From: Janibacter terrae NBRC 107853
GTDB taxonomy: Bacteria > Actinomycetota > Actinomycetes > Actinomycetales > Dermatophilaceae
DNA: 64,000 bases
Reading direction: 5' to 3'
Assembly: GCF_001591405.1 (NCBI RefSeq)
Contig: NZ_BCUV01000006.1
Location: 806,001 to 870,000 of the forward strand
Of the stretch, positions 1 through 64,000 are shown in pieces. A program made the translations under genes and the position numbers. The notes under the pieces were generated by a model. The model searched no databases, was not told the DNA's origin, and saw nothing but the letters and a program-made list of their open reading frames with translations. Positions within the stretch are counted from its first letter, which is position 1, and each line of letters starts with the position of its first letter.

Positions 1-82
1 CGCCCGCGTGGCCAACCTGCCGATCGGCGGCGACGTCCTGTGGCAGCCGGGCGGCGGCCGCGAGGAGCGCCCGGTCAGGTGA
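1..82 (+). CDS. Cob(I)alamin adenosyltransferase (PduO type), C-terminal fragment
   Basis: Only the last 26 codons are present, read from base 2 to the TGA at 80-82. The tail ARVAN...GDVLWQPGG matches, from memory, the conserved C-terminus of PduO-type ATP:cob(I)alamin adenosyltransferases, where ARVAN closes the last helix of the bundle and GDVLWxPGG follows. Those enzymes transfer the adenosyl group of ATP to cob(I)alamin to make coenzyme B12. The gene converges on the DUF2550 gene and the two overlap by 8 bases. This neighbour is common beside the actinobacterial ATP synthase cluster. The call rests on a short tail only. Confidence 0.6.
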   Translation, partial: ARVANLPIGGDVLWQPGGGREERPVR

Positions 83-509
83 CGTTGACGCCCCGCCCCG
101 GGGGCGCCGACTCCAGCCAGGAGCGCACCGCCGGATAGATCTTCTGCTCGAGGGCGAGGTGGACCAGCGGCCGGCCCTCGGGCCCGGTGAGCGTCACCGA
201 GACGGCGTCGACGAGACCGGGCACGGAGACCACGTCGGAGTCGGGGGTGGAGATCTCCAGGCCCTCCCGGACCCAGGCCATGGTGGGGGTCGTCGTGAGG
301 CCACCGACGCTGAACCACTCGAGGTCCACGGACCCCATGCGCAGCAACCCGAGCCGCCAGCGGTGCGACTCGGGCAGACGGATGGCGCACGGGCTCACCG
401 GTCCGTGCGCGGCGATGGAGCGTCGCCGCAGCCAGAGGAGGACCAGCCACAGCGCGACGAGGAGACACCCTGCGAGGAGGAGGACCTCCACCACCTGCAG
501 GGTCGTCAC
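75..509 (-). CDS. DUF2550 family membrane-anchored protein
   Basis: A 144-residue protein with one N-terminal transmembrane helix (about residues 7-27), then a basic LRRR stop-transfer patch and a soluble C-terminal part with the family's typical HRWRLGLLR and DLEWF segments. DUF2550 proteins lie directly downstream of atpC in most actinobacteria and have no established function. Here the start codon is 4 bases after the atpC stop, so the two are very likely cotranscribed. Its stop overlaps the end of the convergent adenosyltransferase gene. Length is normal for the family. Confidence 0.85.
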   Translation of the reverse strand: MTTLQVVEVLLLAGCLLVALWLVLLWLRRRSIAAHGPVSPCAIRLPESHRWRLGLLRMGSVDLEWFSVGGLTTTPTMAWVREGLEISTPDSDVVSVPGLVDAVSVTLTGPEGRPLVHLALEQKIYPAVRSWLESAPPGRGVNVT

Positions 510-513
510 AGGC

Positions 514-780
514 TCAGGCCTTGGCCGGGGCCTGGACGGTCTCGGCGACGATCGTCACGTTGTCGTGGTCGACCGACAGGAAGCCCCCGTCGACGGTCGC
601 GGTCTGGTCGCCGCCCTCGGTGTGGATGACGACGTCGCCCTCGACGAGCACACCGAGCAGTGGGGTGTGGCCGGGCATGATGCCGATCTCGCCCTCGGTG
701 CTGCGCGCGCGCACCATGGTGGCCTCACCGGACCAGACCTTGCGGTCCGCGGCGACGAGTTCAACGTTGAGGGAGCTCAC
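514..780 (-). CDS. atpC: F1Fo-ATP synthase subunit epsilon
   Basis: An 88-residue epsilon subunit, the small F1 protein that sits on gamma in the central stalk. I chose the GTG at 780 because it gives the usual start SSLNVELVAADRKVWSG and has a GAAGGA ribosome site just upstream; the in-frame ATG at 819 would add an atypical 13-residue tail. The beta-sandwich domain is complete (EGEIGIMPGHTPLLG). The C-terminal helical hairpin of longer epsilon subunits is missing, as in many Micrococcales; that hairpin is the inhibitory arm elsewhere. Unusually the gene is not next to atpD: two membrane-protein genes and a terminator-like hairpin lie between them. Confidence 0.93.
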   Translation of the reverse strand: MSSLNVELVAADRKVWSGEATMVRARSTEGEIGIMPGHTPLLGVLVEGDVVIHTEGGDQTATVDGGFLSVDHDNVTIVAETVQAPAKA

Positions 781-853
781 GTGGGGGGTCCTTCGTGTCG
801 GTGCGGCTGAGGGGTTCATCCTAGCCCGCGGTGGGAGATGGTCCGACGTCGCC

Positions 854-1330
854 TCAGGCGACGACGAGGGCGAAGTAGTCCTGTCCCAGGGACAGGCTCA
901 CGATGCGCACCGCGGAGTACGCGAGCCACACGCCGATCAGCACCATGAGGAAGCGCGGGTTGAGCTGGTCGAGCAGCCGCTGGGGTGGTCGTCGGCGCAC
1001 GAGGGAGACGGCCGTGTAGACGACGAGGCCCGCGGCCGCCGCCATCCCGATCGGCCCGAAGAGGTTGTACTCGAAGGCGGTCACGACGTCGCCGTGCGCG
1101 AGGTGCACCCACGAGCGGGTCATGCCGCAGCCGGGGCAGGGCATGCCCGTGAGGATCCGCAGGATGCACGTCGGTTGGCCGCCGACGACGGACGGCACCG
1201 GCCACAGCCGCGCCACGACGAGCCCGACGAAGCTGATCGCCGCGAGGACGGGCACGATCATGCGCTCGGTGACACGCACCCCCTTCGAGAGGTACACGGT
1301 CCGGCCCGCCGGGCTCACCGGGTGGGTCAT
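854..1330 (-). CDS. DUF2752 family membrane protein
   Basis: A 158-residue protein with about three to four transmembrane helices and the DUF2752 signature [10 protein letters not shown] preceded by TCILRILTG, a Cys-rich loop between helices. Function is unknown; the paired cysteines suggest metal binding or a disulfide. Its ATG overlaps the stop of the upstream TM2 gene in an ATGA arrangement, which points to translational coupling. TM2 and DUF2752 genes are often paired in actinobacteria, usually elsewhere in the genome. The stop is 73 bases before atpC, with no clear terminator in between. Confidence 0.85.
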
Positions 1331-1842
1331 CGCAGCGGCCGACCGTCGACGTCGGTCAGCTTGCGCATGACGACGAGGATGATGTCGATCAGCGACCAGA
1401 TGCCCATGCCGCCGCAGGTGACGAGCTTGAGCACGCCCAGGCCGATCTGGCCGAGGTAGAAGCGGTCCACGCCGAAGGCGCCGACGAAGATCGACAGCAG
1501 CAGCGTGGTCATCCACTCTCGGCTCGAGAACAGGCCGGGGACCTGCGACGCCGGGAACCAGCTCTGCTGGCCCTCGGCCCGCACCGGCGAGTCGCCCTTG
1601 AGCTGGCCGCCCAGCGCCATGCCGAGCAGCTCCTGGAGGCCGTACGGGCCGTACTCCTGCCCCATGACGTGGAGGTGGTAGCGGCCGTCGGGGGCCGCAC
1701 CGAGCTGGGGCTGCGCGCCGTACCCGGGCGCCGGCGGCTGGTAACCCTGGGGCGGCGGGGGCGGACCCTGCGGGGCGGGGGGTCCCGGGTACGGGGGTCC
1801 GCCGGGACCGGACTGGTCGAACTGCTCACCGGGGGTCGTCAT
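1327..1842 (-). CDS. TM2 domain protein with GYF_2-type domain
   Basis: 171 residues in three parts. Residues 1-45 are a Pro/Gly/Gln-rich low-complexity tail. About 52-105 form a GYF_2/DUF4339-like module ([12 protein letters not shown], then [12 protein letters not shown]). About 108-160 are a TM2 domain, two helices with the [15 protein letters not shown] motif between them. TM2 proteins are widespread and poorly understood. It is the first gene after the terminator-like hairpin that closes the atpD end of the ATP synthase operon, so it probably has its own promoter in 1843-1896, and that promoter may also serve DUF2752, atpC and DUF2550. Confidence 0.85.
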
Positions 1843-1896
1843 GCGGCCAGTGTAGGTGCCTGCGGCGCGCGTGCCGGAGCCGGTCCGGGACAGCGG

Positions 1897-1936
1897 ACGG
1901 CCGCCTCCCTTCGCCAGGACGAAGGGGGGCGGCCGT
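1897..1936 (-). terminator. Hairpin terminator downstream of atpD
   Basis: Two 17-base arms (1897-1913 and 1920-1936) pair with one G-U wobble around a 6-base loop. The hairpin begins 20 bases after the atpD stop. No clear U tract follows, which is usual in high-GC actinobacteria. The arms carry CCCTTCG and CGAAGGG facing each other, a motif that is enriched across the whole window. Confidence 0.75.
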
Positions 1937-1956
1937 CACGTCGACCGTGGGTCGGG

Positions 1957-3420
<1,464 letters not shown>

Positions 3421-3428
3421 CTACCTTC

Positions 3429-4331
3429 TCACTTGGAATCGGCGAGGGCGCTGGCGCCGCCGACGATCTCGGAGATTTCCTGGGTGATCTCGGCCTGGCG
3501 GGCCTGGTTGGCCAGCCGGGTGTACTTCTTGATGAGCTCCTCGGCGTTGTCGGTCGCCGACTTCATCGCGCGCTGACGAGCCGCGAGCTCGGAGGCCGCC
3601 GCCTGGAGGAGGCAGTTGAAGATGCGCGCGTTGACGTAGCGCGGCAGCAGCGTGTCGAGCAGCTCCTCGGGGTTCGGCTCGAACTCGTAGAGCGGGAACA
3701 GCTCCGACTCCTCACCCGGCTCCTCGACGCCCTCGACGACCTCGAGCGGCAGCAGCCGGATGACCTCGGCCTCCTGGGCCACCATGGAGATGAAGCGGGT
3801 GAAGACGATGTGCACCTCGTCCACGCCCCCGTCCTGCGTGTCCCGGACGAAGTCGGCCACGAGCCGCTCGCCGATCTCGCGGGCGTTCTCGAAGGTCGGC
3901 TTCTCCGAGCTGCCGGTCCACTCGGCCGCGTACTCCCGCTTGCGGAAGGAGTAGAAGGAGACGGCCCGACGTCCGACGAGGTAGGGCACGACCTCCTTGC
4001 CCTCGTCGCGGAGGGCGGCAGCGACACGCTCCCCCTCCTTGAGGACGTTCGAGTTGTACCCGCCGGCGAGCCCACGGTCGGCCGCGATGACGACGAGCGC
4101 GGCGCGCTTGACGTCCTCCGGCTCGGTGGTCAGCGGGTGGTCCTCGTCCGAGTACGTGGCGACGGCCGAGGCCGCGCGCGTCAGCGCACGGGCGTACGGC
4201 GTGGACTCACGCACGGCCTGCTGGGCCTTGACGACACGCGAGGCCGCCATGAGCTCCATGGCCCGCGTGATCTTCTTGGTCGCACTGACGGACCGGATGC
4301 GCTGCCGGTACTCCCGGATCTGCGCTCCCAT
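3429..4331 (-). CDS. atpG: F1Fo-ATP synthase subunit gamma
   Basis: 300 residues. This is the central rotor shaft that couples Fo rotation to the three catalytic sites. The N-terminal helix begins [15 protein letters not shown] and includes [20 protein letters not shown]; the C-terminal helix ends with [13 protein letters not shown]. Both are highly conserved coiled-coil parts of the shaft. The centre has [10 protein letters not shown] in the globular Rossmann-like part. A charged insertion ([20 protein letters not shown]) around residues 207-227 is common in actinobacterial gamma subunits. The gene lies between atpA (101 bases upstream) and atpD. Confidence 0.97.
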
Positions 4332-4432
4332 GTGCTTCCGCCTCTCCTGTGGTCTGTGGTCGACTCACGACCGGTGGCCGTGGGTGGTGCTGTCCCGGCC
4401 GGACGCCCGCTGAGGGCGCCCGACCGTGGTGC

Positions 4433-6070
4433 TCAGCGCTTCTGCTTGACGATCTGGACCTGCTCGGACTCCTGCGCGTCCTCGCCGGACTCCTCCGCGC
4501 TGCCGACCGGGACGTTGTCCTGGTTGGAGGGGACGAAGGTGTCACGGAAGGAGGCGATCTCGGTCTCGAGCGCCGAGATCGTGGAGTCCTCGAACTTGCC
4601 GGTCTCCTGGATGCCGTCGAGGAGGTCCTGCTTGTTGCGACGCAGGTGGTCGAGGAACTCGGCCTCGAACCGCTTGACGTCCTCGACCGCGATCGGGTCG
4701 AGCTCACCGGTCGTGCCGGCCCAGATCGCGACGACCTGCTCCGGGACGGGGTACGGGTCGGCCTGCTTCTGCTTGAGGACCTCGACGAGGCGAGCGCCGC
4801 GCGCCAGCTGCTGCTTCGACGCCGGGTCCAGGTCCGAGGCGAACATCGCGAAGGCCTCGAGCGAGCGGTACTGCGCGAGGTCCAGCTTGAGTCGACCGGA
4901 GACCGACTTCATCGCCTTGGTCTGCGCAGCCGAGCCGACGCGGGAGACGGAGACACCCACGTCGATGGCCGGACGGACGTCGGAGTTGAACAGGTCGGCC
5001 TGCAGGTAGATCTGGCCGTCGGTGATCGAGATGACGTTGGTCGGGATGTACGCGGAGACGTCACCGGCCTTGGTCTCGATGATCGGCAGACCGGTCATCG
5101 AGCCGGCGCCCAGCTCGTCGGAGAGCTTGGCGCAGCGCTCGAGCATGCGCGAGTGCAGGTAGAAGACGTCGCCCGGGTAGGCCTCGCGGCCCGGCGGGCG
5201 GCGCAGCAGCAGCGACATCGAGCGGTAGGCCTCGGCCTGCTTGCTCAGGTCGTCGAAGACGATGAGGACGTGCTTGCCCTGGTACATCCAGTGCTGGCCG
5301 ATGGCCGAGCCGGTGAAGGGCGCGAGGTACTTGAAGCCCGCCGCGTCGGAGGCGGGGGCCGCGACGATCGTCGTGTACTCCATGGCGCCGGCCTCTTCGA
5401 GCGTGCCCTTGACGGCCGCGATCGTCGAGCCCTTCTGGCCGATGGCGACGTAGATGCAGCGGACCTGCTTCTGCGGGTCGCCGGTCTCCCAGAACTGCTT
5501 CTGGTTGATGATCGTGTCGACCGCGACCGTGGTCTTGCCGGTCTGGCGGTCACCGATGATCAGCTGACGCTGGCCCCGGCCGATCGGGGTCATGGCGTCG
5601 ACCGACTTCAGACCGGTCTGGAGCGGCTCGTGGACCGACTTGCGGTCGACGACGCTCGGGGCCTGCAGCTCGAGCGCGCGGCGCTCGGTGGTCTCGATGT
5701 CGCCGAGACCGTCGATCGGCTGACCGAGCGGGTTGACGACACGGCCGAGGAAGTTGTCACCCACGGGGACGGAGAGGACCTCGCCGGTGCGCTTGACCTC
5801 CTGCCCCTCCTCGATCTTGGAGAAGTCGCCGAGGACGACGACACCGATCTCGTGGACGTCGAGGTTGAGCGCGAGGCCGAGGGTACCGTCCTCGAACTCC
5901 AGCAACTCGTTGGTCATGGCCGAAGGGAGTCCCTCGACGTGGGCGATGCCGTCACCGGCGTCGGTCACGCGACCGACCTCTTCGCGGGAGGCCGCGCCCG
6001 GGTTGTACGACCGGACGTAGCCATCCAGGGCGTCCCGGATCTCCTCCGGACGGATCGAAAGCTCCGTCAT
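4433..6070 (-). CDS. atpA: F1Fo-ATP synthase subunit alpha
   Basis: 545 residues. This is the non-catalytic nucleotide-binding F1 subunit that alternates with beta. The P-loop GDRQTGKT is at 173-180, and the interface arginine region [15 protein letters not shown] is intact. The C-terminal tail beyond about residue 510 is acidic and Gln-rich ([14 protein letters not shown]) and extends past the usual end; actinobacterial alpha subunits, notably mycobacterial ones, have similar extensions that can suppress ATP hydrolysis. Whether this tail does so is unknown. A GAGGAG ribosome site precedes the ATG. Confidence 0.98.
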
Positions 6071-6141
6071 GATGTCTTCTCCTCGTTGCCGGCCGCGGTG
6101 ACGGCCGAGTGGGTGGTCTGCATGAAGTGGGTGAGCACGGC

Positions 6142-6950
6142 TCAGCCGGCCAGGTGACGCTTGGCCTCGTCGAGGCGTCGCAGGACGGTCCCGTCGACGA
6201 CCTCGTCACCGATCTGGACACGGATCCCGCCGATGACCTCCTCGTCGAGGACGACCTGCAGCAGCACGGGCTTGCTGTAGATCTGCTGCAGGGCGCCCGC
6301 GAGGCGGGTGCGCTGCTCGTCCGTGAGGTCGACGGCGGTGGTGACGACGGCGGTCAGCTGCTGCCGTCGGTCGGCGGCCACGTCGAGGTAGCTCTCGATG
6401 GCCCGGTCGAAGCGACGACCGCGCGGTGCGAGCACCGACTGACGGGCGAGGCGGATCGTCTCGGGTCGCGCCTTGCCCTGCAGCAGGCCACCGACGAGAT
6501 CCGCCTTGCCGGCGGGGTCACCCAGACGGTTGCCCAGCGCGTCGCGCAGCTCGGGGTTGCCGGCCACGACGCGCTCGAAGCGGAAGAGCTCGTCCTCGAC
6601 CTGGTCGATCACCCCGCCGTCCTCGGCCCCCTTGAGGAGGGACTCGACGGCGAACCGCTCGATGGTGTCGGTGAGGTCGCGATCCTGCGCCCAGCGCTGC
6701 CCGACGAGCACCGAGGCGACGGCCACGGTCTCGTTGGACACCTTGCCGTGGAGCAGCCGGGTGATGAGGTCGGACTTGTCCTTGCCCTCACGGGAGGGGT
6801 CGGCGGCACTGCGACGCAGCGTCGGGTTGCCGTCGAGCAGCTCCGCCACGGCGAAGAGCTCGTCCGCCATGACGGCCGGGTCCCCGGACATCAGCGCCGT
6901 CTCGAAGGACGCGTGTCCCTCGAGCACGGCGGCGCGGGAAGAGCCTCGCA

Positions 6951-6951
<1 letters not shown>
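6142..6951 (-). CDS. atpH: F1Fo-ATP synthase subunit delta
   Basis: 269 residues, the peripheral-stalk cap that joins subunit b to F1. It is longer than the roughly 180-residue bacterial norm, as usual in actinobacteria. The C-terminal OSCP-like part is clear: [31 protein letters not shown]. The start ATG overlaps the atpF stop by one base (TGATG), so translation is probably coupled. The N-terminal half is Ala-rich and helical. Confidence 0.95.
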
Positions 6952-7556
<605 letters not shown>

Positions 7557-7594
7557 TTACTGGTGCCGATGACGGATGGCCGTTGCCGGCAGGC

Positions 7595-7795
7595 TCAGAG
7601 GAAGAAGAGCACCAGACCGAAGATGGCGAGGGCCTCGGCGAGGGCGAAGCCGAGGATCGCGATCGGCTGCAGGAGGCCACGGGCCTCGGGCTGACGGGCC
7701 ACACCGTTGATGTAGGCGGCGAAGATCAGACCGACGGCGATGGCCGGGCCGATGGCGGACAGGCCGTAGCCAACGAGCGAAAGGTTGCCTTCCAC
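7595..7795 (-). CDS. atpE: F1Fo-ATP synthase subunit c
   Basis: 66 residues, a two-helix proteolipid that forms the proton-translocating ring. The polar loop RQPE (34-37) contacts gamma and epsilon. The proton-carrying carboxylate is Glu54 in [12 protein letters not shown]. There is no sodium-site signature beyond this. The start is GTG at 7795, with AGAGGA six bases upstream. A 94-base gap separates it from atpB. Confidence 0.97.
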
Positions 7796-7889
7796 GATGA
7801 TTCCTCTTTCGTGTGTTTCGTGAGACCCCGGGACTTGTGTCCTGAGGAAGTGCTGGGTCGATGTTCAGTTGTACGTGCGTGCGGCCGAC

Positions 7890-8690
7890 TCAGTGGTCGT
7901 CGGCCAGGGCGCCTGCGATGTAGCTGGAGGTCAGCAGGACGAAGACGAAGGCCTGGAGGAACTGGACCAGGGCCTCGAAGAGGACCATGACGCCGGCCAT
8001 GAGGAAGGTCGGCAGGGAGAGCAGCTTCAGCAGGGCCCCGCCGTCGAGCAGGAAGTAGGCACCGGCCGAGACGAACAGGAAGATCACCATGTGCCCGGCG
8101 AACATGTTGCCGAAGAGTCGCAGGGCCAGCGTCAGCGGGCGGGTGACGAAGTAGGTGATCAGCTCGAGCAGGAAGACGACCGGCACGATCCAGCCCGGCA
8201 GGCCCGGCGGGATCATGTGCTTGAAGTACCCGATGAAGCCCATCTTCTGGAAGCCGATCCAGTGGTAGACCACGTAGACGACGGCGACGAGGGCGATCGG
8301 GAACCCGATCTTGCCCGTGACCGGGTTCATCGCGAAGGGGAAGATGCCCATCAGGTTGTAGAAGAGCACCATCGTGAAGAGGGTGACGATGAGCGGCACG
8401 AACCGGCGGAACTCCTTGGTCCCGATCATGTCGCGGGCCACGCTGTTGCGCGGGAAGTTGTAGAAGCCCTCGAGGAGCCACTGGCCCTTGCTCGGGACGA
8501 CCGCGGCCTTGCGGCTCAGCACGACCAGGACGATCGAGACGACCGCGGTGACGATGGCGGCCCACGCCATCTGGTTGGTGACGACGATGCCGCCGACCTC
8601 GAAGAGCGGCTGCCAGAAGATCTCCGGCGTGGGGGACTCGAAGCCCTCTCCTCCACCGGCAGCAGGCAGCGCGGGCGCAGTCAGGATCAC
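7890..8690 (-). CDS. atpB: F1Fo-ATP synthase subunit a
   Basis: 266 residues with five to six transmembrane helices; it forms the proton half-channels against the c ring. The essential arginine is Arg191 in LTLALRLFGNMFAGH. The late helix FLQAFVFVLLTSSYI is also conserved. The start ATG overlaps the end of the upstream AtpZ/AtpI-like gene by four bases. Confidence 0.97.
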   Translation of the reverse strand: MILTAPALPAAGGGEGFESPTPEIFWQPLFEVGGIVVTNQMAWAAIVTAVVSIVLVVLSRKAAVVPSKGQWLLEGFYNFPRNSVARDMIGTKEFRRFVPLIVTLFTMVLFYNLMGIFPFAMNPVTGKIGFPIALVAVVYVVYHWIGFQKMGFIGYFKHMIPPGLPGWIVPVVFLLELITYFVTRPLTLALRLFGNMFAGHMVIFLFVSAGAYFLLDGGALLKLLSLPTFLMAGVMVLFEALVQFLQAFVFVLLTSSYIAGALADDH

Positions 8691-9067
8691 TGGTTCTCCT
8701 CGTTGTGTGGCTGGGCACCATCAAGCGACGTCGTGACGCTGTCGGGGTGGGGTGCCTGGGACGTACCGTACCGGAGCCAGATCACGTACAGGGACAGGGC
8801 CATGCCGCCGAGGACTCCGATGACGACGAGGAACGAGGTCCCCAGCCATCGGTCGAGCAGCCAGCCGATGGCGCCGTACAGGATGGGCCCGGTGATCAGG
8901 TGTGCGAGGACCGTCGCCGCCATCGCGTCCGACGCTGCGACGGGATGGGGCGCGGTCGGGTCATGCCGGTAGCGCGCGGTCTGGGCCGCGGACTCCTCGA
9001 CGCTCGGGAGCGCCTTGGTCACGAGTCGGGGGGTCTCCCCCTTCGGCCGTCGGGCGAGCGCGCTCAT
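8687..9067 (-). CDS. AtpZ/AtpI-like membrane protein
   Basis: 126 residues. A soluble N-terminal stretch of about 50 residues precedes two transmembrane helices (about 50-70 and 76-96) with the GWLLDRWLGTSFLVVIGVLGGM signature region typical of AtpZ/AtpI. Members of this group help c-ring assembly or divalent-cation handling near ATP synthase in other bacteria. It overlaps both neighbours by four bases (atpB downstream, the second AtpI-like gene upstream), so the three are one translational unit. Confidence 0.8.
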   Translation of the reverse strand: MSALARRPKGETPRLVTKALPSVEESAAQTARYRHDPTAPHPVAASDAMAATVLAHLITGPILYGAIGWLLDRWLGTSFLVVIGVLGGMALSLYVIWLRYGTSQAPHPDSVTTSLDGAQPHNEENQ

Positions 9068-9480
9068 GCGCCGGCTCCGGACGGGTGGATCAGGTGGCGG
9101 CCGCGGACGTAGCCCGCGACCACGCCGACCTGGAGGACGACGGTCGCGGCGACGGCCGACAGTGCGGCGGTGCGCCCGTCGAGCCAGGGCATCTCGCGCA
9201 GCACGGCGATCGCGGCGACGAGGATGATCAGCTGCCCGAGGTAGACGACCCCGGCGCCGGCCGTGGAGGTGCCCACGTCACCGGCGACGATGAGCGTGAT
9301 CGCGAGCAACCCCGTGAGGACGACGAAGAAGGCGAGGAGCGATCCGGCGAGCGCGCTCAGGGCGCCGTCGACCCCCTTCGCGATGGCGGCGACGAGCACG
9401 GTCAGCACGGTCCCGACGACTCCGGAGACGAGGACACCACGACGCATGCCCTGCACGGGGCTGCGGGGAGTCGTCGGCAT
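9064..9480 (-). CDS. AtpI-like (ATP synthase I) membrane protein
   Basis: 138 residues with four predicted transmembrane helices, in the position of actinobacterial atpI at the head of the ATP synthase operon. I chose the ATG at 9480 (MPTTPRSP). An earlier in-frame start at 9561 would put 27 extra residues across the hairpin region and is less likely. The sequence is hydrophobic and poorly conserved, so the call rests on topology and place. The last four bases overlap the next gene. Confidence 0.7.
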   Translation of the reverse strand: MPTTPRSPVQGMRRGVLVSGVVGTVLTVLVAAIAKGVDGALSALAGSLLAFFVVLTGLLAITLIVAGDVGTSTAGAGVVYLGQLIILVAAIAVLREMPWLDGRTAALSAVAATVVLQVGVVAGYVRGRHLIHPSGAGA

Positions 9481-9520
9481 CGGCTCACTTCGGGACGGGA
9501 GCACGAGGTGCTCGACGGGT

Positions 9521-9567
9521 CGGACCGAACGGTCCGTGGGCGCTTGTGAAAGTTTACACAAGCGCCC
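9521..9567 (-). terminator. Tandem hairpins between the WecA-like gene and atpI
   Basis: A perfect 11-bp stem (9538-9548 with 9557-9567, AT-rich 8-base loop) is followed by a 6-bp stem (9521-9526 with 9531-9536). Both lie within about 75 bases after the stop of the WecA-like gene and before atpI. They probably end transcription of the upstream unit. The AT-rich loop could also be an operator. Confidence 0.5.
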
Positions 9568-9592
9568 CGGATGCCGACAATCGACCGGCTGC

Positions 9593-10729
9593 TCAGGCGT
9601 CCAGACGCCGTCCGCGGCGGTCGAACTCCTTGGGCCGGTGGCCCGGCGCGGAGAACTTCGGGAGCCACGCCGTCAGGCCGGCTGCGACGGCGAGCATGAC
9701 CACTCCCCCGGCGGCGGCGAGCAGCGGCGGCACGAAGACGAAGCTCACCGAGCCCATCGCGACCACGAGGGCCCACAGCCACAGCAGGAGCACCGCGCGG
9801 CGGTGGCCGTGACCGATCTGGAGCATGCGGTGGTGCAGGTGCTGGCTGTCCGCGTGCCACGGGCGCTGGCCGCGCGCGGTGCGGCGCGCGACGGCCCACA
9901 CGACGTCGAGCAGCGGCAGCAGCATGATCGAGATCGGGATGAGCAGCGGCAGGATCGTCGCGGCCAGCCGGTTGCGGCTCACCTGCGCGGGGTCGATCTG
10001 CCCGACGTTGAGGATCGTCGCGGCCGCGAGGAGCAGCCCGAGCGTCAGCGCCCCGGAGTCGCCCATGAACAGGCGCGCGGGGAAGACGTTGTGCGGGAGG
10101 AAGCCGAGGCAGGCCCCGGCGAGCGCCGCCGAGACGAAGGTCGCCGAGGAGAAGACGTTGGGCGGGGCGTAGCTCGCGGAGATCAGGTAGCTGTAGATGA
10201 AGAAGGCCACCGCCGCGATGGCCACCAGGCCGGCGGCGAGCCCGTCGAGCCCGTCGATGAAGTTCACCGCGTTGATGCACAGGATGACGATGAAGATCGT
10301 CATGAGCACGAGCAGCGGTGCGGGCAGCACGGTGACGACGCCGAGCGGCAGCGAGAAGAACTGCACGCCGGAGAAGGCGATGATCGCCGCCGCCACGAGC
10401 TGTCCGGCGAGCTTGGTCAGGGCGTCGAGCTCGCGCACGTCGTCGATCGCGCCGACGAGGCAGACGACACCGGCGCCCAGGAGGATGCCGAGCAGCTCAC
10501 CCGATTCGAAGACCTGCCGCAGGAAGGGCATCCGCCACGCCACGAGGGTCGCGGCTGCGTAGCCGAGGAACATCGCCACGCCGCCGAGCCTCGGGATCGG
10601 CACGACGTGCACGTCCCGCTCGCGGACCTCGGTGAAGGCACCGACGCGGGCCGCCAGGGTCCGCATGAGCGGGACGAGCAGGTACGTCGTGACGAGGGCG
10701 ACGAGGAAGACGTAGACGTACTCCCTCAC
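9593..10729 (-). CDS. wecA: WecA-type undecaprenyl-phosphate sugar-1-phosphate transferase
   Basis: 378 residues, polytopic (about 10-11 helices), MraY/WecA family. These enzymes move a HexNAc-1-phosphate from a UDP-sugar to polyprenyl phosphate on the inner membrane face. The catalytic motifs are present: AIDDVREL, NAVNFIDGLDGLAAG, the magnesium-site FMGDSGA, and the WecA-type HLHHRML loop near 305-315. In mycobacteria the gene at this place (rfe/wecA) starts arabinogalactan linker synthesis with GlcNAc-1-P; the same role here is inferred. It sits 33 bases downstream of glyA. Confidence 0.88.
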   Translation of the reverse strand: MREYVYVFLVALVTTYLLVPLMRTLAARVGAFTEVRERDVHVVPIPRLGGVAMFLGYAAATLVAWRMPFLRQVFESGELLGILLGAGVVCLVGAIDDVRELDALTKLAGQLVAAAIIAFSGVQFFSLPLGVVTVLPAPLLVLMTIFIVILCINAVNFIDGLDGLAAGLVAIAAVAFFIYSYLISASYAPPNVFSSATFVSAALAGACLGFLPHNVFPARLFMGDSGALTLGLLLAAATILNVGQIDPAQVSRNRLAATILPLLIPISIMLLPLLDVVWAVARRTARGQRPWHADSQHLHHRMLQIGHGHRRAVLLLWLWALVVAMGSVSFVFVPPLLAAAGGVVMLAVAAGLTAWLPKFSAPGHRPKEFDRRGRRLDA

Positions 10730-10762
10730 CCGTCGCCTCCGTCCCGTCCGACGCGGATCGGA

Positions 10763-12040
10763 TCAGCGAGGGTAGGCCGGGAAGCGGGTGACCAGGTCGG
10801 TCACCTGCGCACGGACCTCGCGCGAGACCTCGTGCTCGGGGTCCGCGTCGCCGGTCGTCACGGCGGTGTGGATGAGCTCGGCGATCTTGACCATCTCGTC
10901 GGTGCCCATGCCCTGCGTCGTGACGCAGGGCGTGCCGACGCGGATGCCCGAGGCGATCGACGGCTTCTGCGGGTCGTTGGGGATGGCGTTCTTGTTGAGC
11001 GTGATGCCGGCCGCGTCGCAGCGGGCCTCGGCGTCGACGCCGGTGACGCCGACGCCCTGGAGGTCGAGCAGCGCGAGGTGCGTGTCCGTGCCGCCGGTCG
11101 TCGGGCGGATGCCGCGCTGCAGGAGCTCCTCGGCCAGCACCTTGGAGTTGGCGATGACGTCGCGGGCGTACTGCTGGTACTCGGGGGTCGCGCACTCCTT
11201 GAAGTTCACGGCCTTGGCCGCGATCGTGTGCATCTGCGGCCCGCCCTGCATCATCGGGAAGATCGCCTTGTCGAGCGCCTTGGCGTGCTCCTCCTTGCAC
11301 ACGAGCGCGCCGGAGCGGGGGCCGCGCAGCACCTTGTGCGTCGTGAAGGTGACGACGTCGGCGTACGGCACCGGGCTCGGGATCGCCTTGCCGGCGACGA
11401 GACCGATGAAGTGCGCGGCGTCGACCCACATGATCGCGCCGACCTCGTCGCAGATGGCGCGGATGCGCTCGAAGTCGATCAGGCGCGGGATCGCGGACCC
11501 GCCGGAGCAGATGACCTTGGGGCGGTGCTCCTTGGCCAGGCGCTCCATCTCGTCGTAGTCGACGTCCTCGGTCTCGGGGTGGACCCCGTAGTGGACGGCG
11601 TCGAACCACTTGCCGGAGAAGGAGACCTTGGTGCCGTGGGTGAGGTGGCCACCGTGCGGCAGCGACATCGCGAGGATCTTCTCCCCCGGCTGCAGGAAGG
11701 CGCCGTAGACGGCCTGGTTGGCGCTGGCCCCGGAGTGCGCCTGGACGTTGGCGTGCTCGGCGTCGAGGAGGCTCTTGGCGCGCTCGATCGCGAGGTTCTC
11801 CGCCTTGTCGACCTCGGAGCACCCGCCGTAGTACCGACGTCCGGGATAGCCCTCGGCGTACTTGTTGCTCAGCGTCGAGCCGAGCGGGGTGAGCACCTCG
11901 GGCGAGGAGATGTTCTCGCTGGCGATGAGCTGCAGACCACCGCGGATGCGGTCGAGCTCGCCGGTGAGCACGGCGGCGATCTCCGGGTCGAAGGCGCTCA
12001 GGGCGCCGAAGTCGGAGCCGTAGAAGGTGTCGTCGGTCAT
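10763..12040 (-). CDS. glyA: Serine hydroxymethyltransferase
   Basis: 425 residues. This PLP enzyme interconverts serine plus tetrahydrofolate with glycine plus methylene-tetrahydrofolate. The PLP lysine is Lys236 in TFTTHKVLRGPR; the family more often has TTHKTLRGPR, so Val replaces Thr after the lysine. LIASENISSPEV, YPGRRYYGGCE-like and HSGASAN motifs are intact. The ATG at 12040 overlaps the end of the Sua5 gene by four bases, so the two are translated together. Confidence 0.97.
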   Translation of the reverse strand: MTDDTFYGSDFGALSAFDPEIAAVLTGELDRIRGGLQLIASENISSPEVLTPLGSTLSNKYAEGYPGRRYYGGCSEVDKAENLAIERAKSLLDAEHANVQAHSGASANQAVYGAFLQPGEKILAMSLPHGGHLTHGTKVSFSGKWFDAVHYGVHPETEDVDYDEMERLAKEHRPKVICSGGSAIPRLIDFERIRAICDEVGAIMWVDAAHFIGLVAGKAIPSPVPYADVVTFTTHKVLRGPRSGALVCKEEHAKALDKAIFPMMQGGPQMHTIAAKAVNFKECATPEYQQYARDVIANSKVLAEELLQRGIRPTTGGTDTHLALLDLQGVGVTGVDAEARCDAAGITLNKNAIPNDPQKPSIASGIRVGTPCVTTQGMGTDEMVKIAELIHTAVTTGDADPEHEVSREVRAQVTDLVTRFPAYPR

Positions 12041-12795
12041 CGCGGGGCCTCCGTGTGGGGTGTGTCTGTGCTGGGTCCGGGTGTGGACGTGGCGTCCGAA
12101 GGGAGATCCTCCCACTCCTGCGGGTCGGCCGGGTCGGCCGGGTCGACGAGGTCCGGGGTGTCGAAGCCTGGCCCGAGGAGCGCCTCGAGGCGGGCCCGGT
12201 CGACCGCGCCGTCGCGCAGCACGACGGGGTGCTCGCCGGTGCAGTCGATGATCGTCGAGGCCTGCTGGGTGGCCCGCGGTCCGCCGTCGAGGTAGACGCT
12301 CACGGCGGGGCCCAGCTGGACGGCGGCCTCGGTGACGGTCGTCGCGGCGGGCTCGCCGGTGCGGTTGGCGCTCGTCACGGCCAGGGGGCCGGTCTCGCGC
12401 AGCACCTCGAGGGCGATCTCGTCGTGCGGCATGCGCAGCGCGACGGTGCCGGCGGTCTCGCCGAGGTCCCAGTGGAGGGAGGGCTGCGCCCACACGACGA
12501 GGGTCAGCGGTCCGGGCCACAGCTCGTCGACGAGCCGTCGGGCCCACTCGGGCACGGCACGGGCGAGCCCGTCGAGCGTGCGCACGTCGGGCACGAGGAC
12601 GGGCGGCGGCATGTCCCGGCCCCTCCCCTTCGCCGCGAGGACGCTCGCGACGGCCGCCGGGTCGAAGGCGTCCGCCCCGATCCCGTAGACCGTGTCGGTG
12701 GGGATGACGACGACCTCGCCCCGGCGGACGGCATCGACGCAGGTGGCGATGCTCCCTTCGCGATCGGCGGTGGTGGCATCGACGACAGGACTCAT
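12037..12795 (-). CDS. L-threonylcarbamoyladenylate synthase (Sua5/TsaC)
   Basis: 252 residues with an intact YrdC-type domain (about 10-200): VVIPTDTVYGIGADAFD at the N-terminus, KGRGRDMPPPVLV, and TSANRTGEPA. It makes threonylcarbamoyl-AMP from threonine, bicarbonate and ATP for the t6A tRNA modification. The C-terminal 50 residues are acidic and Pro/Thr-rich with no Sua5 domain. In actinobacteria it follows prmC; here a 24-codon gene and a terminator lie between. It overlaps glyA by four bases. Confidence 0.93.
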   Translation of the reverse strand: MSPVVDATTADREGSIATCVDAVRRGEVVVIPTDTVYGIGADAFDPAAVASVLAAKGRGRDMPPPVLVPDVRTLDGLARAVPEWARRLVDELWPGPLTLVVWAQPSLHWDLGETAGTVALRMPHDEIALEVLRETGPLAVTSANRTGEPAATTVTEAAVQLGPAVSVYLDGGPRATQQASTIIDCTGEHPVVLRDGAVDRARLEALLGPGFDTPDLVDPADPADPQEWEDLPSDATSTPGPSTDTPHTEAPR

Positions 12796-12906
12796 GGGTC
12801 CACCCTATGACGCGGGCGGACACTCCCCTCGCGCGTTCGCGCATGTCCGGGCCACGGGCTGGGTAGGTTGGCTCCTGATGTACCCCGTCACGACAAGGAG
12901 GAACAC

Positions 12907-12981
12907 ATGCGTGGATCCAGTCTCATCTGGACGATCGTCGGCGTGCTGCTGATCATCGCCCTGCTCATCTACATCCTCTGA
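12907..12981 (+). CDS. 24-residue hydrophobic microprotein
   Basis: A 24-codon reading frame on the strand opposite its neighbours, with a near-perfect AAGGAGG ribosome site at 12895-12901, five bases before the ATG. The peptide starts MRGSS, then has one strongly hydrophobic helix made almost wholly of Ile, Leu and Val (about residues 6-24) ending in YIL. A GC-rich hairpin follows 16 bases after the stop. The Shine-Dalgarno site, the clean transmembrane helix and the terminator make a real gene likely. Function is unknown; such peptides often bind larger membrane proteins. Confidence 0.72.
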   Translation: MRGSSLIWTIVGVLLIIALLIYIL

Positions 12982-12996
12982 CAGCCCTCGGGACAC

Positions 12997-13028
12997 GACG
13001 GGGCTCGGCCGACCGGCCGGGCCCCGTC
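12997..13028. terminator. Bidirectional terminator between microprotein and prmC
   Basis: An 8-bp stem (12997-13004 with 13021-13028) encloses a second GGCC/GGCC stem. The hairpin lies 16 bases after the microprotein stop on the plus strand and 16 bases after the prmC stop on the minus strand, so it can serve both. Confidence 0.7.
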
Positions 13029-13044
13029 GTCGTGCCCGGGGCGC

Positions 13045-13917
13045 TCAGGCCCGCCGGGCCGTCGTCGTGCGCGGCCGACCGGCGAGATCGGCGTGGTCGA
13101 CCGCGTCGAGCCAGGCACCGGTGGCCGCGAGCGCACGCGGCAGCGACCGCCCCTGGCTGTCCGCGTGCTCCATGACGAGCAGCCCGCCGGGGCGCAGCAG
13201 CCGCGCAGCGGCGGCAGCGACCGCCAGCGGGATCGCGAGACCGTCCTCGCTGCCCCCGTAGAGCGCGATGTCGGGGTCGTGCTCGGCGACCTCCGGCTCG
13301 AGCGGCACCATGCCCGTCGGGATGTACGGAGGGTTGCTCACGACCACGTCGACCCGACCGACGAGGTCCGCGAGCCCGGGGACGCCGACCGGGTCGGCGG
13401 TGGCATCGGCGGCGACGAGCTCCACCGGCAGGCCGGTCGACTCGATGTTGCGCGCGGCCCAGGCCAGCGCGAGGTCGCTCACCTCGACGGCGGTCACCGA
13501 CGCGGTCGGCGCCTCGTCGGCGACGGCCAGCGCGAGCGCGCCCGAGCCGGTGCACAGGTCGACGACGAGAGGGGCGTCGAGCCCGACGAGCGCCGCGAGC
13601 ACGTGGTCGACGGCCTGCTCGGTCTCGGGTCGCGGGACGAAGACGCCCGGCCCGACGTGCAGCTCCAGGCGGCGGAAGGGGGCGGTGCCGGTGAGGTGCT
13701 GCAGCGGCAGCCGGGTGGCGCGCTCCTCGACGAGGCCGCCGAAGCGCTGGAGGAAGCCCTCGTCCGGCTCCCACCCCATGAGCAGGCGGCGCTCCACCTC
13801 ACCCCGGTCGCAGCCGAGGGCGTGGGCGGCGAGGAGCAGGGCGTCGGTGCGCGGCGAGGGGACACCCGCCTCCGCCAACGAGGCGACCGCCAGGTCCACC
13901 TCACCGCGCAGCGTCAC
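13045..13917 (-). CDS. prmC: Release factor N5-glutamine methyltransferase
   Basis: 290 residues. It methylates the glutamine of the GGQ motif in release factors RF1 and RF2, using SAM. The SAM-binding motif [16 protein letters not shown] and the catalytic VVSNPPYIP are present, and the N-terminal substrate-binding helical domain is complete. The GTG start at 13917 overlaps the prfA stop (GTGA), linking the enzyme to its substrate gene. A shared terminator follows. Confidence 0.95.
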
Positions 13918-15002
13918 TCCCCGTCCCCCGCGAGGGCCGCCAGCTGCGCGTCCTCGTCGGCCTGCACGGCGGAGTCGACGACGGCGTCGAGGTCGCCGTC
14001 GAGGACGGCGTCGAGACGGTTGGCCTTGAAGCCGGTCCGGTGGTCGCTGATCCGGTTCTCCGGGAAGTTGTACGTGCGGATCCGCTCGGACCGGTCGACG
14101 GTGCGCACCTGCGAGGCGCGCGCCTCCTTGGCCTCGGCGGCCGCCTCGTCCATCGCCATCTGGTGCAGCCGAGCGCGCAGGACGCGCATCGCCGACTCCT
14201 TGTTCTGCAGCTGGGACTTCTCGTTCTGGCAGCTGACGACCGTGCCGGTCGGCAGGTGGGTGATCCGCACGGCCGAGTCGGTCGTGTTGACCGACTGGCC
14301 GCCCGGGCCGGAGCTGCGGTAGACGTCGATCTTCAGGTCGTTGGGGTGCAGGAGGTCCGTGTCGGTCGCCTCCTCGACCTCCGGCATGACCCAGACGCCC
14401 GCCGCGGACGTGTGGATGCGGCCCTGGCTCTCGGTGACGGGGACGCGCTGGACGCGGTGGACTCCCCCTTCGTACTTGAGGCGGGCCCACGGGGCGCTGC
14501 CCGGCTCGACCGCGCCCTTGGCGCTGATCGCGACGCGCACGTCCTTGTACCCACCGAGGTCGGAGTCGGTGGAGTCGAGGATCTGGGTCTTCCACCCGCG
14601 CTTCTCCGCGTGCCGCAGGTACATGCGCAGCAGGTCGCCGGCGAAGAGGGCCGACTCCTCTCCCCCTTCGCCCGCCTTGATCTCGAGGATCACGTCGCGG
14701 TCGTCGTCGGGGTCGCGCGGGACGAGCAGCCGGCGCAGCCGGTCCTCGAGGGCGGTGACCGTCTCCTCCAGGGCCGGGACCTCCACGGCGAAGGCCGCGT
14801 CCTCGGCGGCCAGCTCGCGCGCCGCCTCGAGGTCCCCGGTCGCCAGGTCGAGCTCGTGCTGAGCGGTCACGACCGGCGTGAGCTCCGCGTAGCGGCGGTT
14901 GACGGTGCGCAGCCGGTCGGGGTCACCGATGACCGCGGGGTCGGCGAGCGAGCGCTCGAGCTCGGCGTGCTCGGCGATCAGTGCCTCGACGGACTCGAGC
15001 AC
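13914..15002 (-). CDS. prfA: Peptide chain release factor 1
   Basis: 362 residues. RF1 reads UAG and UAA stop codons. The stop-recognition tripeptide PVT (188-190, in [14 protein letters not shown]) and the peptidyl-hydrolysis motif GGQ (234-236, [15 protein letters not shown]) are intact. The N-terminal RF1/RF2 helical domain carries [15 protein letters not shown]. It is coupled to prmC by a 4-base overlap and lies downstream of rpmE across a hairpin. Confidence 0.97.
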
Positions 15003-15048
15003 GGTGCCTCCTGGCGGGTCACGGGTGGGACAGCAGGTGGGGACACGA

Positions 15049-15084
15049 ATGCGCCGGCCACCCCCGAGGGGCTGGCCGGCGCAT
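15049..15084 (-). terminator. Hairpin between rpmE and prfA
   Basis: A perfect 12-bp stem (15049-15060 with 15073-15084) closes a loop that itself holds a C4/G4 stem. It starts 9 bases after the rpmE stop. It probably reduces read-through into prfA, so ribosomal protein and release factor levels can differ. Confidence 0.75.
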
Positions 15085-15092
15085 CGTGCGGG

Positions 15093-15311
15093 TCAGTTGG
15101 CCGGAGCCTTCTGGCCGTAGCGCTTCTGGAAGCGGGCCACGCGACCACCGGTGTCCATGATCTTCTGCTTGCCCGTGTAGAACGGGTGGCACTGGCTGCA
15201 GACCTCGGCGCGGATCTGGCCGTCGCCCTTGGTGCTGCGGGTGGTGAAGGTGTTGCCGCAGGTGCACGAGACGGTCGTCATCTCGTAGGTGGGGTGGATG
15301 TCCTTCTTCAC
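15093..15311 (-). CDS. rpmE: 50S ribosomal protein L31 (zinc-binding type)
   Basis: 72 residues. The four zinc ligands of the C-plus form are present: Cys16, Cys18, Cys38 and Cys41. So this is the primary, zinc-containing L31, not the Zur-induced zinc-free paralogue. It bridges the ribosomal subunits at the central protuberance. The position next to rho and prfA is the usual actinobacterial one. Confidence 0.97.
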
Positions 15312-15509
15312 GTGGTGCTCCTCGGGTCGATGTCATCCGGGTCGACGCTGCGCCCCTGCTCGGGGCCGAACAGCTGCGGGCTCTGTGCCGCGTGCCGTGA
15401 ACCGGACCAACCATGAATTGTGCCGCAGTGGTGGCACGGTGGTCAAAACACGCGGGTGGGCGCGGATGTTCCCGCTGGCCGCCCGTCGCCGCGCTGGCAG
15501 GATGGGCCC

Positions 15510-16076
15510 ATGGCTCCACCCCGCCCCCGCCTGCCCCGTCGCCCCGCACGCGATCGACGAAGGGGGTCCACGCCCGGCCCCGTCGAGGGCTCGGTGATCC
15601 GCCCGGCGGTCGTCGGGGACATCGCGACGATCGTGGCGCTGCGGGCCCTGATGTTCGAGGCCATGGGCACCTCCACCGAGGAGGTGTCCGACATCCGGTG
15701 GCAGCAGGACTCCTCCCGGTGGCTGCAGCGTCGCCTCGCCGACGGGAGCACCCACGTCGTCGTCGCCGAGGCCAACGGCACGGTCGTCTCGTGCGCCATC
15801 GGCCAGGTCCTCGACCTGATGCCCTCGCCGACCCGCGCCGGCGCAGGGGGCCTGGTCACCAACATCGCGACCTTCCCCCGCCACCGTCGGCTGGGCTTCA
15901 CCCACGCCGTCCTCGGGGCGCTGCTCGAGTGGTTCGAGGAGGAGACCGACGTCGAGGTCATCACGCTCAACGCCACCGAGGCGGGGCGGGACATCTACGA
16001 GAACTTCGGCTTCGAGCCCTCGCCCTTCCCCGAGATGCGTCGACGGGTCGAGCGGCCGGCCGCGACAGAGGACTGA
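15510..16076 (+). CDS. GNAT family N-acetyltransferase
   Basis: 188 residues from the ATG at 15510. The acetyl-CoA fold starts at about residue 29 with IRPAVVGDIATIVALR. The pyrophosphate-binding segment is LVTNIATFPRHRRLGFTHAVL, and the fold ends with LNATEAGRDIYENFGFEP. The first 28 residues are basic and Pro-rich, so the GTG at 15594 is a credible alternative start. Substrate is unknown. The gene is divergent from rpmE and meets a small minus-strand gene at its 3' end. The 198 bases between rpmE and this start show no element I can name. Confidence 0.85.
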   Translation: MAPPRPRLPRRPARDRRRGSTPGPVEGSVIRPAVVGDIATIVALRALMFEAMGTSTEEVSDIRWQQDSSRWLQRRLADGSTHVVVAEANGTVVSCAIGQVLDLMPSPTRAGAGGLVTNIATFPRHRRLGFTHAVLGALLEWFEEETDVEVITLNATEAGRDIYENFGFEPSPFPEMRRRVERPAATED

Positions 16077-16079
16077 GGC

Positions 16080-16235
16080 TCAGCGGCCGTCCCGGTCGGC
16101 ACGACGGCGCACCCAGCGGGTCGCGATCCGTCGCAGGATCCACACGACGAGGCCGAGGACGACCGGTCCCACGGTGAGCCACAGGGCCGCACGCAGCATG
16201 GGGTCGGAGAGGTCGAGAGGCATGGTGGTCGTCAT
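16080..16235 (-). CDS. Small single-pass membrane protein
   Basis: 51 residues: a short acidic start (MTTTMPLDLSDPM), one hydrophobic helix at about 15-34, and a very basic tail (RRIATRWVRRRADRDGR) that should stay in the cytoplasm. A second ATG at 16223 would give 47 residues. Its stop is 3 bases from the stop of the convergent GNAT gene, and it lies between rho and rpmE on the same strand. No function is known. Confidence 0.6.
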   Translation of the reverse strand: MTTTMPLDLSDPMLRAALWLTVGPVVLGLVVWILRRIATRWVRRRADRDGR

Positions 16236-16266
16236 CCTAGGGGCTCTGCGTGGTGGCGGCACGACT

Positions 16267-16295
16267 CGGCCGGCGCCCCTCAGGGACGCCGGCCG
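16267..16295 (-). terminator. Hairpin terminator after rho
   Basis: A perfect 9-bp GC stem (16267-16275 with 16287-16295) with an 11-base loop, starting 23 bases after the rho stop codon. Confidence 0.65.
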
Positions 16296-16317
16296 GGTCG
16301 ACGAATCGCGTTGACCG

Positions 16318-18261
16318 TCAGGCGGTCTCGTCCTCGTCGCCGAGCTTGATGGAGCTGGTCGCCGCGACCTGGGAGAGGAACTCGTAGTTCGTCTTGGTCT
16401 TGCGCAGCCGGTCCAGGAGCAGCTCGACACCCTGCTGGGTGTCGAGGGCCGCGAGGACCCGACGCAGCTTCCACATGATCCGCAGCTCCTCGGGCGCGAG
16501 GAGGATCTCCTCACGCCGGGTGCCGGAGCCGTTGACGTCGACGGCCGGGAAGATGCGCCGGTTCGCCAGGCCACGGTCGAGCTTGAGCTCCATGTTGCCC
16601 GTGCCCTTGAACTCCTCGAAGATCACCTCGTCCATGCGCGAGCCGGTCTCGACGAGTGCGGTCGCCAGGATCGTCAGCGAGCCGCCGTTCTCGATGTTGC
16701 GGGCGGCACCGAAGAACTTCTTCGGCGGGTAGAGCGCCGCGGAGTCGACACCACCGGACATGATGCGCCCGCTCGCCGGGGCGGCGAGGTTGTAGGCGCG
16801 ACCCAGCTTGGTGATCGAGTCGAGGAGCACGACGACGTCGTGGCCCATCTCGACGAGGCGCTTGGCGCGCTCGATCGCGAGCTCGGCGACCGTCGTGTGG
16901 TCGTCGGCCGGGCGGTCGAAGGTGGAGGCGATGACCTCACCCTTGACCGCGCGCTGCATGTCGGTGACCTCCTCGGGACGCTCGTCCACGAGGACGACCA
17001 TGAGGTGGCACTCCGGGTTGTTGGTCGTGATGGCGTTGGCGAGCGACTGCATGACCATCGTCTTGCCGGCCTTGGCCGGGGCGACGATGAGGCCGCGCTG
17101 GCCCTTGCCGATGGGGGCGACGAGGTCGATCATCCGGGTGGTGAGGATGTTGGACTCGGTCTCCAGGCGCAGCCGCTCCTGTGGGTACAGCGGCGTGAGC
17201 TTGCCGAACTCCACCCGACGCTTCGCGTCCTCGGGCGTCATCCCGTTGATCGTCTCGAGCTTGGCCAGCGGGTTGTACTTCCCGCGGTTGCCCTTGGTGC
17301 CGACGGTCGGCTGCTGCAGCTCCTCGCCCTCGCGGGTCGCCTTGACCTGACCGGTGACGGCGTCCCCCTTGCGCAGGCCGTTGCGCTTGACCATGCCGAG
17401 CGGTACGTAGACGTCGCCCGGGCCGGGCAGGTACCCCGAGGTGCGCACGAAGGCGTAGTTGTCGAGGACGTCGAGGATGCCCGCGACGGGGACGAGCACG
17501 TCGTCCTCGGAGATCTGCGGCTCGGTCTCGTCGAACTGCTGGCCGCCGCCGCGACGCTTGTCCCGGTTGCGGTTGCGGTTGCGGTTGCGGCTGCGACGGC
17601 CGCCGCGCTCGTCGTCGCCACCCTGGTCGTGGCGACCCTGCTGGTTGCGGTCGTCCTGGTTGCGGTCGCCCTGGTTGCGGTCGCCCTGGTTGCGGTCGCG
17701 GTTGCCGCCCTGGTCGTTGCCGCCCTGCTGGCGGTCGTTGCCGCCCTGGTTGCGGTCGCGGTTGCCACCCTGCTGGCGGTCGGTGCGCTCGCCCTGCTGG
17801 CGGTCGTTACCACCGCGGTCGCGGTCGGCGGAGCGCTCGCGGCCGCGGTCGGCCTGCTCGCGCTCGCCCTCCTGCTGCCCGGAGTCGGTCTGCCGGGCGC
17901 TCGGGGCCTCGGCAGGCGCCGTGGTGGCCGGGGCCTCGACGGCGGGCGCCTGGGCGGCCGACGCCTGGGTCGCCGGGGCCGTGTCGACGGGCACCTCAGC
18001 GGCACGCGTCGTCTCGGCGGGAGCCTTGTCAGCGCGCGGGGCGTCGCCGGCCGGGGCGGACGTGCGCGCCGGGGCGGACGAGCCGGACTGCCGCTCGCGG
18101 ATGGCCGCGAGCAGGTCGCTCTTGCGCATCTTGGCGGTGCCGGTGATCCCCATGCTCGAGGCGAGCTGCTGGAGCTGGGCGAGGCGCATCGCGCTGAGAG
18201 CGCCGGAGCGGCGGGGCTGCTCAGCGGTCTCGGCGCTGGCGCCGGTGGTGGTGTCGGTCAC
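16318..18261 (-). CDS. rho: Transcription termination factor Rho
   Basis: 647 residues from the GTG at 18261, which has a GAGGGAAAGGG ribosome site and gives the usual VTDTTT start. Order of parts: Rho_N helical domain (about 17-55); an Ala/Pro-rich linker; a long disordered insertion of RDRNQGG- and DRQQGG-like repeats (about 120-240); the S1-like RNA-binding domain; then the RecA-type ATPase with P-loop APAKAGKT at 394-401. Rho is a hexameric RNA helicase that ends transcription. Insertions of this kind are typical of actinobacteria and can promote RNA binding and phase separation. The 238-base leader upstream may hold autoregulatory signals, but I see no clear attenuator. Confidence 0.97.
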   Translation of the reverse strand: MTDTTTGASAETAEQPRRSGALSAMRLAQLQQLASSMGITGTAKMRKSDLLAAIRERQSGSSAPARTSAPAGDAPRADKAPAETTRAAEVPVDTAPATQASAAQAPAVEAPATTAPAEAPSARQTDSGQQEGEREQADRGRERSADRDRGGNDRQQGERTDRQQGGNRDRNQGGNDRQQGGNDQGGNRDRNQGDRNQGDRNQDDRNQQGRHDQGGDDERGGRRSRNRNRNRNRDKRRGGGQQFDETEPQISEDDVLVPVAGILDVLDNYAFVRTSGYLPGPGDVYVPLGMVKRNGLRKGDAVTGQVKATREGEELQQPTVGTKGNRGKYNPLAKLETINGMTPEDAKRRVEFGKLTPLYPQERLRLETESNILTTRMIDLVAPIGKGQRGLIVAPAKAGKTMVMQSLANAITTNNPECHLMVVLVDERPEEVTDMQRAVKGEVIASTFDRPADDHTTVAELAIERAKRLVEMGHDVVVLLDSITKLGRAYNLAAPASGRIMSGGVDSAALYPPKKFFGAARNIENGGSLTILATALVETGSRMDEVIFEEFKGTGNMELKLDRGLANRRIFPAVDVNGSGTRREEILLAPEELRIMWKLRRVLAALDTQQGVELLLDRLRKTKTNYEFLSQVAATSSIKLGDEDETA

Positions 18262-18499
18262 GAAGGACCCTTTCCCTCGTAGGGCCAGCCGCACAGGGCG
18301 GGCCTGATGAGTCCCGTCAAGAGCGGGATGTGTGGTGAGATCCCCACGGCTGCGTGCCGGGCCCGGAGGCCGAGGGCACTCACGTGGGGGGAGCTCCGGG
18401 CCCTCATGTGCGACTCGACTGGTTCGTCGATGCACCGGACCTCGAAGGAGCATGGCCAATGTATCACTGCACCTGCCTGTAGCCGCATCGCGCGGCGCG

Positions 18500-19429
18500 T
18501 CAGACGAGGTGGACGCCCTCGGTGGGGACGCCGGGCGTGAGGACCTGCCAGCCGGCGGGGACGAGCGGGGCCACCCCGTCGACCCGCTCGTGGGTGGTGA
18601 GGACGAGGACGGAGGGGCCGGCGCCGGAGATCGTCGCGGCGTACCCGGCGCCGCGCAGCGCGTCGACGAGCGCCATGCTCGTCGGGTAGCTCGGGCGCCG
18701 CGCCTCCTGGTGGAGCAGGTCGGTCGTCGCCTCGACGAGCAGCTCGGGTGCGGCGGTGAGCGCGTGCACGAGCAGGCCCGTGCGCGCCGAGTTCGCCGCG
18801 GCGGTGCCGAGCGGCACGACCTCGGGCAGGACCGAGCGGGCCGTGTGCGTGCTGAGCGTCGCGTCCGGCACGAGCACGACGGGGACGATGTCCTCGTGCA
18901 GGCGAAGGGGGACGGTCCGGGTCCGCGGCATCGGCGAGCCCGCGGTGGTCACGGAGAGGGTCGCACCGCCGTAGACGCTGGCGGAGCTGTTGTCCGGGTG
19001 GCCCTCGAGCGCGGCGGCGATGGTGTTGACGACCTCGAGGTCGATCTCCTCCCCCGCGAGGGCGCCCCCGCGGACCGCGAGCGCGTGCGCCGCGGCGACG
19101 CCGGTGACGATCGCGGTCGCCGACGAGCCGAGCCCGCGACCGTGCGGCACGGTGTTGGTCGCGCTCAGCCGCAGCCCGGCCGGGACCGGCACGTCGAGGT
19201 GCTGCCACGCGGTGATGAGCGTGCGCACGACGAGGTGGCTCTCGTCGCGTGGGACCGACTCGGACCCCGACCCGGCGACCTCGACGACGAGCCCGGGCTC
19301 CTGCGTGACGGTGACGGTGCACTCGTCCCAGACGCCGAGCGCCATGCCGACGCAGTCGAAGCCCGGTCCGAGGTTGGCGCTGGACGCGGGCACCCTGAGG
19401 CTGACCGCGGTCCCCGGAGCGATCGTCAC
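18500..19429 (-). CDS. thrB: Homoserine kinase
   Basis: 309 residues, GHMP kinase family. It phosphorylates homoserine for ThrC. The N-terminal segment VPASSANLGPGFDCVGMALG and the ATP loop PHGRGLGSSATAIV are intact, as is the late GAGPSVLVL motif. The GTG at 19429 lies 2 bases after the thrC stop and is preceded by a GAGG site inside the thrC end. It is the last gene of the argS-lysA-hom-thrC-thrB unit. Confidence 0.96.
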   Translation of the reverse strand: MTIAPGTAVSLRVPASSANLGPGFDCVGMALGVWDECTVTVTQEPGLVVEVAGSGSESVPRDESHLVVRTLITAWQHLDVPVPAGLRLSATNTVPHGRGLGSSATAIVTGVAAAHALAVRGGALAGEEIDLEVVNTIAAALEGHPDNSSASVYGGATLSVTTAGSPMPRTRTVPLRLHEDIVPVVLVPDATLSTHTARSVLPEVVPLGTAAANSARTGLLVHALTAAPELLVEATTDLLHQEARRPSYPTSMALVDALRGAGYAATISGAGPSVLVLTTHERVDGVAPLVPAGWQVLTPGVPTEGVHLV

Positions 19430-19431
19430 CC

Positions 19432-20535
19432 TCAGCCCTGCAGACCGAGCTCGCTGGCGATCGCGTAGGCCTCCGCCGGCACGCTGACCGGGGCGATGTC
19501 GCTGCCGTCGGCGTTCTTCAGCGCCCACTGCGGGTCCTTCAGTCCGTGACCGGTCACCGTGCAGACGATCGTCGCGTCGGCCGGGACGAGGCCGGTGGCC
19601 GAGGCCTTGAGCAGGCCGGCGACGGACGCCGCGGAGGCCGGCTCGACGAAGATCCCCTCGCGCGAGGACAGGAGACGGTGCGCCGCCAGGATCTCCTCGT
19701 CGGTGACCGCCTCGATGCGGCCGCCGGAGTCGTCGCGGGCCTCGACGGCCTGCTGCCACGAGGCCGGGTTGCCGATGCGGATCGCGGTGGCGATCGTGTC
19801 GGGCTCGTCGACCGGGTGACCGAGGACGATCGGCGCGGAGCCGGCGGCCTGGAAGCCCCACATCTGCGGCAGACGCGTCGCGACGGGCGCGAGCAGGCCG
19901 GACACCCCTTCGGTCTCGCTCGCGTACTCGCGGTAGCCGCGCCAGTACGCGGTGATGTTGCCGGCGTTGCCGACCGGCAGGCAGTGGATGTCCGGGGCAT
20001 CGCCCAGGGCGTCGACGATCTCGAAGGAGGCGGTCTTCTGCCCCTCGATCCGCGCCGGGTTGACCGAGTTGACCAGCTCGACCGGGTAGGCCTCGGCGAG
20101 CTTGCGGGCGACGTCGAGGCAGTGGTCGAAGTTGCCGTCGACCTGCAGCAGGGTCGCGCCGTGGGCGATGGCCTGCGAGAGCTTGCCCATCGCGATCTTG
20201 CCCTCGGGGACGAGGACGGCGCAGGTCATGCCGGCCTTGGTGGCGTAGGCCGCGGCCGAGGCAGAGGTGTTGCCGGTCGAGGCGCAGATGACCGCCTTGG
20301 CGCCCTTGCCCGCCGCCATCGTCATCGCGGCCGTCATCCCGCGGTCCTTGAAGGAGCCGGTCGGGTTCAGGCCCTCGTACTTGACGTGCACCTGCGCGCC
20401 GACGAGCTCGCTGAGGTGCTCGGCGGGGATGAGGGGGGTCCCCCCTTCGCGCAGGGTGATGACCGGGGCCCCGGCCAGCATGGGGAGCCGGTCCGCGTAC
20501 TCGGTGATGACGCCGCGCCACTGGTGGGCTGCCAT
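19432..20535 (-). CDS. thrC: Threonine synthase
   Basis: 367 residues, short class II-like form usual in actinobacteria. This PLP enzyme turns phosphohomoserine into threonine. The PLP lysine is Lys63 in [11 protein letters not shown]; the phosphate-binding [15 protein letters not shown] follows. The [12 protein letters not shown] and [10 protein letters not shown] segments are intact. It starts 3 bases after the hom stop. Confidence 0.97.
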
Positions 20536-20538
20536 GGA

Positions 20539-21855
20539 TCAGTTCCCTTCAACACGCATGACGGAGGTGACCTCGTTGACCGTGTCGAGCCCGGCGAGCT
20601 CGTCGACGGTCGCGGAGAGCGCGGCGTCGGTCGCCGCGTGCGTGACGATGATGAGCATCGCCCGCGATACGTCCTGGTCGTCGGTGACGACCTGCTGGCG
20701 GACGGTCTCGATGGACACGCCCTGGCGGGCGAAGACGGTGGCCACGGCGGCGAGCACGCCCGGCTTGTCGGCGACCTCGAGGCTCACGTGGTAGCGCGTG
20801 ATCGCCTGGCCGATGGGCAGGACGGGCAGCTCCGCGTAGGCGCTCTCCCCCGGCCCGCGACCGCCGAGGACCCGCGTGCGGGCGACGGCGACGATGTCGC
20901 CGAGGACCGCGCTGGCGGTCGGGTCGCCACCGGCGCCCTGGCCGTAGAACATCAGGTCACCGGCACCCTCCGCCTCGACGAAGACGGCGTTGTACGCCTC
21001 GCGCACCGAGGCGAGCGGGTGCGAGAGCGGGATGAGCGCGGGGTGGACGCGGGCCGAGATGCCCGGCCCGTCCGGGCCGTCGACCCGCTCGCAGATCGCG
21101 AGCAGCTTGACGACGCAGCCCATCTCGCGGGCAGCGGCGATGTCGCGGGCGCTCACCTCGGTGATGCCCTCGCGGTGCACGTCCGCGCTGGAGACCCGCG
21201 TGTGGAAGGCGAGCGAGGACAGGATCGCGGCCTTGGCGGCCGCGTCGAAGCCCTCGACGTCGGCCGTCGGGTCGGCCTCGGCGTAGCCGAGCGCCTGGGC
21301 GCGCTCGACCGTCTCGGTGAACCCGGCGCCGCTGGTGTCCATCGCGTCGAGGACGAAGTTGGTCGTGCCGTTGACGATGCCGATGACGCGGCGGATGGAG
21401 TCGCCCGCGAGCGAGTCGCGGATCGGCCGCAGGATCGGGATCGCGCCGGCGACGGCCGCCTCGTAGTACAGGTCGACGCCGTGCGCGGCCGCCGCGGCGT
21501 AGAGCGTCGGGCCGTCCTCGGCGAGCAGGGCCTTGTTGGCCGTGACGACGGACGCGCCGTGCTCCATGGCCGACAGGATCAGGCTGCGGGCCGGCTCGAT
21601 GCCGCCGATGACCTCGACGACGATGTCGGCGCGGGTCACCAGCTCCTCGGCGTCGGTCGTGAAGAGCGCCGGGTCGACGCCGAGCTCGGAGCGGTCGCGG
21701 CCGGGGCGGCGCACCGCGATGCCGACGAGCTCGAGCGGCCGGCCGACCCGGTGGGCCAGGTCGTCGGCCTGCAGCGCCAGCTGGCGGGCGACGGCGCCGC
21801 CGACGACGCCTCCACCGAGGAGAGCGACACGAAGGGGGGCGGGCGCGGTGGTCAT
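20539..21855 (-). CDS. hom: Homoserine dehydrogenase
   Basis: 438 residues. It reduces aspartate semialdehyde to homoserine. The NAD(P) motif LLGGGVVGGAVAR is at about 13-25; the catalytic region has GVDLYYEAAVAGAIPILRPI. The C-terminal ACT domain (YHVSLEVADKPGVLAAVATVF, about 335-437) should give feedback control by threonine. The ATG overlaps the lysA stop by four bases, so lysine and threonine branches are translated from one message. Confidence 0.97.
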   Translation of the reverse strand: MTTAPAPLRVALLGGGVVGGAVARQLALQADDLAHRVGRPLELVGIAVRRPGRDRSELGVDPALFTTDAEELVTRADIVVEVIGGIEPARSLILSAMEHGASVVTANKALLAEDGPTLYAAAAAHGVDLYYEAAVAGAIPILRPIRDSLAGDSIRRVIGIVNGTTNFVLDAMDTSGAGFTETVERAQALGYAEADPTADVEGFDAAAKAAILSSLAFHTRVSSADVHREGITEVSARDIAAAREMGCVVKLLAICERVDGPDGPGISARVHPALIPLSHPLASVREAYNAVFVEAEGAGDLMFYGQGAGGDPTASAVLGDIVAVARTRVLGGRGPGESAYAELPVLPIGQAITRYHVSLEVADKPGVLAAVATVFARQGVSIETVRQQVVTDDQDVSRAMLIIVTHAATDAALSATVDELAGLDTVNEVTSVMRVEGN

Positions 21856-23327
21856 CGGACCTCCTGGGACGGACTGGGCTCGTCGACGTCGAGGGCGAGC
21901 AGGTCATCGATCGTCTCGCGACGCACGATGACCCGCGCCTGCCCCTCGCGCACGGCGAGGACCGGTGGACGCGGGGTGTGGTTGTACTGGTTGGACAGGC
22001 TGCGGCAGTACGCGCCGGTGCCGGGCACGGCGATGAGGTCGCCGGGGGCGATGTCGGCCGGGAGGTACTCGTCCATGACCACGATGTCGCCGCTCTCGCA
22101 GTGCCGCCCGACGACGCGCACGAGCCGCGGCGGCGCGCTCGAGGAGCGTCCGGCGAGCGTGCACGAGTAGTCGGCGCCGTAGAGGGCCGTGCGCACGTTG
22201 TCGCTCATGCCGCCGTCGACGCTCACGTAGGAGCGCACGGCGCCGTGGCCGAGCTCGACGTCCTTGACGGTGCCGACCTCGTAGAGCGTGAAGGCGCTCG
22301 GGCCGGCGATCGCGCGGCCGGGCTCGATGGAGATGCGGGGCAGCGCCGCGTCGGGGTGGCCGTCGCGGAACTCCTTGAGCTCGCGGTCGACGAGCTCGGC
22401 CATCTGGGTGCCGAGCTGCCCGGGCGTGAGCGGCTCGTGCTCGGAGGTGTAGGCGATGCCGTAGCCGCCGCCGAGGTCCATCTCCGGCATCGCGATGCCG
22501 TGCTCGTCGGCGACCTCGGTGTGCAGGGCGACGAGGCGGCGGGCGGCGATCTCGAAGCCGGAGACGTCGAAGATCTGGCTGCCGATGTGACTGTGCAGGC
22601 CGAGGAGGCGCAGGTGCTCCCCCTTCGCCACGATCGCGTCGATCGCGGCCCGGGCCTGGCCGCCGGCGAGGGAGAAGCCGAACTTCTGGTCCTCGTGGGC
22701 GGTGGCGATGAACTCGTGGGTGTGCGCCTCGACGCCGACGGTGACGCGCACCATGACCGGGGCGACGACACCGAGCTCGGCGGCGAGCGCCGCGACCCGG
22801 TCGATCTCCTCGAAGGAGTCGACGACGATGCGACCGACGCCGTACTCGAGCGCGCGGCGCAGCTCGGCGACGCTCTTGTTGTTGCCGTGCAGCGCGATCC
22901 GCTCGGGCGGGAAGCCGACGCGCTGCGCCACGGCGAGCTCGCCGCCGCTGCAGGTGTCGAGGTTCAGGCCCTCGTCCATGACCCAGCGGGCGACCGCGGA
23001 GCACAGGAAGGCCTTGCCGGCGTAGTAGACGTCCGCGCCGGCCACGGCCTCGAAGGGGGCGGTGAAGTCGTCGCGGAAGGCCCGGGCCCGCGCCCGGAAG
23101 TCGTCCTCGTCGACGACGTACGCCGCGGTGCCGAAGTCCCGGGCGAGGTCGGTCACGGGCACGCCCGCGACGGTGAGCACACCGCTGCCGTCGCGCCCGA
23201 TGTTGACCGGCCACAGCTGCGGGAGCAGCTCCATGACGTCCTGCGGGAAGGGCAGCCACTGCGGTGCCGCGCCGTAGCCCTCGGCATGGAGGATGCCGGC
23301 CTCGTGGGCCCTCATGTTGGTCGCCAT
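21852..23327 (-). CDS. lysA: Diaminopimelate decarboxylase
   Basis: 491 residues, fold III PLP enzyme making lysine from meso-diaminopimelate. The PLP lysine is Lys105 in VYYAGKAFLCS. Later motifs include HSHIGSQIFD, the glycine-rich GGGYGI, EPGRAIAG, and the cysteine-containing GTGAYCRSLSNQYN near the C-terminus. I chose the ATG at 23327, which has GAGG upstream; the ATG at 23315 is possible. It begins 7 bases after argS and overlaps hom. Confidence 0.97.
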   Translation of the reverse strand: MATNMRAHEAGILHAEGYGAAPQWLPFPQDVMELLPQLWPVNIGRDGSGVLTVAGVPVTDLARDFGTAAYVVDEDDFRARARAFRDDFTAPFEAVAGADVYYAGKAFLCSAVARWVMDEGLNLDTCSGGELAVAQRVGFPPERIALHGNNKSVAELRRALEYGVGRIVVDSFEEIDRVAALAAELGVVAPVMVRVTVGVEAHTHEFIATAHEDQKFGFSLAGGQARAAIDAIVAKGEHLRLLGLHSHIGSQIFDVSGFEIAARRLVALHTEVADEHGIAMPEMDLGGGYGIAYTSEHEPLTPGQLGTQMAELVDRELKEFRDGHPDAALPRISIEPGRAIAGPSAFTLYEVGTVKDVELGHGAVRSYVSVDGGMSDNVRTALYGADYSCTLAGRSSSAPPRLVRVVGRHCESGDIVVMDEYLPADIAPGDLIAVPGTGAYCRSLSNQYNHTPRPPVLAVREGQARVIVRRETIDDLLALDVDEPSPSQEVR

Positions 23328-23334
23328 GCCGACC

Positions 23335-24978
23335 TCACATCCGCTCGGGCGCGGAGACGCCGAGCAGGTCGAGGCCGTTGGCGAGCACCTGGCGGGTCGC
23401 GTCGTTGAGCCACAGGCGGGTGCGGTGGGTGTCCGTGATCTCCTCGTCCGAGCGCGGGCGCACGCGGCAGGTGTCGTACCACTTGTGGAAGTGGCCGGCG
23501 AGGTCCTCGAGGTAGCGCGCGACCCGGTGCGGCTCGCGCAGCTCGGCGGCGTGCGCGACGACCCGGGGGAAGTCGCCGAGCGCCGCGAGCAGCGTCGCCT
23601 CGGTCGGGTCGGACAGCAGGCTCGGGTCGAAGCCGGCCGAGCGGTCGACGCCGTCCTCGGCCGCGAGGCGGGCGACGTTGGAGGTGCGGGCGTGGGCGTA
23701 CTGCACGTAGAAGACCGGGTTGTCGTTGGTCTGCTTGCGCAGCTCCTCGCCGTCCAGGCTGAGCGGCGAGTCCGCGGGGTACCGGGCGAGCGAGTAGCGC
23801 ACCGCGTCGGTGCCGATCCAGGAGACGAGGTCGCGCAGCTCGATGATGTTGCCGGCGCGCTTGGACAGCTTGGCCCCACCCAGGTTGACCAGCTGGCCGA
23901 TACGGATCTCGATGTTGGTCGCCGGGTCGTCGCCGGCGCAGGCGGCGATCGCCTTGAGCCGGCTGACGTAGCCGTGGTGGTCGGCGCCGAGCAGGTAGAT
24001 CTTCTCGGGGAACCCGCGGTCCTTCTTGCTCAGGTAGTACGCGGCGTCGGCGGCGAAGTAGGTCGGCACCCCGTCGGCCCGGATGAGCACGCGGTCCTTG
24101 TCGTCGCCGAAGTCGGTCGTGCGCAGCCACACGGCGCCGTCCCGGTCGTCGACGTGCCCCTGCTCGCGCAGCCGCGCGATCGCGGACTCGACCGCTCCCC
24201 CTTCGTGCAGGGTCTGCTCGGAGAACCAGACGTCGAAGTGCACGCCGAAGTCCTCGAGGGTCGAGCGGATGTCGGCGAGCTGGGCCTCGTAGCCGAGCCG
24301 GCGGGCGGTGGCCAGCTGCTCGTCGGCGGGCAGCTGCAGCAGGTCGGGACGAGCACGAAGGGCGGTCGCCGCCAGGTCGTCGACGTAGGGACCCGGGTAC
24401 CCGCCCTCGGGGGTGGGCTCCCCCTTCGCCCGAGCGACGATCGAGGCGCCGAAGTTGTCCATCTGCGCGCCCGCGTCGTTGATGTAGTACTCGGCGGTGA
24501 CGTCGGCCCCGGAGGCCGCGAGGAGCCGGCGCATCGCGTCACCGAGCGCGGCCCAGCGGGTGTGGCCGATGTGCAGCGGGCCGGTGGGGTTGGCGGAGAT
24601 GAACTCGATGTTGATCGTGTGCCCGGCCATGGCCTCGTTGTGCCCGTAGACCGCGCCGGCCTCGACGATGCTGCGGGCGAGCTCCCCCGCGGACGCCGCG
24701 TCGAGGGTGATGTTGATGAACCCCGGCCCGGCGATCTCGAGGTCGGCGATGCCGGGGTGGGCGCGCAGCCGCTCGGCGAGGACCGCAGCGACGTCGCGGG
24801 GCTTCATGCCGGCGGGCTTGGCCAGCTGCATGGACAGGTTGCTCGTCCAGTCGCCGTGGCCCTTCTGCTTGGGTCGCTCCACGCGGATCTCGGCGGGCAC
24901 CTCGACGCTCAGCTCGCCGGTCTCGACGGCGGCGGTCAGGGCGGCACGGATCGCTGCGGAAAGCTCTTCGGGGGTCAC
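23335..24978 (-). CDS. argS: Arginyl-tRNA synthetase
   Basis: 547 residues, class I. The N-terminal Add-1 domain recognises the tRNA elbow. The ATP motif HIGH is at 136-139 in NPTGPLHIGHTRWA, and the KMSKS-equivalent is KLSKRAGN. The C-terminal DALR anticodon-binding domain is present (RVARYLEDLAGHFHKWYDTCRV). It heads the lysA-hom-thrCB unit and is divergent from a tRNA-Arg gene only about 95 bases away. Confidence 0.97.
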   Translation of the reverse strand: MTPEELSAAIRAALTAAVETGELSVEVPAEIRVERPKQKGHGDWTSNLSMQLAKPAGMKPRDVAAVLAERLRAHPGIADLEIAGPGFINITLDAASAGELARSIVEAGAVYGHNEAMAGHTINIEFISANPTGPLHIGHTRWAALGDAMRRLLAASGADVTAEYYINDAGAQMDNFGASIVARAKGEPTPEGGYPGPYVDDLAATALRARPDLLQLPADEQLATARRLGYEAQLADIRSTLEDFGVHFDVWFSEQTLHEGGAVESAIARLREQGHVDDRDGAVWLRTTDFGDDKDRVLIRADGVPTYFAADAAYYLSKKDRGFPEKIYLLGADHHGYVSRLKAIAACAGDDPATNIEIRIGQLVNLGGAKLSKRAGNIIELRDLVSWIGTDAVRYSLARYPADSPLSLDGEELRKQTNDNPVFYVQYAHARTSNVARLAAEDGVDRSAGFDPSLLSDPTEATLLAALGDFPRVVAHAAELREPHRVARYLEDLAGHFHKWYDTCRVRPRSDEEITDTHRTRLWLNDATRQVLANGLDLLGVSAPERM

Positions 24979-25073
24979 GGTCGCCCAGTCTAGGTGCGCG
25001 GTGTCCGTGCCCGGTGCGCCGGTCGATTCTCGGGACTGGCCTGCCCGGTGCTAACCTCACCGGGCACAATCCC

Positions 25074-25146
25074 GCCTCCGTAGCTCAGGGGATAGAGCAC
25101 TGGTTTCCGGTACCAGGGGCCGCAGGTTCGAATCCTGCCGGGGGCG
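25074..25146 (+). tRNA. tRNA-Arg (CCG)
   Basis: A full cloverleaf folds by eye. The acceptor stem GCCTCCG pairs with CGGGGGC through one G-U. The D arm is TAGCTCAGGGGATAGAGC. The anticodon stem CTGGT/ACCAG carries loop TTCCGGT, giving anticodon CCG for CGG codons. The T arm is GCAGG TTCGAAT CCTGC. No CCA is encoded. It is divergent from argS, which charges it. No integrase or repeated 3' end is nearby. Confidence 0.95.
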
Positions 25147-25157
25147 CGTTCTTCCGA

Positions 25158-25183
25158 GGGGCCGCCAGCACCAGCTGGCGGCC
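25158..25183 (+). terminator. Terminator after tRNA-Arg
   Basis: A perfect 10-bp stem (25158-25167 with 25174-25183) with a 6-base loop, 11 bases after the tRNA end, followed by TT. Confidence 0.75.
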
Positions 25184-25211
25184 CTTCGTCATGCCCGGGC
25201 GCGCCATGACT

Positions 25212-25250
25212 AAGGGGGGTCGGACGACGTGGTGTCGTCCGGCCCCCCTT
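25212..25250 (-). terminator. Strong hairpin downstream of metS
   Basis: A 17-bp stem with one wobble (25212-25228 with 25234-25250) and a 5-base loop, 23 bases beyond the metS stop. The left arm begins AAGGGGGG and the right arm ends CCCCCCTT, so it can act in both directions. Confidence 0.75.
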
Positions 25251-25273
25251 CGCTCCCTCGTGGGGAGGTCTCG

Positions 25274-25417
25274 TCAGAGGTCGCGGTGGATCTCGAACTC
25301 GCGGATGTCGTCCACCGCGGAGTCACCCCGCTTGAGCAGGTTGACGATCGCGAGGACGAGGCCGCCCCAGATGACGAGGATCGAGATGATCATCATGATG
25401 ATGGCCGTCGTGGTCAT
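25274..25417 (-). CDS. metS: MetS-type small subunit of NSS amino-acid transporter
   Basis: 47 residues: an N-terminal hydrophobic helix rich in Ile and Met (about 4-27, including IWGGLVLAIVNLL) and a short acidic tail ending EIHRDL. Small proteins of this kind are the partner of MetP-type NSS transporters in actinobacteria; in Corynebacterium both MetP and MetS are needed for methionine and alanine uptake. The ATG overlaps the transporter's stop codon (ATGA), as expected for coupled subunits. A strong terminator follows. Confidence 0.85.
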   Translation of the reverse strand: MTTTAIIMMIISILVIWGGLVLAIVNLLKRGDSAVDDIREFEIHRDL

Positions 25418-26964
25418 GGGTTTTCACCCCCGTCGACGAGGACGTCGGGTGCGTCGTCGAGCGACACGTCGCCCCGCCACGGCAGCAGCGAGAGCAGGAT
25501 CGCCAGGATCGGCAGGGCGATGACCATGCCCCAGCCGAAGACGCCCAGCAGGTCGGCCGGGTACTTCTCGTAGGGCGCGTCGAGCTTCGCCGTGAGCTCC
25601 TGCCACAGCATGACGACGAGCAGCAGCGGGATGACCACGGCGATGAGGGCCGGCCACCAGCCCTTGAGCTTGATCGAGCTGCGCGCGTCGAGGTGGGCGC
25701 GCAGCAGACCGAGCTTGCGGAAGGCGTAGGTCACGGCCAGCATCATCACGGCCGCGACGGCGATGATGCCGAAGCTGTTGACGAAGGCGTCCATCGTGTC
25801 GAGCACGTAGATGCCGCCGGTGGTCGAGAACATCAGGATGCTCACGGCAGCCATCGGCACACCGACGACGAAGGTCGCCGCCCGGCGCGAGATGCCGACC
25901 TTGTCGCGGACGGCGCCGATGACGACCTCGACGATCGAGATGAGCGAGGTCAGGCCGGCCAGCAGCAGTGCGCCGAAGAAGAGCACGCCGATGACGAGGC
26001 CACCGGGCGCCTCGTTGATGATCGTCGGGAAGGCGACGAAGGCCAGGCCGATGCCGTTGGCGACGACCTCGCTGACCTCCTTGCCCGCGGCCTGCGCCAT
26101 GAAGCCCAGCGCGGCGAAGACACCGATGCCGGCGAGCAGCTCGAAGCCGGAGTTGGAGAAGCCGACGACCGCGCCGGAGCCGGTCATGTCGGTCTTGCGG
26201 TCGACGTAGCTGGAGTACGTGATCATGATGCCGAAGCCGACGGAGAGGCTGAAGAAGATCTGCCCGACGGCCGAGATCCACACGCTGCCGTGCGTCAGCG
26301 CGCCCCAGTCGGGGGTGAAGAAGGCGTTGAGCCCGTCCATGGCCCCGTCGAGCGTGAGCGCCTGGGCGACGAGCACGATGAAGGCGAGGATGAGCACGGG
26401 GATGAAGATGACGGCGGTGCGGCCGATGCCGGTCTGGACACCCAGCGCGAGGACGCCGATCGTCACGACCCAGACGAGCACCATCGTGATGAGGATGCCG
26501 GGGACGAAGTCGAAGGTCGGCCCGGGCTCGGGCGCGGCCTGGAGGTAGTCACCGAAGAAGTAGGCCTCCGGGTCGGCGCCCCAGCCCTTGGTGAAGGACA
26601 GCAGCGTGTACTTCGCGGCCCAGGCGAGGATCGCGGCGTAGTAGACGGCGATGACGGTGCAGATGAGCACCTGCCACCAACCGAGCCACTCCGCGCCACG
26701 GTGCAGCCGGCGAAGGGAGAGGGGGGCCGACCCGCGGAAGCGGTGGCCGATCGCGTAGTCGAGGTAGAGCAGCGGGATGCCTGCGAAGAGCAGCGCGCAC
26801 AGGTACGGGATGATGAAGGCGCCGCCGCCCCCTTCGTAGGCCACGTAGGGGAAGCGCCAGATGTTGCCCAGCCCGACGGCTGATCCGATCGCGGCGAAGA
26901 TGAAGACCCTGCGTGATGAGAAGCCCTCTCTGGGCTTCACCTCTGTGGTCTCTGTGCTGGACAT
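25414..26964 (-). CDS. NSS family sodium-dependent amino-acid transporter (MetP-like)
   Basis: 516 residues, about 12 helices. The neurotransmitter:sodium symporter signature is clear: GFSSRRVFIFAAIGSAVGLG then NIWRFPYVAYEGGGGAF. It imports an amino acid, probably methionine or alanine, with sodium. I chose the ATG at 26964 (MSSTETTEV), which has AGGAG seven bases upstream, over the GTG-like start at 27000. It is coupled to metS. The PucR-type regulator gene lies just upstream on the same strand and may control it. Confidence 0.9.
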   Translation of the reverse strand: MSSTETTEVKPREGFSSRRVFIFAAIGSAVGLGNIWRFPYVAYEGGGGAFIIPYLCALLFAGIPLLYLDYAIGHRFRGSAPLSLRRLHRGAEWLGWWQVLICTVIAVYYAAILAWAAKYTLLSFTKGWGADPEAYFFGDYLQAAPEPGPTFDFVPGILITMVLVWVVTIGVLALGVQTGIGRTAVIFIPVLILAFIVLVAQALTLDGAMDGLNAFFTPDWGALTHGSVWISAVGQIFFSLSVGFGIMITYSSYVDRKTDMTGSGAVVGFSNSGFELLAGIGVFAALGFMAQAAGKEVSEVVANGIGLAFVAFPTIINEAPGGLVIGVLFFGALLLAGLTSLISIVEVVIGAVRDKVGISRRAATFVVGVPMAAVSILMFSTTGGIYVLDTMDAFVNSFGIIAVAAVMMLAVTYAFRKLGLLRAHLDARSSIKLKGWWPALIAVVIPLLLVVMLWQELTAKLDAPYEKYPADLLGVFGWGMVIALPILAILLSLLPWRGDVSLDDAPDVLVDGGENP

Positions 26965-27047
26965 GCTCACACTCCTGGTCGATGCGGAGAACCCCAGCAT
27001 GCTCCAGCATCGCGGCCAGATGTGGCGGGCGCCACGCCGATCGCGCC

Positions 27048-28208
27048 TCAGGGGACCTGCCAGGCCTCGCTCACGGACATCGCGGTCAGCAGGACGAGCA
27101 GCTCGGCACGCACGTGCGGCTCATCGAGCTCGTCGGCGAGCAGGTCCTTGAGCCGGTTGATCCGGTGGCTCACGGTCTGCGGGTGCACGCCGAGGGCCTC
27201 GGCGACGCTCGGCCGATGGCCCCAGTGCCGCAGCCATGACAGGAGCGTCGCCAGGAGCATGGCCCGCTGGTCGCTCGGGAGGTCGTCGAGCTCGCTGAGG
27301 TGGGTCCGCCGCAGCGAGTCGCAGACGACCTGGTCGGCGCTGCAGGCGATCTCGAGCATCAGGTCGTCGGCGAAGGTCGCCTCCGCCGAGCCCAGGCCCA
27401 GCTGCTGCGCCCGGAAGGCCAGGTCGAGCGAGGCGGCCGCGTCGAGCATCGGCACGGCGGGTCCGACGGCGCACCGGTGCCCGCGCAGGAGGGGACGAAG
27501 GGTGGTCGCCAGCTGGTCCTCGGCCACCGGGTGGAGCAGCACGACGTCGCGGCTGCGCGGGTAGTAGGCGACCTGGCACTCGGACTCGCGGCGGATCTGC
27601 GCCGCGGACTCGGGCGAGGTGATGATCGCGCACACGACCGCGTCGTCGTCCCACCCGCACTCGTGGGCCAGGACGAGCGCGCCGTCGTCACCGTGGAGGA
27701 GCACTCCCCCGAGCCGGCGGGCGGCCTCGTCCTCCGCGCTCGGCGGGGTGCCGGCGGTCGCGTACCCGGCGCGTGCGGCCGCGACGACCTCTTCGCCCCC
27801 GACGAAGATGCGGTCGAGGAGGTCGAGCAGGGCCTCGTGGTCCACGCCCGGGCCCTGGGCGAGCAGCGAGCGGTGCACGTGGCCGTGCGTCAGGCGCGTC
27901 GACAGGCGGATGCCCGCGGCCAGGGTCTCGAAGTCCAGACCGGCCCGGGCGCACTCGGCGCCGACGCCCACCCAGATGCTGCCCGGCTCGCTGATCCGCG
28001 CGACCTGTCCCTGCGCCACGTACTGCAGGAACCGGCGGGCGAGCTCGTGCACGTCGCCGGGCCACTGGTGGCGCGCCGGCAGCGGGTGGATGCCGAGCTC
28101 CTCACCGACCCGTTCGATGAGCACACTCGTGAGCTCCCCCAGGTCCACCAGACCCACGAGATCGAGCAGCTCGCCGGTGCCCTGCACCCGCTCGTCGACC
28201 TGGCCCAT
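27048..28208 (-). CDS. PucR/CdaR-type transcription regulator
   Basis: 386 residues. The C-terminal 60 residues form the PucR-type helix-turn-helix: LLSWLRHWGHRPSVAEALGV followed by HPQTVSHRINRLKDLL. The N-terminal and central parts resemble the RsbRD-like and GGDEF-related sensor regions of this group but have no named ligand site. Such regulators often act on adjacent catabolic or uptake genes. The NSS transporter is the next gene on the same strand, 83 bases on, so it is the best candidate target, by position only. Confidence 0.85.
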   Translation of the reverse strand: MGQVDERVQGTGELLDLVGLVDLGELTSVLIERVGEELGIHPLPARHQWPGDVHELARRFLQYVAQGQVARISEPGSIWVGVGAECARAGLDFETLAAGIRLSTRLTHGHVHRSLLAQGPGVDHEALLDLLDRIFVGGEEVVAAARAGYATAGTPPSAEDEAARRLGGVLLHGDDGALVLAHECGWDDDAVVCAIITSPESAAQIRRESECQVAYYPRSRDVVLLHPVAEDQLATTLRPLLRGHRCAVGPAVPMLDAAASLDLAFRAQQLGLGSAEATFADDLMLEIACSADQVVCDSLRRTHLSELDDLPSDQRAMLLATLLSWLRHWGHRPSVAEALGVHPQTVSHRINRLKDLLADELDEPHVRAELLVLLTAMSVSEAWQVP

Positions 28209-28374
28209 CCCCTCGCGCCTCCCTCACGCCCTCCACCGGCCGGGTGACCGGGTGCGCTGATTATCCGCGATGACGAATCCCACCGCCCCTGTCACGTCGT
28301 GCTAATCGCCTGGCCCCCCTTCGCCTCCTCGAGCAGATGCGTGCCGGGCCGCGACGACGGATGCTGGTGGGAGC

Positions 28375-28417
28375 AGCACCGGGGGCCCATCCGCAGGGGA
28401 CGCAGGACCCCGGTGCT
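28375..28417 (-). terminator. Hairpin in the gap upstream of the PucR-type gene
   Basis: A perfect 10-bp stem (28375-28384 with 28408-28417) with a 23-base loop. It lies beyond palindrome A and before the regulator gene, so it may finish transcription coming from the nuclease-like gene. The rest of 28209-28444 holds nothing I can name. Confidence 0.45.
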
Positions 28418-28444
28418 GTCCCCCTATCTGGCCCGCTCCTGCGT

Positions 28445-28498
28445 GGTGGGTCACGTCGTGCAGCAAAACCTCGGTCATGGTGCATCAGGTGACCCACC
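28445..28498. repeat. Palindrome A, overlapping the 3' end of the nuclease-like gene
   Basis: 18-base arms (28445-28462 and 28481-28498) pair with three mismatches around an 18-base loop, GCAAAACCTCGGTCATGG. It is a diverged direct copy of palindrome B at 29517-29574: the arms share GGGTCACGTCGTGCA and 12 of 18 loop bases agree. The stop codon of the minus-strand gene (28475-28477) lies in its loop. Confidence 0.8.
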
Positions 28499-29449
28499 TC
28501 GGGCGGTCGCGCACCGTGAGGGAGCGGGCCCCAACAGCCCGGGCGCCCGCGCGACCTCGGCCAGCTGCGCCCGTGTCGGCTGGACCCCCACGGCTGCAGC
28601 CATGCGTTCGACGAGCCGGACGCGGCGGGCCCGGCGGTAGTAGTCGTCCTTGGTGAAGTCGACGTACACCCAGCCCTCCGCCTCGAGCGAGCGACGGCGG
28701 ACGAGGTCCTTGTCGCCGCGCCGGTACCCCTGGAAGTGGACGGCCCCCTGGTACTCCCCCACGGTCCTGGCCTCGCGCCACACGAGGTCACCCTCGGCGA
28801 GCCACCCGCCCCGGGCGTCGAAGATCGGGACATTGAGCTCCGGCTCCGGCAGCCCGCCACGCACGAAGAGGACCCGCGAGCGCGTCTCCATCGGCGAGGC
28901 CGAGCCGACCCGGACCCAGCGCAGGGCCTCACGCACCCGTTGGCGGTGGGTCCTGGCCCGGGGCGACCCCGCGACCAGCGGCGCCACCGACTCGAGTCGT
29001 CGCGCCACCGCGTCCCCCACGACGACCAGCTCGTCGAGGGTGAGGAGCGGGGCGAGGTCGAGCCAGGTGTCGACGAGGGTGGTGGCCCGCTGTCCGCCGA
29101 CCTCGGTGGTCTCCCGCAGCTCGAGCCCGCGATGACCGATCAGTCCCGGTCTGCGCACCCTGGACCCTGCGCTCATGACGTGGATCTCGTCGTGCCCGCA
29201 CTGCAGCGGCACCGGCAGGCCGTGCAGCACCGCGGCCGAGCAGTGCGACAGCGCGAACCCGTCCGAGCGCACGAGCCTCAGCGCCTCGGCCCGCTCCGTC
29301 AGCGTGGTCGGCAGGACGTGGCTGCGCACCCCGCGGTAGGGGTTGGGGAGCGCCCGCAGGCTGCTCATCTTGGCGCCGTCACGGGTGGCGGCCGCCACCG
29401 CGAAGGTCCCGGCCGTGTACGGCTCGGGCAGGTCGAGGGGTCTGGGCAT
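28475..29449 (-). CDS. AbiEi-like protein with PD-(D/E)XK nuclease-type C-terminus
   Basis: 324 residues. The N-terminal part resembles actinobacterial AbiEi/DUF559-like proteins (RAEALRLVRSDGFALSHCSAA, then a beta-rich segment ending THRQRVREAL). The C-terminal part has a PD-(D/E)XK-like core: Glu188 (METR), Asp221 (EGDLVW), Glu232-x-Gln234 (GEYQG). Nuclease activity is inferred. I chose the ATG at 29449; an in-frame GTG lies 6 bases before. The last codons and stop are inside palindrome A, and a copy (B) lies 67 bases upstream of the start. A similar architecture occurs at 39757-40803. No partner toxin gene is adjacent. Confidence 0.75.
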   Translation of the reverse strand: MPRPLDLPEPYTAGTFAVAAATRDGAKMSSLRALPNPYRGVRSHVLPTTLTERAEALRLVRSDGFALSHCSAAVLHGLPVPLQCGHDEIHVMSAGSRVRRPGLIGHRGLELRETTEVGGQRATTLVDTWLDLAPLLTLDELVVVGDAVARRLESVAPLVAGSPRARTHRQRVREALRWVRVGSASPMETRSRVLFVRGGLPEPELNVPIFDARGGWLAEGDLVWREARTVGEYQGAVHFQGYRRGDKDLVRRRSLEAEGWVYVDFTKDDYYRRARRVRLVERMAAAVGVQPTRAQLAEVARAPGLLGPAPSRCATARGGSPDAP

Positions 29450-29516
29450 CCCCACAGGGTGCCGAGTTCACGGGGTGCGGCCGCTGAGTTCTCCACATCC
29501 CCCCTTCCCCCATCGC

Positions 29517-29574
29517 GTAGAGGGTCACGTCGTGCACAAAAAACGTGATCTTGGTGCATGACGTGACCCTCTAC
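29517..29574. repeat. Palindrome B, upstream of the nuclease-like gene
   Basis: 20-base arms (29517-29536 and 29555-29574) pair with a single wobble around the 18-base loop CAAAAAACGTGATCTTGG. It lies 39 bases after the stop of the CNNM protein gene and upstream of the AbiEi-like gene, so it could also end the CNNM transcript. It is a near copy of palindrome A in the same orientation. Confidence 0.85.
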
Positions 29575-29613
29575 CGGGGTTGGGGTGGGTCCGCGGGGCG
29601 CGGGCGAAGGGGG

Positions 29614-30645
29614 TCACCCCCGCTGCGTGGAGTCCGTCACCTCTCCCACGAGCTCCTCGATGACGTCCTCGAGGAAGACGACGCCGAGGACGACACCCTC
29701 TTCGTCGCTGACCCGGGCCAGGTGGGTGCCCGTGCGCTGCATGGTCGCGAGCACGTCCTCGACCTCGTCGCTCGGGCGGACCGTGGCCATGCGGCGCAGG
29801 CGTTTGCGGGGCACCGGCTCGCTGCGCTCGGTCTCGTCGGCGTAGAGGACGTCCTTGAGGTGGAGGTAGCCGGTGAGCTCTCCCCCTTCGTCGACCGTCG
29901 GGTAGCGCGAGAACCCGTGCTTGGCGACGAGCCGCTCGATGTCGTCCGGGGTGGCGTCGCGCGGGACGGTCACGAGGTCGGCGACCGGCACGCCCACGTC
30001 GGCGGCGTCCTTGTCGGAGAACTCGAGGGCGGCGCCGACGAGCCCGTACTTCTCGGTCTCGACGAGCCCCTCCCGGTGGGACTCCCTGACGATGTGCTGG
30101 ACCTCCTCGGCGGTGAAGGCCGCACCGACCTCGTCCTTGGGGTCGATGCCCATCGCCCGGACGAAGGCCTTGGACACCCAGTCCATCGCGAGGATGATCG
30201 GCTTGGCGACCTTCATGACCTGCATGAGCGGGGGCACGAGGATCGTCGCCGACTTCTCCGGGCCGGCGATCGCGAGGTTCTTGGGGACCATCTCGCCGAC
30301 CACGACGTGCAGGTAGACGACGACGAGGATCGCCAGGACGAGCGAGGTCGCGTCGGTGAAGGCGTCCGGCACACCGATGCGCTCCATGACGGGGTGCAGC
30401 GCGTGGTGCAGCGCCGCCTCGGAGATGGCACCCAGGAGCACCGAGCAGATGGTGATGCCGAGCTGGCAGGTGGCCAGCAGGACGCCGGTGTGCTGCAGGG
30501 CCTCGACGGCGATGGCCGCCCGCTTGTTGCCGGCGTCGGCGAGGGGTTCGAGCTGCGAGCGCCGCGCGGACATCGCGGCGAACTCGGCGCCCACGAAGAA
30601 GGCATTGGCCAGCAGGAGCGCCGCGGTGATGAGCACGGTGGTCAT
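29614..30645 (-). CDS. CNNM/CorC-type membrane protein with CBS pair (second copy)
   Basis: 343 residues: a DUF21/CNNM membrane domain with three to four helices (about 1-150, with MVPKNLAIAGPEKSA), then two CBS domains (about 190-325; VPVADLVTVPRDATPDDIERL, then VRPSDEVEDVLATMQ). Family members handle magnesium or cobalt efflux; older annotations call them hemolysins. It lacks the extra C-terminal CorC_HlyC domain that its upstream paralogue has. Its ATG overlaps that gene by four bases. Confidence 0.88.
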   Translation of the reverse strand: MTTVLITAALLLANAFFVGAEFAAMSARRSQLEPLADAGNKRAAIAVEALQHTGVLLATCQLGITICSVLLGAISEAALHHALHPVMERIGVPDAFTDATSLVLAILVVVYLHVVVGEMVPKNLAIAGPEKSATILVPPLMQVMKVAKPIILAMDWVSKAFVRAMGIDPKDEVGAAFTAEEVQHIVRESHREGLVETEKYGLVGAALEFSDKDAADVGVPVADLVTVPRDATPDDIERLVAKHGFSRYPTVDEGGELTGYLHLKDVLYADETERSEPVPRKRLRRMATVRPSDEVEDVLATMQRTGTHLARVSDEEGVVLGVVFLEDVIEELVGEVTDSTQRG

Positions 30646-31964
30646 GCCGGCTCACCCCCTTCGTCGCTCGTGGCGTCCGTCTCGACGAACCGCAACCGGT
30701 CCACACGACGGGTGTCCATGTCGGCCACCGTGACCTGCCAGCCCTCGAGCTCGACGACGTCGCCGACCTCGGGCACCCGGCCCAGCTCGGCCATGACCCA
30801 GCCGCCGACGGTCTCGTAGGACGAGCCTTCGGGCACGGGCGCGCCGATGCGGTCACGCACCTCGTCGGGGCGCCACAGCCCGGGCACGGTCCAGACACCG
30901 TCGCCGAGCGCGCGGCCGGTCGTCTGCGCCTTGTCGTGCTCGTCGTTGACCTCGCCGACGATCTCCTCGACGAGGTCCTCGAGCGTCACCACGCCCGCGG
31001 TGCCGCCGTACTCGTCGACGACGACGCCCATCTGCAGGCCCGAGTCGCGCAGCTGGATGAGCAGCGGGTCCAGGCGCAGGGTCTCGGGGACGACGACGGG
31101 GTCGATCATCAGCGCGGAGATCGGCACGGACGCGCGACGCTCGTGCGGCACAGCGATGGCGCGCTTGACGTGGACGACGCCGTCGATGTCGTCCCAGTCC
31201 TCACCCGTGACGGGGAAGCGCGAGTGGCCCGTGCTGCGCGCGAGCGCGACGAGGTCCTCGGCGGAGGCGGTGCGGTCGATCGAGGTGGCACGGTTGCGCG
31301 GAGTCATGACGTCGGCGGCGGTCTGGTCGCCGAAGCCGAGCGAGCGGGTCACCAGGCGCGCCGTCCCGGAGTCGAGCGTGCCGGCCTCGACAGAGGTGCG
31401 CACGAGCGAGGCGAGCTCGGCGGGGCTGCGGGCGGCGGACAGCTCCTCCTGCGGCTCGACGCCCAGGCGGTGGAGCACCCAGTTGGCGCTGCCGTTGAGG
31501 ATGAAGATCAGCGGCTTGAAGAGCACACCGATGATGCGCATCGGCAGCGCGACGACCTTGGCCGTGGCGAGCGGCGCCGAGACGGCGAGGGTCTTGGGCA
31601 CCATCTCGCCGAGGATCATCGAGAACGCGGTGGCGATGACCAGCGCGAGCCCGGACGCCGTGGAGCCGGCGACGGCCTCGGACATGCCGGCCGCCTCCAG
31701 CCCGGGCGAGATGAGCGCGCCGATCGCCGGGTTCGCGATGAAACCGAGGGCGAGCGTGGTGACCGTGATGCCGATCTGGCACGCGGACAGCAGCGTGGAG
31801 AGGGTGCGAAGGGAGGTGAGGACCGGCTTGGCCGCGGTGTCCCCGTTGTCGACGGCCCGCTGCACGGAGGGGCGGTCGAGGGCCACGAGCGAGAACTCGG
31901 CGGCGACGAAGAGGGCGGTACCGAGGGTCAGGACGAGGGCGAGGACGAGGAGACCGATGGTCAT
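30642..31964 (-). CDS. CNNM/CorC-type membrane protein with CBS pair and CorC_HlyC domain
   Basis: 440 residues. An N-terminal CNNM/DUF21 domain (MTIGLLVLALVLTLGTALFV start, EMVPKTLAVSAPLATA) is followed by a CBS pair (VMTPRNRATSIDRTASAEDLV) and a CorC_HlyC domain at the C-terminus (about 345-430, WTVPGLWRPDEVRDRIG). The ATG at 31964 is chosen over an earlier start that would translate repeat sequence. It forms a tandem pair with the gene above, a common arrangement in actinobacteria, perhaps as a heteromer. Confidence 0.9.
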   Translation of the reverse strand: MTIGLLVLALVLTLGTALFVAAEFSLVALDRPSVQRAVDNGDTAAKPVLTSLRTLSTLLSACQIGITVTTLALGFIANPAIGALISPGLEAAGMSEAVAGSTASGLALVIATAFSMILGEMVPKTLAVSAPLATAKVVALPMRIIGVLFKPLIFILNGSANWVLHRLGVEPQEELSAARSPAELASLVRTSVEAGTLDSGTARLVTRSLGFGDQTAADVMTPRNRATSIDRTASAEDLVALARSTGHSRFPVTGEDWDDIDGVVHVKRAIAVPHERRASVPISALMIDPVVVPETLRLDPLLIQLRDSGLQMGVVVDEYGGTAGVVTLEDLVEEIVGEVNDEHDKAQTTGRALGDGVWTVPGLWRPDEVRDRIGAPVPEGSSYETVGGWVMAELGRVPEVGDVVELEGWQVTVADMDTRRVDRLRFVETDATSDEGGEPA

Positions 31965-31992
31965 GGTCCGTCGGATTCTACGGGGCGTCCCC

Positions 31993-32183
31993 CACCGCTC
32001 CCTGAGACTCCCCGCCCAGCGCTCCCTGAGGAGGTCGCGCAGCGACCGTCTCGAAGGGGGCGCCGGCCCCGCGCACGCTCCACCCACCGCTCCCTGAGGA
32101 GGTCGCGCAGCGACCGTCTCGAAGGGGGCGCCCGCCCCACCGCTCCCTGAGGAGGTCGCGCAGCGACCGTCTCGAAGGGGGCG
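31993..32183 (+). repeat. REP-like palindromes, left array (three full units plus a stub)
   Basis: Units of about 45 bases start near 32020, 32087 and 32137, with a truncated one near 31993. Each reads CGCTCCCTGAGGAG, then GTCGCGCAGCGAC, then CGTCTCGAAGGGGG. The centre is a GGTCGC-GCA-GCGACC hairpin and the flanks CCCTGAG/CTCGAAGGG extend it. All units point their CGAAGGG end toward the GIY-YIG gene, whose stop is 7 bases beyond the last unit. Confidence 0.9.
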
Positions 32184-32189
32184 CCCACC

Positions 32190-32468
32190 TCAGCTCCGCC
32201 GCCTGGCCGCCGCCTGGATCGCGCCGAAGTCCCCCCGGATGAGCGCCTCCTTCTTCGCGCGCGACCAGCCGTGCAGCTTCCGCTCCAGCGCATACGCCTC
32301 GACGACGCGCTCGGTCTCCAGCGACCAGACGAGCTCCACGGGTGTGCGGGTACTCGTGTACTGCGCTCCCCTGCCTGCGCTGTGCTGGCGCAAGCGCGAC
32401 TCCAGGTGGTGCGTGCTGCCGACGTAGTAGCTCCCGTCGGCGCACCTGAGCATGTAGACGTGTGCCAT
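32190..32468 (-). CDS. GIY-YIG nuclease family protein
   Basis: 92 residues, a stand-alone GIY-YIG domain of the YhbQ/UPF0213 kind. The motif reads VYMLRCADGSYYVGST (residues 4-19), so the first half is VYML rather than GIY. The catalytic arginine is Arg25 (LESRLRQH), and the metal glutamate is Glu62 in AYALERKLHGWSR. All key residues are present, so it should be an active small nuclease; the DNA target is unknown. It is isolated from other genes and bracketed by inverted arrays of REP-like palindromes on both sides. Confidence 0.88.
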   Translation of the reverse strand: MAHVYMLRCADGSYYVGSTHHLESRLRQHSAGRGAQYTSTRTPVELVWSLETERVVEAYALERKLHGWSRAKKEALIRGDFGAIQAAARRRS

Positions 32469-32532
32469 CGCTCGATCCCAGCAGGGTCGGCGAGGGGACG
32501 AAGGGAGTTATCCACAGTTGTCGGCGGCGGCG

Positions 32533-32816
32533 CGCCCTTCGAGACGGTCGCTGCGCGACCTCCTCAGGGAGCGGTGGGGGTGGCCCCCCTTCGAGACGGT
32601 CGCTGCGCGACCTCCTCAGGGAGCGGTGGGGGTGGCCCCCTTCGAGACGGTCGCTGCGCGACCTCCTCAGGGAGCGGTGGGGTGGGGCCTCCTCAGGGAG
32701 CGGTGGGGTGGGCGCCCTTCGAGACGGTCGCTGCGCGACCTCCTCAGGGAGCGGTGGGGTTGCGACCTCCTCAGGGAGCGGTGGGGTTGCGACCTCCTCA
32801 GGGAGCGGTGGGGAGG
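32533..32816 (-). repeat. REP-like palindromes, right array (four full units plus three half units)
   Basis: Full units lie near 32533-32580, 32585-32634, 32637-32683 and 32712-32760. Half units holding only CCTCCTCAGGGAGCGGTGG lie near 32688, 32764 and 32791. Orientation is opposite to the left array, so the CCCTTCG ends again face the GIY-YIG gene. The array fills most of the 429-base gap between that gene and the ABC transporter; the last 80 bases hold the transporter's ribosome site and probably its promoter. Confidence 0.9.
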
Positions 32817-32897
32817 GGACGCGGACGAAACCTATTGGGGGGCACCACGGCCCGCGTGGTTGCATGGGGCCAGCATTTCCAGACGAAGGGGGACCCC

Positions 32898-33872
32898 ATG
32901 ACGAAAGAGGGCGCGCGCGTAGAGGTGCGCAACCTGACCAAGAGGTTCGGCAGCTTCACCGCTGTCGACGACCTGACCTTCTCGGTCGAGCCTGGCCGGG
33001 TCACCGGCTTCCTCGGCCCGAACGGCGCCGGCAAGACGACGACCCTGCGCATGCTGCTCGGCCTCGTGCGCCAGAACCACGGCACGGCGACCATCGACGG
33101 CAAGACCTACCGCGAGCTCGACCAGCCGCTGCGGGTCGTCGGTGCCGCGCTGGAGGCGACCAACTTCCACCCCGGCCGCTCGGGCCGCGACCACCTGCGG
33201 GTGCTCGCCGCGACGATCGGTGCGCCGAACAGCCGTGTCGACGAGCTCCTCGAGCTCACCGGCATCCCGGCCGCCGCCCGCAAGAACGCGGGCGGCTACA
33301 GCATGGGCATGCGCCAACGCCTCGGGCTGGCCGCGGCCCTGCTCGGCGACCCCCGGCTGCTCGTCCTCGACGAGCCGGCCAACGGTCTCGACCCCGAGGG
33401 CATCCGGTGGCTGCGGGGGTTCCTGCGCCACCTCGCCGACGTCGAGGGGCGCACGATCCTCATCTCCAGCCACATGCTGCAGGAGATCGAGCAGACCGTC
33501 GACGACGTCGTCATCCTCGCCAACGGCAAGCTCGTGAAGGAGGGCACGGTCGACGACCTGCGCGGCGGCGCGACCACCCTCGTGCGCACGACCGACCCCG
33601 ATTCCCTGCTCGGCGCCCTTCGGGTCGCCGACGTCGTCGCCTCCCGCCAGGAGGACGGCGGCATCGTCGCCCAGACCGAGGACCTGCGCCTCATCGGCGA
33701 CGTCGCGCTGCGCGCCGGCGTCCCGGTGCACGAGCTGCGCTCCCTCGGCGCCGACCTCGAGCAGCTGTTCTTCTCCCTCACCGAGGGCACCAACCGCAAT
33801 CTCGCCACCGGGGGGCCCTCCGCCCCGGCCACGGCCGCCACGATCGAGGGCAAGGAAGGGGTGAACGGCTGA
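32898..33872 (+). CDS. ABC transporter ATP-binding protein
   Basis: 324 residues with one nucleotide-binding domain. Walker A is GPNGAGKTT (40-48); Walker B is LLVLDEPANGLDPEG. The signature sequence is YSMGMRQRLGLA, typical of the DrrA/CcmA-like ABC-2 export group, where LSGGM is often altered. The C-terminal 90 residues are an accessory domain. A GAAGGGGG ribosome site precedes the ATG. The stop overlaps the permease start (TGATG). Substrate is unknown. Confidence 0.92.
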   Translation: MTKEGARVEVRNLTKRFGSFTAVDDLTFSVEPGRVTGFLGPNGAGKTTTLRMLLGLVRQNHGTATIDGKTYRELDQPLRVVGAALEATNFHPGRSGRDHLRVLAATIGAPNSRVDELLELTGIPAAARKNAGGYSMGMRQRLGLAAALLGDPRLLVLDEPANGLDPEGIRWLRGFLRHLADVEGRTILISSHMLQEIEQTVDDVVILANGKLVKEGTVDDLRGGATTLVRTTDPDSLLGALRVADVVASRQEDGGIVAQTEDLRLIGDVALRAGVPVHELRSLGADLEQLFFSLTEGTNRNLATGGPSAPATAATIEGKEGVNG

Positions 33873-34705
33873 TGTTGGGTTCCATCACCTCCGAGATCCG
33901 CAAGATCTTCACGACCAAGCTCTGGTGGGGCATGGGCATCGGGATGGCGGTCGCCGCCTTCCTCCTGTCGATGGCCGGCGCCTCCTTCCTCGGCCTGACC
34001 AACCCCGACGGCTCCAGCGCCGGCTTCGACGAGATGACCCCGGCGCTGGGCCAGATGATCTACACCGCCGGCCTGCTGGGGAACTTCGGCAGCCTCTCGG
34101 CGCTCTTCCCGCTGGCCCTCGGTGTCCTGCTCATCACGACGGAGTACCGGCACAAGACCGCGACCGCGACCTACCTGGCCACCCCGCGCCGGTGGGTCGT
34201 CGCCGTGGCCAAGACCCTCGCGGTCGTCGTCGTCGGTGCCGTCCTCGGGCTCGTCCACGTCATCGCCTCGGTCGGCGGCGGCGCGCTCGTGCTGACCCTC
34301 TTCAAGGACGGCGCTCCCCTGCTCCTCGGCAACAGCGAGGTGCTCTCCTCGCTCGGCACCTCGGTCGTCGCGACGATCGTCTGGACGCTCATCGGCTTCG
34401 GCTTCGGCATGCTCGTGCGCAACCAGATCGCGGCCGTGCTGCTCGCGGTGGCCTTCGGCTTCCTCGGCCAGCTGATCCTCAACATCGCCTTCGGCCTGCT
34501 GGGGTGGACCACCGCGAGCAAGTTCATCCCGGGCAACCTCACGACGGGGATGCTCGTCACGGGCGACCCGACCAACGGCACGATGACCGCAGGCGCGGAG
34601 AGCCCGTACTTCACCTGGTGGGTGTGCGCGCTCATCCTCATCGGGTACGCGGCCGCACTCACGGTCGTCGGCTCGTTCCTGAGCAACCGCAAGGACATCA
34701 GCTGA
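33872..34705 (+). CDS. ABC-2 type transporter permease
   Basis: 277 residues with about six transmembrane helices. After MLGSITSEIRKIFTTKLWW comes a helix, then a long loop, then helices near 60-80, 105-125, 150-175, 185-205 and 245-270. The segment TTEYRHKTATATYLATPRR is typical of ABC-2 permeases. It shares one base with the ATPase gene and so forms a two-gene exporter. A large palindrome (34729-34785) follows 23 bases after the stop and may end the transcript. Confidence 0.9.
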   Translation: MLGSITSEIRKIFTTKLWWGMGIGMAVAAFLLSMAGASFLGLTNPDGSSAGFDEMTPALGQMIYTAGLLGNFGSLSALFPLALGVLLITTEYRHKTATATYLATPRRWVVAVAKTLAVVVVGAVLGLVHVIASVGGGALVLTLFKDGAPLLLGNSEVLSSLGTSVVATIVWTLIGFGFGMLVRNQIAAVLLAVAFGFLGQLILNIAFGLLGWTTASKFIPGNLTTGMLVTGDPTNGTMTAGAESPYFTWWVCALILIGYAAALTVVGSFLSNRKDIS

Positions 34706-34728
34706 GGGGGTTCCCCCTTCGCCCTGAC

Positions 34729-34785
34729 CGAGACTCGGGTGGTGGCTCGTATCCCTCGCGGATTGCGGCCATCGCCCGAGTCTCG
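34729..34785. repeat. Palindrome D, 19-bp stem with 19-base loop
   Basis: Arms 34729-34747 and 34767-34785 pair with three G-U wobbles and no mismatch; the outer 11 bases (CGAGACTCGGG) are perfect. It sits between the ABC permease and kgd. Size and shape match palindromes A and B, but the sequence is unrelated and no nuclease gene is beside it. It may simply be a terminator. Confidence 0.75.
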
Positions 34786-34895
34786 TCTGGTGTGCCCGGT
34801 GGCCGGGCATGGTGTTCGTCACGTTAGGCTGACCCGGTGGGTCCGCGCTGACTTCGGGCCCTGATCGCGACTGTGACGAAAGAGGCGTATGCGCC

Positions 34896-37800
34896 GTGCC
34901 TGACCCCCAGGATGGCTCCGTGTCCATGGACGACTTCGGCCCCAACGAGTGGCTGGTGGACGAGCTCTACCAGCAGTTCACGCAGGATCGGAACAGCGTA
35001 GACAAGGCGTGGTGGGAGTTCTTCGAGAACTACACGCCGGGACAGGCTGGCGGGAGCTCCAACGGCACCACGGCGAAGGGGGAGGCCCCCGCCGCGAGCG
35101 CGCCCGCCGCCAAGGCCGAGCCCAAGAAGGCCGAGCCCAAGAAGGCTGAGGTCAAGCAGGCCGAGCCCGCCAAGACCGAGCCCAAGAAGGCCGAGCCCAA
35201 GCCGGCCGAGGCGAAGAAGGCCGAGCCCACCCCTCGCGAGGAGCAGAAGCCCGCGAAGGCGGAGGCGCCGGTCGCCGAGGACGTGCACACCCCCCTTCGT
35301 GGTGCTGCCGCCCGGGTCGTCACCAACATGGAGGCCTCGCTCGAGGTCCCGGTCGCGACGAGCGTGCGCGCGATCCCCGCGAAGCTGCTCATCGACAACC
35401 GCATCGTCATCAACAACCACCTCGGGCGCAGCCGTGGCGGCAAGGTCTCCTTCACCCACCTCATCGGCTACGCGCTCATCAAGGCGCTGCGGATGATGCC
35501 GGAGATGAACGTCGGCTACACGACGAACGAGAAGGGCAAGCCCGTCGTCGTCCAGCCCGCGCACATCGGCCTGGGCATCGCCATCGACCTGCAGAAGGAC
35601 GACGGCTCCCGCCAGCTCATGGTCCCCGCGGTCAAGCCCGCGGAGACGATGGACTTCACCGGCTTCTGGCGGGCCTACGAGGCCGTCGTCAAGAAGGCCC
35701 GCGACGGCAAGCTGGCCGTCGAGGACTTCCAGGGCACGACGATGTCGCTGACCAACCCCGGCGGCATCGGCACGGTCCACTCGATCCCCCGCCTCATGAA
35801 GGGCCAGGGCGCCATCATCGGCGTCGGCGCCCTCGACTACCCGGCCGAGTGGCAGGGCGCGAGCACCGAGACGCTCAACCGCAACGCGGTCTCCAAGCTG
35901 GTGACGCTCACCTCGACGTACGACCACCGCATCATCCAGGGCGCGCAGTCCGGTGAGTTCCTGCGGGTCGTGCACCAGCTGCTCCTCGGCGCGGAGGACT
36001 TCTACGACGAGATCTTCGCCAGCCTGCGCATCCCCTACGAGCCGGTGCGCTGGGTCCAGGACATCTCCACGACCCACGACGACGACATCAACAAGGTCGC
36101 TCGTGTGCAGGAGCTCATCCACTCCTACCGGGTCCGCGGCCACCTCATGGCCGACATCGACCCGCTGGAGTACAAGCAGCGTCGCCACGAGGACCTCGAC
36201 ATCACGAGCCACGGCCTGACGCTGTGGGACCTCGACCGCCACTTCGCCACCGGCGGCTTCGGCGGCGAGCCCTTCCTCAAGCTGCGCCACATCCTGGGCA
36301 TCCTGCGGGACTCCTACTGCCGCACCACCGGCATCGAGTACATGCACATCCAGGACCCCGACCAGCGTCGCTGGATGCAGGAGCGCGTCGAGGTCGGCTA
36401 CGCCAAGACCACGAGCGACGAGCAGCTGCGGATCCTGCGCCGCCTCAACGCTGCCGAGGCCTTCGAGACCTTCCTGCAGACGAAGTTCGTCGGGCAGAAG
36501 CGCTTCTCCCTGGAGGGCGGCGAGTCCGTCATCGCGGTGCTCGACCGCATCCTCACCCGCGCCGCGAGCGAGGGCATGGACGAGGTCTGCATCGGCATGC
36601 CGCACCGCGGCCGCCTCAACGTGCTGGCCAACATCGCCGGCAAGTCCTACGCGCAGATCTTCCGCGAGTTCGAGGGCCAGCTCGACCCCAGGTCCGTCCA
36701 GGGCTCCGGTGACGTCAAGTACCACCTCGGCACCGAGGGTGAGTTCACCGGCGAGGACGGCGAGACGACCAAGGTCTACCTCGCGGCCAACCCGAGCCAC
36801 CTCGAGGCGGTCAACCCGGTCCTCGAGGGCATCGTGCGCGCCAAGCAGGACCGGCTCAACCACGGCGGCGAGGACTTCCCCGTGCTGCCGATCCTCATGC
36901 ACGGTGACGCGGCCTTCGCCGGTCAGGGCGTCGTCGCGGAGACCCTGCAGCAGAGCCAGCTGCGCGGCTACCGCACCGGCGGCACGATCCACGTCGTCGT
37001 CAACAACCAGGTCGGCTTCACCACCTCGCCCTCGGCGAGCCGCTCCTCGGTCTACTCGACCGACGTCGCGCGGATGATCCAGGCGCCGATCTTCCACGTC
37101 AACGGTGACGACCCGGAGGCCTGCGTGCGGGTCGCCGAGCTCGCCTTCGAGTTCCGGCAGAGGTTCCACAAGGACGTCGTCATCGACGTCGTCTGCTACC
37201 GCCGCCGCGGCCACAACGAGGGCGACGACCCGTCGATGACCCAGCCGCTCATGTACAAGCTCATCGAGTCCAAGCGCTCGGTCCGCAAGCTGTACACGGA
37301 GAACCTCATCGGCCGCAAGGACATCACGCCGGAGGAGGCCGACGCCGCGCTGCGCGACTACCAGGCCCAGCTCGAGCGGGTCTTCGTCGAGACCAAGGAG
37401 GCCCTCAAGCAGGGCCCCGACTCCCCCGCCGACCAGGCCGGGTCCGGGTCGAGCGACGTCCCCGACAACGCCGGCCTGGAGCGTCCCGCAGCGCAGACGA
37501 GCGACCGCACGAGGCACTCGGCGGTCGACACGGCGATCTCGGAGACCGACCTCAAGCACATCGGTGACGTCTTCGACTCCCCCCCGGCCGACTTCACGAT
37601 CCACCCGAAGCTGCAGCAGGCGATGCAGAAGCGCGCCGCCTCGGTCAGCGAGGGCGGGATCGACTGGGGCACCGGCGAGATGATCGCCTACGGCTCGCTC
37701 CTCATGGACGGCACCCCGGTGCGTCTGGCCGGTCAGGACTCGCGGCGCGGCACCTTCGTCCAGCGTCACGCCGTCCTCATCGACAAGAACACCGGTGAGG

Positions 37801-38693
37801 AGTGGACGCCGCTGAACTACCTCGGTGGCGACCAGGCCCGCTTCTGGGTGTACGACTCGCTGCTGTCGGAGTTCGCGGCCCTCGGCTTCGAGTACGGCTA
37901 CTCCGTCGAGCGTCCCGACGCGCTCGTGCTGTGGGAGGCCCAGTTCGGTGACTTCGTCAACGGCGCGGCCACGATCATCGACGAGTTCATCTCCTCCTCG
38001 GAGCAGAAGTGGGGCCAGAACTCCTCGGTCGTCCTCCTCCTGCCGCACGGCTACGAGGGCCAGGGGCCGGACCACTCCTCCGCCCGCATCGAGCGCTTCC
38101 TCGCGCTGTGCGCGCAGAACAACATGACGGTGGCCTTCCCGTCGACGCCGGCGAGCTACTTCCACCTGCTGCGTCGTCAGGCCTACCACCGTCCGCGTCG
38201 TCCGCTCATCGTCTTCACGCCGAAGTCGATGCTGCGCCTCAAGGCCGCGAGCAGCCAGCCGGAGGACTTCACGACGGGCACCTTCCGCGCGGTCCTGCCG
38301 GACCTGGTCCAGCCGAAGGGCGACCAGGTCACCCGGGTGCTCATCGCCGCCGGCAAGGTGACGTGGGACCTCGAGGCCGAGCGCAAGAAGCGGGGCGACG
38401 AGACCACCGCGATCCTGCACCTCGAGCGCTTCTACCCGCTGCCGGGCGAGGAGCTCGCGGCCGAGCTGAAGCACTACCCGAATGCCGAGCTCGTGCTCGT
38501 GCAGGAGGAGCCGCAGAACCAGGGTGCATGGCCCTTCCTCGCCATGAACCTGCCGGGTGACCTCGCCGCCCATGGCGAGACCCGCACCCTGCGTGCGGTC
38601 ACCCGCCCGGCGAGCGCCTCCCCGGCGGCCGGCACGGCGAAGAAGCACGCAGCGGAGCAGGCGGAGATCATCCGCACCGCCTTCGATCGCTGA
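34896..38693 (+). CDS. kgd: Multifunctional 2-oxoglutarate decarboxylase/dehydrogenase E1-E2 (Kgd)
   Basis: 1265 residues, the fused actinobacterial enzyme of the TCA cycle. Order: an E1-type N-terminal segment ([12 protein letters not shown]) of about 40 residues; a Lys/Ala/Pro/Glu-rich linker with [10 protein letters not shown]-like repeats (about 60-130); an E2 succinyltransferase domain (about 135-370) with [14 protein letters not shown]; then the E1 thiamine-diphosphate part ([38 protein letters not shown]). No lipoyl domain is present, as in this family. The GTG at 34896 is used; an ATG at 34926 is possible. It should work with shared lipoyl-E2 and E3 subunits encoded elsewhere and may be inhibited by a GarA-type FHA protein. 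Confidence 0.97.
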
Positions 38694-38878
38694 TGTACTT
38701 CACCGACCGCGGGATCGAGGAGCTCGCGGACCGGCGTGGTGAGGAGCAGGTCACTCTCGAGTGGGTGAGTGACCAGCTCCGCACCTTCGTCGACCTCCAC
38801 CCCGAGTTCGAGACGCCGATCGAGAGACTCGCGTCGTGGCTGGCACGCCTCGACGACGATGAGCTCGACGACGAGTAA
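38693..38878 (+). CDS. DUF6104 family small protein
   Basis: 61 acidic residues, starting [20 protein letters not shown] and ending LARLDDDELDDE. Its ATG shares one base with the kgd stop (TGATG), so it is translationally coupled to the TCA enzyme. Proteins of this size and sequence follow kgd in many actinobacteria; DUF6104 is my recollection of the family name. Function is unknown; the link to kgd suggests a regulator or subunit. Confidence 0.8.
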   Translation: MYFTDRGIEELADRRGEEQVTLEWVSDQLRTFVDLHPEFETPIERLASWLARLDDDELDDE

Positions 38879-38927
38879 CGTCGGGGGCCAGTCCACTTCC
38901 GTACCGACCCCCAGGAGCACCCCCGAC

Positions 38928-39587
38928 GTGAGCGGCCACCCGATGACCGACGCTGCCGGCAACGAGTTCACCCCGAGCGCCACCTTCACCACGGAGGACG
39001 GACGACGGGAGATCGCGCTGGTCTTCATCGGCGACAGCTTCGTCGCCGGTGTCGGTGACGACAAGGCCCTCGGCTGGACCGGTCGGGTCATGGCCCGCAC
39101 CTCGGTCCCCGAGGCCCTCGTCGCGCAGTACAACCTCGGTGTGCGCGGCGAGACCGCCGGTGGGGTCGCCGAGCGGTGGCTCACGGAGGGCGTGCGTCGC
39201 TTCGACGGCGTCACCGAGCGTCGGCTCGTCGTGCAGGTCGGTCACGCCGACGTGCAGGCGGGCACCTCGATCGCCCGGCTGCGGCTCAACCTGGCCAACA
39301 TCCTCGACGAGGCCTCGAGCCAGGGCGTCGCGACCTTCGTCGTCGGTCCCCCGCCGTCCGCCGACCCCGAGACCAACGACGCGCTGCGGCACGTCGTCGA
39401 GGCCCAGCGCGATGTCTGCGACCGCCGCGGCGTGACCTTCGTCGACACCTTCACCCCGCTCGTCGGGCACGACCAGTGGGAGTCCGACCTCGCCGCCTCC
39501 GTGGACGGCACGCACCCCGGCCAGGCCGGCTACGGCCTCATCGCCTGGCTCGTGCTGCACCACGGCTGGGGCGAGTGGCTGGGCTAG
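38928..39587 (+). CDS. SGNH/GDSL hydrolase family protein
   Basis: 219 residues. Block I is VFIGDSFVAGVGDD, with Ser in the GDS motif. The later catalytic Asp and His are in VDGTHPGQAGYGLIAW. There is no signal peptide, so it is probably cytoplasmic. I chose the GTG at 38928, which has AGGAG about ten bases upstream; the ATG at 38943 lacks a ribosome site. It is likely an esterase or lipase of unknown substrate. It follows DUF6104 by 49 bases. Confidence 0.85.
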   Translation: MSGHPMTDAAGNEFTPSATFTTEDGRREIALVFIGDSFVAGVGDDKALGWTGRVMARTSVPEALVAQYNLGVRGETAGGVAERWLTEGVRRFDGVTERRLVVQVGHADVQAGTSIARLRLNLANILDEASSQGVATFVVGPPPSADPETNDALRHVVEAQRDVCDRRGVTFVDTFTPLVGHDQWESDLAASVDGTHPGQAGYGLIAWLVLHHGWGEWLG

Positions 39588-39603
39588 AGGTCCCCCCTCC
39601 CGG

Positions 39604-39661
39604 TTCGAGGTAATCCCGACCGGCTATCCGGTCGCTCACCCGTCGACCCCTGATACCTCGA
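39604..39661 (-). repeat. Palindrome C1, upstream of the second nuclease-like gene
   Basis: 58 bases with an outer stem TCGAGGTA/TACCTCGA and an inner hairpin around CCGACCGG-CTAT-CCGGTCG. Its reverse complement matches C2 and C3 closely, including GGGTGAGCGACCGGATAG-like sequence. So the gene at 39757-40803 lies between inverted copies of the same element. Confidence 0.85.
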
Positions 39662-39756
39662 CCCGCGTCATCCCCACACCTCCTGCGTGAGCGGCTCCCG
39701 TCCACCGATGGCGAGCGCACCCCGCGGGCGAAGGGAGAGCCCGTCACCGTGCTCTC

Positions 39757-40803
39757 ATGACCACCAGGGAGACCCCGCTCGAGCGGCACCGGCGCGTGCT
39801 GGCCGTCGCGGCCGACACGGACCACGTCATGAACCATGCCGCCCTCCGCGCGATCGACGTCACCAGGCAGCAGGCGGCCCGCCAGGTCGCGGCCGGTCGG
39901 TGGGCGCGGCACGGCAGCCAGACCTTCGCCATGCACACGGGCGAGCTGAGCTTCGAGGCACTGTGTCGCCGCGCGGTGTGGGAGGTCGGGGAGCGGGTCA
40001 CGCTCGTCGACGGGGTCACCTCCCTTCGCCTCGCGGGCCTCAAGGGGTGGCAGGACGACGACGTGCACGTCTCGCTCCTGCACACCCACGACCCGAGTCC
40101 GCGCGGGGGCATCCGGATCCACAAGGTCATCCGCAGGACCGAAGGGGAGGCCCTCACCCTCGGCATCCCCCGCACCAGGCCCGCCGTCGCCGCGATCCGG
40201 GCGGCGCACTGGGCGGCGACAGACCGAGCGGCCGCGACGATCCTCGCGATGACGGCGCAGCAGCGCCTCGCTACCGGGTGGCAGCTGGTCGACGCTCAGC
40301 ACGAGGTGCGGGGTCGCACTCGACGGGCCTTCATCAAGCAGGTGGTGCGTGACGTCGCCGACGGCGCCCAGTCGCTCGGCGAGTTGGACTTCACGGCCGC
40401 CTGCCGCTCGCGTGGCCTGCCCGAGCCCACCCGTCAGGCCGTGCGCCGGGGCCGGGACGGTCGCGTCTACCTCGACGCGTACTTCGAGGAGTACGGCGTG
40501 GTGGTCGAGATCGACGGCGCGGGCCACCTGTGGGGGCTCACCGGTGTGGCCGACGCCCTGCGCGCCAACCAGGTCGTCATCGACGGGGACCGGGTGCTGC
40601 GGATCAACCTCATCGGGTGGCGGCTGGACGAGGACGCCTTCATGGACCAGCTCACCTTCGCCCTCGGGTCCAACTGGGCACGGGACAACCTCGCGCGGTA
40701 CCTGCGCGACCACCCGGACGTCACGCCCCCTCCCCCGATCCCGGCGCCGTCGCCTCGCCCCCGACGCCCGCGGGGCCAGGCCCCCCGGACCCGTTCGAGG
40801 TAA
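39757..40803 (+). CDS. AbiEi/DUF559-like protein with PD-(D/E)XK nuclease core
   Basis: 348 residues. An N-terminal winged-helix-like part (ALRAIDVTRQQAARQVAAGRW, then ARHGSQTF) is followed by a middle beta-rich domain. The C-terminal nuclease core has Ser206/Glu209, Asp240 in VYLDAYFEEY, and Glu251-x-Asp253 in VVVEIDGAGH, then VLRINLIGWRL. All core residues of a DUF559/Vsr-like fold are present, so DNA cleavage is plausible. A Pro/Arg-rich tail ends TRSR; those final codons and the TAA are part of palindrome C2. No toxin partner is adjacent. The 28475-29449 gene has the same overall plan. Confidence 0.8.
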   Translation: MTTRETPLERHRRVLAVAADTDHVMNHAALRAIDVTRQQAARQVAAGRWARHGSQTFAMHTGELSFEALCRRAVWEVGERVTLVDGVTSLRLAGLKGWQDDDVHVSLLHTHDPSPRGGIRIHKVIRRTEGEALTLGIPRTRPAVAAIRAAHWAATDRAAATILAMTAQQRLATGWQLVDAQHEVRGRTRRAFIKQVVRDVADGAQSLGELDFTAACRSRGLPEPTRQAVRRGRDGRVYLDAYFEEYGVVVEIDGAGHLWGLTGVADALRANQVVIDGDRVLRINLIGWRLDEDAFMDQLTFALGSNWARDNLARYLRDHPDVTPPPPIPAPSPRPRRPRGQAPRTRSR

Positions 40804-40851
40804 AACCGGTCGAAGGGTGAGCGACCGGATAGCCGGTCGGAGATACCTCGA
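40794..40851 (+). repeat. Palindrome C2, overlapping the 3' end of the second nuclease-like gene
   Basis: 58 bases from TTCGAGGTAA to TACCTCGA, with inner GACCGG-ATAG-CCGGTC. It is inverted relative to C1 and direct relative to C3. Its first ten bases form the last codons and stop (TAA) of the nuclease-like gene. Confidence 0.85.
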
Positions 40852-40867
40852 CCCATTGGGCCGCTCA

Positions 40868-40926
40868 TTCGAGGTATCAGGGGTCGAAGGGTGAGCGACC
40901 GGATAGGCGTCCCCGAATACCTCGAA
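40868..40926 (+). repeat. Palindrome C3
   Basis: 59 bases with a 10-bp outer stem TTCGAGGTAT/ATACCTCGAA, then GGGG/CCCC. It lies 16 bases after C2 and shares GGTCGAAGGGTGAGCGAC with it. It ends 8 bases before the stop of the minus-strand rmlB gene, so it may also serve as that gene's terminator. Confidence 0.85.
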
Positions 40927-40934
40927 CGGGCAGC

Positions 40935-43317
<2,383 letters not shown>

Positions 43318-43465
43318 GCAGCGAGGCTATCGGCGCGGAGCTGCCGAAGGCCGGGCCCGGCCCCCTTCGACCGTGGTGTCGTCGTGACCCGGGACGCCGT
43401 CGTGCCGACCGGCGTGGGCAGGGTGAAGGACGGGGGGCGGGGCGGCGGCCTCCGGCAGACCGGCC

Positions 43466-43729
43466 TCAGCTGCGCGGAGGTGAGCGCTCCCGGGCCCAGG
43501 GCTCGATGGGCGGCGGGTGGAGCGTCGGTCCGGGGACGTCGTCCTCGGGGGTCAGTGCCACCCGCTCGCGGTCGCGTCCACCCCTGGCGCAGGCGGTCTC
43601 GGCTGGAGGGTCGGAGTCGATGACCGCGTCGAGCTCCAGGAGCAGCAACTCGTCATCGCCGAGGACCTCCAGGAACCGCTCCACGGCTGCCTCGGTGAGG
43701 TCGTCCTGCGGGATCGTGCCGGCGAGCAC
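43466..43729 (-). CDS. Hypothetical protein downstream of hsp20
   Basis: 87 residues from a GTG 12 bases after the hsp20 stop, with GAGGTG ahead. The N-terminal half is acidic and helical (LTEAAVERFLEVLGDDELLLLELDAVIDS); the rest is Arg/Pro-rich and looks disordered. I do not recognise the family. The position suggests cotranscription with hsp20. The 148 bases between this gene and the rmlC-rmlD start show nothing I can name. Confidence 0.5.
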   Translation of the reverse strand: MLAGTIPQDDLTEAAVERFLEVLGDDELLLLELDAVIDSDPPAETACARGGRDRERVALTPEDDVPGPTLHPPPIEPWARERSPPRS

Positions 43730-43741
43730 GGCGCACCTCGC

Positions 43742-44182
43742 TCAGGCGTCGATCGCCTGCTGGCCCTCACCGCGGCCGGCAGCGATCTCGATCTTGCGGG
43801 GCTTGGCCTGCTCGGCGACCGGGATCCGCAGGGTGAGCACGCCGGCGTCGTACGAGGCCTCGATGTGCTGGGTGTCGAGGTTGTCGCCGAGGACGAGCTG
43901 CCGGCTGAAGGTCCCCCTGCGGCGCTCCGCCGCGATCATCTCCTGGTCCCCGCTCCTCGCCGGCCGCTCGGCCGTCACGGTGACGACATTGCGCTCGACG
44001 TCGAGGTCGATGTCCTGCGAGGCGAGTCCGGGCAGGTCGAACTCGACGATGAAGGTCTCGCCCTCACGCCACGCGTCCATGGGCATCGCCGTGGGAGCCA
44101 GGCTCCCGTCACCGCGAAACAGCTGCTGAGTGACGCGGTCGAGCTCCCGGAACGGATCGGTGCGCATCAGCATCTGTGCCAT
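43742..44182 (-). CDS. Hsp20/alpha-crystallin family small heat-shock protein
   Basis: 146 residues, mainly one alpha-crystallin domain (about 35-130) with [37 protein letters not shown] and the late [20 protein letters not shown], which contains the IPV tail for oligomer contacts. It holds unfolded proteins without ATP. I chose the ATG at 44182, with AAGGAG nine bases upstream; a TTG at 44191 overlaps that site. A divergent MerR/HspR-like gene lies 106 bases away. Confidence 0.93.
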
Positions 44183-44210
44183 CGTGTCCAACTCCTTCCC
44201 TCGTGCTGGG

Positions 44211-44231
44211 CCACCACCTGATCTGTGGTGG
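44211..44231. promoter_or_regulatory. Inverted repeat in the hsp20-merR divergent region
   Basis: A perfect 7-bp inverted repeat CCACCAC-N7-GTGGTGG lies in the 5' leader expected for hsp20. It could be an operator for the MerR-type protein or an RNA hairpin that masks translation. It does not match the HspR consensus (HAIR, CTTGAGT-N7-ACTCAAG). Confidence 0.4.
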
Positions 44232-44244
44232 CGGTGATAGATTT

Positions 44245-44273
44245 TTTATAGCAAGATCGAGCGAGACACACAA
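44245..44273 (-). promoter_or_regulatory. Probable sigma-70-type promoter of hsp20
   Basis: On the minus strand TTGTGT (44273-44268) and TATAAA (44250-44245) are separated by 17 bases, a good -35/-10 pair in an otherwise GC-rich region. The start of transcription would be near 44238, giving a leader of about 55 bases that contains the inverted repeat. Confidence 0.5.
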
Positions 44274-44288
44274 GACCCGAGGAGCGAG

Positions 44289-44576
44289 ATGACGGCGACT
44301 GATCCGGCACGTGGGGTGTACGGGATCTCGGTGGCGGCGGACCTGGTGGGCATGGGCTCGCAGCAGCTGCGCTGGTACGAGACGCAGGGGCTGCTGAGCC
44401 CCGACCGCACGCCCGGAGGCACCCGGCGCTACAGCGACGACGACCTGACGCGCCTGCGCCGCATCGACGCGCTCCTCGACGCCGGGCTCAACACCGCCGG
44501 CGTCGCGATGGTCATCGAGCTGCAGGACGAGATCGACGACCTCAACGAGGAGCTCACCCGAGCACGACAGCCCTGA
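44289..44576 (+). CDS. MerR-family regulator, HspR-like
   Basis: 95 residues. The N-terminal MerR winged helix reads GISVAADLVGMGSQQLRWYE, then GLLSPDRTPGGTRRYSDDDL. A short C-terminal helix (QDEIDDLNEELTRAR) could dimerise. The first part is close to HspR, the repressor of heat-shock operons in actinobacteria, and divergence from hsp20 fits that role. It lacks the longer C-terminal tail of classic HspR. A GAGGAG ribosome site precedes the ATG. Confidence 0.85.
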   Translation: MTATDPARGVYGISVAADLVGMGSQQLRWYETQGLLSPDRTPGGTRRYSDDDLTRLRRIDALLDAGLNTAGVAMVIELQDEIDDLNEELTRARQP

Positions 44577-44597
44577 CACCCCTGGAAGGACACGGAT

Positions 44598-44843
44598 GTG
44601 GACACCCGAGCGCTCCCCTTCCCGCCGGCCCGTGGCGCGGACCGGCACGACACGCGGGACATCGGCACGCCCGCGACACCGCTGGACTCCCTCACCGTGC
44701 GGGAGCTGATCGCGCGGCTCGCCCGGACCGAGGACCAGCTCAACCTCGCGCGGCTGCAGGACGGTGCGGGTGGATCGGAACCGGTCGGCCACCTGCTGAG
44801 CGAACAGCTGGAGATCATCAGCGAGCTGCGACGACGCCATTGA
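44598..44843 (+). CDS. Hypothetical protein after the HspR-like gene
   Basis: 81 residues from a GTG with AAGGA seven to eight bases upstream, 21 bases after the regulator's stop, so probably cotranscribed. The first 35 residues look disordered; the rest forms two acidic helices ([21 protein letters not shown] and [18 protein letters not shown]). No family is recognised. Confidence 0.55.
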
Positions 44844-44871
44844 CACCGGTCGAGGGCCTACGCTCGGGCTC

Positions 44872-45732
44872 ATGCGCGGGATCATCCTCGCCGGGGGGAC
44901 GGGTTCCCGGCTGCACCCCATCACCCTCGCCGTCTCCAAGCAGCTCCTGCCGGTCTACGACAAGCCGATGATCTACTACCCGCTCAGCACGCTGATGCTG
45001 GCGGGGATCCGCGACATCCTCGTCATCACGACGCCGCAGGACGCGCCCCAGTTCGAGCGGCTGCTCGGGGACGGGAGCCAGCTGGGCGTGTCGATCACCT
45101 TCGCGCAGCAGCCGAGCCCGGACGGGCTCGCGCAGGCCTTCCTCATCGGTGAGGAGCACCTCGCGGGCGGGCCCGCAGGGCTCGTGCTCGGCGACAACAT
45201 CTTCTACGGGCCGGGTCTGGGCACGCAGCTGCGGCACTACGCGCACATCGAGGGTGCGGCGGTCTTCGGGTACCAGGTCGTCAACCCGCACGACTACGGC
45301 GTGGTCGACTTCGACGACGAAGGGAGGGCCCTGCACCTGGAGGAGAAGCCGGCCAACCCGCGCAGCCGGTTCGCCGTGCCGGGTCTGTACTTCTACGACG
45401 AGACCGTCGTCGAGCGGGCCCGCGGGCTGCGCCCGTCAGCACGTGGCGAGCTGGAGATCACCGACCTCAACCGCACGTACCTGGACGAAGGGAGGCTGCA
45501 GGTCGAGGTCCTGCCTCGCGGCACCGCGTGGCTCGACACCGGCACCTTCGCCTCCCTCAACGACGCCAGCAACTACGTGCGCACGCTCGAGAACCGGCAG
45601 GGCCTGAAGATCGGCTGCCCCGAGGAGGTCGCCTGGCGGATGGGCTTCATCGACGACGCCGCCCTCCGCGAGCGCGCCGAGCCCCTGGTCAAGAGCAGCT
45701 ACGGCGCCTACCTCCTCGACCTGCTGGCCTGA
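44872..45732 (+). CDS. rmlA: Glucose-1-phosphate thymidylyltransferase
   Basis: 286 residues, nucleotidyltransferase fold. The N-terminal [18 protein letters not shown] binds d[13 protein letters not shown] carries the metal-binding Asp; [20 protein letters not shown] is the sugar-phosphate part. It makes dTDP-glucose from dTTP and glucose-1-phosphate, the first step toward dTDP-rhamnose, and so feeds RmlB and the fusion enzyme nearby. A repeat array starts 18 bases after the stop. Confidence 0.96.
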
Positions 45733-45750
45733 CCCCCGCTCCCAACCCTT

Positions 45751-45975
45751 CACCGCTCCCTGAGGAGCTCGCGCCCCCCTCACCGTTCCCTGAGGAGCTC
45801 GCGCACTGCTCACCGCTCCCTGAGGAGCTCGCGCAGCGCTCACCGCTCCCTGAGGAGCTCGCGCACTGCTCACCGCTCCCTGAGGAGCTCGCGCACTGCT
45901 CACCGCTCCCTGAGGAGCTCGCGCACTGCTCACCGCTCCCTGAGGAGCTCGCGCAGCGAGCGTCTCGAAGGGGGC
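45751..45975 (+). repeat. Tandem array of seven 30-bp REP-derived units
   Basis: Units begin at 45751, 45781, 45811, 45841, 45871, 45901 and 45931, exactly every 30 bases. Each is CACCGCTCCCTGAGGAG then CTCGCGC plus a variable end (ACTGCT, AGCGCT or CCCCCT). Only the last continues into the full palindrome (GCGCAGCGAGCGTCTCGAAGGGGG). It is a half-element expansion of the repeat family that flanks the GIY-YIG gene, with G/C exchanged at matching arm positions. It fills most of the 249-base gap after rmlA. Confidence 0.92.
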
Positions 45976-45981
45976 ACCCCC

Positions 45982-46197
45982 TCACTCAGACCCGACGATG
46001 ACTCGAAAGAGCGAGGCGAGGTGGTCGCAGCGGTCCGGCGTGGCCCCAGGGGCGACGACGGAAGGGTCGTGCGTGGCGATGAGCAGCTCGTTGACGATGA
46101 TCCACAGGGTGAGCAGTGCGTCCTCGAGGTCTCCGGACTCCTCAGCGCTCACCAGCAGGTCTCGTAGGCCCGGCTCCGCCGCGACCACGGCGGCCAC
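45982..46197 (-). CDS. Hypothetical protein, 71 residues
   Basis: A short frame from a GTG, with protein-like sequence (LEDALLTLWIIVNELLIATHDPSVVAPGATPDRCDHLASLFRV region) that looks mostly helical. It overlaps the end of the zinc-ribbon-like gene by 49 bases in another frame, and its ribosome site is weak. It may be the displaced C-terminal part of that gene after a frameshift. Family unknown. Confidence 0.4.
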   Translation of the reverse strand: MAAVVAAEPGLRDLLVSAEESGDLEDALLTLWIIVNELLIATHDPSVVAPGATPDRCDHLASLFRVIVGSE

Positions 46198-46484
46198 CCG
46201 GCTCGACGGTGACCGGCTGCGTGCTGGGATCGGGCGAAACCGACGATGCGACCCAGTTCGGCCAGTGGCACGGGACTGGCGGGCCCGTGCGAGGCAAGGA
46301 GGACCAAGGACGACCTCGCGTACTCACCGAAGCGCGCCGGGAGCAGCAGGCACACGCCCGGACACCCGGGGCACGAGTGGTAGCCCTCGAAGAGAGGCGC
46401 GGGAGAGGAGGAAGCGACACCGGTGACCCGGTAGCAGCGTGAGCACCACCAGAGGGCCGCTTCGCCCTCGCCATCGCCCACCAT
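46149..46484 (-). CDS. Small protein with two CxxC pairs (zinc-ribbon-like)
   Basis: 111 residues from an ATG with AAGGAG five bases upstream. Two cysteine pairs, Cys14-x2-Cys17 (WWCSRCYRV) and Cys38-x2-Cys41 (HSCPGCPG), suggest a zinc ribbon. The stretch ARFGEYARSSLVLLASHG follows. The last 25 residues are Arg/Trp-rich and unlike the rest, so a frameshift near 46230 is possible. It lies among REP-like remnants. Function unknown. Confidence 0.4.
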   Translation of the reverse strand: MVGDGEGEAALWWCSRCYRVTGVASSSPAPLFEGYHSCPGCPGVCLLLPARFGEYARSSLVLLASHGPASPVPLAELGRIVGFARSQHAAGHRRAGWPPWSRRSRAYETCW

Positions 46485-46598
46485 GCCGTCTCCTTCGCCA
46501 CGGACACCGGCTGCGGGAGTACCCAAACACGACAGAAAGAACCACATCTGCGGGGTGGTCTGCGTCACGGCGCGCCGTGCCCTCAGGATCTCGGCTTT

Positions 46599-46674
46599 AC
46601 GCTCCCTGAGGAGCTCACCTCCACGCTCACCCCCACGCTCCCTGATGAGCTCGCGCAGTGAGCGTCTCGAATGG
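46599..46674 (+). repeat. Degenerate REP-like units
   Basis: A half unit (ACGCTCCCTGAGGAGCTCAC) near 46599 and a nearly full unit at 46636-46674 (CGCTCCCTGATGAGCTCGC, then GCAGTGAGCGTCTCGAATGG). Point changes distinguish them from the 45.75 kb array, but the hairpin still pairs through a G-U. Confidence 0.75.
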
Positions 46675-46704
46675 CCCTCACCCACGCGCGCCGCCGCCAC
46701 CGCC

Positions 46705-46959
46705 TCACCCATACTGCCGCTCGACCGCCGCGGCCACCTCGGCTGCCATCCGGGTCGCAGACCTCCTGCGGCTGCCAGTGGGGTCGGCGACGTCGTCCGC
46801 TCCCTCTGCGACGCCGCTGACTCCCCCCTCGCGCGCCAGCTGCGAAGGGAGCACCGCTGGGGTCGACGGGATCGCCCACGAGCGCCATCGTCCCGGCGCT
46901 CGAGACCTCGAAGGTACCCGGCCGAACCTCGTCAAGCCGTGCTGGAGGTCCAGATGCAC
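46705..46959 (-). pseudogene. Possible decayed small gene
   Basis: Protein-like stretches appear in different frames: HLDLQHGLTRFGRV near 46955-46915, FEVSSAGTMALVGDPVDPSG near 46915-46850 in a second frame, and GVSGVAEGADDVADPTG near 46850-46800 back in the first frame. This suggests a small gene broken by two frameshifts, or chance in GC-rich DNA. The 553-base gap 46485-47038 otherwise holds the REP remnants and a candidate promoter for the next gene. Confidence 0.25.
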
Positions 46960-46968
46960 GTAGGGACC

Positions 46969-46996
46969 TTGGGCGCGATCTCCGCCGCCGTATGCT
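46969..46996 (+). promoter_or_regulatory. Candidate promoter of the first beta-propeller gene
   Basis: TTGGGC (46969-46974) and TATGCT (46991-46996) are 16 bases apart, with the start codon at 47039. The -10 fits the actinobacterial TANNNT pattern; the -35 is weak. Confidence 0.3.
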
Positions 46997-47038
46997 GATT
47001 CCGCCTCAACGCACCCGGATCTTCGGAGCCCCTCTCAC

Positions 47039-49120
47039 ATGCCGCGTCACCGTATCGCTGCCCTCCGAGGACTCCGGCGGAGGCGTCGGACCACCTGGCT
47101 CGCGATCGCGATCGTCCTTCTGCTCGCGCTCGTCGCGGCGGTCGCCTTGACCGTCGACCGGACCGACCAGCGGACCGGCATGGAGCCCACGAACGAGTGG
47201 CGAACACCACTGGACAGCGAGGCCCGGACCAAGACGAGCGCGGCGCTCGTCGTCGACGGTCGACCCAAGCTCGCGGCCGTCGTCTCGGGAGGGCCCGCAG
47301 AGCTCCAGGTGCTCGACGTCGAAACAGGAGAGGTGGACAGCGCGGTCGGCCTGCCGGGCATGGTGAGCGGCGAAGCCATCGCCGTGGGCGGAGACGGCCA
47401 CATCTACGTCGGAGGGGACTCCGGGCACGTCTTCCGGTACTCGCCCGGGTCGGCCACCGCGGATGATCTGGGCGCGGCCACTCCAGGCACGACCAACATC
47501 TTCGACATGTCCGTCGCACCGGACGGCTCGGTCTGGGGTGGCAGCTACCCGACGGGGGAGTTGTGGCACCTCGACCCGGCCTCGGGGAGGATCGACAACC
47601 TCGGGCAGGTCCGACCGGGAGCGACCTACGCCCGCAGCGTGACGGTCGACGGCCGCTACGCATACGTCGCGGTGGGCGCGACCCGCCCCGAGATCATCCG
47701 GGTCGACGTCCGTGACCCGGCCAGCAAGACACGGATCGCCCTGCCCGAGCCCTTGACCGCCGGGATCATCAGCGAGGTGCGGGTCCTGGGCAACTTCCTC
47801 GCCGTGCGGCTCCCGTCGGGCTCGACCGCGAACGGGACGACGCACCCCGCGCAGCGACGCCTGTACGACCTGCGTCGCGGGTCGTGGGACGTCCCGGCGA
47901 ATGTCACCGGGCAGTCCCCCTCCCCTGTCGACAGTCGCGGCGAGTTCCACTACGTCGCCGACGGCCAGCTGTGGGGGGTCAGCGCCACGACGGGCACGAA
48001 GCGCGCGATGGCCTCCGTCGGAGCAGCCGTCGGCCGGGATCGTCACATCGTCCACGGGGGCTTCGGCGACGACACGGCTGACTGGATGCTCACCTTCGTC
48101 CCGCAGTCCCAGGAGATCAAGGCGGTCAACCTCACGACCTTCGACCAGCGCACCCTCCCCGCTCGGCTGCAGCCTGTGCCGATGGCCATCAAGTCACTCT
48201 CGGCCGGGGACGACGGACGCGTCTTCGTCGGCGGGTTCGGCGGTGCGAGCCTGGCCATCGTCAATCTTCGTACCGGCGCGACGACCCACTTGCCGCGACG
48301 GCCGACGCCCCCCGGTCCGGGGACCATCGGGGAGATCGAGGGAACGATCGCGCACGGCCGCTACCAGTACCTCGGCTCCTACACCGGCGGCAAGATCTTC
48401 CGGTACGACCGCTCGCGGCCGTGGGTCGACGGGACGAATCCCCAGCTCATCGCGAGCCTCGGCTCCTCCCACGGCCAGGACCGACCCGTGGCATGGGCCA
48501 CGGCTGGACCACGGACCCTCTTCGGCACGATCCCCACGTACGGCGAGGTCGGAGGTGGTCTCGGGGTCATCCACTCCGACCAGGCCGACCCCACCTTCGT
48601 GCGCAACGTCGTCCCCGAGCAGTCCGTCGTCGCACTGACCGCCGTCGGCGACGTGGCCTACGGGGGCACCTCGCGTTGGGGAGGACTTGGTGCGCCCCCG
48701 TCCACCGGCGACGCCAAGGTCTTTGCCTATGACACACGGCTGGGTCGGAAGCTGTGGGAGGTCGCACCCGAACCGGGCGCCCAGTCGTTCGGCTCGATCG
48801 TCGCCGACGACTCGGGTCGGCTCTGGGTCGCCGGCTCAGGCACCCTCTACCAGCTGGATCGACGGACGGGGGCAACGCTCCGCAAGGTCACCGTGCACCC
48901 CCCTTCGCTGGCCGCGCGCCCCACCTACGCCTCCTCGGCACTGGTGGTCCACGAGGGCGCGATCTACTTCCAGTCGGGCGACAAGATCCACGCGGTCGAC
49001 CCGGACACCCTCGACGTGACGACGGTGGTCCCCTCCGGAGTGACCGCGCCCCGGTTGGCCGTCGTCGACCACCAGCTGGTCTACCCGGCCGGCACACGCC
49101 TGAAAACCGTCATGCTGTGA
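47039..49120 (+). CDS. Membrane-anchored beta-propeller protein
   Basis: 693 residues. A basic N-terminus and one transmembrane helix (about 20-38, WLAIAIVLLLALVAAVALTV) anchor an extracellular domain. The rest is repeated blades such as GGDGHIYVGGDSGHVFRYSPG, VAPDGSVWGGSYPTGELWHLDP and DDSGRLWVAGSGTLYQLDR, as in NHL/PQQ-like or SMP-30-like propellers. No catalytic site is evident. It resembles the propeller part of the protein at 53318-56281 block by block (for example VGGFGGASLAIVNLRTG versus VGGFGGPSLSIVDPADG). The setting suggests a role in polysaccharide assembly or cell-surface binding. Confidence 0.8.
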   Translation: MPRHRIAALRGLRRRRRTTWLAIAIVLLLALVAAVALTVDRTDQRTGMEPTNEWRTPLDSEARTKTSAALVVDGRPKLAAVVSGGPAELQVLDVETGEVDSAVGLPGMVSGEAIAVGGDGHIYVGGDSGHVFRYSPGSATADDLGAATPGTTNIFDMSVAPDGSVWGGSYPTGELWHLDPASGRIDNLGQVRPGATYARSVTVDGRYAYVAVGATRPEIIRVDVRDPASKTRIALPEPLTAGIISEVRVLGNFLAVRLPSGSTANGTTHPAQRRLYDLRRGSWDVPANVTGQSPSPVDSRGEFHYVADGQLWGVSATTGTKRAMASVGAAVGRDRHIVHGGFGDDTADWMLTFVPQSQEIKAVNLTTFDQRTLPARLQPVPMAIKSLSAGDDGRVFVGGFGGASLAIVNLRTGATTHLPRRPTPPGPGTIGEIEGTIAHGRYQYLGSYTGGKIFRYDRSRPWVDGTNPQLIASLGSSHGQDRPVAWATAGPRTLFGTIPTYGEVGGGLGVIHSDQADPTFVRNVVPEQSVVALTAVGDVAYGGTSRWGGLGAPPSTGDAKVFAYDTRLGRKLWEVAPEPGAQSFGSIVADDSGRLWVAGSGTLYQLDRRTGATLRKVTVHPPSLAARPTYASSALVVHEGAIYFQSGDKIHAVDPDTLDVTTVVPSGVTAPRLAVVDHQLVYPAGTRLKTVML

Positions 49121-49223
49121 CCGTCCTCAGCGCCCGTACGCTCCTGCGAGCCGCCGGCGACTCACAACATCTGCCACACTCGCCACAGGGGTTTGTGATC
49201 CTGTGCAGACGAAGGGAGGGGAC

Positions 49224-51083
49224 GTGGCACCAGCCATGCCTGCACGAGTCCGACGTCTGCGGCGCCACCGCCTCGTCGCCGCCGTGGCCGACACCCTCGT
49301 CTGGTCGGGAGCCGTCGGCGCAGCGACCGTCCTGCGGTATGACCTGGACCCCGCCCGCATCAGCCTCGACAACCTGGTCCTCGGGGCAGCGATCGCCTCG
49401 GCCGTCCACCTCGTGCTCGGGGTCGCCCTAGGCCCCTACCTCGTGCGGCACCAGGCGGGCTCCTTCGAAGAGGTCTACGCCCTGACCAAGCTCGGCCTGC
49501 TGGTCGGTGGGCTGCTCTTCGTCGCCAACTTCTTCTACGAACCCCTCCTGCTCCCCAGGTCGGTGCCCCTCACGGCGACGGCCATGGCCCTGATCGGCAT
49601 GTTCGGCGCCCGGTTCGTCATCCGCGCCATGGATGTCGACACGCCAGACCCCGACGCCCGGAGGGTCGTCGTCTTCGGCGCCGGCGAAGGGGGGCACCAG
49701 CTCATCCGCTCGATGCTGCGTGACCCGCAGGAGGGGCTGCTCCCGGTGGCCATCCTCGATGACGACCCGCGCAAGCGGCGCCTGCGCATCGACGGCGTGC
49801 GGGTACGAGGGCGACGTGCCGACCTCGAGACGGTCGCGGATCGGGTGGACGCCACCACCTTGGCGGTGGCGATCCCGAGCGCCGACTCGGACCTGATCCT
49901 CGACCTGCAGGACCGAGCGGCACGAGCCGGACTCGAGCTGCTCGTCCTCCCGTCCACCTCGGAGATCATCGGGCTGCGCGGCGCCCGCAGCCTGCGCAGC
50001 ATCGACCTGCGCGACCTCCTCGGCCGCCAACCGATCGAGCTGGACTCGGCAGCCATCGCCCGGACGGTCATGGGCCGGCGCGTGCTCGTCACCGGTGCCG
50101 GCGGTTCCATCGGCTCCGAGCTCTGCAGGCAGATCTCGCGGTACTCGCCCGCGAGTCTCGTGATGCTCGACCGCGACGAGACGGCGCTGCAGGGGACGCA
50201 GATGAGCCTGACCGGCCGTGGCCTCTTCGAGGGTGACGACGTCGTCCTCGCCGACATCCGGGACGTCGACCGGCTGTTCGAGGTCTTCGTCGAGCACGAA
50301 CCGCAGGTGGTCTTCCACGCCGCGGCGCTCAAGCACCTGTCGATCTTGGAGCGGACCCCGAGCGAGGCGTGGAAGACCAACGTGATCGGCACACTCAACG
50401 TCCTGGAGACAGCCAGGGCCCACGGCGTCGCCACTTTCGTCAACATCTCGACGGACAAGGCTGCCAACCCCCAGAGCATCCTGGGCTACAGCAAGCGGCT
50501 GACGGAGCGGCTGACCGCCGGGTTCGCGCGCAACTACGGCGGCACCTTCGTCAGTGTCCGTTTCGGCAACGTCCTGGGTTCCCGCGGATCGGTCGTGGGC
50601 ATCTTTTCCACCCAGATCGACCGCGGTGGACCGGTGACGGTGACCCACCCCGATGTCGAGCGGTACTTCATGCTGGTGGAAGAGGCCTGCCAGCTCGTGC
50701 TACAGGCCGCGGCAGTCGGCCAGCACGGCGATGTGATGGTGCTCGACATGGGCCGGCCGGCCAAGATCGCAGACGTCGCGCGGACCTTGATATCGCTGGC
50801 TGGACGCCCTGACACCGACATCGTCTACACGGGACTGCGGCCGGGCGAGAAGCTCCGGGAGGAGTTGTTCTCCGACGGAGAGACCATCCTGGGCTCGGGG
50901 CACCCCCGCGTGGCGCACGTCCCCGTCCACGCCATGACGACCCAGCAGATCGGCGGACTACGTGCCGCGTCCGAGGACGAGGCCATGGCTTGGATGGCGC
51001 AGGGTCGACCGCGTCAGGTCACCGAGGACGGATCCCGGCCTGTGCGGCCCGGCGCCCCAGCCGACCTCGACATCCGTCGGTGA
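49224..51083 (+). CDS. CapD/FlaA1/WbpM-type nucleotide-sugar 4,6-dehydratase
   Basis: 619 residues, long membrane-bound form. About four N-terminal helices (to residue 110), then a CoA-binding-like Rossmann domain (VVVFGAGEGGHQLIRSM), then an SDR domain with VLVTGAGGSIGSELCRQ, NISTDKAANPQSILGYSKR and PGEKLREELF. These enzymes act on UDP-GlcNAc or related sugars for capsule and glycan synthesis. I chose the GTG at 49224, with GGGAGG just upstream; the GTG at 49203 lacks a ribosome site. The stop overlaps the next gene's start (GTGA). Confidence 0.9.
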   Translation: MAPAMPARVRRLRRHRLVAAVADTLVWSGAVGAATVLRYDLDPARISLDNLVLGAAIASAVHLVLGVALGPYLVRHQAGSFEEVYALTKLGLLVGGLLFVANFFYEPLLLPRSVPLTATAMALIGMFGARFVIRAMDVDTPDPDARRVVVFGAGEGGHQLIRSMLRDPQEGLLPVAILDDDPRKRRLRIDGVRVRGRRADLETVADRVDATTLAVAIPSADSDLILDLQDRAARAGLELLVLPSTSEIIGLRGARSLRSIDLRDLLGRQPIELDSAAIARTVMGRRVLVTGAGGSIGSELCRQISRYSPASLVMLDRDETALQGTQMSLTGRGLFEGDDVVLADIRDVDRLFEVFVEHEPQVVFHAAALKHLSILERTPSEAWKTNVIGTLNVLETARAHGVATFVNISTDKAANPQSILGYSKRLTERLTAGFARNYGGTFVSVRFGNVLGSRGSVVGIFSTQIDRGGPVTVTHPDVERYFMLVEEACQLVLQAAAVGQHGDVMVLDMGRPAKIADVARTLISLAGRPDTDIVYTGLRPGEKLREELFSDGETILGSGHPRVAHVPVHAMTTQQIGGLRAASEDEAMAWMAQGRPRQVTEDGSRPVRPGAPADLDIRR

Positions 51084-52039
51084 GACCGACGAGTCGCACC
51101 TTCGTGCGGGTCACGACGACGACGGCGGTGGTCACGTGGGCTGCGGCCCCCGTGGTGCGTTCTGCGCTGAGGGCAGCGGACGTGCTAGACCGCCCCACTC
51201 ATCGTTCCTCTCACTCGCTGCCCGTGCCCCGCGGCGGAGGGGTCGCCTGCGCCCTCGGGGTCCTTGCCGGCGGAATACTCGCACGAAGAGAGGGCGGCGG
51301 TCTGACGGGACGCCAGGCCCTCGCGGTGGGGGTACTCACCACCACGGGTCTCGCGGACGACATCCACGGCCTACCAGCTGCCGTTCGTCTGGCTGTACAG
51401 GTCGCAGCAGGTTGGGGCGCCGGCCGTGGAGGCGCTGACGTGACCGGGGCCCTGGCATTCCCCGTGATCGTCAACGTCGTGAACTTCATGGACGGGATCA
51501 ACGGCATCACCGGCCTGACGGCCCTGGCGTGGGGGGTGACCGGTGCCGGCGGTGGCGCCCCGACGGTCGCCGCCCTCGTCGCCGGAGCAGCAGCCGGCTT
51601 CCTCCCCTGGAACCTCCCGGGCGGTCAGCTCTTCCTCGGCGACTCCGGCAGCTACCTCTTCGGCTCGCTCATCGGCTCAGGCGTGCTGTCGACGAGCAGT
51701 GCCCGCGAGGCCCAGCGGCTGCTCGTGCCGCTCCTGCCCTACCTGGCCGATGCCGGTCTCACCCTCTGCCGACGTCACCTGCACGGTGAGCCGCTCCTCG
51801 TGGCCCATCGCGAGCACGCCTACCAACGTCTGGTCCACGAGGCAGGTCTGAGCCACGCGCAGGTGGCTGCGGGCCACGCGGTCGTCGTCGCCGGCCTGGG
51901 TCTCGTGGCGCAGCGATGCAGCGCGCCCGTCGCCACGGCTACGGGGGTCGTCGTCGCGCTCGCATGGGCCTGCGCGCCCGTGATCGTCAAGCGGATCAGA
52001 CGAGATCCGCGCCGCTCACGGCAGCAGCTCGCGCACTGA
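51080..52039 (+). CDS. WecA/MraY-family polyprenyl-phosphate sugar transferase
   Basis: 319 residues with about 9-10 helices. Family motifs: TGLADDIHGL, NVVNFMDGINGITG, LFLGDSGSYLFG and HREHAYQRL. It should load a sugar-1-phosphate, probably the product of the CapD-type enzyme beside it, onto undecaprenyl phosphate to start the glycan. It is shorter than the chromosomal WecA-like protein at 9593-10729. The GTG start is coupled to the CapD gene. Its end overlaps the convergent SGNH-like gene by 24 bases. Confidence 0.88.
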   Translation: MRPTSRTFVRVTTTTAVVTWAAAPVVRSALRAADVLDRPTHRSSHSLPVPRGGGVACALGVLAGGILARREGGGLTGRQALAVGVLTTTGLADDIHGLPAAVRLAVQVAAGWGAGRGGADVTGALAFPVIVNVVNFMDGINGITGLTALAWGVTGAGGGAPTVAALVAGAAAGFLPWNLPGGQLFLGDSGSYLFGSLIGSGVLSTSSAREAQRLLVPLLPYLADAGLTLCRRHLHGEPLLVAHREHAYQRLVHEAGLSHAQVAAGHAVVVAGLGLVAQRCSAPVATATGVVVALAWACAPVIVKRIRRDPRRSRQQLAH

Positions 52040-53167
52040 CGAGTTACCGGGCCCGCTCTCGGTCTGCGTGCCGGTCTCGCTCGAGGCCGTCGACGACGTC
52101 TCGGTGGAGCTGGTCGTCGGTGACTCGGTGGGAGAGTCGGTCGTCGACGGTGGGATGTAGGTCGGCGAGACGTAGGTCGGCGGGACATAGGTCGGTGGGA
52201 TGTAGTTCGACGTGGGGGGAGACACCGGTGCCTCCGTCGACGGCACCGGACTCGTCGTGGTGGGCTCGGGTTCCACGGTCTCCGGGGTGGCCGTCGACGG
52301 GCTCTCGGTCGGGACGGCCGTGGTGCTCGTGGCGCTGGAGCTGTCCGTCGAGTCGGCCCCGAGCAGGGCGTCCACGACCGTCGTGGCCCACAGACTCGCT
52401 CCCGCCTCGGACAGGCCCGTCGGCAACCAGTCCGCCCGCAGCTCGGTCCCCGAGGCATCACGGAAGGCCTCGTCGACGTCGATGACGGGCACTTCTGCGC
52501 TCTTGGCCCAGGACCGCTGCTCACTGCGCACCAAGCCACCTGTCCCGTCCACGGGACGGGGAGGCACCACCAGGGCCAGGACGGCGTCCGGCGCCTGCTT
52601 CCGTGCGGCGGCGCGCAGGGCCTTCAGCCCCGGCCCGACATCCGCCTCGTCCTGCGGGGAGAAGCTGATGAGGACGACATCTGCGTCCTTCGGGATGAGG
52701 AACTGCGCTCGGTTGGCCGCGTAGGTGAGGCTGGCGGCCGCGACCGACCCGTTGCGCAGGGTGAGCTTCTTGCCGGAGCCAGAGGTGGTCTCGTCCAGGT
52801 AGCGCGTGGGGTCCGCGGGGTCCAGCTCGGAGTAGCGGACGGTGCGCTCGCGCTCTCCGGCGACATCGGCCATCTCCTGCACCCATCCCCCGTCCCCAAC
52901 CCCGGGCTGCGCTCCCAGGACGACCACGACCGGGTTGGGGCGATGCCGCACGACGCTAGCGGGGCTCGGACTCTTGGTCGTCGTGGAGGACGACGACTTC
53001 TCCGAGGTGGTCGAGGACTCGGAGGAGGTGCTGGACGACGAGGACAACGAGGGCGGACCCTCCACCCCCACGACCACGGCGAGCACGATGGCGAGGTTGA
53101 GGACCACGACCGCCACTCCTACGAGTACCCCGGACAGGCGTGCGCGTCTCACGACCGCCAGTATCAC
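52016..53167 (-). CDS. Secreted or membrane-anchored SGNH-like protein, active site altered
   Basis: 383 residues. One N-terminal transmembrane helix (about 12-34), a Ser/Thr-rich linker (40-70), a folded domain (about 75-265), and a long Pro/Thr/Ser-rich tail with PPTYVPPTYVSPTYIPP repeats. The domain resembles SGNH hydrolases such as those acting on cell-wall glycans, but block I reads VVLGAQPGVGDGG, without the GDS serine, and no DxxH is clear. So it may bind glycans rather than cleave them. The start is a GTG; another GTG at 53152 is possible. It is divergent from the second propeller gene. Confidence 0.65.
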   Translation of the reverse strand: MILAVVRRARLSGVLVGVAVVVLNLAIVLAVVVGVEGPPSLSSSSSTSSESSTTSEKSSSSTTTKSPSPASVVRHRPNPVVVVLGAQPGVGDGGWVQEMADVAGERERTVRYSELDPADPTRYLDETTSGSGKKLTLRNGSVAAASLTYAANRAQFLIPKDADVVLISFSPQDEADVGPGLKALRAAARKQAPDAVLALVVPPRPVDGTGGLVRSEQRSWAKSAEVPVIDVDEAFRDASGTELRADWLPTGLSEAGASLWATTVVDALLGADSTDSSSATSTTAVPTESPSTATPETVEPEPTTTSPVPSTEAPVSPPTSNYIPPTYVPPTYVSPTYIPPSTTDSPTESPTTSSTETSSTASSETGTQTESGPGNSSVRELLP

Positions 53168-53317
53168 CCATGCCCTTGTTCCGTGGGCAATCGCGGCGCG
53201 CTGACCTGCACCCCGCGCTGGGCTCTCGAATGGCAGACGACTGGTGCATCACCGACAATGGGACTGCCCTGTCCCGTCCACGGGGGGCCACCGTTCCCTT
53301 CCATCGGAGCAGCCCGT

Positions 53318-56281
53318 ATGAAGCGACTTCTGCATGCGCTCGCCCTCAGCGTCATGACGGGTGCTCTCGTGCTCTCCGTCGCAGTGCCGAGCGCGAGCGC
53401 CCTTGTACCGATCACTGCGGGTCCTGAGGCTTGGGGTCAGTTCGAGTCCACGGGGCTGACCCCGCAAGGATGGTCGACGAGCGCCCCCTCACCGAACCGC
53501 GTGGTGGTCTCCAGCAGCCGAGCGATCTCCGGATCACGTTCGCTCATGGTCGACGACACGTCCACCACTGCAGCCGCTTCCGCCACCCGACCGCGCTTCG
53601 GCGCCCACCCCCGTCGGACCTACTACGTCGCTGCCTACGCCTACCAGACCGGCGGAAGCCAGCTGATGCGTATCAACTGGTATGACGCCAACGCCAGGCT
53701 CATCGACCGCAGCCAGCGCGCCACCTCCGGGGCAACCATGGTGTGGCAGAGGGTCTCGATCGACGCAGTCGCCCCCGAAGGGGCTCGCTACGGCGAGCTG
53801 CAGATCACCTCGAGTGCGGCCGGTCGCGGCACTGTCTGGTGGGACGCGGTGACCCTGCTGACGCCCTTCGTCACGAACAGCGGGGCGGAGGCGACGCCGA
53901 CGTCCGACGAACCCGTCCCCGGGTGGACCATGACGACCAGTGGCGGAGCCAAGGCGAGCCGATCCACCACTCAGGCCCGACTCGGCAAATGGTCCCTGGA
54001 ACTCGACGACGCCACCACGACCGGCGCGGCACGGGCCACGAGCGACCTGGTCCCGGTCCAGCCGTCGGTCACCCACACGGTGCGCGCTTGGGTCTTCCCC
54101 GTACGTGGCACCTCGTCGCTCGCGGTGACATGGCACGACGCCGACAAGCGACCCCTGACCTCCGAGACGGTGTCCGGCAGCAAGCCCTCCGGCCGGTGGG
54201 GCCTGATCGCGACGAAGCTCGTCGCACCGACGAGCGCCCACTACGTCACGGTGCGACCGCAGACCTCGGTCGCCGGCACGGCGCACTCCTACTGGGACGC
54301 CTTCAGCGTGCTTCCCACGCCGGGCGCGCCCATCCCGGCCTTCACCACGACCAGCCTCGGCACGCCCGTGGACGGCGAGGCGCAGACCAAGACGAGTGAC
54401 ATCGTAGTGGTCGGCGGGCGACCGAAGCTGGCGACGATCGTCTCGGCCACCCCGGCGCAGCTGCAGCTCCTCGACATCCAGACCAACCGCGTCGAGACGA
54501 CGATCGACCTGCCCGGCATGAGCGCTGGCCAGGCGATCACCGCCGGCCAGGACGGCAAGATCTATCTCGGGGGCAACAGCGGCGCGCTCTATCGGTTCAC
54601 CCCCGGAGCAAGCGCGGTCGAGAACCTCGGACCCGTGACGGCCAACGCGCGGAACATCTTCGACCTCGACGTCGCCCCTGACGGGACCATCTACGGAGGC
54701 AGCTATCCCAAGGCGGAGCTGTGGCGAGTCGACCCCCGGACGGGCGCCAGTGCCTCGCTGGGGTCGGTCCGGTCCGGCGCCGAGTACGCACGCAGCGTGA
54801 CGGTCGACGACAAGCACGCCTACGTCGGAGTGGGCTCCACGAACCCCGAGATCGTCCGCGTCGACGTGGCGGCCCCGTCCAACAAGCTCAGCATCCCCCT
54901 GCCGACGCCCGTGACGAGCGGCAACATCACCGAGCTGGACCTGAGGGGTGGATTCCTCGCCGTCAGGACCCCGTCGGGCACCCAACCGGACGGCAGCAGC
55001 TACACGAGCGAACGGCGGCTGTACGACATCAGCCGCAGGAGCTGGTCCGTCCCAGCGGCCGTCACAGGGCAGTCCCCCTCACCGGTGGACAGCAAGGGCC
55101 GCTTCTACTACCTCAGCTACAAGCAGCTCTGGGCGGTCGACGCATGGACCGGCGTCAAGACCTCCCAAGACGCCACCACGATGCCGGTCGGGCGCGACCG
55201 GGACATCGCGCGAGCCACGTTCGGCGGGACTGCGGGCGAGTGGCTCACGAGCTACGACACCACGGCAGGCCGGCTGCACGCCATCGAGCTGGACACCTTC
55301 AAGGAGGTCTCCTACCCGATCGCCTTCTCCTCCGCACCCATGCAGATCAAGTCCCTGGATGAGGGTGTGGGCGGCACGGCGTACGTGGGCGGGTTCGGTG
55401 GCCCGAGCCTGTCCATCGTCGACCCGGCTGATGGGTCGAAGACCCAGTACCCGAAGACGTCCTACCTCTCCGGCAGCGCGGTCATCGGGGAGGTCGAGGG
55501 CTCCGTGGCCAGCGGTCACCACCAGTACCTCGGCACCTACACCGACGGTCGGATCTTCCGGCACGACCCGACGCAGCCGTGGTCCGACGGGACGAACCCG
55601 ACCCTGCTGACGACCCTCGGGCCCTCCCACGCACAGGACCGCCCCCTCGCCTGGGCCACCTCGAGCGGACGCACCTACTTCGGGACGGTGCCGAAGTACG
55701 GGCTGCGCGGGGGTGGCCTCGGGATCATCGACGGGGCGAGCTCGACGCCGCGATTCATCCGCAACATCGTGCCGGATCAGTCCGTCGTCAGCGTGGCCGC
55801 ATCCGGCGACGTCGTGTACGGCGGAACCTCCCGTTGGGGAGGCCTCGGCGCCGAACCAGCCGCCGGCGGCGCCAAGGTCTTCGCCTACGACGCCTCGTCC
55901 GACCGAAAGCTCTGGGAGGTGCAACCTCGGCCGGACGTCCAGTCCTTCGGCTCGATCATCGTGGGTCCTGAAGGAACGATCTGGACGGCGGACTCCGGGA
56001 CCCTCTTCGAGCTGGACCCGAAGACCGGCAAGACGCTGCGGACCCTCGTGGTCAACCCCGCGGCGCAGCCCGTCCAACACGCCTACCAGAACTCCGACCT
56101 GGCCAGCCATGGCGGGTACATCTACCTGCAGGCGCTCGACAAGGTGTACGCAGTCGACCCGGCGACGCTGCGGGTCGCGACGCCGGTGCCGGCAGGGGTC
56201 AGCACCCGCCGGATCGCGATCGTCGACAACTATCTCCTCCACCCCGTCGGCGCCAAGCTGATGCGGACGACGATCCGCTGA
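53318..56281 (+). CDS. Secreted protein with two carbohydrate-binding-like modules and a beta-propeller
   Basis: 987 residues. A clear signal peptide (MKRLLHALALSVMTGALVL, cleavage after PSASA). Two jelly-roll modules follow (about 30-175 and 178-335), each with GxxxSLxxDD-like and VWWDAVTLL/YWDAFSVLP ends, typical of CBM4/9-like folds. The C-terminal 640 residues match the propeller of the 47039-49120 protein. It is therefore a paralogue with an added glycan-binding region. The locus suggests a role in binding or export of the polysaccharide made here. A GGAG lies nine bases before the ATG. Confidence 0.8.
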   Translation: MKRLLHALALSVMTGALVLSVAVPSASALVPITAGPEAWGQFESTGLTPQGWSTSAPSPNRVVVSSSRAISGSRSLMVDDTSTTAAASATRPRFGAHPRRTYYVAAYAYQTGGSQLMRINWYDANARLIDRSQRATSGATMVWQRVSIDAVAPEGARYGELQITSSAAGRGTVWWDAVTLLTPFVTNSGAEATPTSDEPVPGWTMTTSGGAKASRSTTQARLGKWSLELDDATTTGAARATSDLVPVQPSVTHTVRAWVFPVRGTSSLAVTWHDADKRPLTSETVSGSKPSGRWGLIATKLVAPTSAHYVTVRPQTSVAGTAHSYWDAFSVLPTPGAPIPAFTTTSLGTPVDGEAQTKTSDIVVVGGRPKLATIVSATPAQLQLLDIQTNRVETTIDLPGMSAGQAITAGQDGKIYLGGNSGALYRFTPGASAVENLGPVTANARNIFDLDVAPDGTIYGGSYPKAELWRVDPRTGASASLGSVRSGAEYARSVTVDDKHAYVGVGSTNPEIVRVDVAAPSNKLSIPLPTPVTSGNITELDLRGGFLAVRTPSGTQPDGSSYTSERRLYDISRRSWSVPAAVTGQSPSPVDSKGRFYYLSYKQLWAVDAWTGVKTSQDATTMPVGRDRDIARATFGGTAGEWLTSYDTTAGRLHAIELDTFKEVSYPIAFSSAPMQIKSLDEGVGGTAYVGGFGGPSLSIVDPADGSKTQYPKTSYLSGSAVIGEVEGSVASGHHQYLGTYTDGRIFRHDPTQPWSDGTNPTLLTTLGPSHAQDRPLAWATSSGRTYFGTVPKYGLRGGGLGIIDGASSTPRFIRNIVPDQSVVSVAASGDVVYGGTSRWGGLGAEPAAGGAKVFAYDASSDRKLWEVQPRPDVQSFGSIIVGPEGTIWTADSGTLFELDPKTGKTLRTLVVNPAAQPVQHAYQNSDLASHGGYIYLQALDKVYAVDPATLRVATPVPAGVSTRRIAIVDNYLLHPVGAKLMRTTIR

Positions 56282-56309
56282 CCCTGTCGCGACACCGAGG
56301 AGATACGTT

Positions 56310-58217
56310 GTGCCCAGCGATCGAAGGGGGAAGTCCGTGACGTCCGCGGCCCGTACGGCTCTGTGGCACCTGCGTAAGGGCGGCATACGCCAGGTGCGGA
56401 CCTGGCGGCGACGCCAGCGCGTCGGTGGCGGCGTCCCGACCGTGACGGGCACCGACTTCCCGGAGTGGCCGGTCCAGGACCGGCCTCCGCGACGACCCGA
56501 CCTGCGGGTCGCGGTGGTCCTCGACGACTTCAGCCGGCTGGCTCTGGCCCCCGAGTGGTACCAGATCGAGGTGACACCTTCCAGGTGGCGCACTCAGGTG
56601 GCCGAAGGCCTCGACCTGCTCTTCGTCGAGTCGGCCTGGCATGGCAACGGCGGCACCTGGCGGTACCAGCTCACCGGGTCCAAGGCCCCCTCCCCCGAGC
56701 TCGTCGCCCTCGTCGAGCACTGCCGCTCGGCGGGTGTACCGACCGTCTTCTGGTGCAAGGAGGACCCGGTCCACTTCGACGACTTCGTCGACACCGCATC
56801 CCTCTTCGACCATGTCCTCACCACCGACGTCGAGATGCTGCCGCGCTACCGGGAGCGGCTCGGCCACGACCGGGTGGGCGTCATGCCCTTCGCAGCCCAG
56901 GAGCGCATCCACAACCCCATCCGCCCGGCCGGGGGCCATGCAAGCCGCGACATCGCCTTCGCCGGCATGTACTTCGCCCACAAGTACCCGGAGCGTCGTG
57001 AGCAGATGGACCTCCTGCTCGGCGCGGCCGACCGAGTCTCACCGCGGATGGAACACGGTCTCGAGATCTTCTCCCGGTTCGCCGGGGGCGATGCCAACTA
57101 CCAGTTCCCGCCGCCGCTCGACGAACGGGTCCGGGGATCGCTGTCGTACGGGCAGATCCTCACGGCCTACCGCTCCTTCAAGGTCTTCCTCAACGTCAAC
57201 TCGGTCGTCGGCAGCCCGAGCATGTGCGCCCGGCGGGTCTTCGAGATCTCTGCCTGCGGGACCCCTGTCGTCTCCACCCCCAGTCCCGCCCTCGACGCCT
57301 CCTTCCCCGAGGACGAGGTCGTGCGGGTGGCCGAGCCGCAGCAGGCTGAATGGATGCTGCGCGCCCTGGTCCGTAGCCCGCTGCTGCGGGACTCGATGGT
57401 GCACCGCGCGCAACGGCGCATCTGGCGCGAGCACACGTACGCGGCCCGCATCGACGCCGTCCTCGAGGCCGTGGGGCTCGACGAGCACATCCGAGCTCCG
57501 CGCACGGTCACGGCGCTCGTGTCGACCAACCGACCGCACCAGCTGGAGCACGTGATCGGCCAGGTCGGTCAGCAGCGCGACGTCACCGTCCAGCTGGCGC
57601 TGCTCATGCACGGCTTCGAAGACGAGGCACGGGTGCGGACGCTGGCGGCCGAGCACGGCATCGACGACCTCGTCGTCCTCCACGCCGATCAGCAGGTCAC
57701 CCTCGGGGCATGCCTCAACCGGCTCGTCGATGCCGCGACGGGCGACGTGGTCGCCAAGATGGACGACGACGACCTGTACGGCGAGTACTACCTCTTCGAC
57801 AGCCTGCAGGCCCTGGAGTACTCAGGCGCCGACGTCGTGGGCAAGCAGGCCCACCAGATGCACCTGGAAGGACAGGGCGCACTCATCGTGCGCTTCCCCG
57901 AGCGCGAGCACCGCTTCACCGACTTCGTCGCCGGCCCGACGATCGTCATGCCGCGCTCGGTGGCGCTCAAGCACCGCTTCCCCGACGTCCAGATCGGCGA
58001 GGACAGCGGGCTGCTGAGACGCGTGACTAAAGCCGGCGGCACGGTCTACTCAGCGGACCGGTTTGAGTTCGTGCAGGTGCGCGGCCACCGAAAGCATACT
58101 TGGTTAAGTTCAGATGCGGAGTTGTTAGCGAACGCCACCGTGACGGTGATACCGGACATGAAACTTCACGGACAACGCTCGGTTATCTGCCCTACAACCC
58201 CGTACCCGAAGCACTAG
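56310..58217 (+). CDS. Two-domain glycosyltransferase (CgeB-like plus GT2)
   Basis: 635 residues. The first part (about 65-395) is CgeB/DUF3880-like: LFVESAWHGNGGTWRY, GVPTVFWCKEDPVHFDDF, GVMPFAAQERIHNP, and VFEISACGTPVVSTPSP. The second part (about 400-600) is a GT2 fold with KMDDDDLYGEYYL (485-488 is the DDDD metal site). The GTG start has GAGGAG upstream. Base composition changes at about residue 593: the last 40 codons use TTA and other AT-rich codons not seen before. So the 3' end belongs to a different sequence block. Confidence 0.88.
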   Translation: MPSDRRGKSVTSAARTALWHLRKGGIRQVRTWRRRQRVGGGVPTVTGTDFPEWPVQDRPPRRPDLRVAVVLDDFSRLALAPEWYQIEVTPSRWRTQVAEGLDLLFVESAWHGNGGTWRYQLTGSKAPSPELVALVEHCRSAGVPTVFWCKEDPVHFDDFVDTASLFDHVLTTDVEMLPRYRERLGHDRVGVMPFAAQERIHNPIRPAGGHASRDIAFAGMYFAHKYPERREQMDLLLGAADRVSPRMEHGLEIFSRFAGGDANYQFPPPLDERVRGSLSYGQILTAYRSFKVFLNVNSVVGSPSMCARRVFEISACGTPVVSTPSPALDASFPEDEVVRVAEPQQAEWMLRALVRSPLLRDSMVHRAQRRIWREHTYAARIDAVLEAVGLDEHIRAPRTVTALVSTNRPHQLEHVIGQVGQQRDVTVQLALLMHGFEDEARVRTLAAEHGIDDLVVLHADQQVTLGACLNRLVDAATGDVVAKMDDDDLYGEYYLFDSLQALEYSGADVVGKQAHQMHLEGQGALIVRFPEREHRFTDFVAGPTIVMPRSVALKHRFPDVQIGEDSGLLRRVTKAGGTVYSADRFEFVQVRGHRKHTWLSSDAELLANATVTVIPDMKLHGQRSVICPTTPYPKH

Positions 58218-58240
58218 GGCCCCGCCCGAAAGGCACTGGC

Positions 58241-60136
58241 ATGGAAAAGTCCCTTTCCGAACCCACCCCCTCCGCGTTGATAACGACCGACAACGTCCAG
58301 TACTCCATACTCTTGCCGTCTGCCGAGACTGACGACATTCAGCATTTCATTAGCAACAACGCAGAGCCCTATGAACACGAAATGCTCAAGGCCATGAAGG
58401 CGAGCCTCCGTCCCGGAGAACTCGTTCTCGACGTCGGCGCAAATATTGGCAATCACAGCCTCTACCTCGCTATGGCGGCACAAGCCCTTGTAATTGCGTA
58501 CGAACCAGACCCCAGACTGTCAAAGACTTTGGAACGCTCAGCCCTCCAGAACGACGCTCGCGTAACGGTGGTGAACGTAGCCTTAGGGGCCCTTCTAAGA
58601 CAGAGCACCTTGGTGGACGACGCTGACGGGAACCTCGGCGGGCAACACCTATCGGACGCGCCGGATGCGGTAGGTCAAAAGGTCCCAGTGGAGCGCTTGG
58701 ACGATCAAGAACTTCCGGGGCCGGTGAGCGCCATCAAGATCGATGTAGAAGGCCATGAAGTTCAAGTCCTTGAGGGCGCCTCGCAGCTCCTGAGACGAGA
58801 CCGGCCAGACATTTGGGTCGAATGCCTTTCATACGGGATGTATCTCTCAGTCACCAAGATCCTCCGCCCTATTGGCTATCGTTTCAACGCCCTCTACAAC
58901 TCGTCACCAACATTCCACTTCAGCAGCATCGACGGCCCCGTTCAAGATGCGCACGAAGAAAGGGTCGACCAGCTCGTCGAGCGCTACTACGCCGACCACG
59001 CCGCCTATCTTTCCACTCGCTCCCTCTTGAAGGAAGCCGATGAGAAGTATGCGTCGGCGAACCGGCAACTTGCAGAGATCCGCTCGAGAACCTTGGCTGG
59101 GCACAGCGATGCCGCAGGCGGCTCAACAGCACGCGTGGACCCCCGACCAGACCCCCTCGAAATGGCTAGACAATCTGCAGTCGATAGAGCTCGCGACCTT
59201 GAGCTTGCACTCGCTGGACTGGCTTCGAAGCATTCGCGGTTAGCCATAGAGGCAGACGCACAGATATCCGAACTCCTGACCAGCAACTCGGACATTAAGC
59301 AAGAACTCGACAACGCACGCTTGACACACGACCAGCACCTCACGGAGTGCGCCAACAGCACGCGCCTCGCCCTCGAGCAGCACCATGAACAACTTCAGAA
59401 GGCCGATGACGAAATGCGTCGTCTGCGCCTACTCCTTCGGAATACCAGGGCAGAGCGCGAGGATGCAGCTCGTGTTGTTAAGAATCATGCCGAGTCCCTA
59501 GCCGCATCTGTAGCCAAGCATAAAGAAGAGGAGGCAGTCAGTCATTCCTTACGCATCAAATCAGAGGAGTTGGAGAAACTGAATCTGCAACTCGTCGATG
59601 CAGTCAAGGAGTACGAGGAACGCTTGGCTGCGAGCGAAGAACGTGTACATATCGCCGCGGAACAAGCCGCCGCTTCCGACGTGCGCCTCGCAGAGGCACA
59701 AGATGCCCATTCACAATTGCTAGCGCGCCAGAAGTACCTGCGCACCGATTTTAATGTCCTCCGCGAATACGTGGCGAATACCACCGCGGACATTAAGGCG
59801 CTGAAGGCGAGAAACACCGAAGCTGCACACGAGTTCTCTCGTCTGAACGAGGCACATAGGAAGACCGCGAATCAGAATATTCGCCGCAGGAAGGAAATCG
59901 AAGGCCTGAACAGGACACTGGTCGAGTTGCAGTCGGAACTTGATGGCCTTCGGGCATCTCGCAACGACGAGCGTGCTGTAAGTGAAGAGCGACTCAGGAC
60001 TATTCAAGAACTGCGACAAAGCAAGACTTACCGCGCAGGCACTGCACTACGGCGGGCCAGGTCAGGACGAGGCATTATTCTGCTCATACCAACCCTTTAC
60101 CGCATTTTCCGCCGGCCTAGGAAGGCGATTAAGTGA
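58241..60136 (+). CDS. FkbM-type methyltransferase with long coiled-coil C-terminus
   Basis: 631 residues, AT-rich for this genome. The N-terminal FkbM domain (about 45-235) has the SAM loop VLDVGANIGNHSLYLA and the family motif IKIDVEGHEVQVLEGA; such enzymes O-methylate sugars. Residues about 280-590 are a coiled coil of charged heptads (EEVERLE-like), and the end has SKTYRAGTALRRARSG, a tail seen on many polysaccharide-locus proteins. The coiled coil may set chain length or hold glycosyltransferases together; that is inference. The stop overlaps the next gene (GTGA). Confidence 0.85.
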   Translation: MEKSLSEPTPSALITTDNVQYSILLPSAETDDIQHFISNNAEPYEHEMLKAMKASLRPGELVLDVGANIGNHSLYLAMAAQALVIAYEPDPRLSKTLERSALQNDARVTVVNVALGALLRQSTLVDDADGNLGGQHLSDAPDAVGQKVPVERLDDQELPGPVSAIKIDVEGHEVQVLEGASQLLRRDRPDIWVECLSYGMYLSVTKILRPIGYRFNALYNSSPTFHFSSIDGPVQDAHEERVDQLVERYYADHAAYLSTRSLLKEADEKYASANRQLAEIRSRTLAGHSDAAGGSTARVDPRPDPLEMARQSAVDRARDLELALAGLASKHSRLAIEADAQISELLTSNSDIKQELDNARLTHDQHLTECANSTRLALEQHHEQLQKADDEMRRLRLLLRNTRAEREDAARVVKNHAESLAASVAKHKEEEAVSHSLRIKSEELEKLNLQLVDAVKEYEERLAASEERVHIAAEQAAASDVRLAEAQDAHSQLLARQKYLRTDFNVLREYVANTTADIKALKARNTEAAHEFSRLNEAHRKTANQNIRRRKEIEGLNRTLVELQSELDGLRASRNDERAVSEERLRTIQELRQSKTYRAGTALRRARSGRGIILLIPTLYRIFRRPRKAIK

Positions 60137-63100
60137 CGAAGACTGCGAATACCCCCCTAATTGACGCAGCAGCTGAAGTCGGCGTGGCCCCCGCGGACAT
60201 TGCGTCGCGACGCCGCAACAGACCCGACGTCAGTGTCCGCACCCGCTCTGGACGAGCTGGGTCACTAGTGATCGCCTGCATCCTTGATGAGTTTTCGTAC
60301 CACTCGTTCGCTCCGGAAGCAGATCTGGCGCCTCTGACGATGGACAACTGGCTGATCGAGTTAACAGTTGCTCAACCTGACTTGCTTCTAGTCGAGTCCG
60401 CTTGGCGCGGGCACGAGCAGACCTGGTGGAATACGGTCCACCGTCACGGCTCAGAACTCCAAGGAATATTGGCGTGGTGCAAAGAGCGCGGAATACCAAC
60501 CGCCTTTTGGAACAAAGAAGACCCAGTTCATTTCAACACGTTCCTGAGCACGGCCAGCCTTTTCGATGCTGTCTTCACAACTGACTTGGACTGCGTAGTC
60601 CGTTACAAGCGGGAACTGGGACACCCCCGTGTGCACTTCCTGCCCTTTGCCGCTCAGCCGGCCACGTCCAATCCCATCGAAGTTTTCAACCGAGTCGATG
60701 GGTGTGCCTTCGCGGGAGCATACTACGAACGCTACCCGGAGCGCCTAGCCGACCTCCGAGAACTGTCCACTGAGCTTGCTGCACGCGGTCGGCGCTTCGA
60801 CATATACGACCGCAACCACGGCAAGGAGGCGCCGGGATATACCTTCCCGGCCGAGTACAGCCGTTACATTGTCGGCGGCAACTTGCCACCAGAAATGCTG
60901 GACATTCCCTACAAGGGCTATACCACCAATCTCAACCTCAATTCGGTCAAACAATCTCAATCCATGTTCGCCCGAAGGGTGTTCGAGCTCATAGCGTCGA
61001 ACACCCTCGTCATTAGCAATTACTCACGGGGCCTTCGCCTCATGTTTGGCGACCTGGTCATCGCGACCGACTCCGGCGAGGAGACGCGTCGCCGACTCGA
61101 AGCTATCGAATCCAATCCGAATGGAAATGAACGACTTAGGGCCATGGCTCTGCGCAAGGTTCTCTCGGAGCACACCTACTCTGAGCGACTGGAATATATT
61201 GCGGAATCCGTAGGCGTCAATGTCCCCCCGCCCCCGAGCGAACGCTGCGCACTCGTCCTTCGTGAAGCCACGCCTGAGAGCGTGACTCAGACACTTCAAG
61301 CTCTTGAGGCGCAGGTTCACGGCGACTGGATCCTCATCGCGGTGCCAGAAGTCTATGGCCTGCCCTCTCATCCCAAGATGGCATCCGCTGATACCGACAC
61401 CAGCGCGGTTCAACGAGCACGGCGCCTAGGCTGCAACTACATTGGAACCGTTAACCCTGAGGACTGGTACGGTCCTCACTATCTCTTGGACATCGTCCAA
61501 AGCTTTCGTTGGGCTGAGGTCGATGTAGTCGGGCACGCCGAATACTTCACCGTCACCCCGGATGGGTCGGGCGTAGTCCGCAGAAACGCCGGCCAATCCT
61601 ATGTGATGAGCCCAAACATATCTCTGCAACGAGGTCTGGTCAGAGAAGAGAGTCTCAGCACGGACGACAGCAGCATGAACGCCCTGCCGGGTTCTGCGTC
61701 TGGCTTCGCTATCGGAAGTACGCAGTACTGCCGCAGGGGCCAGGCCGCGCAAGAACCTATCCTTGATCCCGTGCGCGATCTAGATATCGACTCGGGGCGC
61801 AGCTTGAGCACGATGCGCGAATTCGCCGCACAACAGTGCATTCCTTCGGAAATCGAAAAGCGGTACCCAGAGATTCCGCTTGAGCGGATATCTGCCGAAC
61901 TGCCTAAAGCGACCGACGTGTTCGTCGATCTAGAGCCGAGTGGCGAACTGCTCGTTACCAGCCACTTGGGGCTCGGTTCACACACCTATTTGGTGAGCAC
62001 ACGCGATCATGGCCTAGAGATTCTACCCAGACCGGACACTAATGGGAGGCGGACCGCATACTTGGATATCAGTACTGGCCTTGCCGTTTCTTTTGTTTAT
62101 TACTTCATGGGAGAAAGAGGCAATCGCCTGGGTCACGCCTTCGTGGAACCGCGCTCGAACAGCCAGATCGAGGTTCCCGACCTCACCCACAGCGTTCGCG
62201 TAGGGCTGCGCGTCGCTGGTAGCGGTTCTGCAACCCTCAAGAGCATCACTCTGGGCAAGGTCGACGCACACCCCGCACCACTCCTGCTCAGATCTTCGGA
62301 CGTGGTTCTCACTAACGTTTATCCGACGTACGACAATCTGTATAGGAATGGTTTCGTACACTCCCGGGTACGTGCGTATCTGGAGAGCGGTAAGCGGGGC
62401 GACGTTTTGCGCGTTGGGCCCTACCGGACTCCTGAATTCCAAGAGTTTGAGGACGTCGACACAGGCTGGATCGGCAAGGACGTGTTGTCTCTAACGCTCG
62501 CCCAAGGGCAGGTCCGACGGGTACTGGTCCACTTCCTCGACCGAAGCATGTGGAATGTCCTCCGATATGCCTCTGACGTCGACAAGATCATCGTCTGGGT
62601 ACATGGAGCCGAGGTCCAGCCTTGGTGGCGACGGGCATACAACTACGCCACGGCTGAAGACCTGGAAGCGGCCAAGCCCGCCTCCCAAGACCGCTTGGAC
62701 CTCTGGCGGGAAATCTTCGACAACCTTCCATCCAATATGCACTTCGTATTTGTCTCGCAGTATTTCGCGGACGAAGTTTTCGAGGACCTTGGCATCGAAC
62801 TTGATGATCAACGTTACTCAATCATTCACAATCCGATCGACACGGCGATCTTCACTTATGAGGAGAAACCTGCGGACCAAAGAAAGCGAGTGCTGACGGT
62901 ACGCCCCTACGCCTCGGCCAAGTACGCGAACGACCTGAGCGTACGGGCGGTCCTCGCGCTGAAGGACCGGCCGGGATTCGAGGACTTGGAGTTCTTGTTT
63001 GTCGGTGATGGCGTTCTGTTCGAAGAAACCCTCTCTCCTCTGGTCGGCATACCAAACGTCACGCTTCAGCGGGGCTTCCTGACTCATGAAGCGATCTCGG

Positions 63101-63432
63101 ATCTTCACAAGCAGTATGGAATATTCTTAACGCCCACCAGAATGGACGCCCAGGGAGTCTCGCGCGACGAAGCTATGTCGTCAGGGCTGGTCCCAGTGAC
63201 GTCCAGCGTTGCGGCCATTCCGGAATTCGTCGATTCAGACTGCGGGTTCATGGCCGACAGCGAGGACCATATGGGGCTAGCGGAAGCCATCTGGACACTT
63301 TCCAGCGACGTCGAGCTGTTTCAACGTATGTCCCAAGCTGCCGCCTCCCGCGTTAGACGCCAAACCTCGACTGAGGTAATTCTGCCCCTAGAGAACCGCC
63401 TTATCTGGGGGACGCCCGTCGATAAGGGGTAG
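60133..63432 (+). CDS. Multidomain glycosyltransferase (CgeB-like, GT2-like remnant, GT4)
   Basis: 1099 residues. The first 390 are CgeB-like and related to the gene at 56310: LLVESAWRGHEQTWWNT, GIPTAFWNKEDPVHFNTF, and VFELIASNTLVISNYS. The middle (about 395-560) looks like a GT2 fold without the DDD site (VNPEDWYGPHYLLD). A beta-rich linker follows. The C-terminal 380 are a GT4-type glycosyltransferase with FVFVSQYFADEV, TVRPYASAKYANDLS and FLTPTRMDAQGVSRDEAMSSG. It probably adds two or more sugars. Start GTG at 60133. Codon use is AT-rich throughout. Confidence 0.85.
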   Translation: MTKTANTPLIDAAAEVGVAPADIASRRRNRPDVSVRTRSGRAGSLVIACILDEFSYHSFAPEADLAPLTMDNWLIELTVAQPDLLLVESAWRGHEQTWWNTVHRHGSELQGILAWCKERGIPTAFWNKEDPVHFNTFLSTASLFDAVFTTDLDCVVRYKRELGHPRVHFLPFAAQPATSNPIEVFNRVDGCAFAGAYYERYPERLADLRELSTELAARGRRFDIYDRNHGKEAPGYTFPAEYSRYIVGGNLPPEMLDIPYKGYTTNLNLNSVKQSQSMFARRVFELIASNTLVISNYSRGLRLMFGDLVIATDSGEETRRRLEAIESNPNGNERLRAMALRKVLSEHTYSERLEYIAESVGVNVPPPPSERCALVLREATPESVTQTLQALEAQVHGDWILIAVPEVYGLPSHPKMASADTDTSAVQRARRLGCNYIGTVNPEDWYGPHYLLDIVQSFRWAEVDVVGHAEYFTVTPDGSGVVRRNAGQSYVMSPNISLQRGLVREESLSTDDSSMNALPGSASGFAIGSTQYCRRGQAAQEPILDPVRDLDIDSGRSLSTMREFAAQQCIPSEIEKRYPEIPLERISAELPKATDVFVDLEPSGELLVTSHLGLGSHTYLVSTRDHGLEILPRPDTNGRRTAYLDISTGLAVSFVYYFMGERGNRLGHAFVEPRSNSQIEVPDLTHSVRVGLRVAGSGSATLKSITLGKVDAHPAPLLLRSSDVVLTNVYPTYDNLYRNGFVHSRVRAYLESGKRGDVLRVGPYRTPEFQEFEDVDTGWIGKDVLSLTLAQGQVRRVLVHFLDRSMWNVLRYASDVDKIIVWVHGAEVQPWWRRAYNYATAEDLEAAKPASQDRLDLWREIFDNLPSNMHFVFVSQYFADEVFEDLGIELDDQRYSIIHNPIDTAIFTYEEKPADQRKRVLTVRPYASAKYANDLSVRAVLALKDRPGFEDLEFLFVGDGVLFEETLSPLVGIPNVTLQRGFLTHEAISDLHKQYGIFLTPTRMDAQGVSRDEAMSSGLVPVTSSVAAIPEFVDSDCGFMADSEDHMGLAEAIWTLSSDVELFQRMSQAAASRVRRQTSTEVILPLENRLIWGTPVDKG

Positions 63433-63488
63433 ATGATTCCTTCGATGAGCAGCTGCGGTTGCCTAACACGGACGGTTGCTGATCATCC

Positions 63489-64000
63489 GGCTCTTCACCG
63501 ATGATGTGGGGTGAGCACTTAGCGCAGGCCTGTTGGTTGAGGTCGGATAGGGGTCGACGCTACGTTGTGCTGCCGTGACGGTGGCGGCTACTGCGAGCGT
63601 TGCGACTTGCTCGTGGGGTTGCCCGCGCTGCACGTGGTCGCTGTCGATCGTGACGGTCGTGACCGGTTGGTCGTGACGGTGGAATCCGCGCTGGAGCCGA
63701 TGGGGTGCCGCTCCTGCGGCGTCATCGCCCACGGCCCCAGCCGTGTGAACGTCACCTGATCGACGCTCCCAAGTTCGGTCGCCCGGTGCGGATCATCTGG
63801 CGCAAGCGCCGCTGGATCGGCCCGGAACGGGCCTGCGACGTGGGGTCGTTCGTGGAGCAGAACGAGGACATCCCTGCCCCGCGGGCGAAGTTGACGACGC
63901 GGGCGCGCCGGTGGGCGATCGAGCAACTCCGCCGCGAGCACGCGTCCGGTAACGGGATCCGGCGCCAGCTCGGCACGGGGTGGCGCACGGTGTGGGAGTC
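63489..64000 (+). mobile_element. ISL3-type insertion sequence, left end
   Basis: The sequence GGCTCTTC at 63489 fits the usual start of an ISL3-family terminal repeat, and an ISL3-like transposase frame follows 76 bases on. The right end lies beyond the window, so full length and target duplication cannot be seen. It abuts the AT-rich glycosyltransferase block. Confidence 0.6.
63565..64000 (+). pseudogene. ISL3-family transposase, frameshifted and cut by the window edge
   Basis: The N-terminal zinc-ribbon part reads CDLLVGLPALHVVAVDRDG and VTVESALEPMGCRSCGV in one frame, which stops at 63757-63759. The next conserved part (LIDAPKFGRPVRIIWRKRRW, SFVEQNEDIPAPRAKLTTRA) continues in the frame that starts at 63753. 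One base is missing near 63753 compared with the expected HLIDAP. So the gene is a frameshift mutant, or the base is a sequencing error. The DDE catalytic part is outside the window. Confidence 0.75.

Follow-up and report, generated by a model that had tools for sequence, protein, structure and literature searches.

A GIY-YIG nuclease gene bounded by hairpin repeats in Janibacter and its relatives: a candidate REPtron-like unit

A small GIY-YIG nuclease gene of Janibacter lies between inverted arrays of a hairpin repeat that is also dispersed through its genome, and close relatives of the gene in other phyla are likewise accompanied by hairpins, most of which face the gene. Gene and repeat probably form a REPtron-like unit, in which a GIY-YIG gene is bounded by its own hairpin repeat and the repeat, dispersed non-autonomously, would be spread by cleavage and repair.

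The nuclease and its flanking repeat arrays

The window (the whole 64-kb stretch of DNA that was analyzed) belongs to a Janibacter genome of 3.58 Mb. The original prediction placed one 92-residue GIY-YIG gene at the locus, and the Pfam search confirmed it: the gene (32190..32468, reverse strand) encodes a minimal, single-domain protein for which PF01541 was the sole family matched (E 1.3e-16), while a search of NCBIfam returned no family at E 0.001. Arg25 and Glu62, predicted to be intact, are invariant in all 92 aligned homologues, identifying a GIY-YIG superfamily domain with its catalytic Arg and Glu; C9, Y15, G17, P43, W68, and K72 are also invariant, and H29 is nearly so. The AlphaFold2 model is confident (pLDDT 94.4), and its nearest folds in Foldseek are the UPF0213 proteins 1ZG2 and 1YWL, followed by Slx1-Slx4, with E < 0.001 for 1ZG2 only. 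As the protein has no second domain, either its single nuclease domain or a partner must provide recognition. The protein tree, which like the 92-row alignment omits the broken copy at locus L047, has few columns and leaves 46 of its 89 inner branches open. Most Janibacter genomes contain two further GIY-YIG frames, one of ∼650 residues and one of ∼575–950, sizes that we take to be those of UvrC and a DnaQ-type fusion, respectively, and weaker GIY-YIG matches occur in frames of 206–430 residues in G001, G005, G006, G008, and G014.

Three full repeat units on the left of the gene and four full plus three half units on the right had been claimed, and all were found in place; one further left partial unit, comprising the tag and CCCTGAG (31996..32006, forward strand), was absent from that inventory. 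The left units, all on the forward strand, consist of the tag CGCT and the hairpin CCCTGAGGAG..CGTCTCGAAGGG and occupy 32020..32058 (hairpin 32024–32058), 32088..32126 (hairpin 32092–32126), and 32141..32179 (hairpin 32145–32179). The right units with their tags, all on the reverse strand, occupy 32535..32573 (hairpin 32535–32569), 32587..32625 (hairpin 32587–32621), 32638..32676 (hairpin 32638–32672), and 32715..32753 (hairpin 32715–32749), and are joined by reverse-strand partial units at 32688..32702 (tag and start of the 5′ arm), 32762..32780, and 32789..32807 (both tag and 5′ arm). The strands of the units bear out the proposed flip in orientation across the gene, with the CGAAGGG ends facing the gene from both sides. 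All seven full 35-nt units are identical, and each is preceded by CGCT. A lone unit of the same family lies away from the gene, at 45938–45972 on the forward strand (L022); its inner stem (CTCGC/GCGAG) differs from that of the array units but is compensated. Copying from the tag end, suggested by the retention of the tag and 5′ arm in all four partial units of the window, was rejected, as the truncated units of the family as a whole (74 versus 60) have no consistent polarity (p 0.26).

The Janibacter repeat is polar, with a short 5′ tag placed directly before an imperfect hairpin that carries a GA bulge on its 3′ arm; in the window unit, the tag CGCT is followed by the bulged 35-nt hairpin with a 6-bp inner stem and a 3-nt loop. 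Two window units folded as single-stranded DNA gave this bulged hairpin at −13.7 and −14.9 kcal/mol, values equaled or bettered by 12/200 and 6/200 shuffles, respectively. The inner stem covaries: among 20 distinct 34-nt Janibacter units, picked among the matches listed, 98.3% of the cells are paired and 21 cells are changed on both sides, and none of 500 shuffles scored as high on either measure. Units of the Janibacter type keep an unchanging foot, and their inner stems differ by substitutions that preserve pairing. Other species have a short 19-nt form (CCCTGAGCTTGTCGAAGGG) that is without such an inner stem and folds weakly (−1.0 kcal/mol, matched by 76/200 shuffles). The tag, as CG[CGT]T, precedes CCCTGAG in all 19 of the units dispersed in the host genome (≤3 mismatches), and nothing is conserved on their 3′ side. 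Hairpins across the family follow the plan X-GAG-inner part-TCGA-X′, X′ being the reverse complement of an outer stem X that varies by lineage (mainly GGTC, TCCT, GGTT, and CCCT). At the 93 homologous loci described below, the four positions before X are uneven in composition (C at 68; G at 65 or T at 26; C at 58; T at 57 or A at 22), and there is little conservation after X′.

Association of gene and hairpins across the family

The association of gene and hairpins is general and not peculiar to the Janibacter locus. Homologues were collected from 117 genomes (the host genome and its relatives, of which 16 had a match) and from the best 80 of at least 567 relatives in named genomes, giving 93 counted loci from five phyla; judged by record titles, the subfamily occurs in at least Actinomycetota, Pseudomonadota, Chloroflexota, Fibrobacterota, and Bacteroidota. 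Loci L034, L039, L042, and L045 (the same as L077, L078, L087, and L117) were dropped before counting, as were L046 (a near-copy of L036) and L048 (the second piece of the gene at L047); the close pairs and triplet L035/L036, L122/L129, and L031/L032/L033 and the broken copy L047 were retained. The sampled species are related, and the p values are therefore optimistic. An earlier search for the CCCTGAG type within 1.5 kb of the gene gave arrays or units at five Janibacter loci only (L030–L034) and single units at L035 and L041; the homologues beyond these have other outer stems. A loose hairpin caller matched 93/93 loci within 400 bp but also 1081/3200 random placements, and it was replaced by stricter callers and a gene control. 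With the stricter caller, a hairpin is present within 300 bp of the gene at 92/93 loci, and on both sides at 75/93, compared to 400/3200 random placements, made in loci long enough to take them; because the 80 named loci represent the nearest relatives, the figure of 92/93 applies to this portion of the family. The strictest caller (TCGA only) matched 89/93 loci and 266/3200 random placements. A motif-free comparison of the left and right flanks gave an inverted score above all 60 random placements in the same locus for 68 of the 80 named loci.

The GIY-YIG genes were also compared with other open reading frames (≥120 residues) in the same loci, 9 of the 93 lacking full 300-bp flanks and thus leaving 84. 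Any hairpin within 300 bp was found at 83/84 GIY-YIG genes versus 31/222 other frames, hairpins on both sides at 71/84 versus 4/222, and hairpins facing inward on both sides at 47/84 versus 0/222. These counts bear on the simplest alternative, that hairpin repeats favor insertion around non-essential small genes and that the association is meaningless. The 31 other frames with a hairpin nearby speak for such a passenger gene, but none of the 222 has inward hairpins on both sides (a comparison that, owing to the 120-residue minimum, is not a small-gene control), the more distant GIY-YIG genes are small too and, with one exception, are without hairpins, and the type of repeat in the flanks matches the repeat family of the genome. 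We consider this alternative very improbable.

The hairpins tend to point inward but do not always do so: of 167 sides, the nearest hairpin faces the gene on 128 and points outward on 39. Where inward hairpins are present on both sides, the two share the outer stem X at 54/69 loci, compared to 10.4 expected by random dealing. In three Janibacter genomes (L035, L036, and L037), the nearest inward hairpins are of the GGCT type on the 5′ side and the GATT type on the 3′ side, a difference that is kept although the genes are on opposite strands.

The association is also specific to one GIY-YIG subfamily. The more distant relatives (L187 and L191–L204, from chromosomes, plasmids, and phages) have no hairpin within 300 bp in any of 15 cases, including yhbQ of Escherichia coli, yazA of Bacillus subtilis, and relatives on plasmids, secondary replicons, and phages; the examination of such relatives, including the three nearer ones named below, covered E. 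coli and 17 out of 36 plasmid and phage records. Among relatives on viral contigs, only the closest (55% identity) of 32 has a hairpin. Nearer to the subfamily, L188 and L189 from Methylobacterium plasmids or replicons (51–56% identity) have hairpins on both sides, both outward, and L190, a Sphingomonas relative (49% identity), has a hairpin on the 5′ side only. The proposal that the nuclease belongs with the repeats is thus strongly supported across phyla, by the near-universal presence of hairpins at the counted loci, by the inward pairs confined to GIY-YIG genes in the same-locus control, and by the distant relatives without hairpins. The original interpretation is thereby supported in part, the cutting of the repeats and their mobility by break and repair being putative. 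As a separate observation, the Sphingomonas relatives L190 and L191 (44–49% identity) are found in tight neighborhoods, with nrdR and an RNA methyltransferase gene or with rnc and era, and are possibly settled host genes.

Repeat dispersal, insertion sites and the DnaA-box-like site

A genome-wide search for the unit, as the original prediction had proposed, gave 26 places with ≤3 mismatches to the 35-nt pattern and none for the reversed control pattern. The exact pattern is present at only 3 of the 19 dispersed places versus all seven units beside the gene, and this homogeneity of the arrays fits local amplification. The original prediction would further have repeat copy number depend on the gene, and here the outcome is divided: total numbers in the 10 carriers and six non-carriers among the Janibacter genomes do not differ significantly (p = 0.19), whereas by type repeat abundance and gene are correlated. 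The carriers of clade A, the clade of the window gene (G000, G004, G010, G012, and G015), have 39, 84, 46, 55, and 12 CCCT-type units and 14, 15, 13, 16, and 8 GG-type matches, respectively, and the clade-B/C carriers (G005, G006, G007, G009, and G013) have 1, 21, 6, 25, and 7 CCCT-type units and 48, 106, 41, 27, and 53 GG-type matches; the ratio of the two types separates the five carriers of clade A completely from the five of clades B/C (p 0.008). The GATT type was matched only in three clade-B carriers (G005, G007, and G013), mostly beside the gene.

The non-carriers fall on both sides. G001, G002, and G014 have no CCCT-type units and 4–6 GG-type matches, which look like chance, while G003, G008, and G011 have 8, 43, and 19 CCCT-type and 12, 30, and 81 GG-type matches (20, 73, and 100 for the two counted types together), from which it follows that the repeats need no gene to persist. 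G008 and G011 are read as putative losses of the gene, and G008 contains a longer, 337-residue frame with a weak GIY-YIG match (E 1.2e-4), making another enzyme possible there. Two types were searched for in 50 genomes: at least five GGTT copies (9 to 222) are present in 12/12 genomes with a GGTT-flanked gene versus 11/38 others, and at least five TCCT copies in 13/15 genomes with a TCCT-flanked gene versus 1/35 others. The 11 genomes that have GGTT copies but a gene with other flanks count against a strict link. Part of the link is with phylum; within Actinomycetota (genomes sorted by hand), the GGTT figures become 12/12 versus 11/21 (p 0.005). As a rule, the type found in the flanks has dispersed copies elsewhere in that genome, and the type that a genome carries tends to go with the clade or the flank type of the gene. 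Contigs of three draft genomes end within or beside repeats at the gene (L031, L034, and L041), and draft assemblies may therefore undercount the repeats.

Outside the unit, the left neighbor is a membrane protein gene (30675..31964, reverse strand), presumably of the CNNM/CorC type, and the right neighbor (32898..33872, forward strand) is one that we take to encode an ABC-type ATPase. The nuclease gene is present in 10/16 Janibacter genomes, and the orthologous CNNM-ABC site is present without it in 11/16. The interval between the two neighbors measures 862–978 bp with gene and arrays in G000, G010, and G012; in G015, the gene is at this site and the contig ends there, and in G004, the contig ends in the repeat type that flanks the gene on another contig. 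In G001, G002, G003, G005–G009, G013, and G014, the interval is 38–330 bp, without gene or full unit (although half a unit survives in G009). The interval of G011 measures 245 bp and contains a complete unit and a damaged one but no gene. The gene lies elsewhere in G005, G006, G007, G009, and G013, with flanks that by eye look shared among them, and the insertion sites thus differ between clade A and clades B/C. In G054, another genome of the family, two copies of the gene are found at separate places (L043 and L047), both GGTC-flanked and sharing almost no 20-mers, and the second copy (L047) is frameshifted. Two 3.3-kb stretches of G013 that differ by one mismatch (L036 and L046) lie near the opposite ends of a single contig, where the assembly may be redundant.

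Within one genus, the same intergenic site has alleles with and without the gene, as a homing-type selfish nuclease gene would also leave: such a gene would cut one target, it and its bordering repeats would be copied in by double-strand-break repair, and the repeats would be cut sites or leftovers, not mobilized in trans. GIY-YIG is, moreover, a homing nuclease fold. Against this, these repeat types also occur dispersed, with copy numbers that often reach tens to hundreds, the 92-residue protein lacks a separate DNA-binding domain, and the insertion sites of the clades differ as described above; we give this explanation little credence.

Upstream of the gene, 39 bp from the start codon, is a DnaA-box-like site, TTATCCACA (32508..32516, forward strand), which is the only exact copy on either strand of the 64-kb window. 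With ≤1 mismatch, the motif is found within 150 bp upstream of the start at 29/93 loci and on the 3′ side at 0/93; scrambled motifs matched at 0–3 of 93 loci and random 170-bp stretches in 33/3720 cases. In the same loci, it is upstream of 25/84 GIY-YIG genes versus 3/222 other frames. The sites are mostly actinobacterial, being present at 28/59 loci from Actinomycetota (a count that takes in 13 loci from the family of the window) versus 1/28 from Pseudomonadota, and 26 of 30 sites lie 37–52 bp from the start. This putative site could tie expression of the nuclease to replication.

The upstream site and the persistence of repeats without the gene in G003, G008, and G011 both accord with a different role for the enzyme, as a host-serving, Slx1-like or UPF0213-like nuclease that removes the hairpins or cruciforms of parasitic repeats, with the adjoining repeats acting as regulatory or feedback sites and another enzyme moving the repeats. 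The closest folds, UPF0213 followed by Slx1-Slx4 (with branched DNA substrates named in its entries), point the same way, as does low pairwise dN/dS (0.06–0.28 for six Janibacter loci, dS reaching 1.6). However, the patchy presence of the gene in Janibacter, the gene-free orthologous sites, and the second, frameshifted copy in G054 look mobile, not housekeeping, and mostly inward ends with matching outer stems are transposon-like. A host-serving role is on balance unlikely, though the strongest of the alternatives to the REPtron-like unit.

Proposed route of spread and relation to known systems

RAYTs, the known REP enzymes, are HUH tyrosine transposases with covalent chemistry; GIY-YIG enzymes hydrolyze DNA and keep no covalent link to it. 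RAYT-like excision and rejoining is therefore unlikely here, and host repair would do the copying of the repeat. For the REPtron-like unit, we infer cleavage of the hairpin, together with a position for the cut, a role for the tag, and a route of copying, along the following lines. Once single-stranded or extruded, probably at the time of replication, the hairpin with its tag and bulge would be recognized and nicked by the nuclease; strand invasion, gap filling, or ligation by the repair machinery of the host would then copy the repeat into new sites, and the same repair may expand and homogenize the arrays around the gene.

The closest known parallel is the RAYT/REPtron, and Nunvar 2010 (PMC2817692) names as the lines of evidence that established RAYTs the inverted flanking REPs, the co-variation of repeat and gene, and a link to repeat abundance. 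The present locus matches this layout, with inverted flanks, co-variation, and a link to abundance that appears by type but not in the total numbers of carriers and non-carriers (p 0.19); the inverted flanks are present in the window and, in the family (75/93 loci on both sides, 47/84 both inward), are a strong tendency, not an ‘always’. In both systems (for REPtrons, PMC2817692 and Corneloup 2021, PMC8266576), short inverted hairpin repeats flank a nuclease gene and are also scattered over the whole genome, the repeat co-varies with the gene by lineage, and each repeat has a short tag at its 5′ side and a stem that is imperfect and bulged. They differ in the fold, HUH in RAYTs versus GIY-YIG here, with no HUH Y1 domain in the present protein, and in the tag, GTAG in RAYT REPs versus CG[CGT]T at all 19 dispersed units of the host genome. 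A search for PF01797, the RAYT-type HUH Y1 transposase family, matched none of the 16 Janibacter genomes (one of them 79% complete), while the control was matched in 5/14 genomes.

The CGTC-tagged REPs, mainly alphaproteobacterial, are reported to have stems of 8–9 bp and loops of 4–5 nt and to be without a dedicated transposase (Di Nocera 2013, PMC3733652). Some alphaproteobacterial repeats of the homologue set are similarly preceded by CCTC or CGTC and an A; the repeats described here, however, have a variable inner stem and a conserved, bulged GAG/TCGA foot, which sets them apart from that description, and the window unit has neither the tag nor the stem and loop of those REPs. Placing the two in one family was attractive, since the CGTC REPs have no known enzyme, but the stem and loop lengths differ from the published ones, and the identity is not claimed.

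Among GIY-YIG proteins, the small UPF0213, YhbQ, and YazA proteins (1ZG2 and 1YWL) have the same single-domain fold and are the nearest solved relatives, but no hairpin of this kind lies within 300 bp of any of the 15 more distant members that were examined. Slx1-Slx4 has a related GIY-YIG catalytic fold that, from the titles of its structure entries, acts on branched DNA, whereas the 92-residue protein has no second domain. Penelope-like elements with a GIY-YIG endonuclease (PMC3846280) provide another case of this domain in a mobile element; they are eukaryotic retroelements related to telomerase reverse transcriptase, in contrast to the single 92-residue gene here. A literature search, with subscription papers and preprints mostly outside its scope, found, among the papers listed, none linking a GIY-YIG nuclease with REPs and nothing on YhbQ; in PMC9465073, the two genes only appear together in the table of a pangenome.

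Short hairpin repeats with no known spreading enzyme are present in many bacterial genomes, and the GIY-YIG subfamily is a candidate for one large class of them, with a fold unrelated to that of the known REP enzyme and a route that would differ from the known one. The clear anatomy (tag, bulge, and flanking arrays) and the controls at hand (gene-free sites, catalytic residues, and cognate and non-cognate repeats) make the question directly testable. We lean towards a second, independently evolved class of REP-mobilizing enzymes, a GIY-YIG subfamily in at least five phyla that would create and spread the large family of X-GAG..TCGA-X′ repeats through hydrolytic cutting of the hairpin and repair by the host, with a DnaA-box-like site as its putative control in many Actinomycetota. 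If this is true, the layout of the REPtron has evolved on two or more occasions, with chemistry that differs between them.
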